Shown here: positions 1-50,347 of the stretch, piece after piece | Layout of the letters: each line of letters starts with the position of its first letter | How positions within the stretch are numbered: the first letter of the stretch is position 1 | Origin: Candidatus Neomarinimicrobiota bacterium | GTDB lineage: Bacteria; Fidelibacterota; Marinisomatia; Marinisomatales; S15-B10 | Direction of reading: 5' to 3' | DNA: 50,347 nt | NCBI GenBank assembly: GCA_030743815.1 | Contig: JASLRT010000014.1 | Span: 1-50,347, forward strand | Notes under the pieces: generated by a model | Seen by the model: only the letters and a program-made list of their open reading frames with translations | The model's database searches: none | Told to the model about the DNA's origin: nothing | Program-made: the position numbers and the translations under genes

Positions 1-156
1 ATTGTCAATAGAGTCAAACGTGCGGATCTCACTCAAACCACGCTTCGACAATAAAAGCGTCATCGCCGCCGTCAACGTCGTCTTGCCGTGATCCACATGT
101 CCAATCGTACCTACGTTTATGTGAGGCTTCGTTCGCTCAAATTTCTCCTTTGCCAT
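1..156 (-). CDS. tuf: Elongation factor Tu, N-terminal part
   Basis: Only the first 52 codons are inside the window; the gene runs off the left edge. EF-Tu is the GTPase that carries aminoacyl-tRNA to the ribosomal A site. The start reads [19 protein letters not shown] and is followed by the G1 loop GHVDHGKT (about residues 19-26), which is diagnostic of EF-Tu. The ATG at 156-154 is preceded by a strong AAGGAGAA ribosome binding site at about 163-170. It lies 36 bases after tRNA-Thr(GGT), as the last gene of a tRNA-tuf operon. Whether the rest of the gene is intact cannot be seen. Confidence 0.97.
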
Positions 157-192
157 AACCTGTTCTCCTTGATTACTGCATGTCGATTACAG

Positions 193-265
<73 letters not shown>

Positions 266-336
266 ATCCAAAGAAATTTTAGACCAAGGGGCATTGAAAG
301 TAGTTTTTTGCGTGTGATTTCCATAAACCCGTTCTG

Positions 337-409
337 AGCGGCGGACGGGGCTCGAACCCGCGACCCTCAGCTTGGAAGGCTGATGCTCTACCAACTGAGC
401 TACCACCGC
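337..409 (-). tRNA. tRNA-Gly (anticodon TCC)
   Basis: Minus-strand cloverleaf. The acceptor GCGGTGG pairs with CCGCCGC (one G-U pair), the anticodon loop CTTCCAA gives TCC, and the T loop is TTCGAGC. It is 73 bases with no encoded CCA. It corresponds in order to glyT of the E. coli thrU-tyrU-glyT-thrT-tufB operon. Confidence 0.95.
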
Positions 410-462
410 ATTCTTATCACCCACCACTGTGCCTCTTATCTTCTGGATGCGTACGGTTCTTG

Positions 463-545
463 TGGGGAGAGATGGATTTGAACCACCGTAGGCTTGCGCC
501 GCCAGATTTACAGTCTGGTGCATTTGACCGCTCTGCCATCTCCCC
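463..545 (-). tRNA. tRNA-Tyr (anticodon GTA)
   Basis: Class II tRNA on the minus strand with a long variable arm, as expected for bacterial tRNA-Tyr. The acceptor GGGGAGA pairs with TCTCCCC, the anticodon loop CTGTAAA gives GTA, and the T loop is TTCAAAT. It is 83 bases with discriminator A and no encoded CCA. It sits in the tyrU position of the conserved operon. Confidence 0.95.
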
Positions 546-766
546 CAGTTTTCATGAGGATGTGAAATACCCAAGGTAACCATAAACTTGATGTTTTGTT
601 TTCTTCTGCGTTTTTTCTAGGGTCAAAAACCCTTTTTCAAATTCTCTCGGGGCGGGAGCCCTGTACCGCTACTTTTATTCTTATAATGTGTTGCCTGAGG
701 GAAGTCTCTCCAGCTGGCTGTCGGGCAACGTCCCTTCGACTCATAGATCATCCCGATATGCCATCG
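546..766 (-). other. Untranslated spacer between tRNA-Thr(TGT) and tRNA-Tyr
   Basis: This 221-base gap is long for the inside of a tRNA operon. On the minus strand it holds an imperfect stem-loop bounded by GTTGCC and GGCAAC (about 692-731), followed by an AT-rich run. There is also a small hairpin AGGGT-ttttg-ACCCT (about 618-632) followed by an A-rich rather than U-rich stretch. I see no tRNA, convincing promoter or open reading frame. It may only be processed spacer RNA. Confidence 0.4.
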
Positions 767-839
767 AGCCACCGGAGGGACTTGAACCCCCGACCGGCTG
801 ATTACAAATCAGCTGCTCTACCATCTGAGCTACGGTGGC
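767..839 (-). tRNA. tRNA-Thr (anticodon TGT)
   Basis: Minus-strand cloverleaf. The acceptor GCCACCG pairs with CGGTGGC, the D arm is TAGCTCAG, the anticodon loop TTTGTAA gives TGT, and the T loop is TTCAAGT. It is 73 bases with discriminator T and no encoded CCA. It is the first gene of the tRNA-tuf operon (thrU position). Confidence 0.95.
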
Positions 840-1083
840 ATGTCGGGATCTTTTCCCAAGCCGAGGCTGAAATCCAACACCGGCAAGGCGGGACTTCGTC
901 ACCTGAGTTACACCTTGGACAAAACTCGAGACTTCAAAACCTCCGTGGCACACATTTTGCATAGCCTTGAAATTTAGAGACGATTTTAATATATGTCAAA
1001 TTATTTCAGCTAAAAAATAAAGAAAAATAATAGTGAGAAATATAGAGTATTTATAACCATTTACACGACAGCGCAATATAACC
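840..1083. other. tRNA-tuf operon leader and upstream AT-rich region
   Basis: No coding sequence is seen here. On the minus strand, 840-964 is the predicted untranslated leader of the tRNA operon, about 125 bases. A promoter lies at 971-999. The stretch 1000-1060 is very AT-rich and could act as an UP element. The cysS stop is at 1084, and no hairpin with a T-run follows it, so a cysS terminator is not evident. Confidence 0.5.
971..999 (-). promoter_or_regulatory. Sigma-70-type promoter of the tRNA-tuf operon
   Basis: A perfect -35 hexamer TTGACA (999-994) and a -10-like TAAATT (976-971) are separated by exactly 17 bases. A long A/T-rich tract lies upstream of the -35, as in strong stable-RNA promoters. 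The predicted start is near 964, upstream of tRNA-Thr(TGT). It is seen in sequence only. Confidence 0.7.
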
Positions 1084-2499
1084 TCATCTAACTTCACCCG
1101 ATATCCGCTTCACCACAGTACCGGAAGGAGTGTCCTCAAGCTGCAGACCTTTCTTAAGAAAATAGTGGCGAATTTCATCAGATCGTGCCCAATCCTTACT
1201 ATCCCTTGCCGCCTCTCTCTCTTCAATAAGCGTCAAATCTTCCTGAGACAATTCGACTTCATCTTCTGACGTTACACCGATAACCGAATCGATTTTACTC
1301 AGAATGGAGAGAATATGGCTGGCTTCTTCTTTCTTCAGTTTCCCATCGTCAATTCTTCTATTCTCTTCCCTGACCCAGTTGAAGACAAATCCCATCGCCT
1401 CAGCTATATTTAAATCCTTATTCATAGCGCTTGTGAATTCTTCCAGTACATTCGAACTATCTGGCGTCAATTCACCGGATTGTATTTCCGCAATCCCTTC
1501 CAATCTCCGTTTAAAATCCTGAAGCCTCAGCACTGAATTGTCAGCAGCTGCCAGATGTTCCTCTGTAAGATTGATCTTCTGACGGTAGTGCGAAGAAATG
1601 AGAAGATAGCGAATGGCGAGAGGGTTGTACCCCTTCTTCAGCAATGCAGGCAACGTATAGTAATTACCCAGCGATTTGCTCATCTTTGTGCCGTCTACAA
1701 TAAGATGTTCACAGTGTACCCAACAGTTTGCAAACCTTCCCCCTGTGGCACAAATACTCTGCGCTATTTCATTCTCGTGATGGGGAAAGATGAGATCGAC
1801 ACCGCCGCAATGAATGTCGAATTCTTCTCCGAGATATTGCATCGACATGGCGGAACATTCCACATGCCAACCGGGGCGTCCCCTTCCCCAGGGGGCATCC
1901 CACGAAACTTCTCCATCCTCAGGTTTCCACCCTTTCCAGAGGGCAAAATCGTTGATATTCTCTTTGTCGTATTCGTCGTCTGCCACACGTTGCGTCGAAG
2001 TGAGCGATTGGGTGTCAATTCGAGACAAACGCCCGTACTCAGGGTACGATGACAGTTTGAAGAAAACTGAGCCGTCATCAGTAGCATATGCGTGTCCTCG
2101 ATCCATAAGGGATGAAATGAGATCGATAATATGAGGAATATGTTGTGTTGCAGCAGGGTATTCATCCGCCTCCAAAATGCCAAGTGTGCTGACGTCTTCC
2201 ATGAACGCCGCCCGGTACCTTTCCGTAAATTGCACTAAGGTTTCATTTTCCTCGGCGCATTTTGCGATAATTTTGTCATCCACATCAGTAAGATTCATAA
2301 CGTGGAGAACACGGTAACCGATAAAGCGAAGATATCGCTTCAGAAGGTCAAAAAAGAGGAACGATCGACAGTTGCCAATATGGGCGAAATCGTACAGCGT
2401 AGGACCGCACGTATACAGTCGTACCGTATCTCCCTCAATAGGCTTGAACTCCTCAACTCGTCTGGTGAACGTATTATGGAGACGAAGACCCATCTTCAC
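1084..2499 (-). CDS. cysS: Cysteinyl-tRNA synthetase
   Basis: Charges tRNA-Cys with cysteine. This is a class I synthetase of 471 residues, the normal size. The ATP-binding motif is AHIGN (residues 39-43; the HIGN variant is common in CysRS) and the second is KMSKS (about 271-275). Zinc ligands match the family: C31 in CGPT, the Cys in WHVECS, and HCGG...HHENE. The start is probably GTG at 2499 overlapping the stop of the upstream NusG-like gene (GTGA). The ATG two codons later (2493) is equally possible. It is the last gene of a long run from gcvT/ftsK through ddl. Confidence 0.97.
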   Translation of the reverse strand: MKMGLRLHNTFTRRVEEFKPIEGDTVRLYTCGPTLYDFAHIGNCRSFLFFDLLKRYLRFIGYRVLHVMNLTDVDDKIIAKCAEENETLVQFTERYRAAFMEDVSTLGILEADEYPAATQHIPHIIDLISSLMDRGHAYATDDGSVFFKLSSYPEYGRLSRIDTQSLTSTQRVADDEYDKENINDFALWKGWKPEDGEVSWDAPWGRGRPGWHVECSAMSMQYLGEEFDIHCGGVDLIFPHHENEIAQSICATGGRFANCWVHCEHLIVDGTKMSKSLGNYYTLPALLKKGYNPLAIRYLLISSHYRQKINLTEEHLAAADNSVLRLQDFKRRLEGIAEIQSGELTPDSSNVLEEFTSAMNKDLNIAEAMGFVFNWVREENRRIDDGKLKKEEASHILSILSKIDSVIGVTSEDEVELSQEDLTLIEEREAARDSKDWARSDEIRHYFLKKGLQLEDTPSGTVVKRISGEVR

Positions 2500-3005
2500 T
2501 TCACAGGTTTTATCATATTGGAATCGATCTTGACGGAGATAGCTTGCTGGATCCCATCAACATGAAGTACAAAACGTTGGTCAGTATCTTTCCTTGAAAG
2601 GGTACCTCTGACACCCCGCAGCGGGCCGCCAATGACTTCCACCTCCTCCCCTATATCAAAAAAGTCGTGCGGATCAGGAATGAAACCACCCTCAAGTATC
2701 TGCCGCACCGCCTCTACCTGTTCAGACGGTACAATAGCGTATTCGCCCTTAAACTTTACGATATGGTGGACGCCGATCGTCTGCAATACGTAAAGAGCGT
2801 GGTTGAGGGGGATATGAACAAAAAGGTAACTGTTAAATAACGGCATCCAGACCCACTTCTTGCGATCCTTCCAGAACCGCAACTTCTTGACGAGAGGTAG
2901 ATAGGTCTTTATCCCTTTCTCTCTAAGTTGCTCATCAGCCGTTTTTTCGTGGCGAGGCTTAGTATAGACGGCAAGCCATACTTCCTCCACTCCATTCTCA
3001 TTCAT
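2496..3005 (-). CDS. NusG/RfaH-like (UpxY-type) transcription antitermination factor
   Basis: A 169-residue specialised NusG paralogue. Residues 8-110 form an NGN domain: VWLAVYTKPRHEKTADEQL, a basic LRFWKDRKK patch, then a hydrophobic YLFVHI core. Residues about 115-165 form a KOW domain (GEEVEVIGGPLRGVRGTL). Such proteins bind RNA polymerase and reduce pausing or termination. RfaH and UpxY act on surface-polysaccharide operons. This one is not next to secE, rplK or rplA, so it is unlikely to be the housekeeping nusG. It is coupled to ddl (ATGA overlap) and cysS (GTGA). The target operon is unknown. Confidence 0.85.
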   Translation of the reverse strand: MNENGVEEVWLAVYTKPRHEKTADEQLREKGIKTYLPLVKKLRFWKDRKKWVWMPLFNSYLFVHIPLNHALYVLQTIGVHHIVKFKGEYAIVPSEQVEAVRQILEGGFIPDPHDFFDIGEEVEVIGGPLRGVRGTLSRKDTDQRFVLHVDGIQQAISVKIDSNMIKPVK

Positions 3006-3907
3006 TGCAAGGCAAGATCGATAATAGTTTTTATTACTTTCTCAAAAGAAACACCCGCTTGCTTTGCCGCCTTGGGAACAAGGCTTGTACCGGTAAGTCC
3101 GGGCAATGTATTTACTTCAAGACAGTAGTATTCGTTTTCCGGATTGAGCCGAAAATCGACACGGCAATAATGACGACAACCGATGAGATCAGCGATCTTT
3201 TTGGATGCGTTGACAATTAACTCAACCAGGGAAGAAGGTAAATCAGCCGGACAGATATAGTCAGACATTCCTGCTGTGTACTTACATTTGTAATCGTAGA
3301 ATTCGTGGGAAGGTTTAATCTCGATAACAGGTAGAGCATCCCCGCCAAGAATGCCCACGGTGATCTCTCTTCCGGGGATATACTCCTCGATCATAACATC
3401 ACCACCGAACTCCTGGGCTATTTCAACGGCAGCGTCTATCTCTGAGGCACTGTGCACAATTGAAACACCCATTGTACTTCCGTCTGCGTTTGGTTTAACA
3501 ACAACCGGATAGGAGAATCTCTCTTCGCTGGTTTTTACCTCACCAAAAGAACCGCCTTCAATCATCAGCCACGATGCAGTTGTAAGACCGTTTTCTCTAA
3601 GCAACAGCTTTGTCCTGTTTTTGTCCATAGCGAGAGCCGATGCTTTGGCACCAGAGCCCGTATACCTGATACCATTTTCCTCAAGAACCTGCTGAACGCC
3701 GCCATCTTCACCTTCACCGCCGTGGAGCGCGATGAAGACCACTTCTGTACTCTTAAGAATTGGAATCACCGCTTCAAGTGCGCCCTCGTAGGGGCAAGGA
3801 ATGACTTCCATCCCAAGAGTGTCTACAGCTTCCACCACCGCCCGACCCGTTGAGAGCGATACCTCTCTCTCGGAGGAATTGCCCCCCATCAATACAGCAA
3901 CTGTCAT
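3002..3907 (-). CDS. ddl: D-alanine--D-alanine ligase
   Basis: Makes the D-Ala-D-Ala dipeptide for peptidoglycan using ATP in the cytoplasm. It is an ATP-grasp enzyme of 301 residues, the usual length. N-terminal MGGNSSEREVSL is the family signature. ATP-grasp residues follow (VVVKPNADGSTMGVS, MIEEYIPGREITVGIL), with metal ligands in CRVDFRL and CLEVNTLPGLT near the C terminus. The ATG overlaps the gmhB stop (ATGA), and its own stop overlaps the NusG-like start, so translation is probably coupled along the row. Confidence 0.97.
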   Translation of the reverse strand: MTVAVLMGGNSSEREVSLSTGRAVVEAVDTLGMEVIPCPYEGALEAVIPILKSTEVVFIALHGGEGEDGGVQQVLEENGIRYTGSGAKASALAMDKNRTKLLLRENGLTTASWLMIEGGSFGEVKTSEERFSYPVVVKPNADGSTMGVSIVHSASEIDAAVEIAQEFGGDVMIEEYIPGREITVGILGGDALPVIEIKPSHEFYDYKCKYTAGMSDYICPADLPSSLVELIVNASKKIADLIGCRHYCRVDFRLNPENEYYCLEVNTLPGLTGTSLVPKAAKQAGVSFEKVIKTIIDLALQ

Positions 3908-4473
3908 TTGGAACTCTTGTCTCCGATTATAAAGTCAATACAGTCGGTTAAGTTGTTGCCTGATAAATCAATCTCTAACATAGCTTGTGCCAGTATTCTT
4001 TCTGTAAGTTTACCGTTTCCCGTACGGACAAGGACAGTTTTCATTGATAGTGCTTTCCCAGCTCTGATATCCGCTTCAGAGTCGCCAATAATATAAGACC
4101 GATCCAGTTCAATCGAGTGATCCTTCGCCGCCCGTTCAAAGAGTGCTGTCCCCGGTTTGCGACATCGGCATCCTTCATCGGGATGATGGGGACAAACATA
4201 CACGCCTAAAAGCGGGATGCCAGACGCCTCGAATTGGTCCTCAATAAAGCGGTGAATAGCGTCCAGATTCTCTTGTTTGATCTTTCCCCTGGCAATACCT
4301 GATTGATTGGTGACAATGATGAAAGCAAACTCCTGATCATCGAGATTCTGCAGCGCTACAAGTGCATTAGGGAAGAACTGAAACTGATCCAGCGAAGAGA
4401 TGTAACCCGGATCCGGATTCAATGTCCCGTCTCTATCCAAGAATACTACTGTCCGTGATTCAGAATGATTCAC
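3904..4473 (-). CDS. gmhB: D,D-heptose 1,7-bisphosphate phosphatase (HAD family)
   Basis: A 189-residue HAD phosphatase of the histidinol-phosphatase/GmhB type. It removes the 7-phosphate of heptose 1,7-bisphosphate on the way to ADP-heptose or GDP-heptose for lipopolysaccharide or S-layer glycans. The catalytic DxD is D13 and D15 in FLDRDGT. The zinc loop diagnostic of GmhB is present (C94, H96, C102, C104 within CPHHPDEGCRC). Motif III/IV is IIGDSEADIRAG. The start is GTG overlapping the flippase stop (GTGA). No other heptose genes are in the window, so the exact substrate is inferred from the family. Confidence 0.85.
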   Translation of the reverse strand: MNHSESRTVVFLDRDGTLNPDPGYISSLDQFQFFPNALVALQNLDDQEFAFIIVTNQSGIARGKIKQENLDAIHRFIEDQFEASGIPLLGVYVCPHHPDEGCRCRKPGTALFERAAKDHSIELDRSYIIGDSEADIRAGKALSMKTVLVRTGNGKLTERILAQAMLEIDLSGNNLTDCIDFIIGDKSSK

Positions 4474-5447
4474 GCTTCGATCTCTATTGGTTTGACTTCT
4501 TTAAGGGTAACAGAACTTCTGATCAGGCAGAAAGACCCAACCGCCACCAGCGGCACAAAACCGATGGCATGATTCAGTATGGCAAACGCCTGAGACATAG
4601 ATTCACCCTGGCCAAACAGCCCAACCATCACCAGAACAGCACCAGCGTGGTATGTACCAATGAATCCGGGTGCCGAAGGGATCATAATAACCATCGTGGT
4701 GGCCACCAGCACCACTCCCACCTCTATCCAGGTTATGTTGATGTCAAGCGCGTGAGCAGTCAGCCAGCTTATGCTAAAGTAAATCACCCACAAAGAGATA
4801 CTGTAGAATGCAAGTGACCAGTAGTGTTTTGTTTGTCTGAGACTTACCAGTCCGTGGAGAAATGAATGAAGCAGGTGTCTCACTTTCAGACCCAGCCCGC
4901 GCTGCAGCAGTGCCATATTCTCAATTCTTTCCAGCCACTCCTCATGCGTACTGGATATCCACAAAAGGACAGCGAACCCTCCCAGAACGATGATTCCAAG
5001 CGCAATTCCCCCACTTGCCAGCCAGCGGGGTACGTCGTAAAGAGAGAAAAAGAGAATCACAAGAATGAGCGTGCCTGTCATATCCAGGAGGCGTTCAACC
5101 ACAATGGTTCCGAACGCGCTGGCGGCCGTGAGGGAGGGCTCTTTTTCACGAATGGCATAAGCCCTCATGAATTCTCCCAGGCGGAGCGGGAGAACGCTAT
5201 TGCCAAAATAACCGATCATTGTAGAAGAAAATGCCGTAGAAACGGATACTCGAGAAATGGGTAAGAGCAGAATCTGCCATCTGAGCGCTCTCACCCAGAC
5301 ACTGAATACCATCAGTAGCAGTGCAACAAGAATCAAAGACCATTGCGCCTGGGCAAGTGCTCCCCCCAGTTCCGTTAAATCAATTTGACGGAAAGCCACA
5401 TATAGACCTATGATACTAATAACTAAACCGACAATAAACTTCTTCAT
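4470..5447 (-). CDS. Flippase-like membrane protein (YbhN/AglD, LPG-synthase TM domain family)
   Basis: A 325-residue integral membrane protein with about eight hydrophobic segments over its whole length. It has the features of the lysylphosphatidylglycerol synthase transmembrane/UPF0104 family: WVRALRWQILL early, then GYFGNSVLPLRLGEFMRAY, and PSAPGFIGTYHAG later. It lacks the soluble MprF catalytic domain. Some family members are implicated in moving glycolipids across the inner membrane, but the function of this one is not established. It lies between lolA and gmhB, so an envelope-lipid or glycan role is an inference from context. Confidence 0.8.
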   Translation of the reverse strand: MKKFIVGLVISIIGLYVAFRQIDLTELGGALAQAQWSLILVALLLMVFSVWVRALRWQILLLPISRVSVSTAFSSTMIGYFGNSVLPLRLGEFMRAYAIREKEPSLTAASAFGTIVVERLLDMTGTLILVILFFSLYDVPRWLASGGIALGIIVLGGFAVLLWISSTHEEWLERIENMALLQRGLGLKVRHLLHSFLHGLVSLRQTKHYWSLAFYSISLWVIYFSISWLTAHALDINITWIEVGVVLVATTMVIMIPSAPGFIGTYHAGAVLVMVGLFGQGESMSQAFAILNHAIGFVPLVAVGSFCLIRSSVTLKEVKPIEIEA

Positions 5448-5457
5448 TTCTGAATTA

Positions 5458-6102
5458 TCACCTTAGATCAATTATTTCTTTGCCACGGAGCGATTCATTT
5501 GTCAGTCGTTCCGCATCCTTGAGAGACGATACACTCTCCACTGTCACCGCTACCCGGGCATCGTCCCCGATGCTACCTCTGATTGAGACAGGAAGCCAGT
5601 CATACGAGTTCACAATGATATCTAACCTGTCAAAACCGACCAAGGTTTCCGCGGTAAGTCTGACGCGTACTTTGTTTTCATCTATTCTGGACACCGCCCG
5701 GACACTAAAACCTGAAAAGTCACCCAACAGAATGGAGAAGAAACTGGACGGATCCTTTCTGTTGAAGCGGTCTATGACCACCTGATCTGTTTCGGAATAG
5801 TGTGTCATAATCGTCGACTCCTGGATTAGAATAGTCTGATAGGGCAAGTTGAGTTCCAGATAGTCACTCCCGAGGATCGACAAGGTTCCACGTCCTTCCC
5901 AAGAATCATCCAGGGCTGAGTAGCTCCACTTGACCTGAAAATGGTGACCGGCGGGATCATGAAGTGCTTTTTTAATCTTCCCAAGGATGTCCGCATCGAC
6001 CCGAAGTTCAGCCGCCGTAATTGCCCCCGAAGTCACCGCAATAACTGAGAAGTATGTGAGAATGTGAATAAAGCTGACTACCCGATCAGGATGAGTCGTC
6101 AT
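5458..6102 (-). CDS. lolA: Outer-membrane lipoprotein carrier, LolA-like
   Basis: A 214-residue periplasmic protein when started at the ATG at 6102. That ATG has an AGGTG binding site just upstream and overlaps the end of ftsK by 17 bases. A longer in-frame start at 6192 lies deep inside ftsK and is unlikely. An N-terminal hydrophobic segment with an Ala-rich end (SGAITAAEL) looks like a signal peptide. The remainder (FQVKWSYSALDDSWEGRGTLSI..., later beta-rich) resembles the LolA/LolB fold. LolA ferries lipoproteins from the LolCDE transporter to the outer membrane. Adjacency to ftsK is common for lolA in many bacteria. Confidence 0.75.
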   Translation of the reverse strand: MTTHPDRVVSFIHILTYFSVIAVTSGAITAAELRVDADILGKIKKALHDPAGHHFQVKWSYSALDDSWEGRGTLSILGSDYLELNLPYQTILIQESTIMTHYSETDQVVIDRFNRKDPSSFFSILLGDFSGFSVRAVSRIDENKVRVRLTAETLVGFDRLDIIVNSYDWLPVSIRGSIGDDARVAVTVESVSSLKDAERLTNESLRGKEIIDLR

Positions 6103-8461
6103 CCAGCACCTGGAGGTAGGATTCGTCAACGAGGACTTCCCTGGCCTTACTTCCTGTAAAGGCACCGACAATACCGAGCTGTTCCATCTCATCGATCAGC
6201 CTGGCAGCCCGGGAATAACCGATCCGGAATCGCCGCTGGAGGAGCGAGATCGATCCCTGCTGATGAGTAACAATAAGGCGGATTGCATCCTTCAGGAGTT
6301 CATCTTCCCCATCAACAGGTCTTCCCAATCCGCCATCCTCAGCCAGTTGGACTTTAGAGCCTTCCAACAGGATTTCGTCGGCTGTCGGCTGAGATGCAAC
6401 ATGGCCCACAAGCCTGTTTATCTCTTCCAGTGACACAAAAGAGTTATGAACACGTATCGGTTCAGATGCACCCGGCGGCAGAAACAGCATATCGCCTTTG
6501 CCAAGAAGTTTTTCCGCTCCATTTGTATCAATGATCGTCCTCGAATCAATTTTTGTTGCCACCTGAAATGCAATTCTGGCCGGAAAGTTCGCCTTAATTA
6601 CACCGGTAATGACATCCACGGACGGCCGCTGTGTGGCCACCACAAGATGAATTCCCACGGCCCTGGCCATCTGTGTAAGTCGTGCGATGGGGATTTCCAC
6701 TTCCTTGGGCGCCCTGAGCATCAAATCAGCGAGTTCATCAATCAGCACAACAATGTAAGGCATTACGGGGAAGTCATTAGACTGTACCGCCTTTTCATTA
6801 TACTCTTGAATATTTCTTACGACCGCATCAGCCAACACATCGTAACGCCGACTCATCTCCCGCTCCGCAGCACGCAGCGAGAGAATAGCATTCTCAGGCG
6901 TGGTGATTACATATTCATCTATATCATCGCTGGTAATCAGGTGGTGTTTTTCCAGAGAGCGGTAGGACGCCAGTTCCAGTTTCTTGGGATCAATCAGGAT
7001 AAACCTTACATCCTCAGGCGTCGCGCGATAGAGAATACTAGTAATAATCGTATTGATACAGACGGATTTTCCCGATCCCGTCGTTCCAGCCACCAGCAGA
7101 TGCGGCATCTTCTCAAGTTCGATTATAAAATTCTCACCATTGGTGGTTTTACCGAGAGCCACAGCCAGCTTTGAGTCCGAACTGACAAACTTTTCCGAAT
7201 TGATCACCGACCGTAAATAGACGATGGACGGATTCTGGTTGGGTATTTCTATTCCGACGGAAGACTTCCCCGGAATCGGTGCGATCACCCTTACACGGGG
7301 CGCTTTCAAAACCCTCGCCAGATCGTCCGATAGTTGCACAAACTTGTTGACTCTTACTCCCTCAGCCGGTTCCACCTCAAAGAGAGTAATGATTGGACCG
7401 GGAGAAATGTTGACCACTTGACCTTCCACACCAAACGTCATGAGCGACTGTACCAGGAAATTGGCTTTCTCTACCAGTTCTTCATGAGATGCGCTGGGAA
7501 TAACAATCTGTTCGTGCTTGTCCAGGATATCTACGGAAGGGAGTTGATATTCGCGTTTTGGCGCTCGTTCCGCCTGAGCATCGAGATCTACCTCTTCCTC
7601 GATGACTTCCTCACCAATTGTGAAGCCGCCCGATTCGTCAGCCTCGGGAGTTTCCTCCATCTCCATTTCCATCTGCGGCAGATCGGCCTCTTCCGTTTCT
7701 ACCTGTTCTTCTGCTGGCGGTATCGAGACAGATGTCGGCTGAACCGGACGCTCACTTTCAGGATCGGGAGGTGGTGCTTCTAAAATCTTCTCAGATTCTT
7801 GTACCTTTTCATCAGGAAAATCTTCTTCTCCTCTCTTCTGCTGCAGTTGAGTCAGTAGGTGAGCGGTGTGTTCCCGCTTCTCTTTTTCCTTATCTTTTTC
7901 GGCAACTTTTAAATTGTGTTTATTGCGAACCGTCATTAAAGATATCGATGCCATTTTAAAGGGGCGGTAAAAATCCCAATTGAAATATCCCCTAATCACG
8001 ACCAGGGTACCAGCCAGCAAAACTAAACTGGCCCCGATTGTACCAAGAAAGTCGTGTAGTAATCTTGCGAGAAGGGCTCCCACGAGACCGGCGTTCTGGT
8101 AACTTGTGGGGCTCATGATGCCGCGGACAGCTGCCGGCAGACCGAGAGCAACTGAGAGAATCAGGGAAAGTGCCAGACCGTGAACTGAAATACGAATGAG
8201 TGTATTATATGACTTCTTGGCGAAGATCCACCAACCCCAGATAAGCCCCAGCAAAGGGATCACATATGCCACGTAGCCGATAGTCATCTTGATGAGTGCG
8301 TGGGAGACATAGACGCCCAAGATACCCATCCGGTTTGTAATAGCCACATGCTGGGAAATGGACGGTTCTTCAGTGGCATTATAGGTGAAAAGACTGAGCA
8401 AAACGAACAGTGATAAAACAATGAGGAGAATCCCGATGATTTCTTTACGTCTATCTTTCAT
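6086..8461 (-). CDS. ftsK: DNA translocase FtsK/SpoIIIE
   Basis: A septal ATP-driven DNA pump that clears the chromosome at division and activates XerCD recombination. It has 791 residues. Four hydrophobic helices lie in residues 1-170, then an acidic, Glu/Pro-rich linker (about 190-300). The motor follows, with Walker A GTTGSGKS (about 455-462) and Walker B VVLIDELADLM (about 565-575). A C-terminal winged-helix gamma domain (about 725-788, QRRFRIGYSRAARLIDEME) reads KOPS sequences. The ATG overlaps the gcvT stop (ATGA). All expected domains are intact. Confidence 0.97.
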   Translation of the reverse strand: MKDRRKEIIGILLIVLSLFVLLSLFTYNATEEPSISQHVAITNRMGILGVYVSHALIKMTIGYVAYVIPLLGLIWGWWIFAKKSYNTLIRISVHGLALSLILSVALGLPAAVRGIMSPTSYQNAGLVGALLARLLHDFLGTIGASLVLLAGTLVVIRGYFNWDFYRPFKMASISLMTVRNKHNLKVAEKDKEKEKREHTAHLLTQLQQKRGEEDFPDEKVQESEKILEAPPPDPESERPVQPTSVSIPPAEEQVETEEADLPQMEMEMEETPEADESGGFTIGEEVIEEEVDLDAQAERAPKREYQLPSVDILDKHEQIVIPSASHEELVEKANFLVQSLMTFGVEGQVVNISPGPIITLFEVEPAEGVRVNKFVQLSDDLARVLKAPRVRVIAPIPGKSSVGIEIPNQNPSIVYLRSVINSEKFVSSDSKLAVALGKTTNGENFIIELEKMPHLLVAGTTGSGKSVCINTIITSILYRATPEDVRFILIDPKKLELASYRSLEKHHLITSDDIDEYVITTPENAILSLRAAEREMSRRYDVLADAVVRNIQEYNEKAVQSNDFPVMPYIVVLIDELADLMLRAPKEVEIPIARLTQMARAVGIHLVVATQRPSVDVITGVIKANFPARIAFQVATKIDSRTIIDTNGAEKLLGKGDMLFLPPGASEPIRVHNSFVSLEEINRLVGHVASQPTADEILLEGSKVQLAEDGGLGRPVDGEDELLKDAIRLIVTHQQGSISLLQRRFRIGYSRAARLIDEMEQLGIVGAFTGSKAREVLVDESYLQVLDDDSS

Positions 8462-9561
8462 TCAATCTCTTTCGTCAAAGTACCACTATTCCAGAAAGGC
8501 GGTTTCACGATCACGGCCCCGATGCCTGCATCGCGGATGCTAATCTCAACCCTTGAACCGGGCTTACCATATTCAGCTTCAACAAATCCTATGCCGATAC
8601 CCTTTTTCAGAGATGGAGAGAAGGTTCCGCTGGTAACCTGACCTACTTGCGCACCGTCCCGGAGGATCGGATAGCCGTTTCTTGGAATCCCGCGTTCTTC
8701 CATTTCGAAGGCCACTAATTTACGAGAGATACCGGCAGACTTCAATCGGAGAATTGCATCGCGCCCAATAAAGCTTTCCTGATCAAGTTTGGTTATCCAG
8801 CCGAGTCCAGCTTCAAGAGGTGAGGTCGATTCATCCAGTTCATTGCCATAAAGAACATATCCCATCTCCAGCCGCAAAGTATCCCTGGCGCCGAGACCGA
8901 CAGGCTTTACCCCAAATGAGTCGCCCGCTGCTGTCAGAGCATTCCACAATCGGTCTGCATCGTCATTACTGAGATAGAGTTCGTAGCCCAATTCGCCAGT
9001 GTAACCGGTCCTGGCACACAGAATGGTCACGCTGTCAAATGTTGTTTCCTGGTGATGATAGAAAGAGAGAGCACCGATCCAGGGATCACAATTGAGATTC
9101 TTAAGTAGAGCATGAGAATCGGGTCCCTGCACCGCTATCAGTGTTGTTTCATCAGAAACGTCGCGCAACAAAACATTTTCAGTTTGATGTTCTTTAAGCC
9201 AATCATAGTCCTTGAGGATATTGGATACGTTCACGACCAAAAGATAATCTTCATCCCTTCTATACAAAACACAATCGTCTATGATTCCCCCGTTCTCGTT
9301 GCAGATGGCGGTATACTGCGCCTGACCAACTTCAAGCCGGGCGACATCGTTAATCGTTACTTTTTGCAGGAACTGTCTGGCACCACTCCCACCAATCTCA
9401 AACTCACCCATATGAGACAGATCAAACAGCCCAACCCTTTCCCTCACGACACTGTGCTCTTCGATGATGCTACTGTACTGAATGGGCATCTCAAAACCTG
9501 CGAAAGGAACCATCTTTGCACCCAAGTCAACATGCCTATGGAACAGCGCTGTACGTTTCAC
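8458..9561 (-). CDS. gcvT: Aminomethyltransferase, glycine cleavage T protein
   Basis: T protein of the glycine cleavage system. It transfers the aminomethyl carbon to tetrahydrofolate and releases ammonia. It has 367 residues, with the family start KRTALFHRHVDLGAKMVPFAGFEMP and the folate-site region LGLGARDTLRLEMGY (here VGLGARDTLRLE). Conserved C-terminal GCV_T_C features follow (TSGTFSPSLKKGIGIGFV). The start is GTG at 9561, matching family length, and no Shine-Dalgarno sequence is visible. gcvH and gcvP are not in the window. Pairing with ftsK is positional only. Confidence 0.95.
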   Translation of the reverse strand: MKRTALFHRHVDLGAKMVPFAGFEMPIQYSSIIEEHSVVRERVGLFDLSHMGEFEIGGSGARQFLQKVTINDVARLEVGQAQYTAICNENGGIIDDCVLYRRDEDYLLVVNVSNILKDYDWLKEHQTENVLLRDVSDETTLIAVQGPDSHALLKNLNCDPWIGALSFYHHQETTFDSVTILCARTGYTGELGYELYLSNDDADRLWNALTAAGDSFGVKPVGLGARDTLRLEMGYVLYGNELDESTSPLEAGLGWITKLDQESFIGRDAILRLKSAGISRKLVAFEMEERGIPRNGYPILRDGAQVGQVTSGTFSPSLKKGIGIGFVEAEYGKPGSRVEISIRDAGIGAVIVKPPFWNSGTLTKEIE

Positions 9562-9572
9562 GGTGTATTCAG

Positions 9573-9578
9573 ACTATA
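9573..9578 (-). promoter_or_regulatory. Possible -10 element (TATAGT) close to the gcvT start
   Basis: TATAGT lies 12 bases before the gcvT GTG. If used, transcription would start about 5 bases before the codon, giving an almost leaderless message. That would fit the missing Shine-Dalgarno sequence. No -35 hexamer is recognisable, so this is weak. Confidence 0.25.
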
Positions 9579-9622
9579 ATTTCTTATGTAATCGCTGATG
9601 GTGCAGTCCCGCACCGCGATGA

Positions 9623-10816
9623 TCAAGTCTCAAAGTATTCCTTCAGCCTCCCCAGCCCCTGCACAATATCTTCCACATCTATACCGGAATATGCAAAACG
9701 GATGTAGTAATCTCTCTCATCGGGAAGAGGGCGGCCGAAGTGGTTCCGGGTGCAGAAGGAGATCCCCGTCTTATGCAACGCTTCAGTCTGAAGTTCACCG
9801 ATCTCCGTGAATCCCTTACGTTCCATGATTTCTGTGACCTTGGGGAAAAGGTAAAAGGTGCTGTTTGGGAGGGCAATGTCAATCCCATAGATAGCGTTGA
9901 GACCGTCCACAGCGGCGTTGCGGCGATCCTTCAGGATTTCGAGAATTCTTTTCGGTCCAGACTGATCGCCGTCAATCCCCTCCACCATAGCCCACTGAAT
10001 GAAATGATTAGAACACGACTCATGATTCGTATTCAGCTTGGTAATAACATTAATTACTTTTTCCGGCCCAACACCCGCCCCCAAGCGCCAGCCTGTCATA
10101 GCAAACTTTTTAGAGAAGGTGTACAGAATTACCGTGCGTTCCATCATTCCCGGCAGCGCTACAATAGAGTGGGGTTCGCCTCCGTAACGAATCTCGAAAT
10201 AGGCTTCATCTGAGAGAACCCACAAATCACACTTAAGCGCAAGTTCCGCGAGGGATTTCATCTCATCTTCTGTAGACTCTGCACTGATGGGGTTTTGATA
10301 ATTGTTATAGATGAGAATCCGAGTTTTATCCGTAATGGAATCGTGAAGTTTATCCAAGTCGATGGCGAATCCCTCATCCGTCTGGACGTATCCGTACGGG
10401 ACGGCGACACCCCCCTGGAATTCAATCTGAGATTCATAGATGGGGTAGCCGGGATTGGGATAGAGGACCTCATCTCCGGAATTCATAACAGCGGAGATAA
10501 ACTTGCTGATGAGAGGTTTACCCCCGGGTTGAATGGAGACATTTTCCGGGCCATATATTACTCCGCGCCTGTGACTGACGTCATGGGCTAAGGCCTCTCT
10601 TAGTGTAGCGATTCCCGCTGCCGGAGAGTAGCCTGTTCTTCCGTCCGCGATAGCCTTGCTGGCGGCTTGCACCACATTGGCTGGCGTAGAGATATTCATA
10701 TCACCGAGATGGAAGGGGTAAACCTTGTTTCCCTGTGAAGCCCACCGGGCCGCCTGCACAGACACAGCAAAAGCTGTCTCTGTGCCGAGACGCTTTAATC
10801 GATCAGCAAGTTGCAC
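9623..10816 (-). CDS. Fold-type I (class I/II) PLP aminotransferase
   Basis: A 397-residue PLP enzyme of the aspartate aminotransferase family, probably cytosolic. The early G-TGYSPAAGIATLREAL region and the substrate-site tyrosine area are typical. The PLP-binding lysine is in TFSKKFAMTGWRLG (about residue 240), and an FAYSG motif near the C terminus carries the substrate-carboxylate region. The usual NPxNPTG motif reads NNYQNPISAE, an atypical version, so substrate specificity should not be assumed. The start is GTG at 10816 with an AAAGGA site seven bases upstream. It has its own promoter (10978-11006) and a leader of about 155 bases with two palindromes. Confidence 0.88.
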   Translation of the reverse strand: MQLADRLKRLGTETAFAVSVQAARWASQGNKVYPFHLGDMNISTPANVVQAASKAIADGRTGYSPAAGIATLREALAHDVSHRRGVIYGPENVSIQPGGKPLISKFISAVMNSGDEVLYPNPGYPIYESQIEFQGGVAVPYGYVQTDEGFAIDLDKLHDSITDKTRILIYNNYQNPISAESTEDEMKSLAELALKCDLWVLSDEAYFEIRYGGEPHSIVALPGMMERTVILYTFSKKFAMTGWRLGAGVGPEKVINVITKLNTNHESCSNHFIQWAMVEGIDGDQSGPKRILEILKDRRNAAVDGLNAIYGIDIALPNSTFYLFPKVTEIMERKGFTEIGELQTEALHKTGISFCTRNHFGRPLPDERDYYIRFAYSGIDVEDIVQGLGRLKEYFET

Positions 10817-10860
10817 GAAGTATTTCCTTTTCTATTAAGTTGAACGCCTTCCGCACAAGT

Positions 10861-10876
10861 CCCCTCCTTGGAGGGG
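10861..10876. repeat. GC-rich palindrome with conserved-looking tail
   Basis: CCCCTCC-TT-GGAGGGG is a perfect 7-base stem with a 2-base loop. It is followed to about 10913 by a tail ending GGGTGGGT. The layout resembles intergenic repeat elements I recall from FCB-group genomes. Only one copy is in the window, so repeat status is inferred. It lies in the predicted leader of the aminotransferase mRNA. Confidence 0.4.
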
Positions 10877-10948
10877 TGGATCCGCTGTACCTCGAAGACA
10901 GGGTGGGTAAGTACAATTCTTGATAACTCATCATCATTCATTTGCTAC

Positions 10949-10963
10949 AAACCTTGAAGGTTT
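10949..10963. repeat. Short palindrome AAACCTTGAAGGTTT
   Basis: A perfect inverted repeat of 7 bases around a central G. It falls in the same leader region as the GC-rich palindrome, about 8 bases downstream of the predicted transcription start. No T-run follows, so it is not a classical terminator. Confidence 0.45.
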
Positions 10964-10977
10964 CTGCCCTCACATGA

Positions 10978-11006
10978 ACTATAAGAATCAATTAGTCTTG
11001 AACCAA
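10978..11006 (-). promoter_or_regulatory. Promoter of the aminotransferase gene
   Basis: On the minus strand TTGGTT (11006-11001) and TATAGT (10983-10978) are separated by exactly 17 bases. It sits just after the ruvA stop (11027), so the aminotransferase need not depend on ruv read-through. The predicted start is near 10971. Confidence 0.55.
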
Positions 11007-11026
11007 GATTTTACGAGATACCTCTC

Positions 11027-11620
11027 CTACAGTTTGGTCAGGGCAGACTTAACGATCTCTTCCAAACCGCCTTCCAGCTGACCATCCTTTCTCATACCGG
11101 TGAGTACTTTGAACCCTTGCACCCTTGAGAATCCAAGTGCGGTAAGTGCTGCCAGAGCGTCAGCGAATTCATCACTGAGAGCGTCATCCTCTTTAAGGAT
11201 ATCATCTAAACCTTCGACGGTGACAAATTTCTCCTTTAGTTCGACAATAATTCGTTTAGCCGTCTTCGGTCCGATTCCTGGAAGTGCTGTTAAAGCCGCA
11301 ACATCGCCCGCGATGATCCGGCGCTTGAATTCACCCGGGCTGGCCCCTGACAGAATTCCGATGGCGAGCTTGGGTCCTATTTTCGTAATCCCGATCAACA
11401 TCTTGAAGAGCTCCAACTCTTCCTGCGAATAGAAACCGTAAAGCTCCAGTGCGTCTTCACGGACGTTGAGGTAAGTTATCACCTCTACTTCGGCACCTGC
11501 TTCCGACATATGATCGTAAGTCGGCACCGAAACGAAAATATGTAGTGATATGCCGCCTACATCGATCACGATCCCACTGGGCGTTTTTTGTCTAAGTTTA
11601 CCCTTTACAGAATGAATCAT
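11027..11620 (-). CDS. ruvA: Holliday junction DNA helicase subunit RuvA
   Basis: The junction-binding subunit of the RuvAB branch-migration motor. It has 197 residues from the ATG at 11620 (MIHSVKGKL, the usual RuvA start), with GGAG eight bases upstream. A GTG two codons earlier overlaps the ruvC stop and cannot be excluded. The N-terminal OB fold is followed by two helix-hairpin-helix motifs (MLIGITKIGPKLAIGIL, LTALPGIGPKTAKRIIVELK). The C-terminal RuvB-interacting domain (FADALAALTALGFS) comes last. It is coupled to ruvC; ruvB is not in the window. Confidence 0.96.
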   Translation of the reverse strand: MIHSVKGKLRQKTPSGIVIDVGGISLHIFVSVPTYDHMSEAGAEVEVITYLNVREDALELYGFYSQEELELFKMLIGITKIGPKLAIGILSGASPGEFKRRIIAGDVAALTALPGIGPKTAKRIIVELKEKFVTVEGLDDILKEDDALSDEFADALAALTALGFSRVQGFKVLTGMRKDGQLEGGLEEIVKSALTKL

Positions 11621-11622
11621 AT

Positions 11623-12102
11623 TCACATCTCCGGCGGCTGGTTAAGGTGACAAAGGGCAGTGGCAAGCGCATCGGTGATATCCAGCTTAAGAGGCGTATC
11701 CGGTAACGATAACAGCGACTTCACCATGTATTGAACCTGCTCTTTGGATGCATTTCCATTCCCCACCACAGACATCTTAATCTTGCGCGGCGAATACTCA
11801 AAGCACTGGATATCCTGGTGAGCCCCCGCCAGCAGAATGACGCCCCGCGCCTGCCCCAGCACAAGAGCTGTCCTGGCATTCTTGCTGAAAAAAGCCTCCT
11901 CCACTGCCATTTCATTAGGACTGTTCTCCTCAATAATCTTTTTAAGATCGTCATACAGATAAGATAGGCGTTCATAAAGAGGTTTACCGCCGGGCGGCAA
12001 TACGGTGCCGAACTTAACGGCGCGGTGATCGTGGCCATCTGACTCAATGATGCCATAACCTGTTACCTCGATCCCGGGATCAATCCCGATGATTTTACGC
12101 AA
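11623..12102 (-). CDS. ruvC: Crossover junction endodeoxyribonuclease RuvC
   Basis: The nuclease that resolves Holliday junctions. It has 159 residues, normal size. The RNase H-like active site is present: D8 in IGIDPG, the glutamate of AVEEAFF (about residue 66), and the C-terminal DITDALATA. The start is TTG at 12102, immediately after the yebC stop, with GAGG eight bases upstream. No ATG gives the conserved MRKIIGIDPG start. The order yebC-ruvC-ruvA is conserved in many bacteria. Confidence 0.95.
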   Translation of the reverse strand: MRKIIGIDPGIEVTGYGIIESDGHDHRAVKFGTVLPPGGKPLYERLSYLYDDLKKIIEENSPNEMAVEEAFFSKNARTALVLGQARGVILLAGAHQDIQCFEYSPRKIKMSVVGNGNASKEQVQYMVKSLLSLPDTPLKLDITDALATALCHLNQPPEM

Positions 12103-12849
12103 CTATTGTACCTCAGCAATGACCACTTCATCCATGTCGAAGTTCGACGAGAGGGTCTGGATGTCATCATGATCTTCCAGCGATTCCATCAGATTGATCA
12201 CCTTACGAGCGGTCTCTCCTTCGACCCTGGCCGTATCACGGGGAATATTTGAAATTTCTGCCCCGGTCACAGTGAACTGATTATGCTCCAGATGATGTTT
12301 CAAGTCCGCCATCCTCTCCGGTTCCGAAGTGATCTCGTAGACATCCTCCTCTTCTACAAAGTCGTCACCGCCCCCTTCCAGCACCGTCTCAAGGAGCCTA
12401 TCTTCGTCCATCTCGTTCTTGTCCACCGTCACAAGTCCCTTCTTTTCAAACATCCACGCCACGCATCCTGATGCACCAAGATTGCCGCCGTACATTGTCA
12501 TGAGATGACGGATTTCAGCTACTGTCCGCTTTCTGTTGTCCGTCATCACTTCCATCATGATAGCGACGCCGCCGGGACCATAGCCTTCAAAGACAGCTTC
12601 CTCATAGGTGACGCCGGGGAGTTCGCCCGTCCCCCGCCGGATGGCCCGTTTGACGTTATCGGCAGGCATGTTGGCCGCTTTCGCCGCCAGGACGGCCTGT
12701 CGCAGCCTCGGATTGGCGTCCTCTTCCCCACCGCCCATTCTGGCCGCCACGGTGATCTCCCTGATAAGCCGGGTGAACACCTTGCCGCGCTTAGCGTCCA
12801 CTACCGCCTTCTTGCGCTTAATCTGTGCCCATTTGGAATGACCGGCCAT
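12103..12849 (-). CDS. yebC: YebC/PmpR family protein (TACO1 family)
   Basis: A 248-residue protein with the invariant start MAGHSKWAQIKRKKAVVDAKRG and the middle motif GPGGVAIMMEVMTDNRKRT. Family members act as DNA-binding regulators (PmpR) or as factors relieving ribosome stalling at proline-rich stretches; which applies here is unknown. A strong GGAGG lies just before the ATG. It is the first gene of the yebC-ruvC-ruvA unit. The 180 bases before it hold two copies of a hairpin-forming repeat. Confidence 0.95.
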   Translation of the reverse strand: MAGHSKWAQIKRKKAVVDAKRGKVFTRLIREITVAARMGGGEEDANPRLRQAVLAAKAANMPADNVKRAIRRGTGELPGVTYEEAVFEGYGPGGVAIMMEVMTDNRKRTVAEIRHLMTMYGGNLGASGCVAWMFEKKGLVTVDKNEMDEDRLLETVLEGGGDDFVEEEDVYEITSEPERMADLKHHLEHNQFTVTGAEISNIPRDTARVEGETARKVINLMESLEDHDDIQTLSSNFDMDEVVIAEVQ

Positions 12850-12941
12850 TGGTTCCTCCGATAACTAATGATTGCAGGCGCTTGTCACAAGACTGTATCC
12901 GGACAGGATTAAAATCTCCAAGATTGTCAGCAACAACAGGC

Positions 12942-12970
12942 TTTCCCGACGGGGAAATTTATGGCGAAGG
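12942..12970. repeat. 29-base hairpin repeat, copy 1
   Basis: The unit begins TTTCCCGACGGGGAAA, a perfect 6-base stem with a 4-base loop, and continues to GCGAAGG. An identical copy starts 47 bases later. Both lie between the SPOR-domain gene and yebC. Confidence 0.9.
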
Positions 12971-12988
12971 TGTCTGCCGGACAACCGT

Positions 12989-13017
12989 TTTCCCGACGGG
13001 GAAATTTATGGCGAAGG
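12989..13017. repeat. 29-base hairpin repeat, copy 2
   Basis: Identical over 29 bases to the copy at 12942, with an 18-base spacer. Two copies with a short spacer, in the untranslated region before yebC, do not make a CRISPR array. The hairpins would be transcribed if yebC is read from the bat operon. Confidence 0.9.
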
Positions 13018-13029
13018 CAATGTTGCTTC

Positions 13030-13464
13030 TTAGCGTCTGCTCTGTTGTACCCTAACCTGACTGCGGATAATCCACGCTGTCAGGTATCCCATTTTCCTGA
13101 TACGAAGCTGAACTCTCTCAGCATCGAAACGGGAACGGAAATTCCCCACCCTTACCTTATAGTTTGGGGGATCGAATATCACATAGACTTCATCATCGAA
13201 CAGAGGTAAAAGTTCAGTGCGTAGGTTGGCAGCCGACTCGTGATCCAGAGTTGACAGTACCTGAATCCGGTACCCTTCTTCAGTGGTATCAGCTGACGTT
13301 CTTTTCAGTTCTTCAGGAAGCTCGTCTCCGGGTCGTAGAATGACAGGCCATTTGATTTCAGGTTCACTCAATGTGTTAGGACTAAAGCTTTCATCCACCT
13401 TGACTTTCCTGTCCTGACCACTGACCATAAAGAAGAAAACAATGACAGCAAAAAGTGACCTCAT
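13030..13464 (-). CDS. SPOR-domain protein
   Basis: A 144-residue protein with an N-terminal hydrophobic signal or anchor (MRSLFAVIVFFFMVSG), a variable linker, and a C-terminal SPOR fold (about 65-140: YRIQVLSTLDHESAANLR, then YKVRVGNFRSRFDAERVQLRIRKMGY). SPOR domains bind denuded glycan strands of septal peptidoglycan, so a periplasmic cell-wall role is likely. It lies one base after batE, at the end of the bat row. The specific function is unknown. Confidence 0.85.
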   Translation of the reverse strand: MRSLFAVIVFFFMVSGQDRKVKVDESFSPNTLSEPEIKWPVILRPGDELPEELKRTSADTTEEGYRIQVLSTLDHESAANLRTELLPLFDDEVYVIFDPPNYKVRVGNFRSRFDAERVQLRIRKMGYLTAWIIRSQVRVQQSRR

Positions 13465-13465
13465 C

Positions 13466-14227
13466 TTAAAGTACTCTCATTCTATCTGAATGTATCCAAC
13501 CTTTCTTGCCGTCAATCAGTTCTATTTCCATCCATGGAAACTGTTGGCTTGCAATTTTTGCTTTCGTCCCCTCGTGCACTACAAACAGTAGATTACCGAT
13601 ATCAGTCGGTGCCGAATATACTTTCGCTTCCGTGGCGATGATTACACCTTCCTCTTTGTCCAGGAGATCAAAATAGAGATCTGCAAAGATGACGCCTGAG
13701 AGAAGGGCAATTGCAAGAGTTCCCGCCAGCAGATTGCTGGAAATCACCCGCGGTACCCATTCAAGAAAAGATCCGTTGAGATAAAGTAAGCTGGAAATCA
13801 GGAGAAAGCTACTCACGATGAGGAGCCACTGAGACGGCGAAAATCCACGCTTCAGTGCGCCGTACCATTCCAGAACGAACAGAGCCTCAGGCGCTTCCAC
13901 CCGGTCGACTATTCTGGCATTGGCCACACTCAGATTGAATCTTAAATCGCCATCTCTCGGGTTAAACTTGAGTCCCTTTTCGTAGGCCCATATAGCATCG
14001 CCCAAGCTACCTATCTGATAATATGCATTGCCAAGATTGTAGTAAAGATTCGTATGCGAAAAACCCTGATTCAGCACCTGATTGTAAAGATTGACTGCCT
14101 CGGTATAGCTGTTCTGCTCGTACATCTGGTTGGCATCGCTGAACAGTGAATCGGGATATGAACGCTGAGCCCCCGCTGAAGTGCACAATAAAAGTATAAC
14201 AATCAGGATTAACGAAGTCCTACTCAT
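13466..14227 (-). CDS. batE: BatE-like TPR and SH3-domain protein
   Basis: A 253-residue membrane protein. Signal peptide (MSRTSLILIVILLLCTSAGAQ), then TPR repeats (about 25-100, NLYYNLGNAYYQIGSLGDAIWAYEKGL). Two hydrophobic helices follow (about 133-185), and a C-terminal bacterial SH3 domain (about 195-253) ends in WMEIELIDGKKGWIHSDRM. This matches BatE of the Bacteroides aerotolerance operon. The ATG overlaps the batD stop (ATGA). Confidence 0.85.
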   Translation of the reverse strand: MSRTSLILIVILLLCTSAGAQRSYPDSLFSDANQMYEQNSYTEAVNLYNQVLNQGFSHTNLYYNLGNAYYQIGSLGDAIWAYEKGLKFNPRDGDLRFNLSVANARIVDRVEAPEALFVLEWYGALKRGFSPSQWLLIVSSFLLISSLLYLNGSFLEWVPRVISSNLLAGTLAIALLSGVIFADLYFDLLDKEEGVIIATEAKVYSAPTDIGNLLFVVHEGTKAKIASQQFPWMEIELIDGKKGWIHSDRMRVL

Positions 14228-15984
14228 AAAACAGTATCAATTTTTTTCAGTAATACAGTCGTTCTTTTTGCCATGGCCGCAGCGTCCTTTCCTTTGTCAG
14301 CCAGATCAGAGGGGGCATAACGGGCGCGATCGCATGAGACAAGAATGTCTGTCAAGTCCTGTATCGTATCACTACCAAGTCTGCCATCCAGAATCCTGTT
14401 CAATGAAGCGCTATCCATGCCGGCACGGGAGATACCAAGTCTAGCGCTAAAATAGCTGAAAACAGCATCCGCTACCAGATGAAAACCGGACGGATCCTTT
14501 ACTTTGCGCAGCTTTCTCCTGGCCTTACGCATGGCATTCCGCGACCTACTGATAGCACTTCTTTCTTCTTTCCCATCCTCAAGCGATGTCACAACTCTGG
14601 GAGTCAAAAAGAGTGCCAGCGCCGCAATAGTAAACCACCAGAAAAACGCCGGAATCATCCTTTCGCTCAGAGGTTTCAACTTCACCGCCCCGGTGCGAAT
14701 ATAGCGTATATCCTGACCCAAAAGTGCAATCTCTTCTTTCGTCAGTCCTCTTCCCTCACCCATAATGCCCTTGCCCGGTTTCACATCCAGGACAGCCGTC
14801 TCAGTGGTCGTCTTTTTCCATTCAGATACCTCGGGATTTAAATAGCCGAGTTCTGATCTCGGTATGAAAAATCTGCCCTCTTTGCGCGGAATGATAATGT
14901 ATTCCCACCGCTTCTTTCCGGAGATCTGATCCCGGAAAGGATCCTTCTCAAATGAAGTTTTGGGATTGAACACTTCCAGTCCATCGGGAAAATCCGGTTC
15001 CTCCAGCTGAAAAAGGTTCAGATTTCCCGTCCCCGTCAATTCCACCACATAAGAAACTGCTTCATTAACTTCTGTTGATGTGGTATCGAGATAAGAGGCA
15101 AGAGCAAACTCACCCACAGCGCCGGTAAAATCAGCGGGACGGTTCTCAGCCGGTACGGGCTTCACTGCCAGCTTAAGTCCGTCAGACCTCACAATCTGTT
15201 GCTTGTTCCGCTTGAAGAAATCGTCAAAAAGCGAAGGCACTCTCGATCTCGACGGCACCTCAATGGTGCAGTTCAAGATCATGGGGTCCAGTGTCAAGTC
15301 TCCCGTTGTAGTTGGAAAAAGGGCAATCTTGTAGAGCGTCGCTACCTTGTAGCGAACTCCCTCTAATTGGGCGTCCCTCAGGGTAGGCTGTTTAGGAGCA
15401 TACAGCTCCTCCATCCAGAAACCGATACCTTGCGGCTGCTTTTCCACTGAATACTGACGAAGATTTACTCTCGTGTACAGTTTGTAGCTGACTGTGATCT
15501 GCTCACCGAGGTATGCTTCACTTTTGTCACTCTCCGCCGTCAGAAAAACAAGGGGTGTGGTTGTCTCAGATTGCTGCTGCGGCTCTCCGCTCCTCTGCGC
15601 TGGCTGCCGCTGCCCTTGTGAGACCCGAACAGTAATAGCTTCCGTACGGTAACGTTTCCCATCGATTGTTACGTCCAACGCTGGGATGGTCAACGTGCCA
15701 GATCTTTTGGGAATCAGTGTCCAAGAGAGCGTCTTCGAGCTGGACATTTTTCCATTTACCCACTGGAAGCTGCTACTCTGCGCGGGGCCAGAGATCAGGG
15801 TAAAGTCTTCAATCTGTGAAATATCTAATTGGGCAAAACCTTCGCTTCCTTCTACAGTTACCTTGAAATTGACTGTCTCATTCAATCCTATCTGTTTAGC
15901 ATCCACGGTGGCGAGGAAAGACACATCGGCCCTGAGAATAGACAGAAGGCTGAAAATGAGTAGTAAAGGGCGCAGCAATATCAT
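14224..15984 (-). CDS. batD: BatD oxygen-tolerance protein
   Basis: A 586-residue envelope protein. N-terminal signal (LRPLLLIFSLLSILRA), a long periplasmic region of beta-sandwich repeats typical of BatD (LNETVNFKVTVEGSE...FTLISGP; SYKLYTRVNLRQYSV), then a transmembrane helix at about 450-470 (FFWWFTIAALALFLTP) and a cytoplasmic tail of about 115 residues. BatD is thought to scaffold the VWA proteins BatA and BatB at the membrane. It sits between batC (TAATG, one-base overlap) and batE. The biochemical role of the family is unresolved. Confidence 0.9.
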   Translation of the reverse strand: MILLRPLLLIFSLLSILRADVSFLATVDAKQIGLNETVNFKVTVEGSEGFAQLDISQIEDFTLISGPAQSSSFQWVNGKMSSSKTLSWTLIPKRSGTLTIPALDVTIDGKRYRTEAITVRVSQGQRQPAQRSGEPQQQSETTTPLVFLTAESDKSEAYLGEQITVSYKLYTRVNLRQYSVEKQPQGIGFWMEELYAPKQPTLRDAQLEGVRYKVATLYKIALFPTTTGDLTLDPMILNCTIEVPSRSRVPSLFDDFFKRNKQQIVRSDGLKLAVKPVPAENRPADFTGAVGEFALASYLDTTSTEVNEAVSYVVELTGTGNLNLFQLEEPDFPDGLEVFNPKTSFEKDPFRDQISGKKRWEYIIIPRKEGRFFIPRSELGYLNPEVSEWKKTTTETAVLDVKPGKGIMGEGRGLTKEEIALLGQDIRYIRTGAVKLKPLSERMIPAFFWWFTIAALALFLTPRVVTSLEDGKEERSAISRSRNAMRKARRKLRKVKDPSGFHLVADAVFSYFSARLGISRAGMDSASLNRILDGRLGSDTIQDLTDILVSCDRARYAPSDLADKGKDAAAMAKRTTVLLKKIDTVL

Positions 15985-16688
15985 TACCAGTCTTTCTCTC
16001 TCTTTTTCGACTTGGCCAGGCTCAACAGCCGTTTCATCAAATTCTCTTCATCCGCTTTGAGGGCATTGAGTATAGTTTCAGCATCTGGCTTTTCCCGTTG
16101 TTCTGCCCCACCTTGTTCCTGCGGTTGTGGCTGGCTTTGCTGCGGCCGATTTTCCTGTTGTTTACTTTCACCTTGAGATGGATCTTGCCCGGCTTGATCT
16201 TGCGCCTGCTGTTGCTGTTGTTGCTGCTCTTCTGCCGAATCGTCCTTTTGTTCCTGACCGGATTGATCCGGTTGCTGTTGTTGCTGCATCTGCTCCATCA
16301 GCCGTTTGGTGAATTCATAGTTGTACTTGGCATCAAGGTCACCGGGATTCAATTCCAGCGATTTCCTGAAAGCGGAAAGACTCTCTTCCATCATCCCCTG
16401 CTGATGGAGGGTATTACCGAGATTGTAGTAGCTTTTGGAACGCAGATCATTTTCATCAACTCCAGCAACAGATTTGAATTCCAACGAAGCCCTTTCATAG
16501 TCCTCCTCCAGGTAAGCTGCGTGACCTGCGCCAAATCTCGCTTCTGGCATGTCGGGGTACTTCTTCAGGACAGATTCGTAGTAAGCGAGTGACCGGGATC
16601 CGTCTGCCCCTACTGAGTCAACCGCTACAGGCGGCTGACTCCAAAGGATTGCCGCGCTCGCCGCTGTTAAGATTATATGTCTACACAA
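15984..16688 (-). CDS. batC: BatC-like TPR protein with glutamine-rich tail
   Basis: A 234-residue periplasmic protein when started at the TTG at 16688. That codon has a near-perfect GGAGGGG site five bases upstream and overlaps the batB stop by eight bases. It gives a signal peptide MCRHIILTAASAAILWSQ. Longer in-frame starts lie inside batB and lack such a site. Two or three TPR motifs follow (about 45-140, YYNLGNTLHQQGMMEESLSAFRKSLELNPGD). Then comes a low-complexity Gln-rich stretch (about 150-205) and a short charged C terminus. BatC and BatE are the TPR partners in Bat complexes. Confidence 0.88.
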   Translation of the reverse strand: MCRHIILTAASAAILWSQPPVAVDSVGADGSRSLAYYESVLKKYPDMPEARFGAGHAAYLEEDYERASLEFKSVAGVDENDLRSKSYYNLGNTLHQQGMMEESLSAFRKSLELNPGDLDAKYNYEFTKRLMEQMQQQQQPDQSGQEQKDDSAEEQQQQQQQAQDQAGQDPSQGESKQQENRPQQSQPQPQEQGGAEQREKPDAETILNALKADEENLMKRLLSLAKSKKREKDW

Positions 16689-17712
16689 AGCGACCCCTCC
16701 ATTCAGGCGATCCCTTTTTTCGACTGGGGATAAACAGTATACCGGTAAACAGCACAAGTGCACAGGCAAGAAAAATCTGATACCTGTCCTCAAACTGAGA
16801 ATATTCGTGAGTCTTCAACGTCCTCTTTTCCATGGCGTGGATCATTTCGAGGACGTCTTCCATCGATCCGCCACGATTATCGAAGCGAACGAAAACACCC
16901 CCTCCGAGCATGGCAAGTTCGTTAAGCATCGGCTCGTTGAGTATTGAGGTCACGAGTTTACCTTTACGATCCTTCTTGTAGTCGATTCTATCTCCCGTCT
17001 GACTGAAAACCGGAATCAGGGAACCTGTAACTGTCCCCACGCCGACAGTGTGGATAATAACACCTCTTTGCACCGCCTCTTTTGCCATCTTCACTGCCCG
17101 TCCTTCATGGTCTTCACCATCTGTCACCACAACCAGAACCCTGTACTTCTCACTCTCTTCAGGAAACGACGATGATGCCATCTCCAGAGCATCCGCAAGT
17201 GCTGTCCCCTGCGTCTGAATGAGGTCACTGTCAACGGCGTCCACAAACAGTTCGGCGGCGGCGTAATCCCCTGTAAGCGGAAGATAAAGATGACTCGTCC
17301 CCGCAAACACAATAATCCCGATTCGATCTCCCTTCAGGCGCCCAATGAGCCTTGAGATTTCGAACTTCGCCTTCTCCAGACGATTGGGCTTCACGTCTTC
17401 GGCTGTCATGCTTGAAGAGATGTCGAGGGCGACAATGATGTCAACTCCTTGCCGCTTGACCTCTACTAGCTTTGTACCGATCTGGGGTCCACTGAGCGCA
17501 AATATCAGGATGATAATTGCCCACCAGCGCAATCTCTGCTTCCACCGATCGGCAGCGGGATTAATCCTGGAGAAGAGGCGATTTCTCACCTTCTCATCTC
17601 CCCACCGTTCCATCTCCCGCAGGCGCTGACCACGTGTTAACCACCTGTAAAGCAAAACAGCGCCCAGAAGAAAATAGAAGACAAAGGCAAGAGGATATCT
17701 GAAGTCTACCAC
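16681..17712 (-). CDS. batB: BatB, von Willebrand factor A-domain membrane protein
   Basis: A 343-residue protein from the GTG at 17712, just after the batA stop with AGAGGA upstream. The frame is open further upstream inside batA. A transmembrane helix (about 7-25) is followed by a VWA domain (about 60-270) with the metal-ion site DISSSM, the threonine of TQGTALADAL and the aspartate of VTDGEDHEG. A C-terminal helix (YQIFLACALVLFTGILFI) anchors it again. VWA domains bind protein partners through Mg. It is paralogous to batA next door. Confidence 0.92.
   Translation of the reverse strand: MVDFRYPLAFVFYFLLGAVLLYRWLTRGQRLREMERWGDEKVRNRLFSRINPAADRWKQRLRWWAIIILIFALSGPQIGTKLVEVKRQGVDIIVALDISSSMTAEDVKPNRLEKAKFEISRLIGRLKGDRIGIIVFAGTSHLYLPLTGDYAAAELFVDAVDSDLIQTQGTALADALEMASSSFPEESEKYRVLVVVTDGEDHEGRAVKMAKEAVQRGVIIHTVGVGTVTGSLIPVFSQTGDRIDYKKDRKGKLVTSILNEPMLNELAMLGGGVFVRFDNRGGSMEDVLEMIHAMEKRTLKTHEYSQFEDRYQIFLACALVLFTGILFIPSRKKGSPEWRGRFV
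16694..16700 (-). promoter_or_regulatory. Ribosome binding site that fixes the batC TTG start
   Basis: GGAGGGG five bases before TTG at 16688. It lies inside the last codons of batB, so batC is probably translated by coupling and by this site. Confidence 0.75.
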
Positions 17713-17713
17713 T

Positions 17714-18706
17714 CTAGTTTTTCCTCTTGAAAACAATGTCCGCCAGCACGCGATCAGTGAGCATGAATATAACAGCAGGTAACAGAAACCAGACAAAAAG
17801 TTCGCGGTATTCGAAAAACTCCTTCACTGTGATCTCAGACCGTTCCAGCAGATTGATCTCTTCGTATATTGCCGTAAGTCGCTCTTCATCGGTGGCACGA
17901 AAGTACTCACCTCCCGTGGCCGAAGCGATCTTTCGCAGCGTCTCCTCATCCATGTCGACATCCACCTGCATATAGCGCTTGCCGTAGACAGGATCAGCTA
18001 CTGGATATGGCGCCTTACCTCTACTCCCGACGCCGATGGCATAGATCCGGATATCATACTCAGCGGCAAACCCGGCTGCCGTGATGGGATCGAGCTCTCC
18101 TGCATTGTTGCTACCGTCAGAAAGAAGGATCATAACCTTGCTCGCGGCATCGCTGCTCCTGAGCCGGTTGATGCTGTGCGCGATAGCCATACCGATAGCC
18201 GTTCCATCATGAGCCTCATCGATAATAGTAACCTGAGACAGCAATCCTTGGAGGACATCGTAGTCTATGGTGAGCGGACACTGGATATAGCTTTCGCCGG
18301 CAAAGACGAGCAGACCGATGCGGTCCCCTTTTCGATCCTCGATAAATTTTTTCGCGGTCTGCTTGGCCGCCTCCAGCCGATTGGGCTTAAAGTCTTCGGC
18401 ACGCATACTGCTGCTGATATCCACAACGAGCACCATGTCCACCACATTCACCGATGTCTCCGAAAGATCCAGTACGGCGCGCGGTCTCGCCATAGCCGTA
18501 ATCAGCAAGGCAATGATGGTGAGCTGCAATACCATCAAAAGTCTGACCTTCCACTCGCCCGACAAGCGGGGCACTTGAAGCAGCGGTCTTATGGAAGAGA
18601 ACTGGACCGTCCCTTCGGCGCGACGGCCCCAGCGCGCGTACCACCAGACAGTGAGGGGGACAACCACCAGAAGGAGGAGGATCCAGGGATGAGCAAATTC
18701 GAGCAC
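17714..18706 (-). CDS. batA: BatA, von Willebrand factor A-domain membrane protein
   Basis: A 330-residue VWA protein. N-terminal helix (FAHPWILLLLVVVPLTVWWY), a second helix (about 57-72), then the VWA domain with MIDAS residues DISSSM, DGTAIGMAI and LLSDGSNNAG. A C-terminal helix (LFVWFLLPAVIFML) follows. Start GTG at 18706, three bases after the gatA stop, with no clear Shine-Dalgarno sequence. The usual upstream partners, a MoxR AAA ATPase and a DUF58 protein, are not here; gatA takes that place. Confidence 0.92.
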   Translation of the reverse strand: MLEFAHPWILLLLVVVPLTVWWYARWGRRAEGTVQFSSIRPLLQVPRLSGEWKVRLLMVLQLTIIALLITAMARPRAVLDLSETSVNVVDMVLVVDISSSMRAEDFKPNRLEAAKQTAKKFIEDRKGDRIGLLVFAGESYIQCPLTIDYDVLQGLLSQVTIIDEAHDGTAIGMAIAHSINRLRSSDAASKVMILLSDGSNNAGELDPITAAGFAAEYDIRIYAIGVGSRGKAPYPVADPVYGKRYMQVDVDMDEETLRKIASATGGEYFRATDEERLTAIYEEINLLERSEITVKEFFEYRELFVWFLLPAVIFMLTDRVLADIVFKRKN

Positions 18707-18709
18707 TAT

Positions 18710-20080
18710 TCAGATTATTGAGTTCTGCTCAATATAATGACTGAGGCGGAGGATAGTTTCCTCGCAGAAGAAATCACCTACGAGCTGCAGACCGATTGGC
18801 AATCCCGCGCTGTGTTCAGCACAAGGAATGCTGATGGCGGGAACTCCAGCCAGACTCATAGGTGTCGTAAATATATCGGCAAGATACATCTCAAGTGGAT
18901 TGTCGAGATTTTCTCCAAGTTTGAAAGGGGGTGTAGGTGTTGTGGGAAGTATAATAACATCAACTTGAGAAAAAGCGTCAACAAAATCATCTCTAATGAG
19001 CCGGCGGACTTTCTGAGCCTTGCAGTAATAGGCATCATAATAACCTGATGAAAGAATATAAGTACCGAGCATGATGCGGCGTTTCACCTCATCGCCGAAT
19101 CCAGCAGAACGTGTGTTGCAATACATCTCTTCCAGCGTCTCATCTCTTTCACTCAGGCCGAACCGTACACCATCAAAGCGCGCCAGATTCGATGAAGCTT
19201 CTGCCATCGTTAAAACGTAGTAGGTCGCAATAGCGAACTTGCAATGGGGTAAGATGACAGTTTCGATTTTACAACCCGCTCTCTCAAGCGATGAAAGGAG
19301 ACTTTTGAGTCTCTCCAGAATTTCTTCATCCACCCCTTCTGCAAGAAAATTCCACGGCACCCCTATCCTTTGCGGCAGATCACCTTCAAGCAGCTGTGAA
19401 TAGGGCGGTACGGGCTCGGCTGAGGATGTTGCATCTTTCTCATCGACACCGGCAACAGTTTCCAGAAGAAGTGCGATATCACCGGTAGTTTTGCCAAAGG
19501 GACCGATCTGATCGAACGATGAGGCAAATGCCACCAGTCCGTACCTCGATACACGACCGTAGGTCGGTTTAAGTCCATACACGCCGCAGAATGCCGCCGG
19601 TTGACGCACCGAGCCGCCGGTATCCGAACCGAGAGCCAGATCGGTGAGCCCCAATGCCACAGAAAGGGCGGATCCGCCGCTTGAACCGCCAGGAACCCTC
19701 TCCTTGTCCGTGGGATGCCTTGCCGGCCCGAAACGGGAGTGCTCAGTGGAGGAACCCATAGCGAATTCGTCATGGTTCGTCTTACCTACAATGACACCTC
19801 CATGCGCTAAAATCTTTTCCACCGCGGTAGCGTGGTAGGGCGATTCGTACTTATGTAGAATGCCGGAAGCGCAGGTGATTCGCCACCCTTTCACCGCTAT
19901 GTTATCCTTCACTGCGACGGCTCTACCGCCCAGAATTCCGCTCTGAAGCGTTGATTCCCGGTAGAGCCCTTCCTGAGGGCTCAGAACAATAGCGTTATTT
20001 TGCGAGTACTTCTCAGATCCCTCAATAAAGCCCTTCGATTTTTTGGCTGGATCGAGAGATGAGACAGCGGGGTTATTCAC
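18710..20080 (-). CDS. gatA: Glutamyl-tRNA(Gln)/aspartyl-tRNA(Asn) amidotransferase subunit A
   Basis: The amidase subunit that releases ammonia from glutamine to convert Glu-tRNA(Gln) or Asp-tRNA(Asn) into the amidated forms. It has 456 residues with the amidase triad: K58 in AVAVKDN, the Ser pair in PGGSSGGSA (133-134) and the nucleophile S157 in SDTGGSVRQPA. It overlaps tatA by eight bases. gatB and gatC are not in the window. Its presence suggests indirect charging of tRNA-Gln or tRNA-Asn in this organism. Confidence 0.95.
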   Translation of the reverse strand: MNNPAVSSLDPAKKSKGFIEGSEKYSQNNAIVLSPQEGLYRESTLQSGILGGRAVAVKDNIAVKGWRITCASGILHKYESPYHATAVEKILAHGGVIVGKTNHDEFAMGSSTEHSRFGPARHPTDKERVPGGSSGGSALSVALGLTDLALGSDTGGSVRQPAAFCGVYGLKPTYGRVSRYGLVAFASSFDQIGPFGKTTGDIALLLETVAGVDEKDATSSAEPVPPYSQLLEGDLPQRIGVPWNFLAEGVDEEILERLKSLLSSLERAGCKIETVILPHCKFAIATYYVLTMAEASSNLARFDGVRFGLSERDETLEEMYCNTRSAGFGDEVKRRIMLGTYILSSGYYDAYYCKAQKVRRLIRDDFVDAFSQVDVIILPTTPTPPFKLGENLDNPLEMYLADIFTTPMSLAGVPAISIPCAEHSAGLPIGLQLVGDFFCEETILRLSHYIEQNSII

Positions 20081-20312
20081 CCGGAGATTCCGGTTTCTCC
20101 GTTGTTTTCTCTATGGAATCCACGGTATCGTCCAGTTCTTTTTCGATGCCCTCGACGGCACCCTTAAACTCTCGGATTCCCTTTCCGAGTCCCCGCGCAA
20201 GTTCGGGAAGACGTTTCGCACCAAACAGCAACAATACGACAAGCAGGATCAGGAAGACTTCCCAGCCGCCGAGACCACCGATGAGAAGAGGAATATTCAT
20301 CATATGTATCAT
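20073..20312 (-). CDS. tatA: Sec-independent (Tat) translocase subunit TatA
   Basis: A 79-residue protein with the TatA layout: one N-terminal transmembrane helix (about 15-31, WEVFLILLVVLLLF), a hinge (FGAKRLPEL), an amphipathic helix (ARGLGKGIREFKGAVEGI) and an acidic tail. TatA forms the pore for folded, twin-arginine proteins. GGAGG lies six bases before the ATG at 20312; an internal ATG is three codons later. tatC is not in the window. Confidence 0.93.
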   Translation of the reverse strand: MIHMMNIPLLIGGLGGWEVFLILLVVLLLFGAKRLPELARGLGKGIREFKGAVEGIEKELDDTVDSIEKTTEKPESPGE

Positions 20313-20332
20313 TGTAACCTCCGTTCTTAACT

Positions 20333-20623
20333 CTATCTGAAATAGCGCAAGAAATAGTATGCCATGCCCAGACCAAAAATACCGGCAAAATTGAGCTTGA
20401 TCTTGAGTCCCAGGATAAGCGTCAGCACGCCAAGATTTAGACTCAATGCGTCATCGCCGCCCCCAAAAAGGCCGCCGAGAGAAAACTCCACACTTTGAAG
20501 GAAGAACTGCCTCACTACCCCCTCCGGCAAAACAAACCCTAATAATTCGCCGATATACGTTCCAATCATAGCCCCGGCGAAAAGGATGAGAACAATCACC
20601 TTTACTTGACGTCTATTAGCCAT
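20333..20623 (-). CDS. DUF4321-type small membrane protein
   Basis: A 96-residue membrane protein with a basic N terminus (MANRRQVK), a first helix (VIVLILFAGAMIGTYIGELLGF), a glycine-rich loop (FGGGDD), and a second hydrophobic region near the C terminus (LTLILGLKIKLNFAGIFGLGMAYYFL). The layout matches the DUF4321 family. Function is unknown. It lies between pssA (3 bases) and tatA (20 bases). Confidence 0.7.
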   Translation of the reverse strand: MANRRQVKVIVLILFAGAMIGTYIGELLGFVLPEGVVRQFFLQSVEFSLGGLFGGGDDALSLNLGVLTLILGLKIKLNFAGIFGLGMAYYFLRYFR

Positions 20624-20626
20624 CTT

Positions 20627-21382
20627 TTATTTGCTTTTGAAGAATCCGCGTTTTGAGACCACTTTAGTTTTTATCTGAGCCTCGTCGTGGGGAAGAAATG
20701 CCCTGACTATACCAGCAGCGACGTAGAGTGCCGCCAGGGGAAAAAGGATAAGGCTTTTCCAAAAGGTAAGAGCGCCCACGCACAGCATGAGTGCCACAAC
20801 TTTAATGCGCCCGCGCCAATTAATGCCTATATAGGGTATCTTCGCATAGGGAATATGACTGACCATCAGATAAGATAGAACAAGCGCCAGCAACAGCGCA
20901 ATTCGAGGGTCACCGGGCGAACCGTAAATACCCTGATTGAAAAGCACAAATGAAGCAAAAGTCAATGCTTGAGCTGTGCTGGCCAATCCTGTAAAGAAAT
21001 GCTTCGGTGCATCCTCGCTCTGAATGGTGAAGCGAGCCAGTCGGAAGGCACCGGCAAAAAGCGGGGTAAAACTAATCATCGCTCCCAGAAAGGGGTGCAT
21101 TCCTTCAATGTAAGCAAAATATAGCAGCACAGCCGGTGCGGTGCAAAAAGAAACAAGGTCGGCAGCAGAATCAAACTGTTTACCAAAGTTGGAAGGAACT
21201 TTCAGCAGTCGAGCTGTAGCACCATCGAGACCGTCAAAAAGAGCAGCCGCCAGGATTAACCATGCGGCCTTTCCGAAAGCTCCCAAGGCTGACTGTAGAA
21301 TCGCCAGAAAGCCGAAGAGAAGATTAAAGAAAGTGAACACTCCCGGTATAGCCGATTTATTCACATGAATCTGTTTCATCAT
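20627..21382 (-). CDS. pssA: CDP-diacylglycerol--serine O-phosphatidyltransferase
   Basis: Makes phosphatidylserine from CDP-diacylglycerol and serine in the inner membrane. It has 251 residues and multiple helices. The CDP-alcohol phosphotransferase signature is complete: DGLDGATARLLK, then FGKQFDSAAD with the spaced aspartates. The ATG overlaps the psd stop (ATGA), so synthesis and decarboxylation of phosphatidylserine are encoded together, a typical arrangement for phosphatidylethanolamine production. Confidence 0.93.
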   Translation of the reverse strand: MMKQIHVNKSAIPGVFTFFNLLFGFLAILQSALGAFGKAAWLILAAALFDGLDGATARLLKVPSNFGKQFDSAADLVSFCTAPAVLLYFAYIEGMHPFLGAMISFTPLFAGAFRLARFTIQSEDAPKHFFTGLASTAQALTFASFVLFNQGIYGSPGDPRIALLLALVLSYLMVSHIPYAKIPYIGINWRGRIKVVALMLCVGALTFWKSLILFPLAALYVAAGIVRAFLPHDEAQIKTKVVSKRGFFKSK

Positions 21383-22014
21383 AAAAGTTCTCCAATCACC
21401 GACTGACCGCCGACCACCTTCTGTCCCACGTTTACATGAATCTTTGCATCAGCCGGAACAATAATATCTGTACGCGATCCAAACCGGATGTAACCGAGAC
21501 GATCGCCGCGAGAGACCTCATCTCCTTCCTTGAGATAACAGATGATTCTTCGGGCTACAACCCCTGCGATCTGTTTTACCCTGATGAGGCTTTCACCGGT
21601 CACAATATGAATCTCCGTATGTTCATTCGCCCTGGAAGCTTCGTCTTTAAATGCAGCCAGGAATCTACCTTTTGAATATAATACTTTTTTCACAAGCCCG
21701 GAGACAGGAACGCGATTAGCATGAACATCGAAAATCGAAAGAAATATCGATACCTGCATAGCCTCTCCCTCTGAGCCTCTTTCGCTGCCCACAAAGACAA
21801 CTTTCCCATCAGCAGGAGACAGGATGAGGTTTTCTCCGGGCGGTGTAATCCTGTCAGGATCGCGGAAAAAAATCAGGCAGAGAACAAGTAACGGCAGACA
21901 AATTATGGCGAGTACTTTTAACACCGGAATCTCTCCAGTCCAGCCGCCAAGCGCGAAAACTACCGTGACCAGAACTACTCCCGCAATTATACTTTTCCCC
22001 TCAGGCGCTAACAT
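21379..22014 (-). CDS. psd: Phosphatidylserine decarboxylase, short (archaeal-type) form
   Basis: Converts phosphatidylserine to phosphatidylethanolamine. The 211-residue proenzyme is the short family form. N-terminal membrane helices come first, then the catalytic core with LSPADGKVVFV and a DVHANRVPVSG motif. The self-cleavage site lies in FGSRTDIIVP (Gly-Ser, about residues 177-178), where the serine becomes the pyruvoyl group. It lies directly upstream of pssA. Confidence 0.92.
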   Translation of the reverse strand: MLAPEGKSIIAGVVLVTVVFALGGWTGEIPVLKVLAIICLPLLVLCLIFFRDPDRITPPGENLILSPADGKVVFVGSERGSEGEAMQVSIFLSIFDVHANRVPVSGLVKKVLYSKGRFLAAFKDEASRANEHTEIHIVTGESLIRVKQIAGVVARRIICYLKEGDEVSRGDRLGYIRFGSRTDIIVPADAKIHVNVGQKVVGGQSVIGELL

Positions 22015-22029
22015 TTCATCTTTCCAGGT

Positions 22030-23148
22030 TCATCCACTCTTCGTCAGCCGTAATTTAGTAGTCGACATCTTTCCGTCGCGGTAGAACTTGATGCTGACCC
22101 TGTCATCCGCACGGAGATAGTCTTCCTCAATAAGTTTCAAAATATCACCCCCTGAATTAACCGAAGCATTATTCATCTCGTAGATTACATCTCCCACTTG
22201 AAGGCCGGCCTTATCAGCCGTACCGCCTCTGAGGATTTCCGTAATTATGATGCCACCGATTAGCGGCAGATTCAGGTATCTGGCGAGGGCTCTGTCCACT
22301 CGCTGAAATCGAAATCCGATGCTGACACTCCGGTCTATTCGACCATACTTTTTCAACTCCTCGGCGATTCCTTTGGCTCGGTTGATGGGTATAGCAAAGC
22401 TGATGCCGATGGAACCTTCCGAATATCCTCCACCGGTAAATATGAAAGTGTTGATCCCTATTACTTCACCTTCAGCATTGCTGAGCGGTCCACCGCTGTT
22501 ACCCTGATTAATGGAAGCATCTGTCTGAATCATCCCTTGATACACTCTGCCGGAAAGTTCCTTGCCGAAATCGAGATCGACAGCACTGATAATGCCAACA
22601 GTCGCCGTCGGTTGTTTATTCACATCAAAAAGTCCGAAAGGATTGCCTAAGGCAATTACCCATTCCCCTATGATGATATCGTCGGAATCTCCAAGTTTTG
22701 AATATGGAAGGTGTTTACCCTCAATTCTCAGAACGGCAAGATCGGTAACTCTGTCTTCTCCTATGACTTCCGCATCGTATTCCTTCCCACCCGGCAGGGT
22801 AACAATTACTTCATCTGCGTTCTCGACAACGTGCTGGTTTGTGATGATATAGCCGTCGGGGCTGATGAGTACCCCGGACCCAAGACTCTTGATGGTTTGG
22901 CGATAAGGATTTTCGGGAAACAGGAACTGGAAAAATGGATCATTAAAAAAGGGCGATGGGATATACTCCTTGATCTGAACAACGTTTATGCTGGCAACAG
23001 CCGGCCCCACTGACTTGATCGCTTCCGTGATGGCGTTCTGCCTCGAGGCACTGACATCCGCCAATTCACCACAAAACGTTGACGGTGCTGTCAAAAGCAG
23101 GATCAGTGTAATCGAATAAAACATCTTTTTTACGCATGACATCATCAT
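22030..23148 (-). CDS. DegP/HtrA-like periplasmic serine protease with one PDZ domain
   Basis: A 372-residue S1C protease for envelope protein quality control. Signal peptide (about 1-27, ending TAPSTFCGEL), then a trypsin-like domain with triad H106 (ITNQHVV), D136 (RVTDLAVL) and S218 (NQGNSGGPLSN). A single PDZ domain follows (about 280-370, GGTADKAGLQVGDVIYEMN). One PDZ makes it DegS-like in layout, but the cleavable-looking signal leaves this open. The first ATG shares a base with the truA stop (TAATG); two more ATGs follow at once. Confidence 0.93.
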   Translation of the reverse strand: MMMSCVKKMFYSITLILLLTAPSTFCGELADVSASRQNAITEAIKSVGPAVASINVVQIKEYIPSPFFNDPFFQFLFPENPYRQTIKSLGSGVLISPDGYIITNQHVVENADEVIVTLPGGKEYDAEVIGEDRVTDLAVLRIEGKHLPYSKLGDSDDIIIGEWVIALGNPFGLFDVNKQPTATVGIISAVDLDFGKELSGRVYQGMIQTDASINQGNSGGPLSNAEGEVIGINTFIFTGGGYSEGSIGISFAIPINRAKGIAEELKKYGRIDRSVSIGFRFQRVDRALARYLNLPLIGGIIITEILRGGTADKAGLQVGDVIYEMNNASVNSGGDILKLIEEDYLRADDRVSIKFYRDGKMSTTKLRLTKSG

Positions 23149-23879
23149 TAATAGGAAACTCTATCCAGGAAGAGTCCGGCTGCGGGCGCCTTCCAGACTT
23201 TCGCCTGAGGATCCTTGACTTCTAAAGTCTTGCCAAAATCGTCCACTGTAAGCCCGCCTTTTGCTACTTCTACCATAGTACCAACCAGATACCTGATCAG
23301 GTGACGAAGGAATCTATTTGCTTCCATCGTAAAAATTACAAAATCCCCACGTTTATTCCACCCAGATTGGTAGACGGTACAGCATCGGTTATCCCGCTGG
23401 GAAGAAAACTTTGTAAATGACGTGAAATCGATTTCACCGTTGAGAAGTCTTGCACACTGGCGCAACTTATGTACTACAACACTTTTCGGCACGCACCAGC
23501 AAATTCTTCTGTCAAGAGCAGATTCTCCCAATCGACAGTAGTAGCGATAAAGTCGGCGAGCAGCGCTGAACCGGGCATGAAAACTATCAGGCACAGCGGT
23601 GCAGTCCAATATACGCAGATCGTCAGACAGATTTCCGTTCAGTGCGTTCTTCAACTCCTGGCTGTTCCACACTTTTTCCAGTCGAAAGTTGGCCACCTGT
23701 CCCCTGGCGTGTACGCCAGCATCGGTCCGGCCCGCCCCGTTCAGCACCACCCGTTCTCCAGCGGTTAGCTTCTTCAGTACCCCTTCTATGTCACCCTGCA
23801 CTGTACGCTTGGTACGCTGCATTTGCCAACCAGAAAAGTCGGTACCGTCATACTCAATGACAATCTTGTAATTAGGCAA
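23148..23879 (-). CDS. truA: tRNA pseudouridine(38-40) synthase TruA
   Basis: Modifies uridines 38-40 in the anticodon arm of many tRNAs. It has 243 residues, normal size. The catalytic aspartate is D53 in NGAGRTDAGVHA. The start MPNYKIVIEYDGTDFSGWQMQ and the later FTMEANRFLRHLIRYLVGTM are family hallmarks. It overlaps ecfT by eight bases upstream and degP by one base downstream. A truA-ecfT neighbourhood recalls the ecfA-ecfT-truA order of Firmicutes, here without the ATPases. Confidence 0.96.
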   Translation of the reverse strand: MPNYKIVIEYDGTDFSGWQMQRTKRTVQGDIEGVLKKLTAGERVVLNGAGRTDAGVHARGQVANFRLEKVWNSQELKNALNGNLSDDLRILDCTAVPDSFHARFSAARRLYRYYCRLGESALDRRICWCVPKSVVVHKLRQCARLLNGEIDFTSFTKFSSQRDNRCCTVYQSGWNKRGDFVIFTMEANRFLRHLIRYLVGTMVEVAKGGLTVDDFGKTLEVKDPQAKVWKAPAAGLFLDRVSY

Positions 23880-24597
23880 GAGAGAGATATCCCTGCACCA
23901 GAATAGCTGTCAGGAGCAGATAGAACAGATCGGGCCATCCAAAACCGACGGGGTTGGCAATGCCCCGCGGCAAAACAGTCCCGTAACGCCTCGACTCTAT
24001 CGCTATACCGAGATTCTCAGCCCGATGGAGGCAGTTGGAAATCAGCGAAGGGAGGTGAGTTGCGATTTGTTTGACCCTGCTGAATCTTCCGCTGGCCGGA
24101 GAAAGTCCCAAATAGGTTTCGTGATGGGTTATTGCTACCACCTCTTCCTTCAGCATGGGGAAAAACCGGAATGTCAGATACATGAGCTGAAAAGTATCCT
24201 CCACTACTCTCCCGCTGATTGCCGCCTGTCTGCAGACTGTTCTAAGGGCATCCAGGAGTCTTCGCGACGAAACAGCCTCAATAACAGCAGCCGTAACAAT
24301 GACCATGAGGAAAACTCTAATACCCGATAAAAGTGCCGCTACCACCACATCAGCCAGAGAATCAGAAGTGAGTAAAAGACTGAAAACCGTGTAAATCAGC
24401 AACATTATCGGCACGTACAGAATAAATGGACGGATACGTAAATAGAGGGATCTGGTGTCAATTCTTAGAATCGGCATAAGAGCGATTGCCACCAGCGACA
24501 GCAAGATGAATTGATTAATTGCCTCTACGCTGAAAACAAGCATCAGATAGATGATCAGCAACAGCGAAAGTGTTATAGGATTGGGTCGATCAATCAT
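23872..24597 (-). CDS. ecfT: Energy-coupling factor transporter transmembrane protein EcfT (CbiQ family)
   Basis: A 241-residue inner-membrane protein with five or six hydrophobic segments. The cytoplasmic coupling region (MYLTFRFFPMLKEEVVAI; RAENLGIAIESRRYG) is typical of ECF T components that link vitamin- or metal-binding S proteins to two ABC ATPases. The usual A-R-G type coupling motif reads E-S-R-R here. No EcfA ATPase or S component is adjacent, so the substrate is unknown and the ATPases must be elsewhere if the protein works as a transporter. Confidence 0.8.
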   Translation of the reverse strand: MIDRPNPITLSLLLIIYLMLVFSVEAINQFILLSLVAIALMPILRIDTRSLYLRIRPFILYVPIMLLIYTVFSLLLTSDSLADVVVAALLSGIRVFLMVIVTAAVIEAVSSRRLLDALRTVCRQAAISGRVVEDTFQLMYLTFRFFPMLKEEVVAITHHETYLGLSPASGRFSRVKQIATHLPSLISNCLHRAENLGIAIESRRYGTVLPRGIANPVGFGWPDLFYLLLTAILVQGYLSLA

Positions 24598-24603
24598 AAT
24601 GAT

Positions 24604-25266
24604 TTAGAGGCCGTATCCCAAATATAACTCCAGTCCCACAGTCCCGTTTTTCGTCACAGGCAGTAGAGAAACCTCTACACCCTCTGCTTTATTGCCGAAA
24701 ATGTAGCTGACATCAATAACAGAAATGATCCTGTTCAGTACCATACCTCCCATGACGAAAAGAGCGATTTCGTCAGCTCGATTGCGCCGCGACCAGTAGG
24801 TGCCGTATTTTTCCCTGCTCTCATTACTATCCCATCGCCAGGTGAAGTTTTCCTCATCCGGATAGACATCTGCAGGCAACCGTTCTCTTTGCTTAGTTTC
24901 ATTATAAGCTTCCGTACTCATATAATTACCCACGTTCAGCAGAAATGTATCATCTCTTGCATCAAGAGAAATATCAGCATGAACTGCGGCGTATGCTTCG
25001 AGTCTCGATTGATACATATTACGAGACCAATAACTCTCAGCCAGCGCCAACCATAGTCCGATTTCAATACCGGTAAAAATTTTGCCTGTTCGGCTCTGTC
25101 CCACACTCATCTCTCCCAGTCCCGGAAGGAGAAGGGAGCGCACCATCGCTTTTGATTTTGACAACGGTACCTCCTGATAATTCGTGGATTGCGCATAGAT
25201 GCCGGTGGAAGCTGTGAGGATGAGCGCTAGCGCAATGATGACTATTTTTCTCGATGCCAAAACCAT
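24604..25266 (-). CDS. DUF5683-like envelope protein
   Basis: A 220-residue protein. Signal peptide (ASRKIVIIALALILTASTGIYAQ), then the segment KSKAMVRSLLLPGLGEMSVGQSRTGKIF, which matches the LPGxGQ-type motif of DUF5683 proteins from FCB bacteria. Further hydrophobic stretches and a beta-rich C terminus (VEVSLLPVTKNGTVGLELYLGYGL) follow. The ATG at 25266 lies inside the end of lnt (25-base overlap). Function is unknown; an outer-membrane association is possible. Confidence 0.65.
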   Translation of the reverse strand: MVLASRKIVIIALALILTASTGIYAQSTNYQEVPLSKSKAMVRSLLLPGLGEMSVGQSRTGKIFTGIEIGLWLALAESYWSRNMYQSRLEAYAAVHADISLDARDDTFLLNVGNYMSTEAYNETKQRERLPADVYPDEENFTWRWDSNESREKYGTYWSRRNRADEIALFVMGGMVLNRIISVIDVSYIFGNKAEGVEVSLLPVTKNGTVGLELYLGYGL

Positions 25267-26741
25267 AATCCAAGCAGAACAAAAATCACAAGAATGGAGT
25301 GTGTAAACAGATCGCCGTGCCTGCCGTAAAAGGTTAATACCGAACGGGGTGAAATACCAGCGGTGATAATACCTTCTTCTCCTACCTCCAGTCGCGAAGT
25401 CATTTGACCGGAAGCGTCATAAAAAGCTGAAATGCCCGTATTGGCGCACCTGGCCACAGCCATACGGTGTTCCACCGCTCTTATTCTTGCCAGCGCCGCA
25501 TGCTGATACGGCTCGGCCGTATTTCCATACCACCCGTCATTCACCACCACAACGAGAAATCTGGCCCCAGCTGAAACGAACTTATTCACCAGACGGGGAA
25601 ACGCCGATTCAAAACAGATAATCGTTGCAAAGGGAACGTCTTCAAGATGAAATAGAGTATGGCGATCCCCGGGTGTAAAATTCCCCAAACTCAATTTTTC
25701 CGCAAAGGAGACCCATTTAGGAAAGAGAGAGGACTCAGCCAGCGGTACCAGTTGAATCTTATGATAAGTAGCGATGGAATCGCCACCGTCAATCATGATT
25801 GCGCTGTTATAGGAAACTCTCTCCCCGGCCTCTCTTCCCCAGTCGATTGAACCGGTCAGGAGCGGGATTCCGCTTTCAATCACACGTTTCTTCACTCTAC
25901 GGAGACGCTTCTGGTTCTTGCTCAGATAGGTCGGTGTTGCGCTCTCCGGCCAGACGATCAGCTGGGGATCCGTTTCAGTTGCCACCTTATAGAGCAAATC
26001 GAGATGATCGAACACCCAGTTCCTCCTCTCTGGATCCCACTTCTCATGAGGACCTACATTTGACTGTACTAAAGCAATCCTGATCTGAGGATCCGTCGTC
26101 GCCGAACGCCACTTCGCTATTAACCCGTAGCCCAGAAGCCACGGTAACACCAGGAGAACTAGTGTACCTTTACCCATCTGCAATCGTAATCGCGCCGGAA
26201 ATCTGCAGATGCGAAAAGTGAGTACATTAAGGAGTACCAGCCAGAATGTGATGCCGTGAATACCTGTGAATTCAGCCATCTGTATCAGTGGTAGGTAGTC
26301 GGCCTGAGTTGTTGCCGGCGATACCCACGGAAATCCCAGCGGACCGAAATTCATTGCGTAGTCCACCGCTGTCCAGATGAACGGGGCCAGGAGCAATCCT
26401 TTACCTGTTCGAACATGAATAAGGGTGACCAAGAAACCGATCAAACTCCAGAACAGGGAGAGATAGACAACGGCGGCAACCATGGAGGCGAAGACGACGG
26501 GGAGAGTCTCACCGACATTGAAGGTGAGCCAATGGACTGCAATGAGATTGCTGGCCACTCCGGCGAGATATCCGAAGAGCATCCCCTCTGTCGGACTGGA
26601 ACGACTGAAAACAGTCAGAAGTGGAACGAGACCAAACCATGCAACGAATCCCAGTTTCAGAGGTGGAAAAGCGAGTCCAATCAGAATACCGGACAGGAGG
26701 GTCAACTTCCACCGTGAAGCTGACAGGATTGTCTCAATCAC
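25242..26741 (-). CDS. lnt: Apolipoprotein N-acyltransferase
   Basis: Adds the third acyl chain to the N-terminal cysteine of lipoproteins in the inner membrane. From the GTG at 26741 it is 499 residues, the family norm. That start has AGGA upstream and an eight-base overlap with yqgF; longer in-frame starts (26792, 26825) lie deeper in yqgF. Six or more N-terminal helices are followed by a nitrilase-like domain with the Glu-Lys-Cys triad: E in VWPESATP, K in YHKIQLVPLAE and C in IICFESAFP. Together with LolA it indicates a full lipoprotein pathway. Confidence 0.94.
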   Translation of the reverse strand: MIETILSASRWKLTLLSGILIGLAFPPLKLGFVAWFGLVPLLTVFSRSSPTEGMLFGYLAGVASNLIAVHWLTFNVGETLPVVFASMVAAVVYLSLFWSLIGFLVTLIHVRTGKGLLLAPFIWTAVDYAMNFGPLGFPWVSPATTQADYLPLIQMAEFTGIHGITFWLVLLNVLTFRICRFPARLRLQMGKGTLVLLVLPWLLGYGLIAKWRSATTDPQIRIALVQSNVGPHEKWDPERRNWVFDHLDLLYKVATETDPQLIVWPESATPTYLSKNQKRLRRVKKRVIESGIPLLTGSIDWGREAGERVSYNSAIMIDGGDSIATYHKIQLVPLAESSLFPKWVSFAEKLSLGNFTPGDRHTLFHLEDVPFATIICFESAFPRLVNKFVSAGARFLVVVVNDGWYGNTAEPYQHAALARIRAVEHRMAVARCANTGISAFYDASGQMTSRLEVGEEGIITAGISPRSVLTFYGRHGDLFTHSILVIFVLLGLWFWHREK

Positions 26742-27156
26742 GAAATGATTTCCTATCCAGGTAAGCTTGAAGGAAGATGGCCGCTGCGGTTGCATCAACA
26801 GACCCTTTTTCCCGGCTCGGCTCAAATCCCTGCTCTTGCAGTGATCGAACCGCTTCCACCGATGTCAGCCTTTCGTCTTCGATTTCGACAGCGACCGAAA
26901 AACGGTCTTTCAGGATATCGATGAAGAGTTCAACTGCTTTCGTCTGTTCCGTTTTCTGACCCTTCATGCCGATGGGAAATCCCACCACGATACCGTTGAT
27001 CTGGTATTCCCCCATCAGTGACTTGAGTTGGGCTATCAAATCATCGATAGTCTGATATTTGATTGCTCTCAGAGGTGATGCGATGGTGCCGCTGGGATCA
27101 GACAGTGCCAGCCCGACCCGTCGGGAACCGTAGTCGATGCCGAGAATTCTTCCCAT
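26734..27156 (-). CDS. yqgF: YqgF/RuvX family RNase H-fold protein
   Basis: A 140-residue RNase H-like protein with the conserved start GRILGIDYGSRRVGLALSD, the middle GIVVGFPIGMKGQ (variant of VGLPxxMdG) and the late acidic motif DERLTSVEA. The family is linked to 16S rRNA 5' maturation and suggested Holliday-junction cleavage. It precedes lnt with an eight-base overlap. Confidence 0.92.
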   Translation of the reverse strand: MGRILGIDYGSRRVGLALSDPSGTIASPLRAIKYQTIDDLIAQLKSLMGEYQINGIVVGFPIGMKGQKTEQTKAVELFIDILKDRFSVAVEIEDERLTSVEAVRSLQEQGFEPSREKGSVDATAAAIFLQAYLDRKSFRD

Positions 27157-27191
27157 TCGCTTCGAGCCATGTTTTTTCGCAAGAACAAAAA

Positions 27192-27509
27192 CTAATAGTC
27201 TATCGGTTGGTGCAAAACAGACTTCAGCAATTTCCCCGGTCGGAAATGAGACTTTCTATGAGCCGGAACGTATATCTCTTCATTTGTCCGAGGGTTACGA
27301 GCGCGCGGTTTGGCGCGTGCAGGTTTCACTGTAAGAGTCCCGAAGTTCCTTATCTCAATCCGGGTATTCAGTCGATCTTCAGACATCATCTCCCGCATTA
27401 CTGTAAACGCTTCACTGATAACACCGTGAGTCTGATTTACACTCATATTGAGCCTGGATGCTACTCTCTTCGAGATGTCCTTCTTCGTATAGCTTTTTTG
27501 TTCTTCCAT
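27192..27509 (-). CDS. HU/IHF family DNA-binding protein
   Basis: A 105-residue nucleoid protein. It begins with helices (YTKKDISKRVASRLNMSVNQTHGVISEAFTVM), then the beta-arm region (RIEIRNFGTLTVKPARAKPRARNPRTNEEI) that clasps the minor groove. A YVPAHRKSHFRPGKLLK end follows. The RNPRT-proline region is the classical DNA-bending tip. It starts two bases after relA/spoT with GAGAGG upstream. HU versus IHF cannot be settled from sequence alone. Confidence 0.92.
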   Translation of the reverse strand: MEEQKSYTKKDISKRVASRLNMSVNQTHGVISEAFTVMREMMSEDRLNTRIEIRNFGTLTVKPARAKPRARNPRTNEEIYVPAHRKSHFRPGKLLKSVLHQPIDY

Positions 27510-27511
27510 GA

Positions 27512-29695
27512 TTATCCTCTCTCTAAGGTTATAGTTCCTTCCACATCATTTATCTTTCGTAATGCCAGATTGAGGCGCTTCAGATTATATACCTGGATAA
27601 CTATATGACAGGTAGCAATCTCGTCCTTCACCTTGAGGTCGATACTTGTAATGTTGATATTCAGTCCAGAAATTGCTTCAGTAATATCCTTCAAATAACC
27701 TTTCCTGTCCTCTGCTAGAATCTTGATGCGGGAAAGAAATTCTTCCTTCCGTCCCACATCCCACTCTACTTCGAGAAATCTGTCTTGAAATTCATCCATG
27801 ATAGGCAGGCTTTCGCAGTGAGAACGGTGGATTGTGACACCTCTCCCTTTGGTCACAAACCCTACAATTTCATCGCCGGGGATCGGATTACAACATTTGC
27901 TAAATTTAATCAGAACATTTTCGATTCCTTGCACACGCACGCCCTTAACCGAACGCCTGGCAATGTCTAGAAAAGAATTCTTCTCATCCCGCACCTTCTC
28001 GATCTGTTCATCACTAACTTCAGGTGAAAACTCGCGCATCACCTCTCGAACAGTCACTTGGCCTGTCCCCAGCGCTATGTACAGCTCTTCCTCACTGCTG
28101 AATCCTGTTTTTTCAGGAGATTTCTTGATCTCCTTGGCTGTACTCATCATTTTCAACCTTCGTAGAGTCTTTTCAAGAATCTCCTTCCCCAGTTTCTTAC
28201 TTTCGTCTCTCCGAATTTTCCTGTACCAGCGAAGAATCGCCGTTCTTGCTTTGCTCGTTCGGATAAACTTCAGCCAGGCGTAACTAGGCGACTGTGAATC
28301 TGAGGTAATGATTTCCACAGTCTGTCCGCTTTTCAGCTCTGTGTTCAGCGGAACAATTCTCCCATCAACTTTTGCGCTTAGACAGCGGTGACCTACCTCG
28401 GTATGAACATTGTAAGCGAAGTCGATAGGGGTTGAACCAGCAGGCAACTGAAACAGATCCCCAGCCGGGGTAAAGACATAGACTTCATCCGGAAATAGAT
28501 CAATTTGCAGGAGCTTCATAAACTCTTTCGGATCAGCCGATTCATCCTGCAGAATACCGACTAGATCTCTCAGCCACTGCACCTGTTTGTCCAGACCGTC
28601 GTCTTTGTCACGGGTCTCTTTATATTTCCAGTGAGCCGCAACGCCAATCTCAGCTGTTCTATTCATCTCCTCAGTCCTGATCTGGATTTCAACCATTTTC
28701 CCCAACGGACCAATCACCGTTGTATGAAGCGACTGATATCCATTATTTTTAGGTGTAGCAATAAAATCTTTGAACCTTTCATGAACGGGCGTGTAGAGTT
28801 GATGAATTATTCCCAGCACTGTATAGCAGGCGGCAACATCTTGCACAATAATGCGGATAGCAAAGATGTCATAAATCCCCTCAAGCGGCTTATCACGAGC
28901 AACCATTTTCTTATAGATGGATGTATAAGACTTCAGCCGACCCATAACCGTGTAAGCAATACCATAATTCCTGAGTTCTTCTTCCAGAGAATCGCTTACC
29001 TCTTTGATGAATTTTTTTCTGTATCCGCCAGTAGATTTAAGCGCTTTACCAATCTTCCTGTAATTATCTGGTTCTATCATCTTTAACACAAGATCATCCA
29101 GTTCACTTTTAACAGCAAACATGCCGAGGCGATGAGCCAGAGGTGAATAGACATCTCTTGTTTCCACCGCAATCCGTCTCTGCTTGATGAGCGGCAGATG
29201 GGAAATCGTACTCATATTGTGGAGGCGATCGGCAAACTTTATAATGATAACGCGGATATCCTTTGTCATGGAAAGGAGCATCTTCATGAGGTTTTCAGCC
29301 TGTTTTTCCTTGCGGCTACTAAACTTGATATCTCCAAGTTTGGTTACTCCGTCCACCAGATCGCTAACTTCGTGGCCGAATTCCTCCATAACGTCGTCAT
29401 AGCTGGTAGCCGTATCTTCGAGGCAGTCGTGTAAAATCCCTCCCATGATCGTGGCGTGATCCATCTGCCATTCAGCGAGCGAACGAGCTACAGAGTAACA
29501 GTGTTCGAAGTAAGGTTTGCCAGACTGCCTCAACTGGCCGGTGTGTTTTTCTTTACTAAACTGGTAGGCGTGCCAGAGCTGATCGGTAACCTCGTCACCC
29601 GGTGCCTTGCCGTTCCGGCTGAGGAGGTTAACCAAATCGAGGAATTCTTTGGGATATGAGCCGGTAACTGTGGGGATTAGATCGGCGATCTTCAC
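27512..29695 (-). CDS. Bifunctional (p)ppGpp synthetase/hydrolase RelA/SpoT
   Basis: A 727-residue Rel protein that makes and degrades the stringent-response alarmone. The HD hydrolase domain has H65, H89-D90 and E93-D94 (HDCLEDT), so hydrolysis is likely intact. The synthetase domain follows (RLKSYTSIYKKM, EGIYDIFAIRII). A TGS domain (about 390-450, VYVFTPAGDLFQLP), a zinc-finger-like CCNPIPGD...HRSHC (about 610-640) and a C-terminal ACT domain come after. The GTG start shares one base with the dnaB stop (TAGTG). One long Rel is expected in this group. Confidence 0.96.
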   Translation of the reverse strand: MKIADLIPTVTGSYPKEFLDLVNLLSRNGKAPGDEVTDQLWHAYQFSKEKHTGQLRQSGKPYFEHCYSVARSLAEWQMDHATIMGGILHDCLEDTATSYDDVMEEFGHEVSDLVDGVTKLGDIKFSSRKEKQAENLMKMLLSMTKDIRVIIIKFADRLHNMSTISHLPLIKQRRIAVETRDVYSPLAHRLGMFAVKSELDDLVLKMIEPDNYRKIGKALKSTGGYRKKFIKEVSDSLEEELRNYGIAYTVMGRLKSYTSIYKKMVARDKPLEGIYDIFAIRIIVQDVAACYTVLGIIHQLYTPVHERFKDFIATPKNNGYQSLHTTVIGPLGKMVEIQIRTEEMNRTAEIGVAAHWKYKETRDKDDGLDKQVQWLRDLVGILQDESADPKEFMKLLQIDLFPDEVYVFTPAGDLFQLPAGSTPIDFAYNVHTEVGHRCLSAKVDGRIVPLNTELKSGQTVEIITSDSQSPSYAWLKFIRTSKARTAILRWYRKIRRDESKKLGKEILEKTLRRLKMMSTAKEIKKSPEKTGFSSEEELYIALGTGQVTVREVMREFSPEVSDEQIEKVRDEKNSFLDIARRSVKGVRVQGIENVLIKFSKCCNPIPGDEIVGFVTKGRGVTIHRSHCESLPIMDEFQDRFLEVEWDVGRKEEFLSRIKILAEDRKGYLKDITEAISGLNINITSIDLKVKDEIATCHIVIQVYNLKRLNLALRKINDVEGTITLERG

Positions 29696-31062
29696 TAAAA
29701 TGGTACTTCTGTGCCCTCTTCTTCGAAGATGGTGGCACTCTCAAATTTGGCATAGCGATCGACGAAGATCGTCTCCACAGTGCCCGTTGGGCCGTTACGC
29801 TGTTTTGCCAGCAGGATCTGAGCTTTGCGACGATCCTCTTCATCCCTGGTATACATCCATTGCCGGTATAGAAACATGACAACATCTGCGTCCTGTTCAA
29901 TGGCGCCGCTTTCACGCAGATCTGAAAGTTGCGGCCGGTGATCGCTGCGGCTTTCCGGTGCTCGTGACAGCTGAGACAAGGCAATGACGGGCACCTCGAT
30001 TTCTTTGGCAAGGGACTTAAGGGAACGGGAAATGGTGGAAATTTCCTGTTGCCGGCTCTCCGAACCGTACGGCCCGCGCATAAGCTGAAGATAATCGATG
30101 ATGATCAGTTTTACGTCTTTCTCAGCCTTCAAGCGGCGAGACTTCGCCCGTATTTCTGTAATTCCTATGGCCGGAGTATCATCAAGATAGATGGGCGCCT
30201 CCGCCAGTGTTCCTACTGACAGAGAGAGATTCTTCCACTGCTGCTTGGGAAGCTTTCCGGTCCGCACAAGGTGACTGTCCACGCGAGCTTCCGCACAAAG
30301 AAGCCTCAGTGCGAGCTGATTGTTAGACATCTCCAGACTGAAAATTCCCACAGGGATGCCATGGTCCACCGCAGCGTTCCTGCCAATGGTCATCGCCAGA
30401 GAGGTCTTACCCATGCCGGGACGTCCCGCCACAACGATTAGCTCAGAATCCTGAAATCCTGAGGTCAACTCATCCAGATCCATGAGACCCGAAGGAACAC
30501 CAGTAACTGAACCGGGCTTCTGGTGGATGCGATCAAGTTCTTCAAAAGCCTGCTGGAGGACAGGATTCAGCTGTTCGAATCCGCCTCGCAAACGGTTTTG
30601 AGAAATGGCAAATATCTTCTGTTCGGCCGTGTCCAGCAGCTCCTCAATGTTTTCTCGATCATTGTAAGCTCGCTGTGAAAGTTCAGCTGCCGCATCGATC
30701 AGACCGCGAAGACTCGCTTTCTCAAGAACGATTCTGGCGTAATGATCAATGTTCGCCGTCGTCGGTACACTTTCTGAGAGCCCCGTGATATAGTAGGCGC
30801 CTCCTACAGCTTCCAGATCTTTACCCTTCTTCAGATTATCAACAACCGAGATGGCATCCACGGGGTCGCCGGAATTGAACAGATTAAGCATGCACTTGAA
30901 TATCTTAGCGTGAGCATCCTTGTAAAAACTTTCGGGAGCAAGAATCTCCATGGCTCGACTTACGGCTTCCTTAGAGGAGAGCATAGCACCCAGAACAGCC
31001 TGTTCAGCCTCTATCGCCTGCGGTGGTACGTGGAGTTCCAGTTCAGATGTCTCTCTCGCCAT
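29695..31062 (-). CDS. dnaB: Replicative DNA helicase DnaB
   Basis: The hexameric helicase that unwinds the replication fork. It has 455 residues from the ATG at 31062, with AGGA upstream, starting two bases after the udg stop. An upstream in-frame ATG (31092) is inside udg. N-terminal domain HVPPQAIEAEQAVLGAML, then a RecA-like motor with Walker A GRPGMGKT (about 212-219), Walker B LIIIDYLQLM and the DLRESGAIEQDADVV motif. No intein is seen. Confidence 0.97.
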   Translation of the reverse strand: MARETSELELHVPPQAIEAEQAVLGAMLSSKEAVSRAMEILAPESFYKDAHAKIFKCMLNLFNSGDPVDAISVVDNLKKGKDLEAVGGAYYITGLSESVPTTANIDHYARIVLEKASLRGLIDAAAELSQRAYNDRENIEELLDTAEQKIFAISQNRLRGGFEQLNPVLQQAFEELDRIHQKPGSVTGVPSGLMDLDELTSGFQDSELIVVAGRPGMGKTSLAMTIGRNAAVDHGIPVGIFSLEMSNNQLALRLLCAEARVDSHLVRTGKLPKQQWKNLSLSVGTLAEAPIYLDDTPAIGITEIRAKSRRLKAEKDVKLIIIDYLQLMRGPYGSESRQQEISTISRSLKSLAKEIEVPVIALSQLSRAPESRSDHRPQLSDLRESGAIEQDADVVMFLYRQWMYTRDEEDRRKAQILLAKQRNGPTGTVETIFVDRYAKFESATIFEEEGTEVPF

Positions 31063-31064
31063 GA

Positions 31065-31730
31065 TCAATCCTGAAGCATTCTCTGTATCCACTGGAAGTC
31101 TTCCCAGGCCGGACGTTTATAATTGGGATTTCGCAGGAGTGCTGCCGGATGGTAAGTAATCACCATATCATAGCCGTTCCATTTCCAGAGCTTTGATCTA
31201 AGTTGAGCCAGTGATGCTCTCACAGAGAGAAGTGAGTGTGCCGCGGTGGCACCCAGGGCTACGATCAGTTTAGGATCGATAATGCTCAACTGCTGCTCAA
31301 GGTAAGGCATACATGTGGCGATCTCATCAGCGGAGGGAGTCCGGTTGTCAGGTGGACGGCATTTGAGAACATTACAGATGTATACCTGATTGCGGTTCAT
31401 ATGAATAGCCGCTAGTATCTTATCCAGCAACTTTCCGGCTCTGCCGACAAATGGTTCTCCCTGCCGATCTTCTTCTCTCCCCGGTGCCTCGCCCACAAAG
31501 ACGATATCTGAATGCGGATCGCCTACACCGAAAACAAACTTTATCCGCGTCTCTCCCAAAGCGCACCGCATACACTGATTGATCTCCTGTTCAAACTCAT
31601 CCAGAGATTCATTCGTCTTGGGAAAATCAGCGAGGAAACTTTGATCGGTATACACCGTATCGCCATACATCTCCCGCGTCTGCCTGAAATAGCGCTGCGC
31701 CAAACCAGCTGTCGATGAATCCTCAATCAT
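31065..31730 (-). CDS. Uracil-DNA glycosylase, family 4 (4Fe-4S)
   Basis: A 221-residue glycosylase that removes uracil from DNA, including deaminated cytosine. Cluster-binding cysteines fit family 4: CMRC (N-terminal), KCRPP and ATCMPYL. Active-site motifs are [21 protein letters not shown] and the C-terminal YHPAALLR. The length and motifs separate it from family 1 UNG. It lies between rpoZ and dnaB. Confidence 0.94.
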
Positions 31731-31744
31731 TAAGATTCAGACTC

Positions 31745-32017
31745 TCATTCCTCATCGGGCTCAGGATAGCTCCATTGAAGTTCTTCTTTAAGGAATTCCT
31801 CAACGGCAACAGTAGTCGCTTTCTCTTTTTCCTCATAATCCTCTGACAACTGTGGCTCTCCAAGCAGAGGCAGTTCTTCTTCGTAAACCTCCATCTTTTC
31901 CTCCGCTGCCCGGTCGCCAATGATCTGACGCGCCCGCTTAGCCATCACAAGCGTAGCTTCATACATGTCTTCAGTCCTTTCTTCTATCTCCCTTAACGGG
32001 ATTGTCTTAATTGCCAT
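31745..32017 (-). CDS. rpoZ: RNA polymerase omega subunit
   Basis: A 90-residue omega subunit that helps assemble RNA polymerase. The hallmark is YEATLVMAKRARQI. The rest of the sequence is acidic. The preferred start is the ATG at 32017, with GGAGG eight bases upstream and an 11-base overlap with gmk; an ATG five codons earlier (32032) lacks a comparable site. The order gmk-rpoZ is conserved widely. Confidence 0.88.
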   Translation of the reverse strand: MAIKTIPLREIEERTEDMYEATLVMAKRARQIIGDRAAEEKMEVYEEELPLLGEPQLSEDYEEKEKATTVAVEEFLKEELQWSYPEPDEE

Positions 32018-32588
32018 TCTTCGTTCCTCCATTTTTCCAATTAGACAATTTACCTAGAATCGTATTTATCGTTTCTGAAACATCGTCATTTACCACTGAG
32101 GAATCGTACTGATCCTCAAATGCCATTTCCATCTCCATCCGTTCGAGTCTTTTTGTAATCCTCGCCTCAGAATCTACTCCTCTCTTCCTGAGCCTTCTCT
32201 TGAGCTCTTCCTTACTTGGCGGCCTTATAAAAAAAGAGATCGCTTTCTCGGGATAGGCCTCCTTGATTGCAACCCCCCCCTTCACATCAACTTCCAGTAG
32301 AAGAACATCACCGTTCTCAATCGCCTTCTCCACACTGTCGCGTTTTGTGCCGTACATATAACCGTGCACTTCCTCATATTCAACCAGACCACCCGCCTTT
32401 ACCATCTGATCAAACTTTTTCTGTGATATAAACTCATAGTCATATCCGTCTTTTTCGTATTCCCTTTTCGGACGGGTGGTGCAGGATACAGAGAAAATCC
32501 AATCGGGTCTCTCTTTCTGAAGTTCACGACAGATAGTTGTTTTTCCTGCGCCTGACGGCGCCGAGATTACGACGAGACAGCCATTCAT
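32007..32588 (-). CDS. gmk: Guanylate kinase
   Basis: Phosphorylates GMP to GDP. It has 193 residues. P-loop SAPSGAGKTT (9-18), GMP-binding region VSCTTRPKREYEKDGYDYEFI, and GDVLLLEVDVKGG. It is coupled to yicC (ATGA overlap) and to rpoZ. The set yicC-gmk-rpoZ is a standard bacterial neighbourhood. Confidence 0.97.
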   Translation of the reverse strand: MNGCLVVISAPSGAGKTTICRELQKERPDWIFSVSCTTRPKREYEKDGYDYEFISQKKFDQMVKAGGLVEYEEVHGYMYGTKRDSVEKAIENGDVLLLEVDVKGGVAIKEAYPEKAISFFIRPPSKEELKRRLRKRGVDSEARITKRLERMEMEMAFEDQYDSSVVNDDVSETINTILGKLSNWKNGGTKNGN

Positions 32589-33451
32589 AGGACATTCTGT
32601 ACCTGCTCTTTGATCTGTTCCCCTTTTTCTTTCATATCGATCACTCGCTGGGTGATTTCAAGTTCACTCGTCTTTGCTCCTATGGTGTTGATCTCTCTGT
32701 TAATCTCCTGCAAGAGAAAATTCATTCTCTTTCCAACAGACAGTTCAGATTCGACAAGCTTTTCCAACTGAGCAAGATGACTATCCAAACGAACACACTC
32801 TTCGGAAACATCAGCTTTCTCCGCAAGAACGGCTGCCTCCTGAAGCAGGCGTGAATCGTCAAGTTCAATATCCCGAACCAACTCTAATAGTCTGTTTTTA
32901 TAACTCTCCTTTACTTTTTCCATCGACTGGTCAGCCAGAGACTTGATCTCATCAAGTGTACCGATCAACTGATCGATTCTCTTCTTCATATCGCGCGCCA
33001 GAATCTTGCCTTCCGAAACTCTCATTTCCACCAATGTTCTAAGAGCCTGCTTCACACTCCCCATGACCGCATCTCCATCAATCCGTTCAGCCGGCTTAGT
33101 TGCGATCAGTTCATTCAGATCGATAACTTTCCCCAAGTCGATTTTGCGCTGGTACTCCTTTTCAATGGTGTCGAGGATTGAAGCATACTGTTCGAACCGC
33201 TTGCGATCAAAACTGAAACCTCCGTTAGCAGACGGATTTTCAGTTTCAAGATTGACAGTCACCGTCACCGACCCCCGCACACAGACATCCTGTACCGTGC
33301 GGCGGATTTCATCCTGAAGGTAGTTCAACTCCTTTGGTAACCTGGCCTTGAAGTCTACGAAACGGCTGTTCACGGCCCTCACTTCTGTCGATACGACTGT
33401 GCGTCCGATGGTGACCGAAGCAGAGCCGAACCCTGTCATACTTTTAATCAT
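32585..33451 (-). CDS. yicC: YicC family endoribonuclease
   Basis: A 288-residue YicC protein. It has the family start MIKSMTGFGSASV, the middle AVNSRFVDFKARLPKEL, and the C-terminal DUF1732 signature (LLQEINREINTIGAKTSELEIT). YicC proteins are RNA-cleaving enzymes implicated in small-RNA turnover. It is the first gene of a unit with gmk, rpoZ, udg and dnaB, preceded by a good promoter and only a short leader. Confidence 0.94.
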   Translation of the reverse strand: MIKSMTGFGSASVTIGRTVVSTEVRAVNSRFVDFKARLPKELNYLQDEIRRTVQDVCVRGSVTVTVNLETENPSANGGFSFDRKRFEQYASILDTIEKEYQRKIDLGKVIDLNELIATKPAERIDGDAVMGSVKQALRTLVEMRVSEGKILARDMKKRIDQLIGTLDEIKSLADQSMEKVKESYKNRLLELVRDIELDDSRLLQEAAVLAEKADVSEECVRLDSHLAQLEKLVESELSVGKRMNFLLQEINREINTIGAKTSELEITQRVIDMKEKGEQIKEQVQNVL

Positions 33452-33477
33452 TCAGAAAGTCCTGGATAAAGTTAGCA

Positions 33478-33506
33478 ATTTTAGTGTAGAAATTTGTTTC
33501 AGACAA
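33478..33506 (-). promoter_or_regulatory. Promoter of the yicC-gmk-rpoZ operon
   Basis: TTGTCT (33506-33501) and TAAAAT (33483-33478) with a 17-base spacer. The predicted start is near 33471, giving a 20-base leader before the yicC ATG. It lies in the 103-base gap after the PorV-like gene. Confidence 0.6.
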
Positions 33507-33554
33507 GATCAATCAACGCATATAACATTCGGATAATTAAGAAGTTATCCACAC

Positions 33555-34610
33555 TCAATTCTCGCTCTTCTCTCTCAGGGAATCTAGGTATCCGAGTCTT
33601 ACATTCAAAGAGAGATAGTGACTGGTGCCGAGGATACTACCGAGGGGCGACGGGGTGAAGGCGTAATCGAGGTGACCAAAAGGGAGAGCGAATCCCAAGC
33701 CGATTGAATATCGTGAAACGGGATTCCTTCCTGCTCTAAGATGGAAACTGTCCTTGTAATCGATTTCAACTCCAGCTCTCAAATGAGCACCAATATTGCC
33801 CACTGAGAAGTCATCACTGCCGGATCGCCCGCCAAGATTCAGATCGGCGGTGAGCATGGCCTTCACCTCCATCTCGGCGCTCTCCACAGGAAAGACATGT
33901 ACATCACCGATGACGATCCGCGGAGCGACGCGTTCCACCGTACCGGAATCCCAGACGATCCACGAAGTGGATGCATCCCGCAGTGAAATTCCCACCGTAT
34001 TGTTTGGCATGAAACTGTTGTATGCCCCCACATCAAAACCGACGCCGTAACCGGTATGGTCACCCAGCTGATGCATCAAAAGCTTGGCCGCGCCGCCCAC
34101 ATTCCACTGCCATCGCGTAGTGGCAAATCCGACAGCGCCGGCCCACTGCACCTGATTGAAAAAGGTGACATCAGAAGCGATAATCCGTTCACTGGGATCA
34201 TCAAGAGAGCCTGTATTGTAGAGAAGTGCATCCAGAGTATTTGGAATATCCTGAACCGCATCGCGAATCAGTACTAATGACCATTTTGACTCCAAGTCTT
34301 GCTTTAAATCAAATGCTATAACATCAAAAATAACGGAACCTGAGAATCTTTCCTGATGAGCATAAACAAGCGACTTTTCGTGTTCGGCAAACAGCCTTGC
34401 CGGATTCCACAGAATGGAGAGAGGACCTGTGGCGGATGCGACCTCCGACCCGCTGAGCCCGATGGACTTAGCATCTCCTGCACCCTGATAAACCTGATTT
34501 CCGTACTTGATCCAGATGGACTCCGCCCTGAGGCTGCCACCATGGAGCATCATAACAACGGTGACCAGGATTAGAAATGTCACCCGTTTGATTTTACTGT
34601 TAAAGTCCAT
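33555..34610 (-). CDS. PorV/PorQ-like outer-membrane beta-barrel protein
   Basis: A 351-residue exported protein. Signal peptide (about 1-29, ending LRAES), then GDAKSIGLSGSEVASATGPLSILWNPARLF, the conserved opening of PorV/PorQ/UPF0164 barrels (NPA motif). Alternating beta strands follow, with a final aromatic C-terminal region (YLSLNVRLGYLDSL). PorV delivers substrates in the type IX secretion system; other relatives are unassigned porins. An 11-base overlap with the mutS end puts it in the selAB-mutS row. The T9SS link is supported indirectly by the C25 protease in this window. Confidence 0.75.
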   Translation of the reverse strand: MDFNSKIKRVTFLILVTVVMMLHGGSLRAESIWIKYGNQVYQGAGDAKSIGLSGSEVASATGPLSILWNPARLFAEHEKSLVYAHQERFSGSVIFDVIAFDLKQDLESKWSLVLIRDAVQDIPNTLDALLYNTGSLDDPSERIIASDVTFFNQVQWAGAVGFATTRWQWNVGGAAKLLMHQLGDHTGYGVGFDVGAYNSFMPNNTVGISLRDASTSWIVWDSGTVERVAPRIVIGDVHVFPVESAEMEVKAMLTADLNLGGRSGSDDFSVGNIGAHLRAGVEIDYKDSFHLRAGRNPVSRYSIGLGFALPFGHLDYAFTPSPLGSILGTSHYLSLNVRLGYLDSLREKSEN

Positions 34611-37224
34611 ACTTCGATTTCAGTTCATCGAGTTTCTTCAGCGCTTCCAGAGGAGTCATCTGATTCACATCCAGCTGCGCCAGGGTTTTGCTAAATTCTG
34701 ATTCCTTTTTTGAGAAGAAATCCAACTGATCTTTCGACTCTGCTGCGTGTGTCGTTTCCGTTTTTTCCGGCGTCCTGTGCTGGATGAGACCGGTCAGTAT
34801 TTCGGAAGCTCTGCCTATCACCTTCTGCGGTAGTCCAGCCATCAGGGCGACATGGATGCCGTAACTCTTATCACACGGACCGGGTACAATCTTGCGCAGA
34901 AATACGATATGATCGCCAAACTCTTTTACCGCCACATTGTAGTTGACCACCCTTTCGAGCATCGTTTCCAGCTCAGTCAGTTCGTGGTAGTGCGTCGCAA
35001 AAACAGTTCTTGACGCTGCCTCAGGCGTATTGTGAAGATATTCCGTAATGGCCCATGCCAGGGAGAGGCCATCGTAGGTAGCGGTACCCCTACCGATTTC
35101 ATCAAACAGGATCAGGCTCCTCGGAGTAGCGTTATTGAGGATATTGGCTGCTTCTGTCATTTCCACCATGAAAGTCGATTCACCGCCGGCCAGATTGTCA
35201 CTGGCGCCGACGCGAGTAAAGAGGCGATCGACAATGCCGATTCTTGCCTTCTGCGCCGGAACGAAACTCCCGCATTGAGCCAGAAGAACGGTAAGTCCTA
35301 TCTGCCGCAAATAGGTCGATTTGCCCGCCATATTGGGTCCCGTAATCAGCAGAATCTGATCGGAGCTTGCTTCCAGCGTAAGGTCGTTGGCGATGAACTT
35401 TTCCCCTACCGGCAACAGTGATTCCACTACGGGATGTCGGGATTCAATAAGCTTCATAGTCGGCTCTTCAACCAGCTCCGGCTTCGTCCAGCGGTGTGAC
35501 AGTGCTACTTCCGCCAGGGCAGCGTAGAGATCAACCTGGCTCAGCAGATGAGCATTGTGCTGGATGGACGATGAAAAGGTCAGTATCGCCAGCATGAGTT
35601 CATCGAATATGCGCGCCTCTATTCTTTGAATTCTCTCATCCGCACTCAGGATCTTTTCTTCATACTCCTTCAGCTCCGGCGTAACGAACCGTTCAGCATT
35701 GACCAGCGTCTGCTTACGGATATAGTCCTCAGGAACTTTGGCCAGATGGGTCTTCGTAATTTCGAGATAATAGCCGAACACCTTATTGTAGCCGATTTTA
35801 AGAGACGGAATACCGGTCTTCTCCTTTTCCGTTTGTTCAAGTCCGGCTATCCAGCTTTTGCCTCCACTGGAAATGGATCTCAATTCGTCAAGCTCTCCAT
35901 CAACACCTTTTCTGATGACGCCCCCATGAGACAGGAGCATCGGAGGTGTATCTTCCAGAATGTCATCAATTTTGGCAACAGCGTCGCTTAAATCAGCGAA
36001 ATTTTCCGCGATACTCTTTAACGAACTGTTCTCAGCTGCCAGCAACAGATCTGCTATAACGGGCATCAGTTTCAGGGTCGATTTCAAACCGAACACATCT
36101 CGCGGCGTAGCCCGCCCCCGGCTGAGCTTACCTGTAAGGCGCTCGACATCGGAACAATTACTAAGAATCCGCCTCACATCACTGCGCAAAGTTTCATCAT
36201 TGAAAAACCCTTCCACGCCACTGAGCCACCTCTCGATCCTGTTTCGATCCAGTGAAGGATTTTTCAGTCTGTGCCGCAGGAGCCGGCCGCCTCCGCCAGT
36301 AATTGTTTCGTCCAGAATGCTGATAAGTGTCCCGTGAGTCCCCTGGGTCAAAAGGGAGGTGAAGACCTCCAGATTCCTGACTGTAAAATCATCTAGACCC
36401 ATCCGTTCGCCATCGCGCAGGGGTGTAAGTTTGGTGATATGGCGCAGGCTGCTCTGAATGTTTTGCTCAACATAGCGCAGGATAACACCGGCGGCCGAAA
36501 CGCCTGCTGTCATGTTATCACATCCGAATCCTTTGAGAGATTTCACCTTAAAGTGAGCATGGAGAGCTTCGCGGCAAACTTTCTCATCAAACGCCCATTC
36601 ATCCATCTGCGAAAGAAACGGCTTCATCTTTTGAAACCATTGGGAAGCTGTAATGCTGTCACTATCGGAGACTATGATCTCCCGCGGTGAGAAACGGACG
36701 AGATTTTCGGCCACATTTTCCTCACCACATTCTCCCACAAAAAATTCCCCCGTAGAGTGATCAAGCATGGCAAAGCCGACGCGGTCAGAACCGTACTTCA
36801 CCGCCCCCAGAAACGTGTTCGATTTCCGCCCTTCCTTTTCATCGTGAATAGCGGTGCCGGGCGTTACGACTTCCACTACCTCGCGCTTTACGATCCCCTT
36901 GGCCGTTTTCGGATCTTCAACCTGTTCACAGATGGCCACCCTGATTCCTGAATCGACTAGCCGAGGCAGGTAGCTATCGAGGGTGTGGTGAGGAAAACCG
37001 GCAAGGGGGACTTCTTTGGCGGCGCCGTTAGCCCGCTTGGTTAAAGTTATTCCCAGAACCTTCGCGGTCACTCTGGCGTCATCATCGAAGGTTTCATAAA
37101 AGTCCCCCATCCTGAAAAGAAGCAAACTTTCCGGATGCTGCCGTTTGACATCGTAATACTGTCGCATGAGGGGCGTCATACCGTCTGCTGAAGATTTTCC
37201 TCTCTTTTTGGCCGCCGCACTCAT
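34600..37224 (-). CDS. mutS: DNA mismatch repair protein MutS
   Basis: Recognises mismatches and starts repair. It has 874 residues. Domain I includes the mismatch-reading FRMGDFYETF (Phe-x-Glu, about 42-45). Connector, lever and clamp follow. The ATPase has Walker A TGPNMAGKST (about 628), Walker B LILFDEIGRGT and the C-terminal helix-turn-helix region. The start overlaps the selB stop (ATGA). No truncation or frameshift is seen. Confidence 0.97.
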   Translation of the reverse strand: MSAAAKKRGKSSADGMTPLMRQYYDVKRQHPESLLLFRMGDFYETFDDDARVTAKVLGITLTKRANGAAKEVPLAGFPHHTLDSYLPRLVDSGIRVAICEQVEDPKTAKGIVKREVVEVVTPGTAIHDEKEGRKSNTFLGAVKYGSDRVGFAMLDHSTGEFFVGECGEENVAENLVRFSPREIIVSDSDSITASQWFQKMKPFLSQMDEWAFDEKVCREALHAHFKVKSLKGFGCDNMTAGVSAAGVILRYVEQNIQSSLRHITKLTPLRDGERMGLDDFTVRNLEVFTSLLTQGTHGTLISILDETITGGGGRLLRHRLKNPSLDRNRIERWLSGVEGFFNDETLRSDVRRILSNCSDVERLTGKLSRGRATPRDVFGLKSTLKLMPVIADLLLAAENSSLKSIAENFADLSDAVAKIDDILEDTPPMLLSHGGVIRKGVDGELDELRSISSGGKSWIAGLEQTEKEKTGIPSLKIGYNKVFGYYLEITKTHLAKVPEDYIRKQTLVNAERFVTPELKEYEEKILSADERIQRIEARIFDELMLAILTFSSSIQHNAHLLSQVDLYAALAEVALSHRWTKPELVEEPTMKLIESRHPVVESLLPVGEKFIANDLTLEASSDQILLITGPNMAGKSTYLRQIGLTVLLAQCGSFVPAQKARIGIVDRLFTRVGASDNLAGGESTFMVEMTEAANILNNATPRSLILFDEIGRGTATYDGLSLAWAITEYLHNTPEAASRTVFATHYHELTELETMLERVVNYNVAVKEFGDHIVFLRKIVPGPCDKSYGIHVALMAGLPQKVIGRASEILTGLIQHRTPEKTETTHAAESKDQLDFFSKKESEFSKTLAQLDVNQMTPLEALKKLDELKSKYGL

Positions 37225-39104
37225 GAGTTCAATATCCTGTGATCACCTTCTCTCTGCGTTATCTGGTGCTCATCCAGATATTCCAGCAGTGGGATGGCAT
37301 GCTTCCGAGTTGTATGCGTAATGGATTTGAAATCGTTCACCGGAAGGAGTGCCGCCGAGCGGAAAAAATCGCGTACCTTCTGTTCTAGTTTCACCAGGTT
37401 ATCCCTGTGGTACCAGAGATCCCTGTTTACCTCATCAACTCGATCCTGATCCTTCAAGACATGTAGAATGGGCAGCAAATCGCTAGAGGAAACCTCCAGT
37501 AAGGAGGCAAGATCGGATACGTTCGGCGGTGTAAGATTCGACCGGCGAAGCTTAACCTCCACCCTTTCAGCCAGTTCCTTGTCCTTATCACTCAGTTCAA
37601 TGTGAAATCCTTTCAGTGAGACAAGCCCCTGCGCTAGTCCAACCTCTCCATCAGAAACGAGTTGTTCTGTTAAAAAGTTAAAAGCGGTTTGGCTCAATTT
37701 AAGCTGTTGCCGCAGTTCTTCTTTCGGAATCCCCTTGCGGTAAAGGCGCTGTTTATGCGACGTCTGCAACACGCGTCTGTAATCTTCAGCCAGCGATTCG
37801 CTATCAGAGCACAGTAAGATGAACGGATCATCAGGCGCTCCGAACCTTTCCACCTCCAAGCCCGAAAGTAATACCTCGAGATGCTCACATGAGATTTGCC
37901 ACTTTGCTGCCCACTGTTTCAAGCTTAACGGCCTTTTCATTGAAGCTCCAAGGAAGAGTACCAATCTCTGCTGTTCATTTTCACCCTTGAGAAGTGTGAG
38001 CCACTGCCTGGCTTCCTTCCACTTCATCGGTGCCGCGGGATCGATGACGGTGCCCCCGCCGATGGTCACTGCCGGTGAGTAAAACCTGATTATGACAGGA
38101 TCATCCACCGCTACAGCCACACTCTTTTCCAGTCTTATGAGAGCTGCAGACTCCTCCCCCGGCTTCAACTTCTTCTTACCGGATTTGTCAGCCAGATAGA
38201 CTCGACCCATTACCTCATCAGTTCCCACGTGAACACGAACCCGCTGTTCATGTTTGATACTTCTTTCACTCCTGTCGAGAACTTTGAGCATCACACCAAT
38301 CTCGCTAGAAGGGTGCATGAACTCTTTCGCTACAACCTGTGAACCGCGGTAGATTTTTTCTTTGTCACCTCCGCTCAGATTGAGAGCTGCCCGGTCTCCC
38401 AGTGAGACGCTGGCAACTTCGTTACCGTGGGACTGGAGTCCCCGAATCTTCACTTTCATCTGCGCCGGCAGTATCTCCAGTTCATCTCCCGTGGCGGCTG
38501 AACCACTCACTACCGTCCCGGTAACGACTGTTCCGAACCCTTTCATGGCAAATGCCCTGTCTATAAATAGGCGAAAGAATCCCCGGTCCGCTTTTTCGAC
38601 CACATCGCCTGACAGATCCAGCAGAACCTGCCTCAGTTCCTCAACACCGTCCCCGGTTACGGTGGAGACTCTGACAATCGGCGCCGCCGCCAGAAAGGAA
38701 CCTTTGACGTAGTCGCGAACATCTTCCTCCAGAAGATCGAGCCAGTCAGTATCCTGCGCCAGATCGACTTTTGTGATGGCGATACAGCCGGACTTCACAC
38801 CTAGAAGCTTCAGGATGTCCAGATGTTCTTTTGTCTGAGGCATGATGCCGTCATCGGCGGCGACGGTTACGAGGGCGATATCAACAGTAGTGACACCCGC
38901 CATCATATTGCGGATGAATCGCTCATGTCCCGGCACATCGATGATCGTGATGTCATCGCTCAGGAAAGCGAAACCGAGATCAATAGTCATACCCCGTTCC
39001 TGCTCTGCCGGCAGGTGATCCGTATTCATGCCTGTCAGCGCCTCCACCAGAGCCGTCTTGCCGTGATCGATATGTCCCGCCGTGCCGATGACCACCTGCT
39101 TCAT
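37221..39104 (-). CDS. selB: Selenocysteine-specific elongation factor SelB
   Basis: The GTPase that brings Sec-tRNA(Sec) to UGA codons marked by a SECIS hairpin. It has 627 residues. The G domain has G1 GHIDHGKT (10-17), DVPGHERFIRNM and TKVD. Three beta-barrel domains then lie up to about residue 370. The C-terminal winged helices (about 380-620) that bind the SECIS RNA are present, though low in similarity by eye. It is coupled to selA and mutS by ATGA overlaps. Confidence 0.95.
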   Translation of the reverse strand: MKQVVIGTAGHIDHGKTALVEALTGMNTDHLPAEQERGMTIDLGFAFLSDDITIIDVPGHERFIRNMMAGVTTVDIALVTVAADDGIMPQTKEHLDILKLLGVKSGCIAITKVDLAQDTDWLDLLEEDVRDYVKGSFLAAAPIVRVSTVTGDGVEELRQVLLDLSGDVVEKADRGFFRLFIDRAFAMKGFGTVVTGTVVSGSAATGDELEILPAQMKVKIRGLQSHGNEVASVSLGDRAALNLSGGDKEKIYRGSQVVAKEFMHPSSEIGVMLKVLDRSERSIKHEQRVRVHVGTDEVMGRVYLADKSGKKKLKPGEESAALIRLEKSVAVAVDDPVIIRFYSPAVTIGGGTVIDPAAPMKWKEARQWLTLLKGENEQQRLVLFLGASMKRPLSLKQWAAKWQISCEHLEVLLSGLEVERFGAPDDPFILLCSDSESLAEDYRRVLQTSHKQRLYRKGIPKEELRQQLKLSQTAFNFLTEQLVSDGEVGLAQGLVSLKGFHIELSDKDKELAERVEVKLRRSNLTPPNVSDLASLLEVSSSDLLPILHVLKDQDRVDEVNRDLWYHRDNLVKLEQKVRDFFRSAALLPVNDFKSITHTTRKHAIPLLEYLDEHQITQREGDHRILNS

Positions 39105-40483
39105 AACCCACTATCTCCACGCGCCACCTTCTCCAGCACAGTCTTCAATTTAGAATAGTGATCTGGCAGGACCGCCTTCAGATCGATAAAGAATCGGTTT
39201 CCTGAAATGTATCCCAGAACGGGCGGCTCGGATTGGCGGAAGCGACGCGCAAGATGGGAAGGCTTAACTTCTGTCTTATTGAACTTGAGCGCAACACTGT
39301 CGAGTGTCTCAGTGGGCAGTGATCCACTGCCGGCTTCCACTTCGGTTTCCACAAGTTCGATACCTAATCGATTGACGGTCTTCCTGCTGAGATTCGTAAG
39401 CAGCTTGTTGCCGCGCCGCCTCAACGTCTTTGACGCAGTTGTCAACAGTGAAAAAGTGAGATTGTCTTTCGTGACAGACATATCACGAAAAGTATGCATC
39501 GTCTGCTCAAGCAAGAGTAGAGTCATTTTATCGCACCGTAGTGCGCGGTAGAGCGGATTTCTGTGCAGCTTTACAATCAGACTTTTTCTCCCGGCGATGA
39601 CACCGGCTTGAGGACCTCCCAGAAGCTTATCCCCTGAAAATGTGATCAGATCAGCACCCTGTTTTACCATTTGGACTGCCACCGGTTCAGCGGGCAATCC
39701 CACCCCTTGAAGATCAAAGAGAGCGCCGCTGCCGAGGTCTACGATAAGTGGTACGCGTTTCTTGCGTGCCAGTACCGACAGCTCAGATGTGGCTACCTCA
39801 TTAGTGAATCCAAGGACACGGTAATTACTTGTATGAACAACAAGAATTGCACCCGTATCTTTGGAAACACTTTTCTCATAATCACGAAAATGGGTACGGT
39901 TAGTGGTGCCGATTTCTACCAGTCGTGCTCCGCTCTTGGCTACAACTTCAGGAATCCGGAAAGAGCCGCCGATTTCGACCATCTGTCCTCTCGATATAAT
40001 CACTTCCTTCCTTTCGGCGAGGCTGTTCAGAGCCAAGAGAACAGCGGCGGCGTTGTTATTCACCACGAGCACCGACTCTGCTCCGGTCAAAGACGAGAGG
40101 AGTGGCTCAATGTGATGAAGCCTCTCACCCCGTTTACCGGTGGCAAGGTCGACCTCTAGAGCAGTGTACCCGGCCGCATCTCCGGCAACTTTTGAAAGGA
40201 ACTTCTTTGACAGCGGCGCCCGCCCCAGGCCGGTGTGAAGGACTATTCCCGTCCCATTGATGACTTGGCAGAAACCGGATACAGAGGCCTCCGCTACCGC
40301 TTGCCTAACCAACTCCAGTACAGCCTGCTTATCAGGCAGCGGTTTACCATTTCTGGCCATGTTTCTAAGGAGAGTCAGTTCTCTTCTCACAATATCGGAA
40401 ATATAGCCCCGAGGAAGATCAATCTCTTCACAGGAAAGTGACTCGAGAATCGAGTTAACAGAAGGGATGTCATGCAGCTTCAA
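39101..40483 (-). CDS. selA: L-seryl-tRNA(Sec) selenium transferase SelA
   Basis: The PLP enzyme that turns seryl-tRNA(Sec) into selenocysteyl-tRNA(Sec) with selenophosphate. It has 460 residues, normal size. The N-terminal tRNA-binding domain is followed by VINGTGIVLHTGLGRAPLS and the PLP-lysine motif FSGDKLLGGPQAG (about residue 284). The start is TTG at 40483 with GAGG eight bases upstream; no ATG gives the usual N terminus. It is followed by selB. selD and tRNA-Sec are not in the window. Confidence 0.95.
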   Translation of the reverse strand: MKLHDIPSVNSILESLSCEEIDLPRGYISDIVRRELTLLRNMARNGKPLPDKQAVLELVRQAVAEASVSGFCQVINGTGIVLHTGLGRAPLSKKFLSKVAGDAAGYTALEVDLATGKRGERLHHIEPLLSSLTGAESVLVVNNNAAAVLLALNSLAERKEVIISRGQMVEIGGSFRIPEVVAKSGARLVEIGTTNRTHFRDYEKSVSKDTGAILVVHTSNYRVLGFTNEVATSELSVLARKKRVPLIVDLGSGALFDLQGVGLPAEPVAVQMVKQGADLITFSGDKLLGGPQAGVIAGRKSLIVKLHRNPLYRALRCDKMTLLLLEQTMHTFRDMSVTKDNLTFSLLTTASKTLRRRGNKLLTNLSRKTVNRLGIELVETEVEAGSGSLPTETLDSVALKFNKTEVKPSHLARRFRQSEPPVLGYISGNRFFIDLKAVLPDHYSKLKTVLEKVARGDSGL

Positions 40484-40503
40484 CTAAGATTCCTCACTTT
40501 TCG

Positions 40504-40532
40504 AAGATAGAGGATGACATATTGAAATGCAA
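40504..40532 (-). promoter_or_regulatory. Probable promoter of selA-selB-mutS
   Basis: TTGCAT (40532-40527) and TATCTT (40509-40504) separated by 17 bases, in the 66-base gap after the MFS gene. The predicted start near 40497 would give a leader of about 14 bases. Confidence 0.45.
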
Positions 40533-40549
40533 GGGAATCCGTGCTGACT

Positions 40550-41713
40550 TTATCGAATTGCTCGTCTCAAGAAGAGGGCCACAAAGAATACCATGAACAT
40601 CAGTATCGCTACGAAAGGAAATACCATTGAAACACCGTATTTCACAGCGAGGTTCCCGCCGAATCCGGACGCGAGCGATCCGATTCCGAAGCTAAGGAAG
40701 AATGAGATGCCGTAGCCGAGGCCGCGGGAGGTATCGGAAGTGAAACTGGCGATAAGAGAATTCCCGATTGGTTGAATCATAAAATGAACAACACCCAGTA
40801 AGATGCCACTCAGAATCATAATTCCGCTGTTGTTCATTCCGAACGCAATGAGCAGCGGAATGTGGGCAATGGCGATCAACTGCACCAGACGCACCTTGTC
40901 AAATCTATCACCCCACCTTCCACCAAGGAGCTGTCCCGGGATACCGGCAACGAGTACGAGGGTAGCGAAGAAGCCCCCTTTTACAACACCGTCAAGACCT
41001 TCGAATACCCCTTCCAGGTTTTCGCTGAAATGGATAGGCATATAGGTAGAAAAGCCGTAGAAGGTGAGCCCGATGAGTACCGCAATGATGTAATACATGA
41101 AAAGCGGGAGTATCCTGGTGGGACCGTCATGAACGACGTTTTCTTCATGGACGGCTGTTTTCCTTGTGGGAATCACGATCGCAGTTACAGCTGCGAGGGC
41201 GAGACAGAACAGCGCGAGCGAGCCGTAGGCCCAGCGCCACGAAATATTTATAGCCAGCCACGCCGCCAGCAGAGGACCCGCCGCAAGGCCTGCACTACCG
41301 GCAATCCCGTGATATCCCATGGCCCTGCTTGTCTGACGAATTCTACGCGAAATGAGGGTGAGTCCGGCGGGATGATAGATGGAGCAGAACAGTCCTAGCA
41401 TCATGAGGGCAACTGTCAATGTCGTCAGATCTCGCGAAATTACGACCATGATTCCAGATGCTGCGGCACCCAGCAGATAAATAAGAAGTAGTTTCCGGCC
41501 GCCAATCTTCCGCTCAATCCATCCTGCAGGGATAGCACCAAGTCCGAACATGAAATTCGAGATCATATAAACCCATCCCAGAGTACTGAGGTTGACTTCA
41601 AACTCTTTCATCAGCAGGCTCATGATAGCCGGAAAGATGAGCATCGCGCTGTGAACGGTAAAATGACTCAACCCTGTCAGGAGGAGGAGGATCTTGGAAT
41701 CACTTGAAAACAT
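40550..41713 (-). CDS. Major facilitator superfamily transporter
   Basis: A 387-residue membrane protein with about twelve hydrophobic helices. The MFS loop 2-3 signature is present in variant form (GWIERKIGGRKLLL). The relaxed GxxxxxDxFD copy between helices 8 and 9 reads LLGGRWGDRFDKVRLV. The closest family flavour by eye is the fosmidomycin-resistance/sugar-efflux type of MFS, but the substrate is unknown. It stands alone, 103 bases after rplS with no clear promoter or Shine-Dalgarno sequence. Confidence 0.85.
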   Translation of the reverse strand: MFSSDSKILLLLTGLSHFTVHSAMLIFPAIMSLLMKEFEVNLSTLGWVYMISNFMFGLGAIPAGWIERKIGGRKLLLIYLLGAAASGIMVVISRDLTTLTVALMMLGLFCSIYHPAGLTLISRRIRQTSRAMGYHGIAGSAGLAAGPLLAAWLAINISWRWAYGSLALFCLALAAVTAIVIPTRKTAVHEENVVHDGPTRILPLFMYYIIAVLIGLTFYGFSTYMPIHFSENLEGVFEGLDGVVKGGFFATLVLVAGIPGQLLGGRWGDRFDKVRLVQLIAIAHIPLLIAFGMNNSGIMILSGILLGVVHFMIQPIGNSLIASFTSDTSRGLGYGISFFLSFGIGSLASGFGGNLAVKYGVSMVFPFVAILMFMVFFVALFLRRAIR

Positions 41714-41816
41714 CAGCTTGAAGCTGTGACGAGCGTGGCGCGGCCCGGCAAGTTGAAAGAGGAGTTACCAGGCCTGAAGCTGGTTCGATCTGTTGGGGGC
41801 AGTCCAGAAGAATCTG

Positions 41817-42158
41817 CTAGCGCCGCTCCTTGATCCTGGCAGCTTTGCCTTTGAGCTTTCTCAGATAATAGAGTTTGGCCCGCCTGACCTTCCCGCGACG
41901 AACAACATTAACGCTTTCGATGTTAGGCGAGTGGAGTGGAAAGATTGTTTCAACACCTACATTGGATGCGATTCTTCTGATGGTAAAAGTAGAATTTGTT
42001 CCACTCCCTTTTTTCGAAAGGACAACACCTTCAAAGCGTTGAGTCCTCTCTCTTCCGCCTTCAACGATTTTTACACTTACGGCAACCGTGTCGCCGGCGC
42101 GAAAATGTGGGATATCACTTCTTTCCTGATCTTGCGATAATTCGTGTGCCTGAACCAT
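41817..42158 (-). CDS. rplS: Ribosomal protein L19
   Basis: A 113-residue 50S subunit protein at the inter-subunit interface. It has the conserved [28 protein letters not shown] segment and the [28 protein letters not shown] end. It is the last gene of the ffh-rpsP-khpA-trmD-rplS operon, nine bases after trmD. There is nothing unusual in its length. Confidence 0.97.
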
Positions 42159-42167
42159 TTTTCTACC

Positions 42168-42878
42168 TCACTTCGAAATCTCTTCCTGATATCGTTTCCA
42201 GAGATCAGGACGACTCTTTTTCGTTTTTGCCTCTCTCTTGGCTTTACGCCACTCTTCAATCCTGGCGTGATGACCACTCAATAGAACATCCGGCACCTTC
42301 GCTCCTCTTACCTTTTCCGGCCGCGTATAATGGGGATGATCCAGAAGCTGATGGGTGAAGGAATCGCTGGTAGCAGAATCGTGATCTCCCAAAACTTCCG
42401 GGATCAGTCTTACTACCGAATCAAGTATTACCATGGCGGGGAGTTCACCGCCTGTCACCACATAATCACCAATGGATATCTCGTCAGTGACTTCCATCTC
42501 CCTGATCCGTTCATCCATCCCTTTATAGTGTCCGCAGATGAATACCAAAGCTTCCTCCCTGGAAAGATCCCAAGCTTTTTCCTGGGTCAGGATCTCACCC
42601 TGGGGTGTTGGAAAGATTATTCTTAGGGCACCTTTACCTTTATAATCAGAGCGCACATGATCCATCGCCTTCAGTATCGGTTCCGCCATCATCACCATGC
42701 CCGTACCGCCACCAAAAGGATAATCATCGATCTGCCGGTATTTACCTTCAGTGTATTCCCTGATATCAACAGTATGATATGCCACGATGCCCTTCTCACC
42801 GGCGCGGCGAAGGATACTCTCCCCAATGATGGCTTCTACCATTTTGGGGAAAGGTGTCAAAATATATATCTGGTTCAT
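42168..42878 (-). CDS. trmD: tRNA (guanine37-N1)-methyltransferase TrmD
   Basis: Methylates G37 next to the anticodon and prevents frameshifting. It has 236 residues. It belongs to the SPOUT knot family, with the opening ILTPFPKMVEA, FGGGTGMVMMAEPIL, and the SAM-binding knot YVVTGGELPAMVILDSVVRLIPEVLG. It comes directly after khpA; the usual rimM gene in between is missing. Confidence 0.97.
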   Translation of the reverse strand: MNQIYILTPFPKMVEAIIGESILRRAGEKGIVAYHTVDIREYTEGKYRQIDDYPFGGGTGMVMMAEPILKAMDHVRSDYKGKGALRIIFPTPQGEILTQEKAWDLSREEALVFICGHYKGMDERIREMEVTDEISIGDYVVTGGELPAMVILDSVVRLIPEVLGDHDSATSDSFTHQLLDHPHYTRPEKVRGAKVPDVLLSGHHARIEEWRKAKREAKTKKSRPDLWKRYQEEISK

Positions 42879-42904
42879 CTCTCGTATACTTCTTAAGGAG
42901 ATTT

Positions 42905-43138
42905 CTACTCTACGATTTCCAGCAGCGCGCGCTTGCCGCCCCCCTTGGCGCTGATGGCTGATATAAAAGTTCGGAGAGCACCTGCCGTTCTGCCGCGCTT
43001 ACCGATAACCTTACCCAGATCACCATCGCCAACGCGCAATTCATAAATAATGGTTCGTTCGCTCTCCACTAGTGTTACTGTAACTTCATCTGGTTTATCC
43101 ACCAATTCCTTCACAATCCGCTCTATGAGATCTTCCAT
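42905..43138 (-). CDS. khpA: KH-domain RNA-binding protein KhpA
   Basis: A 77-residue single KH-domain protein (YlqC/KhpA family). The RNA-binding GxxG loop is in GKVIGKRGRTAGALRTF. In Gram-positive bacteria KhpA pairs with KhpB and acts in RNA regulation and cell elongation. It is placed between rpsP and trmD, its standard position. Confidence 0.93.
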   Translation of the reverse strand: MEDLIERIVKELVDKPDEVTVTLVESERTIIYELRVGDGDLGKVIGKRGRTAGALRTFISAISAKGGGKRALLEIVE

Positions 43139-43180
43139 GCCAAGCTCCTTACTCAGTCACTTGATTCCGACTGATCCATC

Positions 43181-44359
43181 TCAACTATCTGTCTTCTTTT
43201 TAGACTCTTTCTTTTTCTTCGCTTTCTCTTTTTCCTCTTTGGCCTCTATCTCCTGTTCCTCAACTTCCTCAACTTCAACTTTTTCCTCAACCTCAGCTTT
43301 CTCTTCCGGCTCAATTACAGCCTCCGCCTTATCCTCAGCCTCAGTTTCGGCTTCTACCTCTTCCTCGACTTCAGTTACCTCTTCCGGCTCTGCCTCTTCT
43401 TCCTCATTCTTTACCTCAGTTTCTTTTTCATCTGTCGCAGCTTCCTCTTCCGGTTCTTCTTCTGCCTCAGCTTCAGGTTCTAACTTTTCTTCAGCCTTAG
43501 CCTCAACCTCCGCTTCGGCTTCTTCATCGGCCTTAGTTTCAACCTCAACCGTCTCTTCCGGCTCAGTAGCTTCTTCCACTACTTCACCCTCCTCAGCTTT
43601 TTCTTCCGGCTTTGCCTCAGCTTCAGTTTCTACCGGCTCTTCCGTATCAGTTTCCCCATCTGGTTTTTCTTCCTCTGCTCCAGCTTCCCCCTGAGTCGCC
43701 AGTTCTTCTTCTGTCTCTTCTTCTTTTTCGACTTCGGCCCCTTCCTGAGTCTCGACCTTCTTTTCTTCCTTTGTCTCGGGCTCTTCTTCTACCTCAGCTT
43801 CAGGTTCTACCTTCTCCTCAGCCTTAGCCTCAACTTTCTCTTTTGGTTCTTCCTTAGCCTCAGACTCAGCCTTAACCTCCTCTTCCGGCTCAGTTACAGC
43901 CTCAACTTCCTCTTTCGGTTCTTCCTTAGCCTCAGACTCAGCCTTAGCCTCTGCTTTTACCTTGGCTTCCGCTTCCGCCTTCTCCTTGGCTTCTGCTTTT
44001 GCCTTCGCCCTCTCTTCAGCTTTCTTCTTAAGTCGCTCATCCCTATCCAGCGACCATTTCTGGATTTCGTGATCGATAGCTTTCTCATCTAACCCCTGTT
44101 TCATCAGATGCCAGCGATAGGACAATCCAGACTTCTTCATCAGATTCTTCACGGTATCGGAAGGCTGTGCACCTTGTTGCAGCCAATGAATCAGGCGGTC
44201 ATCTTTGAGGGAGAAATTATCTTCGGTCTTGATGGGGTCGTACCACCCCACCTCCTCGATGGCGGCGCCGTCCCTTTGCCGGCGGGAGTCTATCACGATT
44301 ACCCTGAAAAAGGGTCGGTTCCGTCTTCCCATCCGTTTCATTCTTATCCGTGTAGCCAC
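43181..44359 (-). CDS. rpsP: Ribosomal protein S16 with a giant acidic C-terminal extension
   Basis: A 392-residue protein, about four to five times the usual 80-90. Residues 1-83 are an ordinary S16 (MATRIRMKRMGRRNRPFFRVIV, VGWYDPIK, GAQPSDTV). Residues 84-115 form a basic helix. Residues 116-372 are low complexity, dominated by Glu, Ala, Lys and Val, and strongly acidic. The last 18 residues turn basic (KEKAKKKKESKKKTDS). Internal repeats are visible at protein and DNA level. No stop or frameshift interrupts it, and flanking genes are in their normal order. Some FCB bacteria have S16 tails, but this length is striking. Confidence 0.93.
   Translation of the reverse strand: MATRIRMKRMGRRNRPFFRVIVIDSRRQRDGAAIEEVGWYDPIKTEDNFSLKDDRLIHWLQQGAQPSDTVKNLMKKSGLSYRWHLMKQGLDEKAIDHEIQKWSLDRDERLKKKAEERAKAKAEAKEKAEAEAKVKAEAKAESEAKEEPKEEVEAVTEPEEEVKAESEAKEEPKEKVEAKAEEKVEPEAEVEEEPETKEEKKVETQEGAEVEKEEETEEELATQGEAGAEEEKPDGETDTEEPVETEAEAKPEEKAEEGEVVEEATEPEETVEVETKADEEAEAEVEAKAEEKLEPEAEAEEEPEEEAATDEKETEVKNEEEEAEPEEVTEVEEEVEAETEAEDKAEAVIEPEEKAEVEEKVEVEEVEEQEIEAKEEKEKAKKKKESKKKTDS
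43453..43507 (-). repeat. Repeat within rpsP extension, copy B
   Basis: A 55-base segment matching 43780-43834 with about five mismatches. It encodes the block AKAEEKLEPEAEAEEEPE, a close copy of AKAEEKVEPEAEVEEEPE 110 codons away. Confidence 0.8.
43780..43834 (-). repeat. Repeat within rpsP extension, copy A
   Basis: Partner of the 43453-43507 segment. The copies lie 327 bases apart, an exact multiple of three, so the reading frame is kept. Confidence 0.8.
43845..43874 (-). repeat. 30-base direct repeat within rpsP extension, copy 1
   Basis: Identical over 30 bases to 43917-43946, with a period of 72 bases (24 codons). It encodes KAESEAKEEP, consistent with in-frame duplication. Confidence 0.85.
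43917..43946 (-). repeat. 30-base direct repeat within rpsP extension, copy 2
   Basis: The second identical copy, 72 bases from the first, encoding the same KAESEAKEEP block. Confidence 0.85.
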
Positions 44360-44370
44360 TGTTTACTCCT

Positions 44371-45702
44371 TCAGTTTAATATTCCGGCAAACTGGTTTAC
44401 CGCCTGCCGGTTCGGTTGCTGTTTAGATAGACTCTTCATCATCTTTTTCATCTGTTGAAATTCTTTTAACAGTCGATTGACATCCTGTATGGGCCTGCCG
44501 CTGCCCACGGCAATCCGCTTGCGACGACCTCCATCGATGATCTCTGGATGTTGCCGTTCTTTCGGCGTCATAGAATTGATGATGGCATCAGTCCAGACAA
44601 GCTGCCGCTCATCGAGCACGGCACCTTTCATCATTTTACCCATGCCCGGGATCATACCCATCAGCTCGCTCATAGATCCCATCTTCTTCATCTGTGTCAT
44701 TTGAGACTGAAAATCCTCCAGGGTAAAACTGGCCTTGCGCAGTTTTTCGGCCATCTTTGCCGCTTCATCTTTGTCTATAGCCTCTTCAGCCTTCTCGACG
44801 AGGCTCACCACATCTCCCATACCGAGGATTCTATCAGCCATCCGCTGCGGATGGAACGGCTCAAGCCCGCTCATCTTCTCACTCGTGCCGATGAATTTAA
44901 TGGGAACTTTGGTCATTGCGGTGATGGAAACGGCGGCTCCACCCCTGGCGTCGCCATCCATTTTGGTAAGAATTGTGCCGCTAATCTCAAGGGCGGCGGA
45001 AAATGCCTGAGCTGAATTGACGGCATCCTGCCCCGACATTCCGTCAGCGACGAAAAGAACTTCTGTCGGTCCAGTCGCTTCAGCAATAGTAACAATTTCT
45101 TCCATCATTTCACTATCCACATGCAGTCGGCCGGCGGTATCGAGAATAACAACATCGTACTTCTCATTACTCGCTTTCAGAATTCCGTCTTTGCAGATTC
45201 TAACAGGATCTTGATGACCCTGGCTCCAAACAGGAACGTCAATCTCACCGCCGAGAATTTCAAGCTGTTCAATAGCCGCAGGACGGTAGACATCCGCCGC
45301 CACCAGGTAAGGTTTCTTCCCCGCCTTCTTCATATAACTCGCCAGCTTGGCCGCAGTAGTTGTCTTGCCCGATCCCTGAAGTCCTGCCATCAAGATCACC
45401 GTCGGAGGTTTGTTGGCGAATCGGAGCGGTTCGTTGTGCTGGCCCAAGAGCCCCGCAAGCTCATCACGAACAATCTTGACAAACTGCTGCCCCGGCACAA
45501 CAGAATTGGTGACAGACGTCCCTTTGGCCTTTTCCGTCACCTTCTGGACAAACTCCTTGGCTATCGTGTAGTGAACGTCTGATTCCAAAAGCGCCTTGCG
45601 AATCTCGCGTCCTGTTTCGCTGACGTTCTTTTCCGTTATCTTGCCGAGACCGCGAAGGTTGCGGACTATTGCACCAAACCTGTCTTGTAGTTCTTCAAAC
45701 AT
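44371..45702 (-). CDS. ffh: Signal recognition particle protein Ffh
   Basis: The GTPase of the signal recognition particle, which sends nascent membrane proteins to FtsY and Sec. It has 443 residues. N domain, then G domain with G1 GLQGSGKT (107-114), DTAGRLHVD and TKMDGDARGG. A Met-rich M domain follows (SQMTQMKKMGSMSELMGMIPGMGKMM). It is the first gene of the rpsP operon, 11 bases upstream of rpsP. The 4.5S RNA gene was not found in the window. Confidence 0.97.
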   Translation of the reverse strand: MFEELQDRFGAIVRNLRGLGKITEKNVSETGREIRKALLESDVHYTIAKEFVQKVTEKAKGTSVTNSVVPGQQFVKIVRDELAGLLGQHNEPLRFANKPPTVILMAGLQGSGKTTTAAKLASYMKKAGKKPYLVAADVYRPAAIEQLEILGGEIDVPVWSQGHQDPVRICKDGILKASNEKYDVVILDTAGRLHVDSEMMEEIVTIAEATGPTEVLFVADGMSGQDAVNSAQAFSAALEISGTILTKMDGDARGGAAVSITAMTKVPIKFIGTSEKMSGLEPFHPQRMADRILGMGDVVSLVEKAEEAIDKDEAAKMAEKLRKASFTLEDFQSQMTQMKKMGSMSELMGMIPGMGKMMKGAVLDERQLVWTDAIINSMTPKERQHPEIIDGGRRKRIAVGSGRPIQDVNRLLKEFQQMKKMMKSLSKQQPNRQAVNQFAGILN

Positions 45703-45731
45703 AGTCTATTTCAAGCTCAGAATAGCAAGGA

Positions 45732-45761
45732 AATTTAGATGTTCATTATACAGAGTAGCAA
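45732..45761 (-). promoter_or_regulatory. Probable promoter of the ffh-rpsP operon
   Basis: TTGCTA (45761-45756) and TAAATT (45737-45732) with an 18-base spacer. TAAATT is also the -10 of the tRNA promoter. A perfect TATAAT (45750-45745) overlaps the spacer but has no good -35 at the right distance, so either could be used. Confidence 0.4.
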
Positions 45762-45928
45762 GAAATAACACGGACTGACAAAACCCGTCCCCAGTTGCGG
45801 CGGCGGCCGTCTATCCCTTTCCTTTCCGAAAACCTGAATCCTATAGACCGATCTAGTTCAGCCCCCCCTCCAACCGCCTAAACTCCTCGCTCGTGGAGCA
45901 CTCAATGTCTAACTTTAACAATGTTATT

Positions 45929-45932
45929 GAGG
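45929..45932 (+). promoter_or_regulatory. Ribosome binding site favouring the C25 protease start
   Basis: GAGG six bases before the ATG at 45939. The alternative ATG at 45921 has no such site. Confidence 0.5.
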
Positions 45933-45938
45933 CAACAG

Positions 45939-48900
45939 ATGAATTCGGCGGTATTCTTCGCAAGCTTAACTTCCCTTTTGGCGATGGCTCCGGACTATCT
46001 CTCCGCCTCCACGGCCCTGCATACCGTCTCATTCAGCCGCACCGATCTGACTATCCTGAAAAAGGAAGATTACGATCTCCCTCAGATGAAGGGATGTCTC
46101 GCCTCAGCAGAAGTCGGGTCTCCACAATTGCCCGTTTTGACCATGTCGATTCTTCTGCCGCCCGATGCGGTGGTTGAAGGCGTCAGGACTGTTTCCAGCG
46201 AAAGTGTCGAACTGAAGAACCGATTCGACGTTTATCCGGTCCAGCACCCCAGCAAACCACAGGAACAGCTTCCTTTCACAACTCCCGATCCCGGCATTTA
46301 TGGTACGGATCATCCCTATCCGTCGCAGTCGGTTCAGCTGACCGCAAGCGGAAACATGAGGGGCTACCACATAGTCAGCCTACTCGTATACCCTCTCCAG
46401 TACATACCGGCCGAACATAGACTTATTCTTCACACGAGTATCTCATTCGCCATCGATTATGTTGACGGATCCCCGGCCGCATCGGGCCCCCTGCGACAGT
46501 CTCGCGCGAGCCGATCACGTTTTGAAAACATCGTGAGAGGCGCAATCCAGAACAGTAACGATCACTTGATCTACACTCCCCCCAGTTCCGTACAGGTGGA
46601 TCTCTCCATTGCGAAAGAACGAGTCGGCGGTTTCCAGCCGGAACCGCTTCCCTCCCTTGAAGGAAGCGCGGTCGATTATCTGATTATCACCAATGATGAG
46701 ATGAAGCCAGCGTTCGAATTGCTGAGCGACTGGAAGACCGCTAAAGGTGTACCGGCTGTGGTCAAGACAATGAGCGAGATCAAAGCCGTCGCTCCCCATG
46801 GAGCCGATGATGCTGAGACACTTCGCTACTTCCTCACGGAAGCGTATCAAAAGTGGGGCGTGATGTGGGTACTTCTGGGAGGCGATGTGAGCGTAATTCC
46901 TGTCCGGTACGTAAGGCTGCAGGCGGGGGAGACCGCCATCAGCGATCAGTATTACGCTGCGCTCGATGGGAACTGGAATGCAGACGGAGACAGTTTCTGG
47001 GGCGAGTATCCCAGTGATGAGGTTGACCTCTACGCCGATCTGTTCCTGGGAAGAGCACCTGTGGAAACGCTGGAGGAGGCGGAATACTTCGTGAACAAAA
47101 CTCTGGCGTATGAGCACGGTCTTGGCGAGCATCAGAACAAACTCCTCTATCTGGGAGAAAAACTTGGCGCCGAAGACGGCAAAGACTACTGTGAACGGGT
47201 CGATTCACAGGTGAACCAGGAGGGACTTGTCAAGACCAAGCTATACGAGAGTGACGGAAACCAGAACAGAGATGCTACCCTATCTGCCTTGAACGAAGGA
47301 CAAAATCTCATCTTGAACGTCAGCCACGGAAACGCTTATCGGCTTCTTGCCGGCCCACCCGGAGAGGCTTTGGAATACACCGATATGGAAGCTCTGACCA
47401 ACAGCAACAACTGTTCCATTTTTTGCAGCATCACCTGCAATAGCAATGATATCAGTTACGAAGATTCCTTCTCCGAACACTTCATCCTCAATCCATCGGG
47501 CGGCGGCGTTGGATACATCGGGAGCACATGGCTCGACTATCCATCCATCTCTGTCGTCCAGAATGAAGAATTCTTCAAACTTGTCTTCCAGGAAAAGGAC
47601 AGCCGCCTCGGGGCCACTTTCGTCAATTCCCAACTTCCCGCCATTCCCACCGTCAAAACAAGAGTACGGCAACAGGTCTTTCTCAGTTACCTCCTCTTGG
47701 GCGATCCTGAACTGGCGATAGCCACCAGAATTCCTTCCGCCCTCTCACTCGCAGCGCCCTCGGCGATAGAGGTAGGAACATCCGAAGTCTCAGTTGGCGT
47801 AAGTACCACAGTCAATGGTGAAACGGTACCTGTCACCGATGCAGTGATCTGTCTGACCAAAGAGGCGGAAGTTTACGCCACAACTATTACCAGCAACACA
47901 GGAGAGGCAACATTAACGATTGCTCCCAACACAACGGGACATGTGAGCCTCACCGTTACGGCTCACAATTTCGTGCCCCATACTGGACAGATCGAGGTGC
48001 AGACCACCGAAGAATCCCATCTCTACTGGAGTGGCTACAGCATAGATGACGATGAGCATGGCAACGGGGATGGAATTGTGAACGCCGGGGAACAGGTTCG
48101 CCTCGAGGCGGTCATTATCAACGGCGGGGAGGCCGATGCGAATCCACCCATTCGTGCGGTCGTGAGCACTACCTTCCCTCATGTATCTCTGAACTCTGAC
48201 ACGTCGCTGATACAGGTCTCCATCGCACCCGATGACACAGCTTACGCCGGCTTCGAGATAGTCGTCAGCCCAGCATCCACCGATGGAATCGTGATTCCGT
48301 TTTCGCTCGCGATGACCAATGAGGATGGCGCATGGGGCGATTCGCTGTCAGTTGAGGTGGCCAGCGCCGATGTGCGTCATATTTCCACCCAGTTTTCGGG
48401 CGAAGCGCCCTTCTACCTCTGTACGGTTGGATTGCACAATGAAGGCAGCGGCGTGGCGAGAGCTGTCTCAGCAACTCTGAACATTGTCAGCGGCAAGGCT
48501 GAGATTCAGGATAAGAACCACAACTTCGGCGACATTCAGTCCGGCGATGCCAGAGACGGCACCTTCAGATTGAGAGCGGACGACCTGTCACAGGTAATGT
48601 TTGAAATGACCCTAACGGATTTCTACGGCAAGACTCAGATCTATCAGATTGATGCAGTTGCTCCGGCGCCGCCAGCAGGACTGGGTTTCGAGCCTCAAAA
48701 AACGGGCATCACCCTTTTCTGGAATCCGGGCCCAGAGGACGATCTGGCCGGTTACCATGTCTATCGAAGCGGTTCATTCGCCGGGCCGTTCACCAGGATC
48801 ACTGATTACCCCATCAGGGGCAGTGCAACCTATGAAGATTCCGGTCTCTCCCGTGACCAGCTGTATTATCACAAAGTGTCAGCGGTCGATTCTTCGGGGA

Positions 48901-50347
48901 ATCAAAGTCCTCTCTCTGAGACGGTGACAACCTGGACAGAGAAGACAATTTCTCAAGGCTGGCCTATTCCGGTGAGTACGTTGGTGAGGGGAGGTGCGAC
49001 GCTGGCTGATCTCAACGCAGACGGCGATATGGAAATCGTCATGGGCACCCTGGGTGGTAAACTGTATGTCTTCAATCACGACGGTTCAGAAACGTTCGAC
49101 TGGGACGACGACTCTTCAACGCTGAATGAATTTGCCCAGGCAGGCGCGAGCATCTGGGGCAGTCCCGCCGTGGGTGATCTGGAAAATGACGGAATTCTTG
49201 ACGTAGTGGTGACGGCACGCGGTGCGTCTGTTCCGGAAACGGTCTACGCGTGGCGTCTTCAGGATTCCGACGGCGACGGTCACCCCGATCCGGTTCCGGG
49301 CTGGCCTACCCCCCACCTTACCACAACCGCCGTCCTCGCTTCCCCCGTACTGGCTAACGTCGACTCAGATGAAGCGCTGGAAGTTATCGCCATGGATCAG
49401 AACGGCGCGGTTCACGTCTGGGAGCATGACGGCACTCTGAAGTCAGGCTGGCCCAAAGTGGCTGGCTACGGTTCCAGAAGAGGACAGCTCTACGCGACAG
49501 TGGCCGTTGGCAATCTTGACGATGATCCAGAATTCGAAATCGTCGCATGCGGTGGAAACCGTTCAGAGAGAATTGGTGCCATCTATGTATGGGGACACGC
49601 TGGTCTCGACAGCGCTTTGATATTCGAGGGGCCGGGGCCGTTCTCCGCCTCCCCCGCACTTGCGGACCTGGATGACGACGGTCAATTGGAAATCGTGGCA
49701 GTCTCGGAGGAAAACACGGTTTACGCCATCGAGACCGACGGGACAGATGTGGCAGGATGGGAGAACGGAAAAGACGTGAGGGTGATCAGTATTGCGTCAC
49801 ACAATATGGTAACGCCGTCGCCGGCTGTCGGTGATCTGGACGGAGACGGTCGCGTGGAAGTGGTGGTGGCAACCATCAGAGGCGTGACAGCCTGGCGTGG
49901 AGATGGCTCTGTCGTCGCCGGCTTTCCCATTGAGAATGTAGACTTGCCGGCCTCGCCCATCATTGCGGATGTGGATGGCACCGCCGGTGCGGAGATCGTG
50001 GTAGGTGCCGATGATAGAAAACTGTACGCCTTTAGATTCGATGGTACCATCGCTCAAGGGTGGCCTGTCTCGCTGGGAGCGGCCATCGTTCCCAGTGCCG
50101 CAGCCGGTGATATGGATGGCGATGGACTGAACGAAATCATCTGGTCGCCTGATGACTTTAAGCTGTACATGATCGAGACCTCAGGCTATCCTGACCAAAA
50201 CCAATGGAGCATGTTCCACGGCGACGCAACCAACAGCGGCTTGTATTCCGCTCCTCCACAAGCTGTAGCTATTGATGAAGGCGGCCGTGACAGCGTTCCG
50301 CTACCGGAATTTTTCGCACTCTATCAGAACTATCCCAACCCATTCAA
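45939..50347 (+). CDS. Gingipain-like C25 cysteine protease with FN3, FG-GAP/VCBS repeats and T9SS sorting signal (3' end cut by window)
   Basis: An open frame of 1469 codons running off the right edge. Signal-like start MNSAVFFASLTSLLAMAPDYLSA; an ATG at 45921 adds MLLRQQ. A propeptide-like region covers about 20-190. The C25 catalytic domain follows (about 240-600), opening with DYLIITNDEMKPAFELLSDW, with probable His463 (LNVSHGN) and Cys500 (SITCNSND). Ig-like/CARDB-type beta domains come next (about 600-900), then FN3 (about 905-1000, GYHVYRS). FG-GAP/VCBS-type repeats (about 1008-1410) carry GDLDGDG, ADVDG and GDMDGDG motifs. It ends FFALYQNYPNPF, the start of the T9SS C-terminal sorting domain. 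It is predicted to be secreted or surface-bound. Confidence 0.9.
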   Translation, partial: MNSAVFFASLTSLLAMAPDYLSASTALHTVSFSRTDLTILKKEDYDLPQMKGCLASAEVGSPQLPVLTMSILLPPDAVVEGVRTVSSESVELKNRFDVYPVQHPSKPQEQLPFTTPDPGIYGTDHPYPSQSVQLTASGNMRGYHIVSLLVYPLQYIPAEHRLILHTSISFAIDYVDGSPAASGPLRQSRASRSRFENIVRGAIQNSNDHLIYTPPSSVQVDLSIAKERVGGFQPEPLPSLEGSAVDYLIITNDEMKPAFELLSDWKTAKGVPAVVKTMSEIKAVAPHGADDAETLRYFLTEAYQKWGVMWVLLGGDVSVIPVRYVRLQAGETAISDQYYAALDGNWNADGDSFWGEYPSDEVDLYADLFLGRAPVETLEEAEYFVNKTLAYEHGLGEHQNKLLYLGEKLGAEDGKDYCERVDSQVNQEGLVKTKLYESDGNQNRDATLSALNEGQNLILNVSHGNAYRLLAGPPGEALEYTDMEALTNSNNCSIFCSITCNSNDISYEDSFSEHFILNPSGGGVGYIGSTWLDYPSISVVQNEEFFKLVFQEKDSRLGATFVNSQLPAIPTVKTRVRQQVFLSYLLLGDPELAIATRIPSALSLAAPSAIEVGTSEVSVGVSTTVNGETVPVTDAVICLTKEAEVYATTITSNTGEATLTIAPNTTGHVSLTVTAHNFVPHTGQIEVQTTEESHLYWSGYSIDDDEHGNGDGIVNAGEQVRLEAVIINGGEADANPPIRAVVSTTFPHVSLNSDTSLIQVSIAPDDTAYAGFEIVVSPASTDGIVIPFSLAMTNEDGAWGDSLSVEVASADVRHISTQFSGEAPFYLCTVGLHNEGSGVARAVSATLNIVSGKAEIQDKNHNFGDIQSGDARDGTFRLRADDLSQVMFEMTLTDFYGKTQIYQIDAVAPAPPAGLGFEPQKTGITLFWNPGPEDDLAGYHVYRSGSFAGPFTRITDYPIRGSATYEDSGLSRDQLYYHKVSAVDSSGNQSPLSETVTTWTEKTISQGWPIPVSTLVRGGATLADLNADGDMEIVMGTLGGKLYVFNHDGSETFDWDDDSSTLNEFAQAGASIWGSPAVGDLENDGILDVVVTARGASVPETVYAWRLQDSDGDGHPDPVPGWPTPHLTTTAVLASPVLANVDSDEALEVIAMDQNGAVHVWEHDGTLKSGWPKVAGYGSRRGQLYATVAVGNLDDDPEFEIVACGGNRSERIGAIYVWGHAGLDSALIFEGPGPFSASPALADLDDDGQLEIVAVSEENTVYAIETDGTDVAGWENGKDVRVISIASHNMVTPSPAVGDLDGDGRVEVVVATIRGVTAWRGDGSVVAGFPIENVDLPASPIIADVDGTAGAEIVVGADDRKLYAFRFDGTIAQGWPVSLGAAIVPSAAAGDMDGDGLNEIIWSPDDFKLYMIETSGYPDQNQWSMFHGDATNSGLYSAPPQAVAIDEGGRDSVPLPEFFALYQNYPNPF

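Follow-up and report, generated by a model that had tools for sequence, protein, structure and literature searches.

The tails of ribosomal proteins are usually thought to be basic and to bind RNA. Long versions of the small-subunit protein bS16 have been described in Bacteroidota, where it has 188 amino acids in F. johnsoniae (7jil) and 192 in P. gingivalis (9i5v), and where the NCBIfam family NF011094 spans 186 positions. The distal part of S16 is absent from the models of the solved Bacteroidota ribosomes, with 85 residues modelled in 7jil and 97 to 118 in P. gingivalis (Foldseek), in keeping with tails that are disordered or removed. The bS16 of Actinobacteria also extends past the core, giving proteins of 147 amino acids in C. 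acnes, 156 in M. smegmatis and 162 in M. tuberculosis. For C. acnes, binding of the extension to uS4 has been described, together with a short h17 (PMC10085706).

Here, we analyzed the S16 protein encoded in the window, the whole stretch of 50,347 nucleotides that forms contig 14 of a Neomarinimicrobiota draft genome (2.11 Mb in 123 contigs, about 97% complete). The nearest named relative is UBA1134 (Candidatus Neomarinimicrobiota/Marinimicrobia), with a 95% match over the S16 region. S16 tails of other FCB phyla were compared through solved structures and NCBIfam only. Like the Bacteroidota proteins, the S16 of the window has a core, then an extension and then an Ala/Glu-rich tail; unlike theirs, the S16 of this phylum can reach twice the length, is much more acidic and varies widely in length. 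Its score against NF011094 was 111.1 bits, aligned over positions 1 to 182, versus a cut-off of 209, which, judged from the sequence, places it in a related architecture outside that equivalog. Shorter S16 tails are known from Bacteroidota and Actinobacteria, and the acidic, length-variable tail described here is an extreme form of these; a literature search found no paper on S16 tails in Neomarinimicrobiota.

The rpsP locus and the anatomy of its product

The rpsP gene occupies positions 43181..44359 on the minus strand and encodes bS16 with a C-terminal extension, 392 amino acids in all, from a GTG start and without an internal stop. The product has a single PF00886 match (E 3.3e-24; 82.8 bits versus a cut-off of 27) and reaches 101.8 bits against TIGR00002 (cut-off 45.3), which makes it a member of the bS16 family. 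A profile search found this to be the only S16 gene in the whole genome, as is usual for the single-copy bS16. The gene lies in a trmD-type operon, ffh-rpsP-khpA-trmD-rplS, all on the minus strand: ffh (SRP54; 44371..45702; PF00448 and others) upstream, and khpA (KH domain; 42905..43138; PF13083), trmD (42168..42878; PF01746) and rplS (bL19; 41817..42158; PF01245) downstream. Since Pfam confirmed these normal neighbours, we consider the gene to be the true rpsP and not a stray copy. The first-pass annotation had described a normal S16 core that continues in one long uninterrupted frame, and this description was confirmed.

In many relatives, the rpsP operon also encodes the 30S maturation factor RimM, which is absent from the gap between khpA and trmD (42878-42905) in the window. 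Searches with PF01782 and TIGR02273 found no RimM anywhere in the window's genome (G000) or in G001, G003, G011, G024, G013, G025, G023, G033 and G039, several of these ten genomes being 90 to 98% complete. RimM is present in relatives of the same family, and it looks as if the gene has been lost repeatedly within the phylum. A link between the tail and the loss of RimM was considered and rejected, as genomes with RimM and genomes without it both have S16 tails across the whole range of lengths.

The S16 extension can be divided into an arm that is conserved and an acidic tail that is variable, which the first-pass annotation had merged into about 300 residues of low-complexity sequence. The core (residues 1-80; 44120..44359, minus strand), delimited by Pfam, conservation and charge, is basic, with a net charge of +7. 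It is followed by the charge-balanced arm (residues 81-118; 44006..44119, minus strand), which begins with YRWHLMKQGLDEKAIDHEIQKW and lies in a confidently predicted long helix spanning residues 91-141. The entropy profile showed that the stretch from about residue 78 to 118 is not of low complexity and is kept across the phylum; W82, H83, L84, Q87, G88, E97, K100 and W101 were invariant or nearly so among 60 sequences. The variable acidic sequence begins past about residue 110 to 118, and there the earlier description held. Its main part (residues 143-350; 43310..43933, minus strand), defined by composition, pLDDT and dN/dS, is 46% Glu, has a net charge of -79 and is predicted to be disordered. 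The protein closes with a Glu/Lys-rich end that has a Lys-rich tip (residues 351-392; 43184..43309, minus strand). The Lys-rich end was noted before and is indeed present in this protein, but it is not conserved: at least six Lys among the last 25 residues were found in only 14 of 67 complete tails in the phylum, so that it is a local feature.

An AlphaFold model built on a 60-sequence alignment was confident for the core and placed a long helix at residues 91-141, with a pLDDT of 94 to 98 for the block up to residue 130 and of 78 for residues 131-140. The modelled core had the S16 fold, with TM-scores over the target of 0.8 to 0.9 against many solved S16 chains. Across most of residues 154-345, the pLDDT was below 50. 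The model also placed a helix at residues 350-390. Structure predictors often assign helices to Glu/Lys-rich sequence, and we therefore give this last helix little weight. The distal sequence thus combines predicted disorder with a charge-rich, hydrophobic-poor composition that is conserved at variable length, as in acidic disordered tails, and the acidic C-terminal arm proposed earlier can be regarded as real in that it is predicted to be disordered and is kept in relatives.

A hidden C-terminal domain or fusion was also considered and rejected, since Pfam recognized S16 only and the model held nothing but helices and disorder past the core; what the first-pass annotation had called a fusion is instead an extension without a second domain. 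Past the helical arm, the conservation profile of the relatives held no motif shared among the distal tails, a finding that speaks against a single, fixed protein partner of that part. The first-pass annotation had suggested that such an arm might bind assembly factors, ribosomes or cations and might be processed once translated. By sequence, no further copies of the S16 tail were found elsewhere in the genome.

Distribution and constraint across the phylum

A search for S16 was positive in 54 of 61 relatives and, across the phylum, in 178 of 220 genomes. The open frames listed ranged from 111 to 466 codons, some of them cut by contig ends, and all were longer than normal S16. The phylum loci yielded 91 different S16 genes, of which 67 were complete. 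In all 67, the protein continued past residue 83 by 54 residues or more, with a median of 163 and a maximum of 377. Close relatives with a normal S16 were looked for, and no tail-less S16 was found among these 67 complete distinct genes, which include those of streamlined genomes of about 0.8 to 1.0 Mb. The tails (beyond residue 110) were net negative in 62 of the 67, with a median of -28, and neutral or slightly positive in the other 5; the median net charge of the core was +8. Beyond residue 130, the residues FWYILMC made up a median of 1.2%, which leaves the tails without an aromatic or hydrophobic anchor. Alignment of the relatives showed that the composition of the tail is conserved but its length, which ranges from 54 to 377 residues when counted from residue 83, is not.

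Several genomes with a tailed S16 bear names such as AG-426 and similar, which we take to be those of single-cell assemblies. Because of these names, chimeras formed by binning do not explain the tail. The long S16 tail is a phylum-wide trait, neither an assembly error nor unique to the window.

The tail codons behave as coding sequence. The 67 complete genes together have 9,711 tail codons, and none of these is an in-frame stop, versus 371 and 1,332 stops in frames +1 and +2. Comparison with the sister species gave a dN/dS of 0.03 for the core, 0.03 for the arm (residues 81-110) and 0.19 for the tail (residue 111 on), in proteins that differ in length by 112 residues (392 versus 280 amino acids). 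Since aligners favour matches in low-complexity sequence, a control with shuffled tail codons was run on six pairs. In these pairs the tail dN/dS was 0.12 to 0.47, and the tail pN was 0.10 to 0.18, compared with 0.34 to 0.48 after shuffling.

A higher tail dN/dS of 0.68 was obtained for one pair of draft genomes, L022 and L023, in which the end of one frame looks shifted. Such a shifted end of the S16 frame was seen in L022 and in L035; in L035, Glu/Ala/Pro repeats pass into Leu/Lys-rich sequence, as if the repeat were read in another frame. The cause could be an indel introduced by sequencing or a genuine frameshift.

We then compared single-base changes in the tails with the synonymous-site rate in 29 independent pairs; the neutral rate was taken from synonymous sites only, and the ratios are therefore rough. 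Relative to expectation, E-G (0.09), E-Q (0.08), K-N (0.14) and K-R (0.17) exchanges were strongly depleted, and E-K (0.68), E-D (0.61) and A-V (0.54) exchanges weakly so. The depletion of E-Q is not due to the aligner, because the usual matrix rewards E-Q pairs. In the tails, changes that remove a charge or introduce Gly, Gln or Asn are strongly disfavoured, while residue order and, in part, the sign of single charges are loosely held.

Tandem arrays make up 28% of the tail DNA, and 85 of 90 arrays have a period divisible by three, which indicates that gains and losses of in-frame repeats make the tails longer or shorter. Tandem Repeats Finder detected two in-frame duplications in the window's gene (no strand assigned), one in the tail at 43803..43884 (period 42 bases, 80% match) and one in the distal helix at 43960..44006 (period 24 bases, 86% match). 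As far as sequence comparison can tell, the tail is coding and under selection, with its length free and its composition constrained.

Acidic proteins elsewhere in the genome

As a proteome control, we analyzed 1,416 gene-like open reading frames from 1.72 Mb of sequence, 81% of the 2.11 Mb genome. The most acidic 100-residue segment belonged to S16, with 53% E+D, and the lowest-entropy segment, masked sequence aside, was also that of S16. Most small basic ribosomal proteins in the same 81% of the genome had no comparable tail.

Two other proteins share the tail design. The first is bL25 (Ctc/TL5 type; L215:1403-2101, plus strand, contig 67), a ribosomal protein which also carries an acidic low-complexity C-terminal tail; unlike S16, it belongs to the large subunit, and its tail has about 50 residues. 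The second is a DUF4295-like protein of 152 amino acids (L217:637-1092, minus strand, contig 69), in which a small basic N-terminal part is followed, as in S16, by an acidic tail, here of 90 residues with a net charge of -35. Homologues were found in 28 of 41 genomes, and in five sequences, including those of the relatives L292, L293, L296 and L298, the tails had 90 to 192 residues and were 39 to 45% acidic. We take DUF4295 to correspond to bL38, a ribosomal protein of Bacteroidota. The bL38 proteins of F. johnsoniae and Borrelia are located at H95 of the 23S rRNA (PMC10618245). The DUF4295-like protein is a different protein from S16, its Pfam match is weak (E 0.0073, below the cut-off), and it is possibly, on the basis of its sequence, a bL38-like protein with a putative ribosomal role.

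On contig 76 (L224:3092-4718, minus strand), two adjacent open reading frames with signal-peptide-like starts contain very acidic, Phe/Gly-rich low-complexity stretches such as EEFFGEDEGFFDEGEEEFG. Both products are probably exported.

Possible roles of the arm and the tail

We tentatively favour, at somewhat less than even odds, the idea that the tail works as a disordered brush, acting through its charge, on the solvent-exposed side of the 30S body. The predicted helical arm would carry the tail off that side, and the tail would act as a polyanionic brush in which charge and lack of structure, rather than a particular sequence, do the work. Such a brush would repel nucleic acids and neighbouring ribosomes, so that ribosomes stay soluble and spaced, and it might also hold cations; bL25 and the DUF4295-like protein would add smaller parts of the charged fringe that the ribosomes of this phylum probably wear. 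The idea is favoured by the extension of all 67 complete S16 proteins and the net negative charge of 62 tails, by the conservation of composition without that of order or length, by the scarcity of FWYILMC residues together with predicted disorder and in-frame repeat growth, by the tail design shared with bL25 and the DUF4295-like protein, and by the solved Bacteroidota ribosomes, which model 85 to 118 of 188 to 192 S16 residues. On the other hand, the 5 neutral or slightly positive tails show that charge is not absolute, the E-K ratio indicates weak constraint on whether a given charge is positive or negative, which counts against a brush, and a brush by itself does not explain the strong conservation of the proximal arm.

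A tail that can be as much as about four times as long as the core, with about -80 charges, and that is kept phylum-wide even in streamlined genomes points to selection on the outer charge of the ribosome itself in Neomarinimicrobiota. The free length and conserved composition make a clear, testable case for a disordered region whose function would depend on bulk electrostatics. It is conceivable, if doubtful, that selected and repeat-remodelled disordered tails on bS16, the DUF4295-like (bL38-like) protein and bL25 form a phylum-wide acidic corona that alters ribosome packing, nucleoid contact or hibernation.

It is also rather unlikely, though still a serious competitor, that the tail is a built-in chaperone. 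The acidic tail would fold back on the basic core of free S16 and block aggregation and wrong binding to RNA or DNA until S16 takes its place on the 5' domain of the 16S rRNA, and on the finished ribosome it would be a bystander. The opposite charges of core and tail (medians of +8 and -28) are consistent with this proposal, as is the long acidic tail that follows the small basic N-terminal part of the DUF4295-like protein; moreover, DNA-nicking and cruciform-binding activities have been reported for E. coli S16 (review PMC10931766). However, 300 residues and -80 charges far exceed what is needed to neutralise +7, and most small basic ribosomal proteins in 81% of the genome manage without such a tail.

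Growth that is merely tolerated appears improbable. Repeat slippage would lengthen the exposed end of the frame, and selection would remove only sticky or aggregating forms. The large difference in length between the sister species (392 versus 280 amino acids) and the share of tandem arrays in the tail DNA would fit such a process, but a tail-less S16 is missing from all 67 complete genes, even in the streamlined genomes, and the tail dN/dS is well below 1.

There is a small chance, which applies more to the arm than to the tail, that the extension would be a structural strut, making the 30S body stiffer by binding uS4, with the acidic distal part as an appendix. In favour of a strut are the conservation and predicted helical structure of the proximal arm and the binding of uS4 by the extension in C. 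acnes (PMC10085706). That extension, however, is 65 amino acids long and is paired with a short h17, whereas the V3 stretch between the 338 and 534 marks, and with it h17, is of full length in 15 relatives (192 to 199 bases), and the tail here is mostly acidic and predicted to be disordered. The logic of C. acnes therefore does not carry over, and compensation for h17 of that kind was rejected; a strut also leaves the long acidic part unexplained. A 16S gene was not found in the assembly of the window's genome. The 16S rRNA of one relative, G014 (L143), has a V3 that is 6 bases shorter (192 versus 198 in other relatives), with an ACAATG-like sequence deleted after the 338 mark, which may be an assembly error.

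Finally, an assembly error or frameshift that added non-coding sequence to S16, as might be feared in a 123-contig draft because repetitive DNA assembles poorly, has practically no chance of explaining the tail, given the same architecture in independent genomes of the phylum, some of them single-cell-like by name, and the uninterrupted reading of all 9,711 tail codons.
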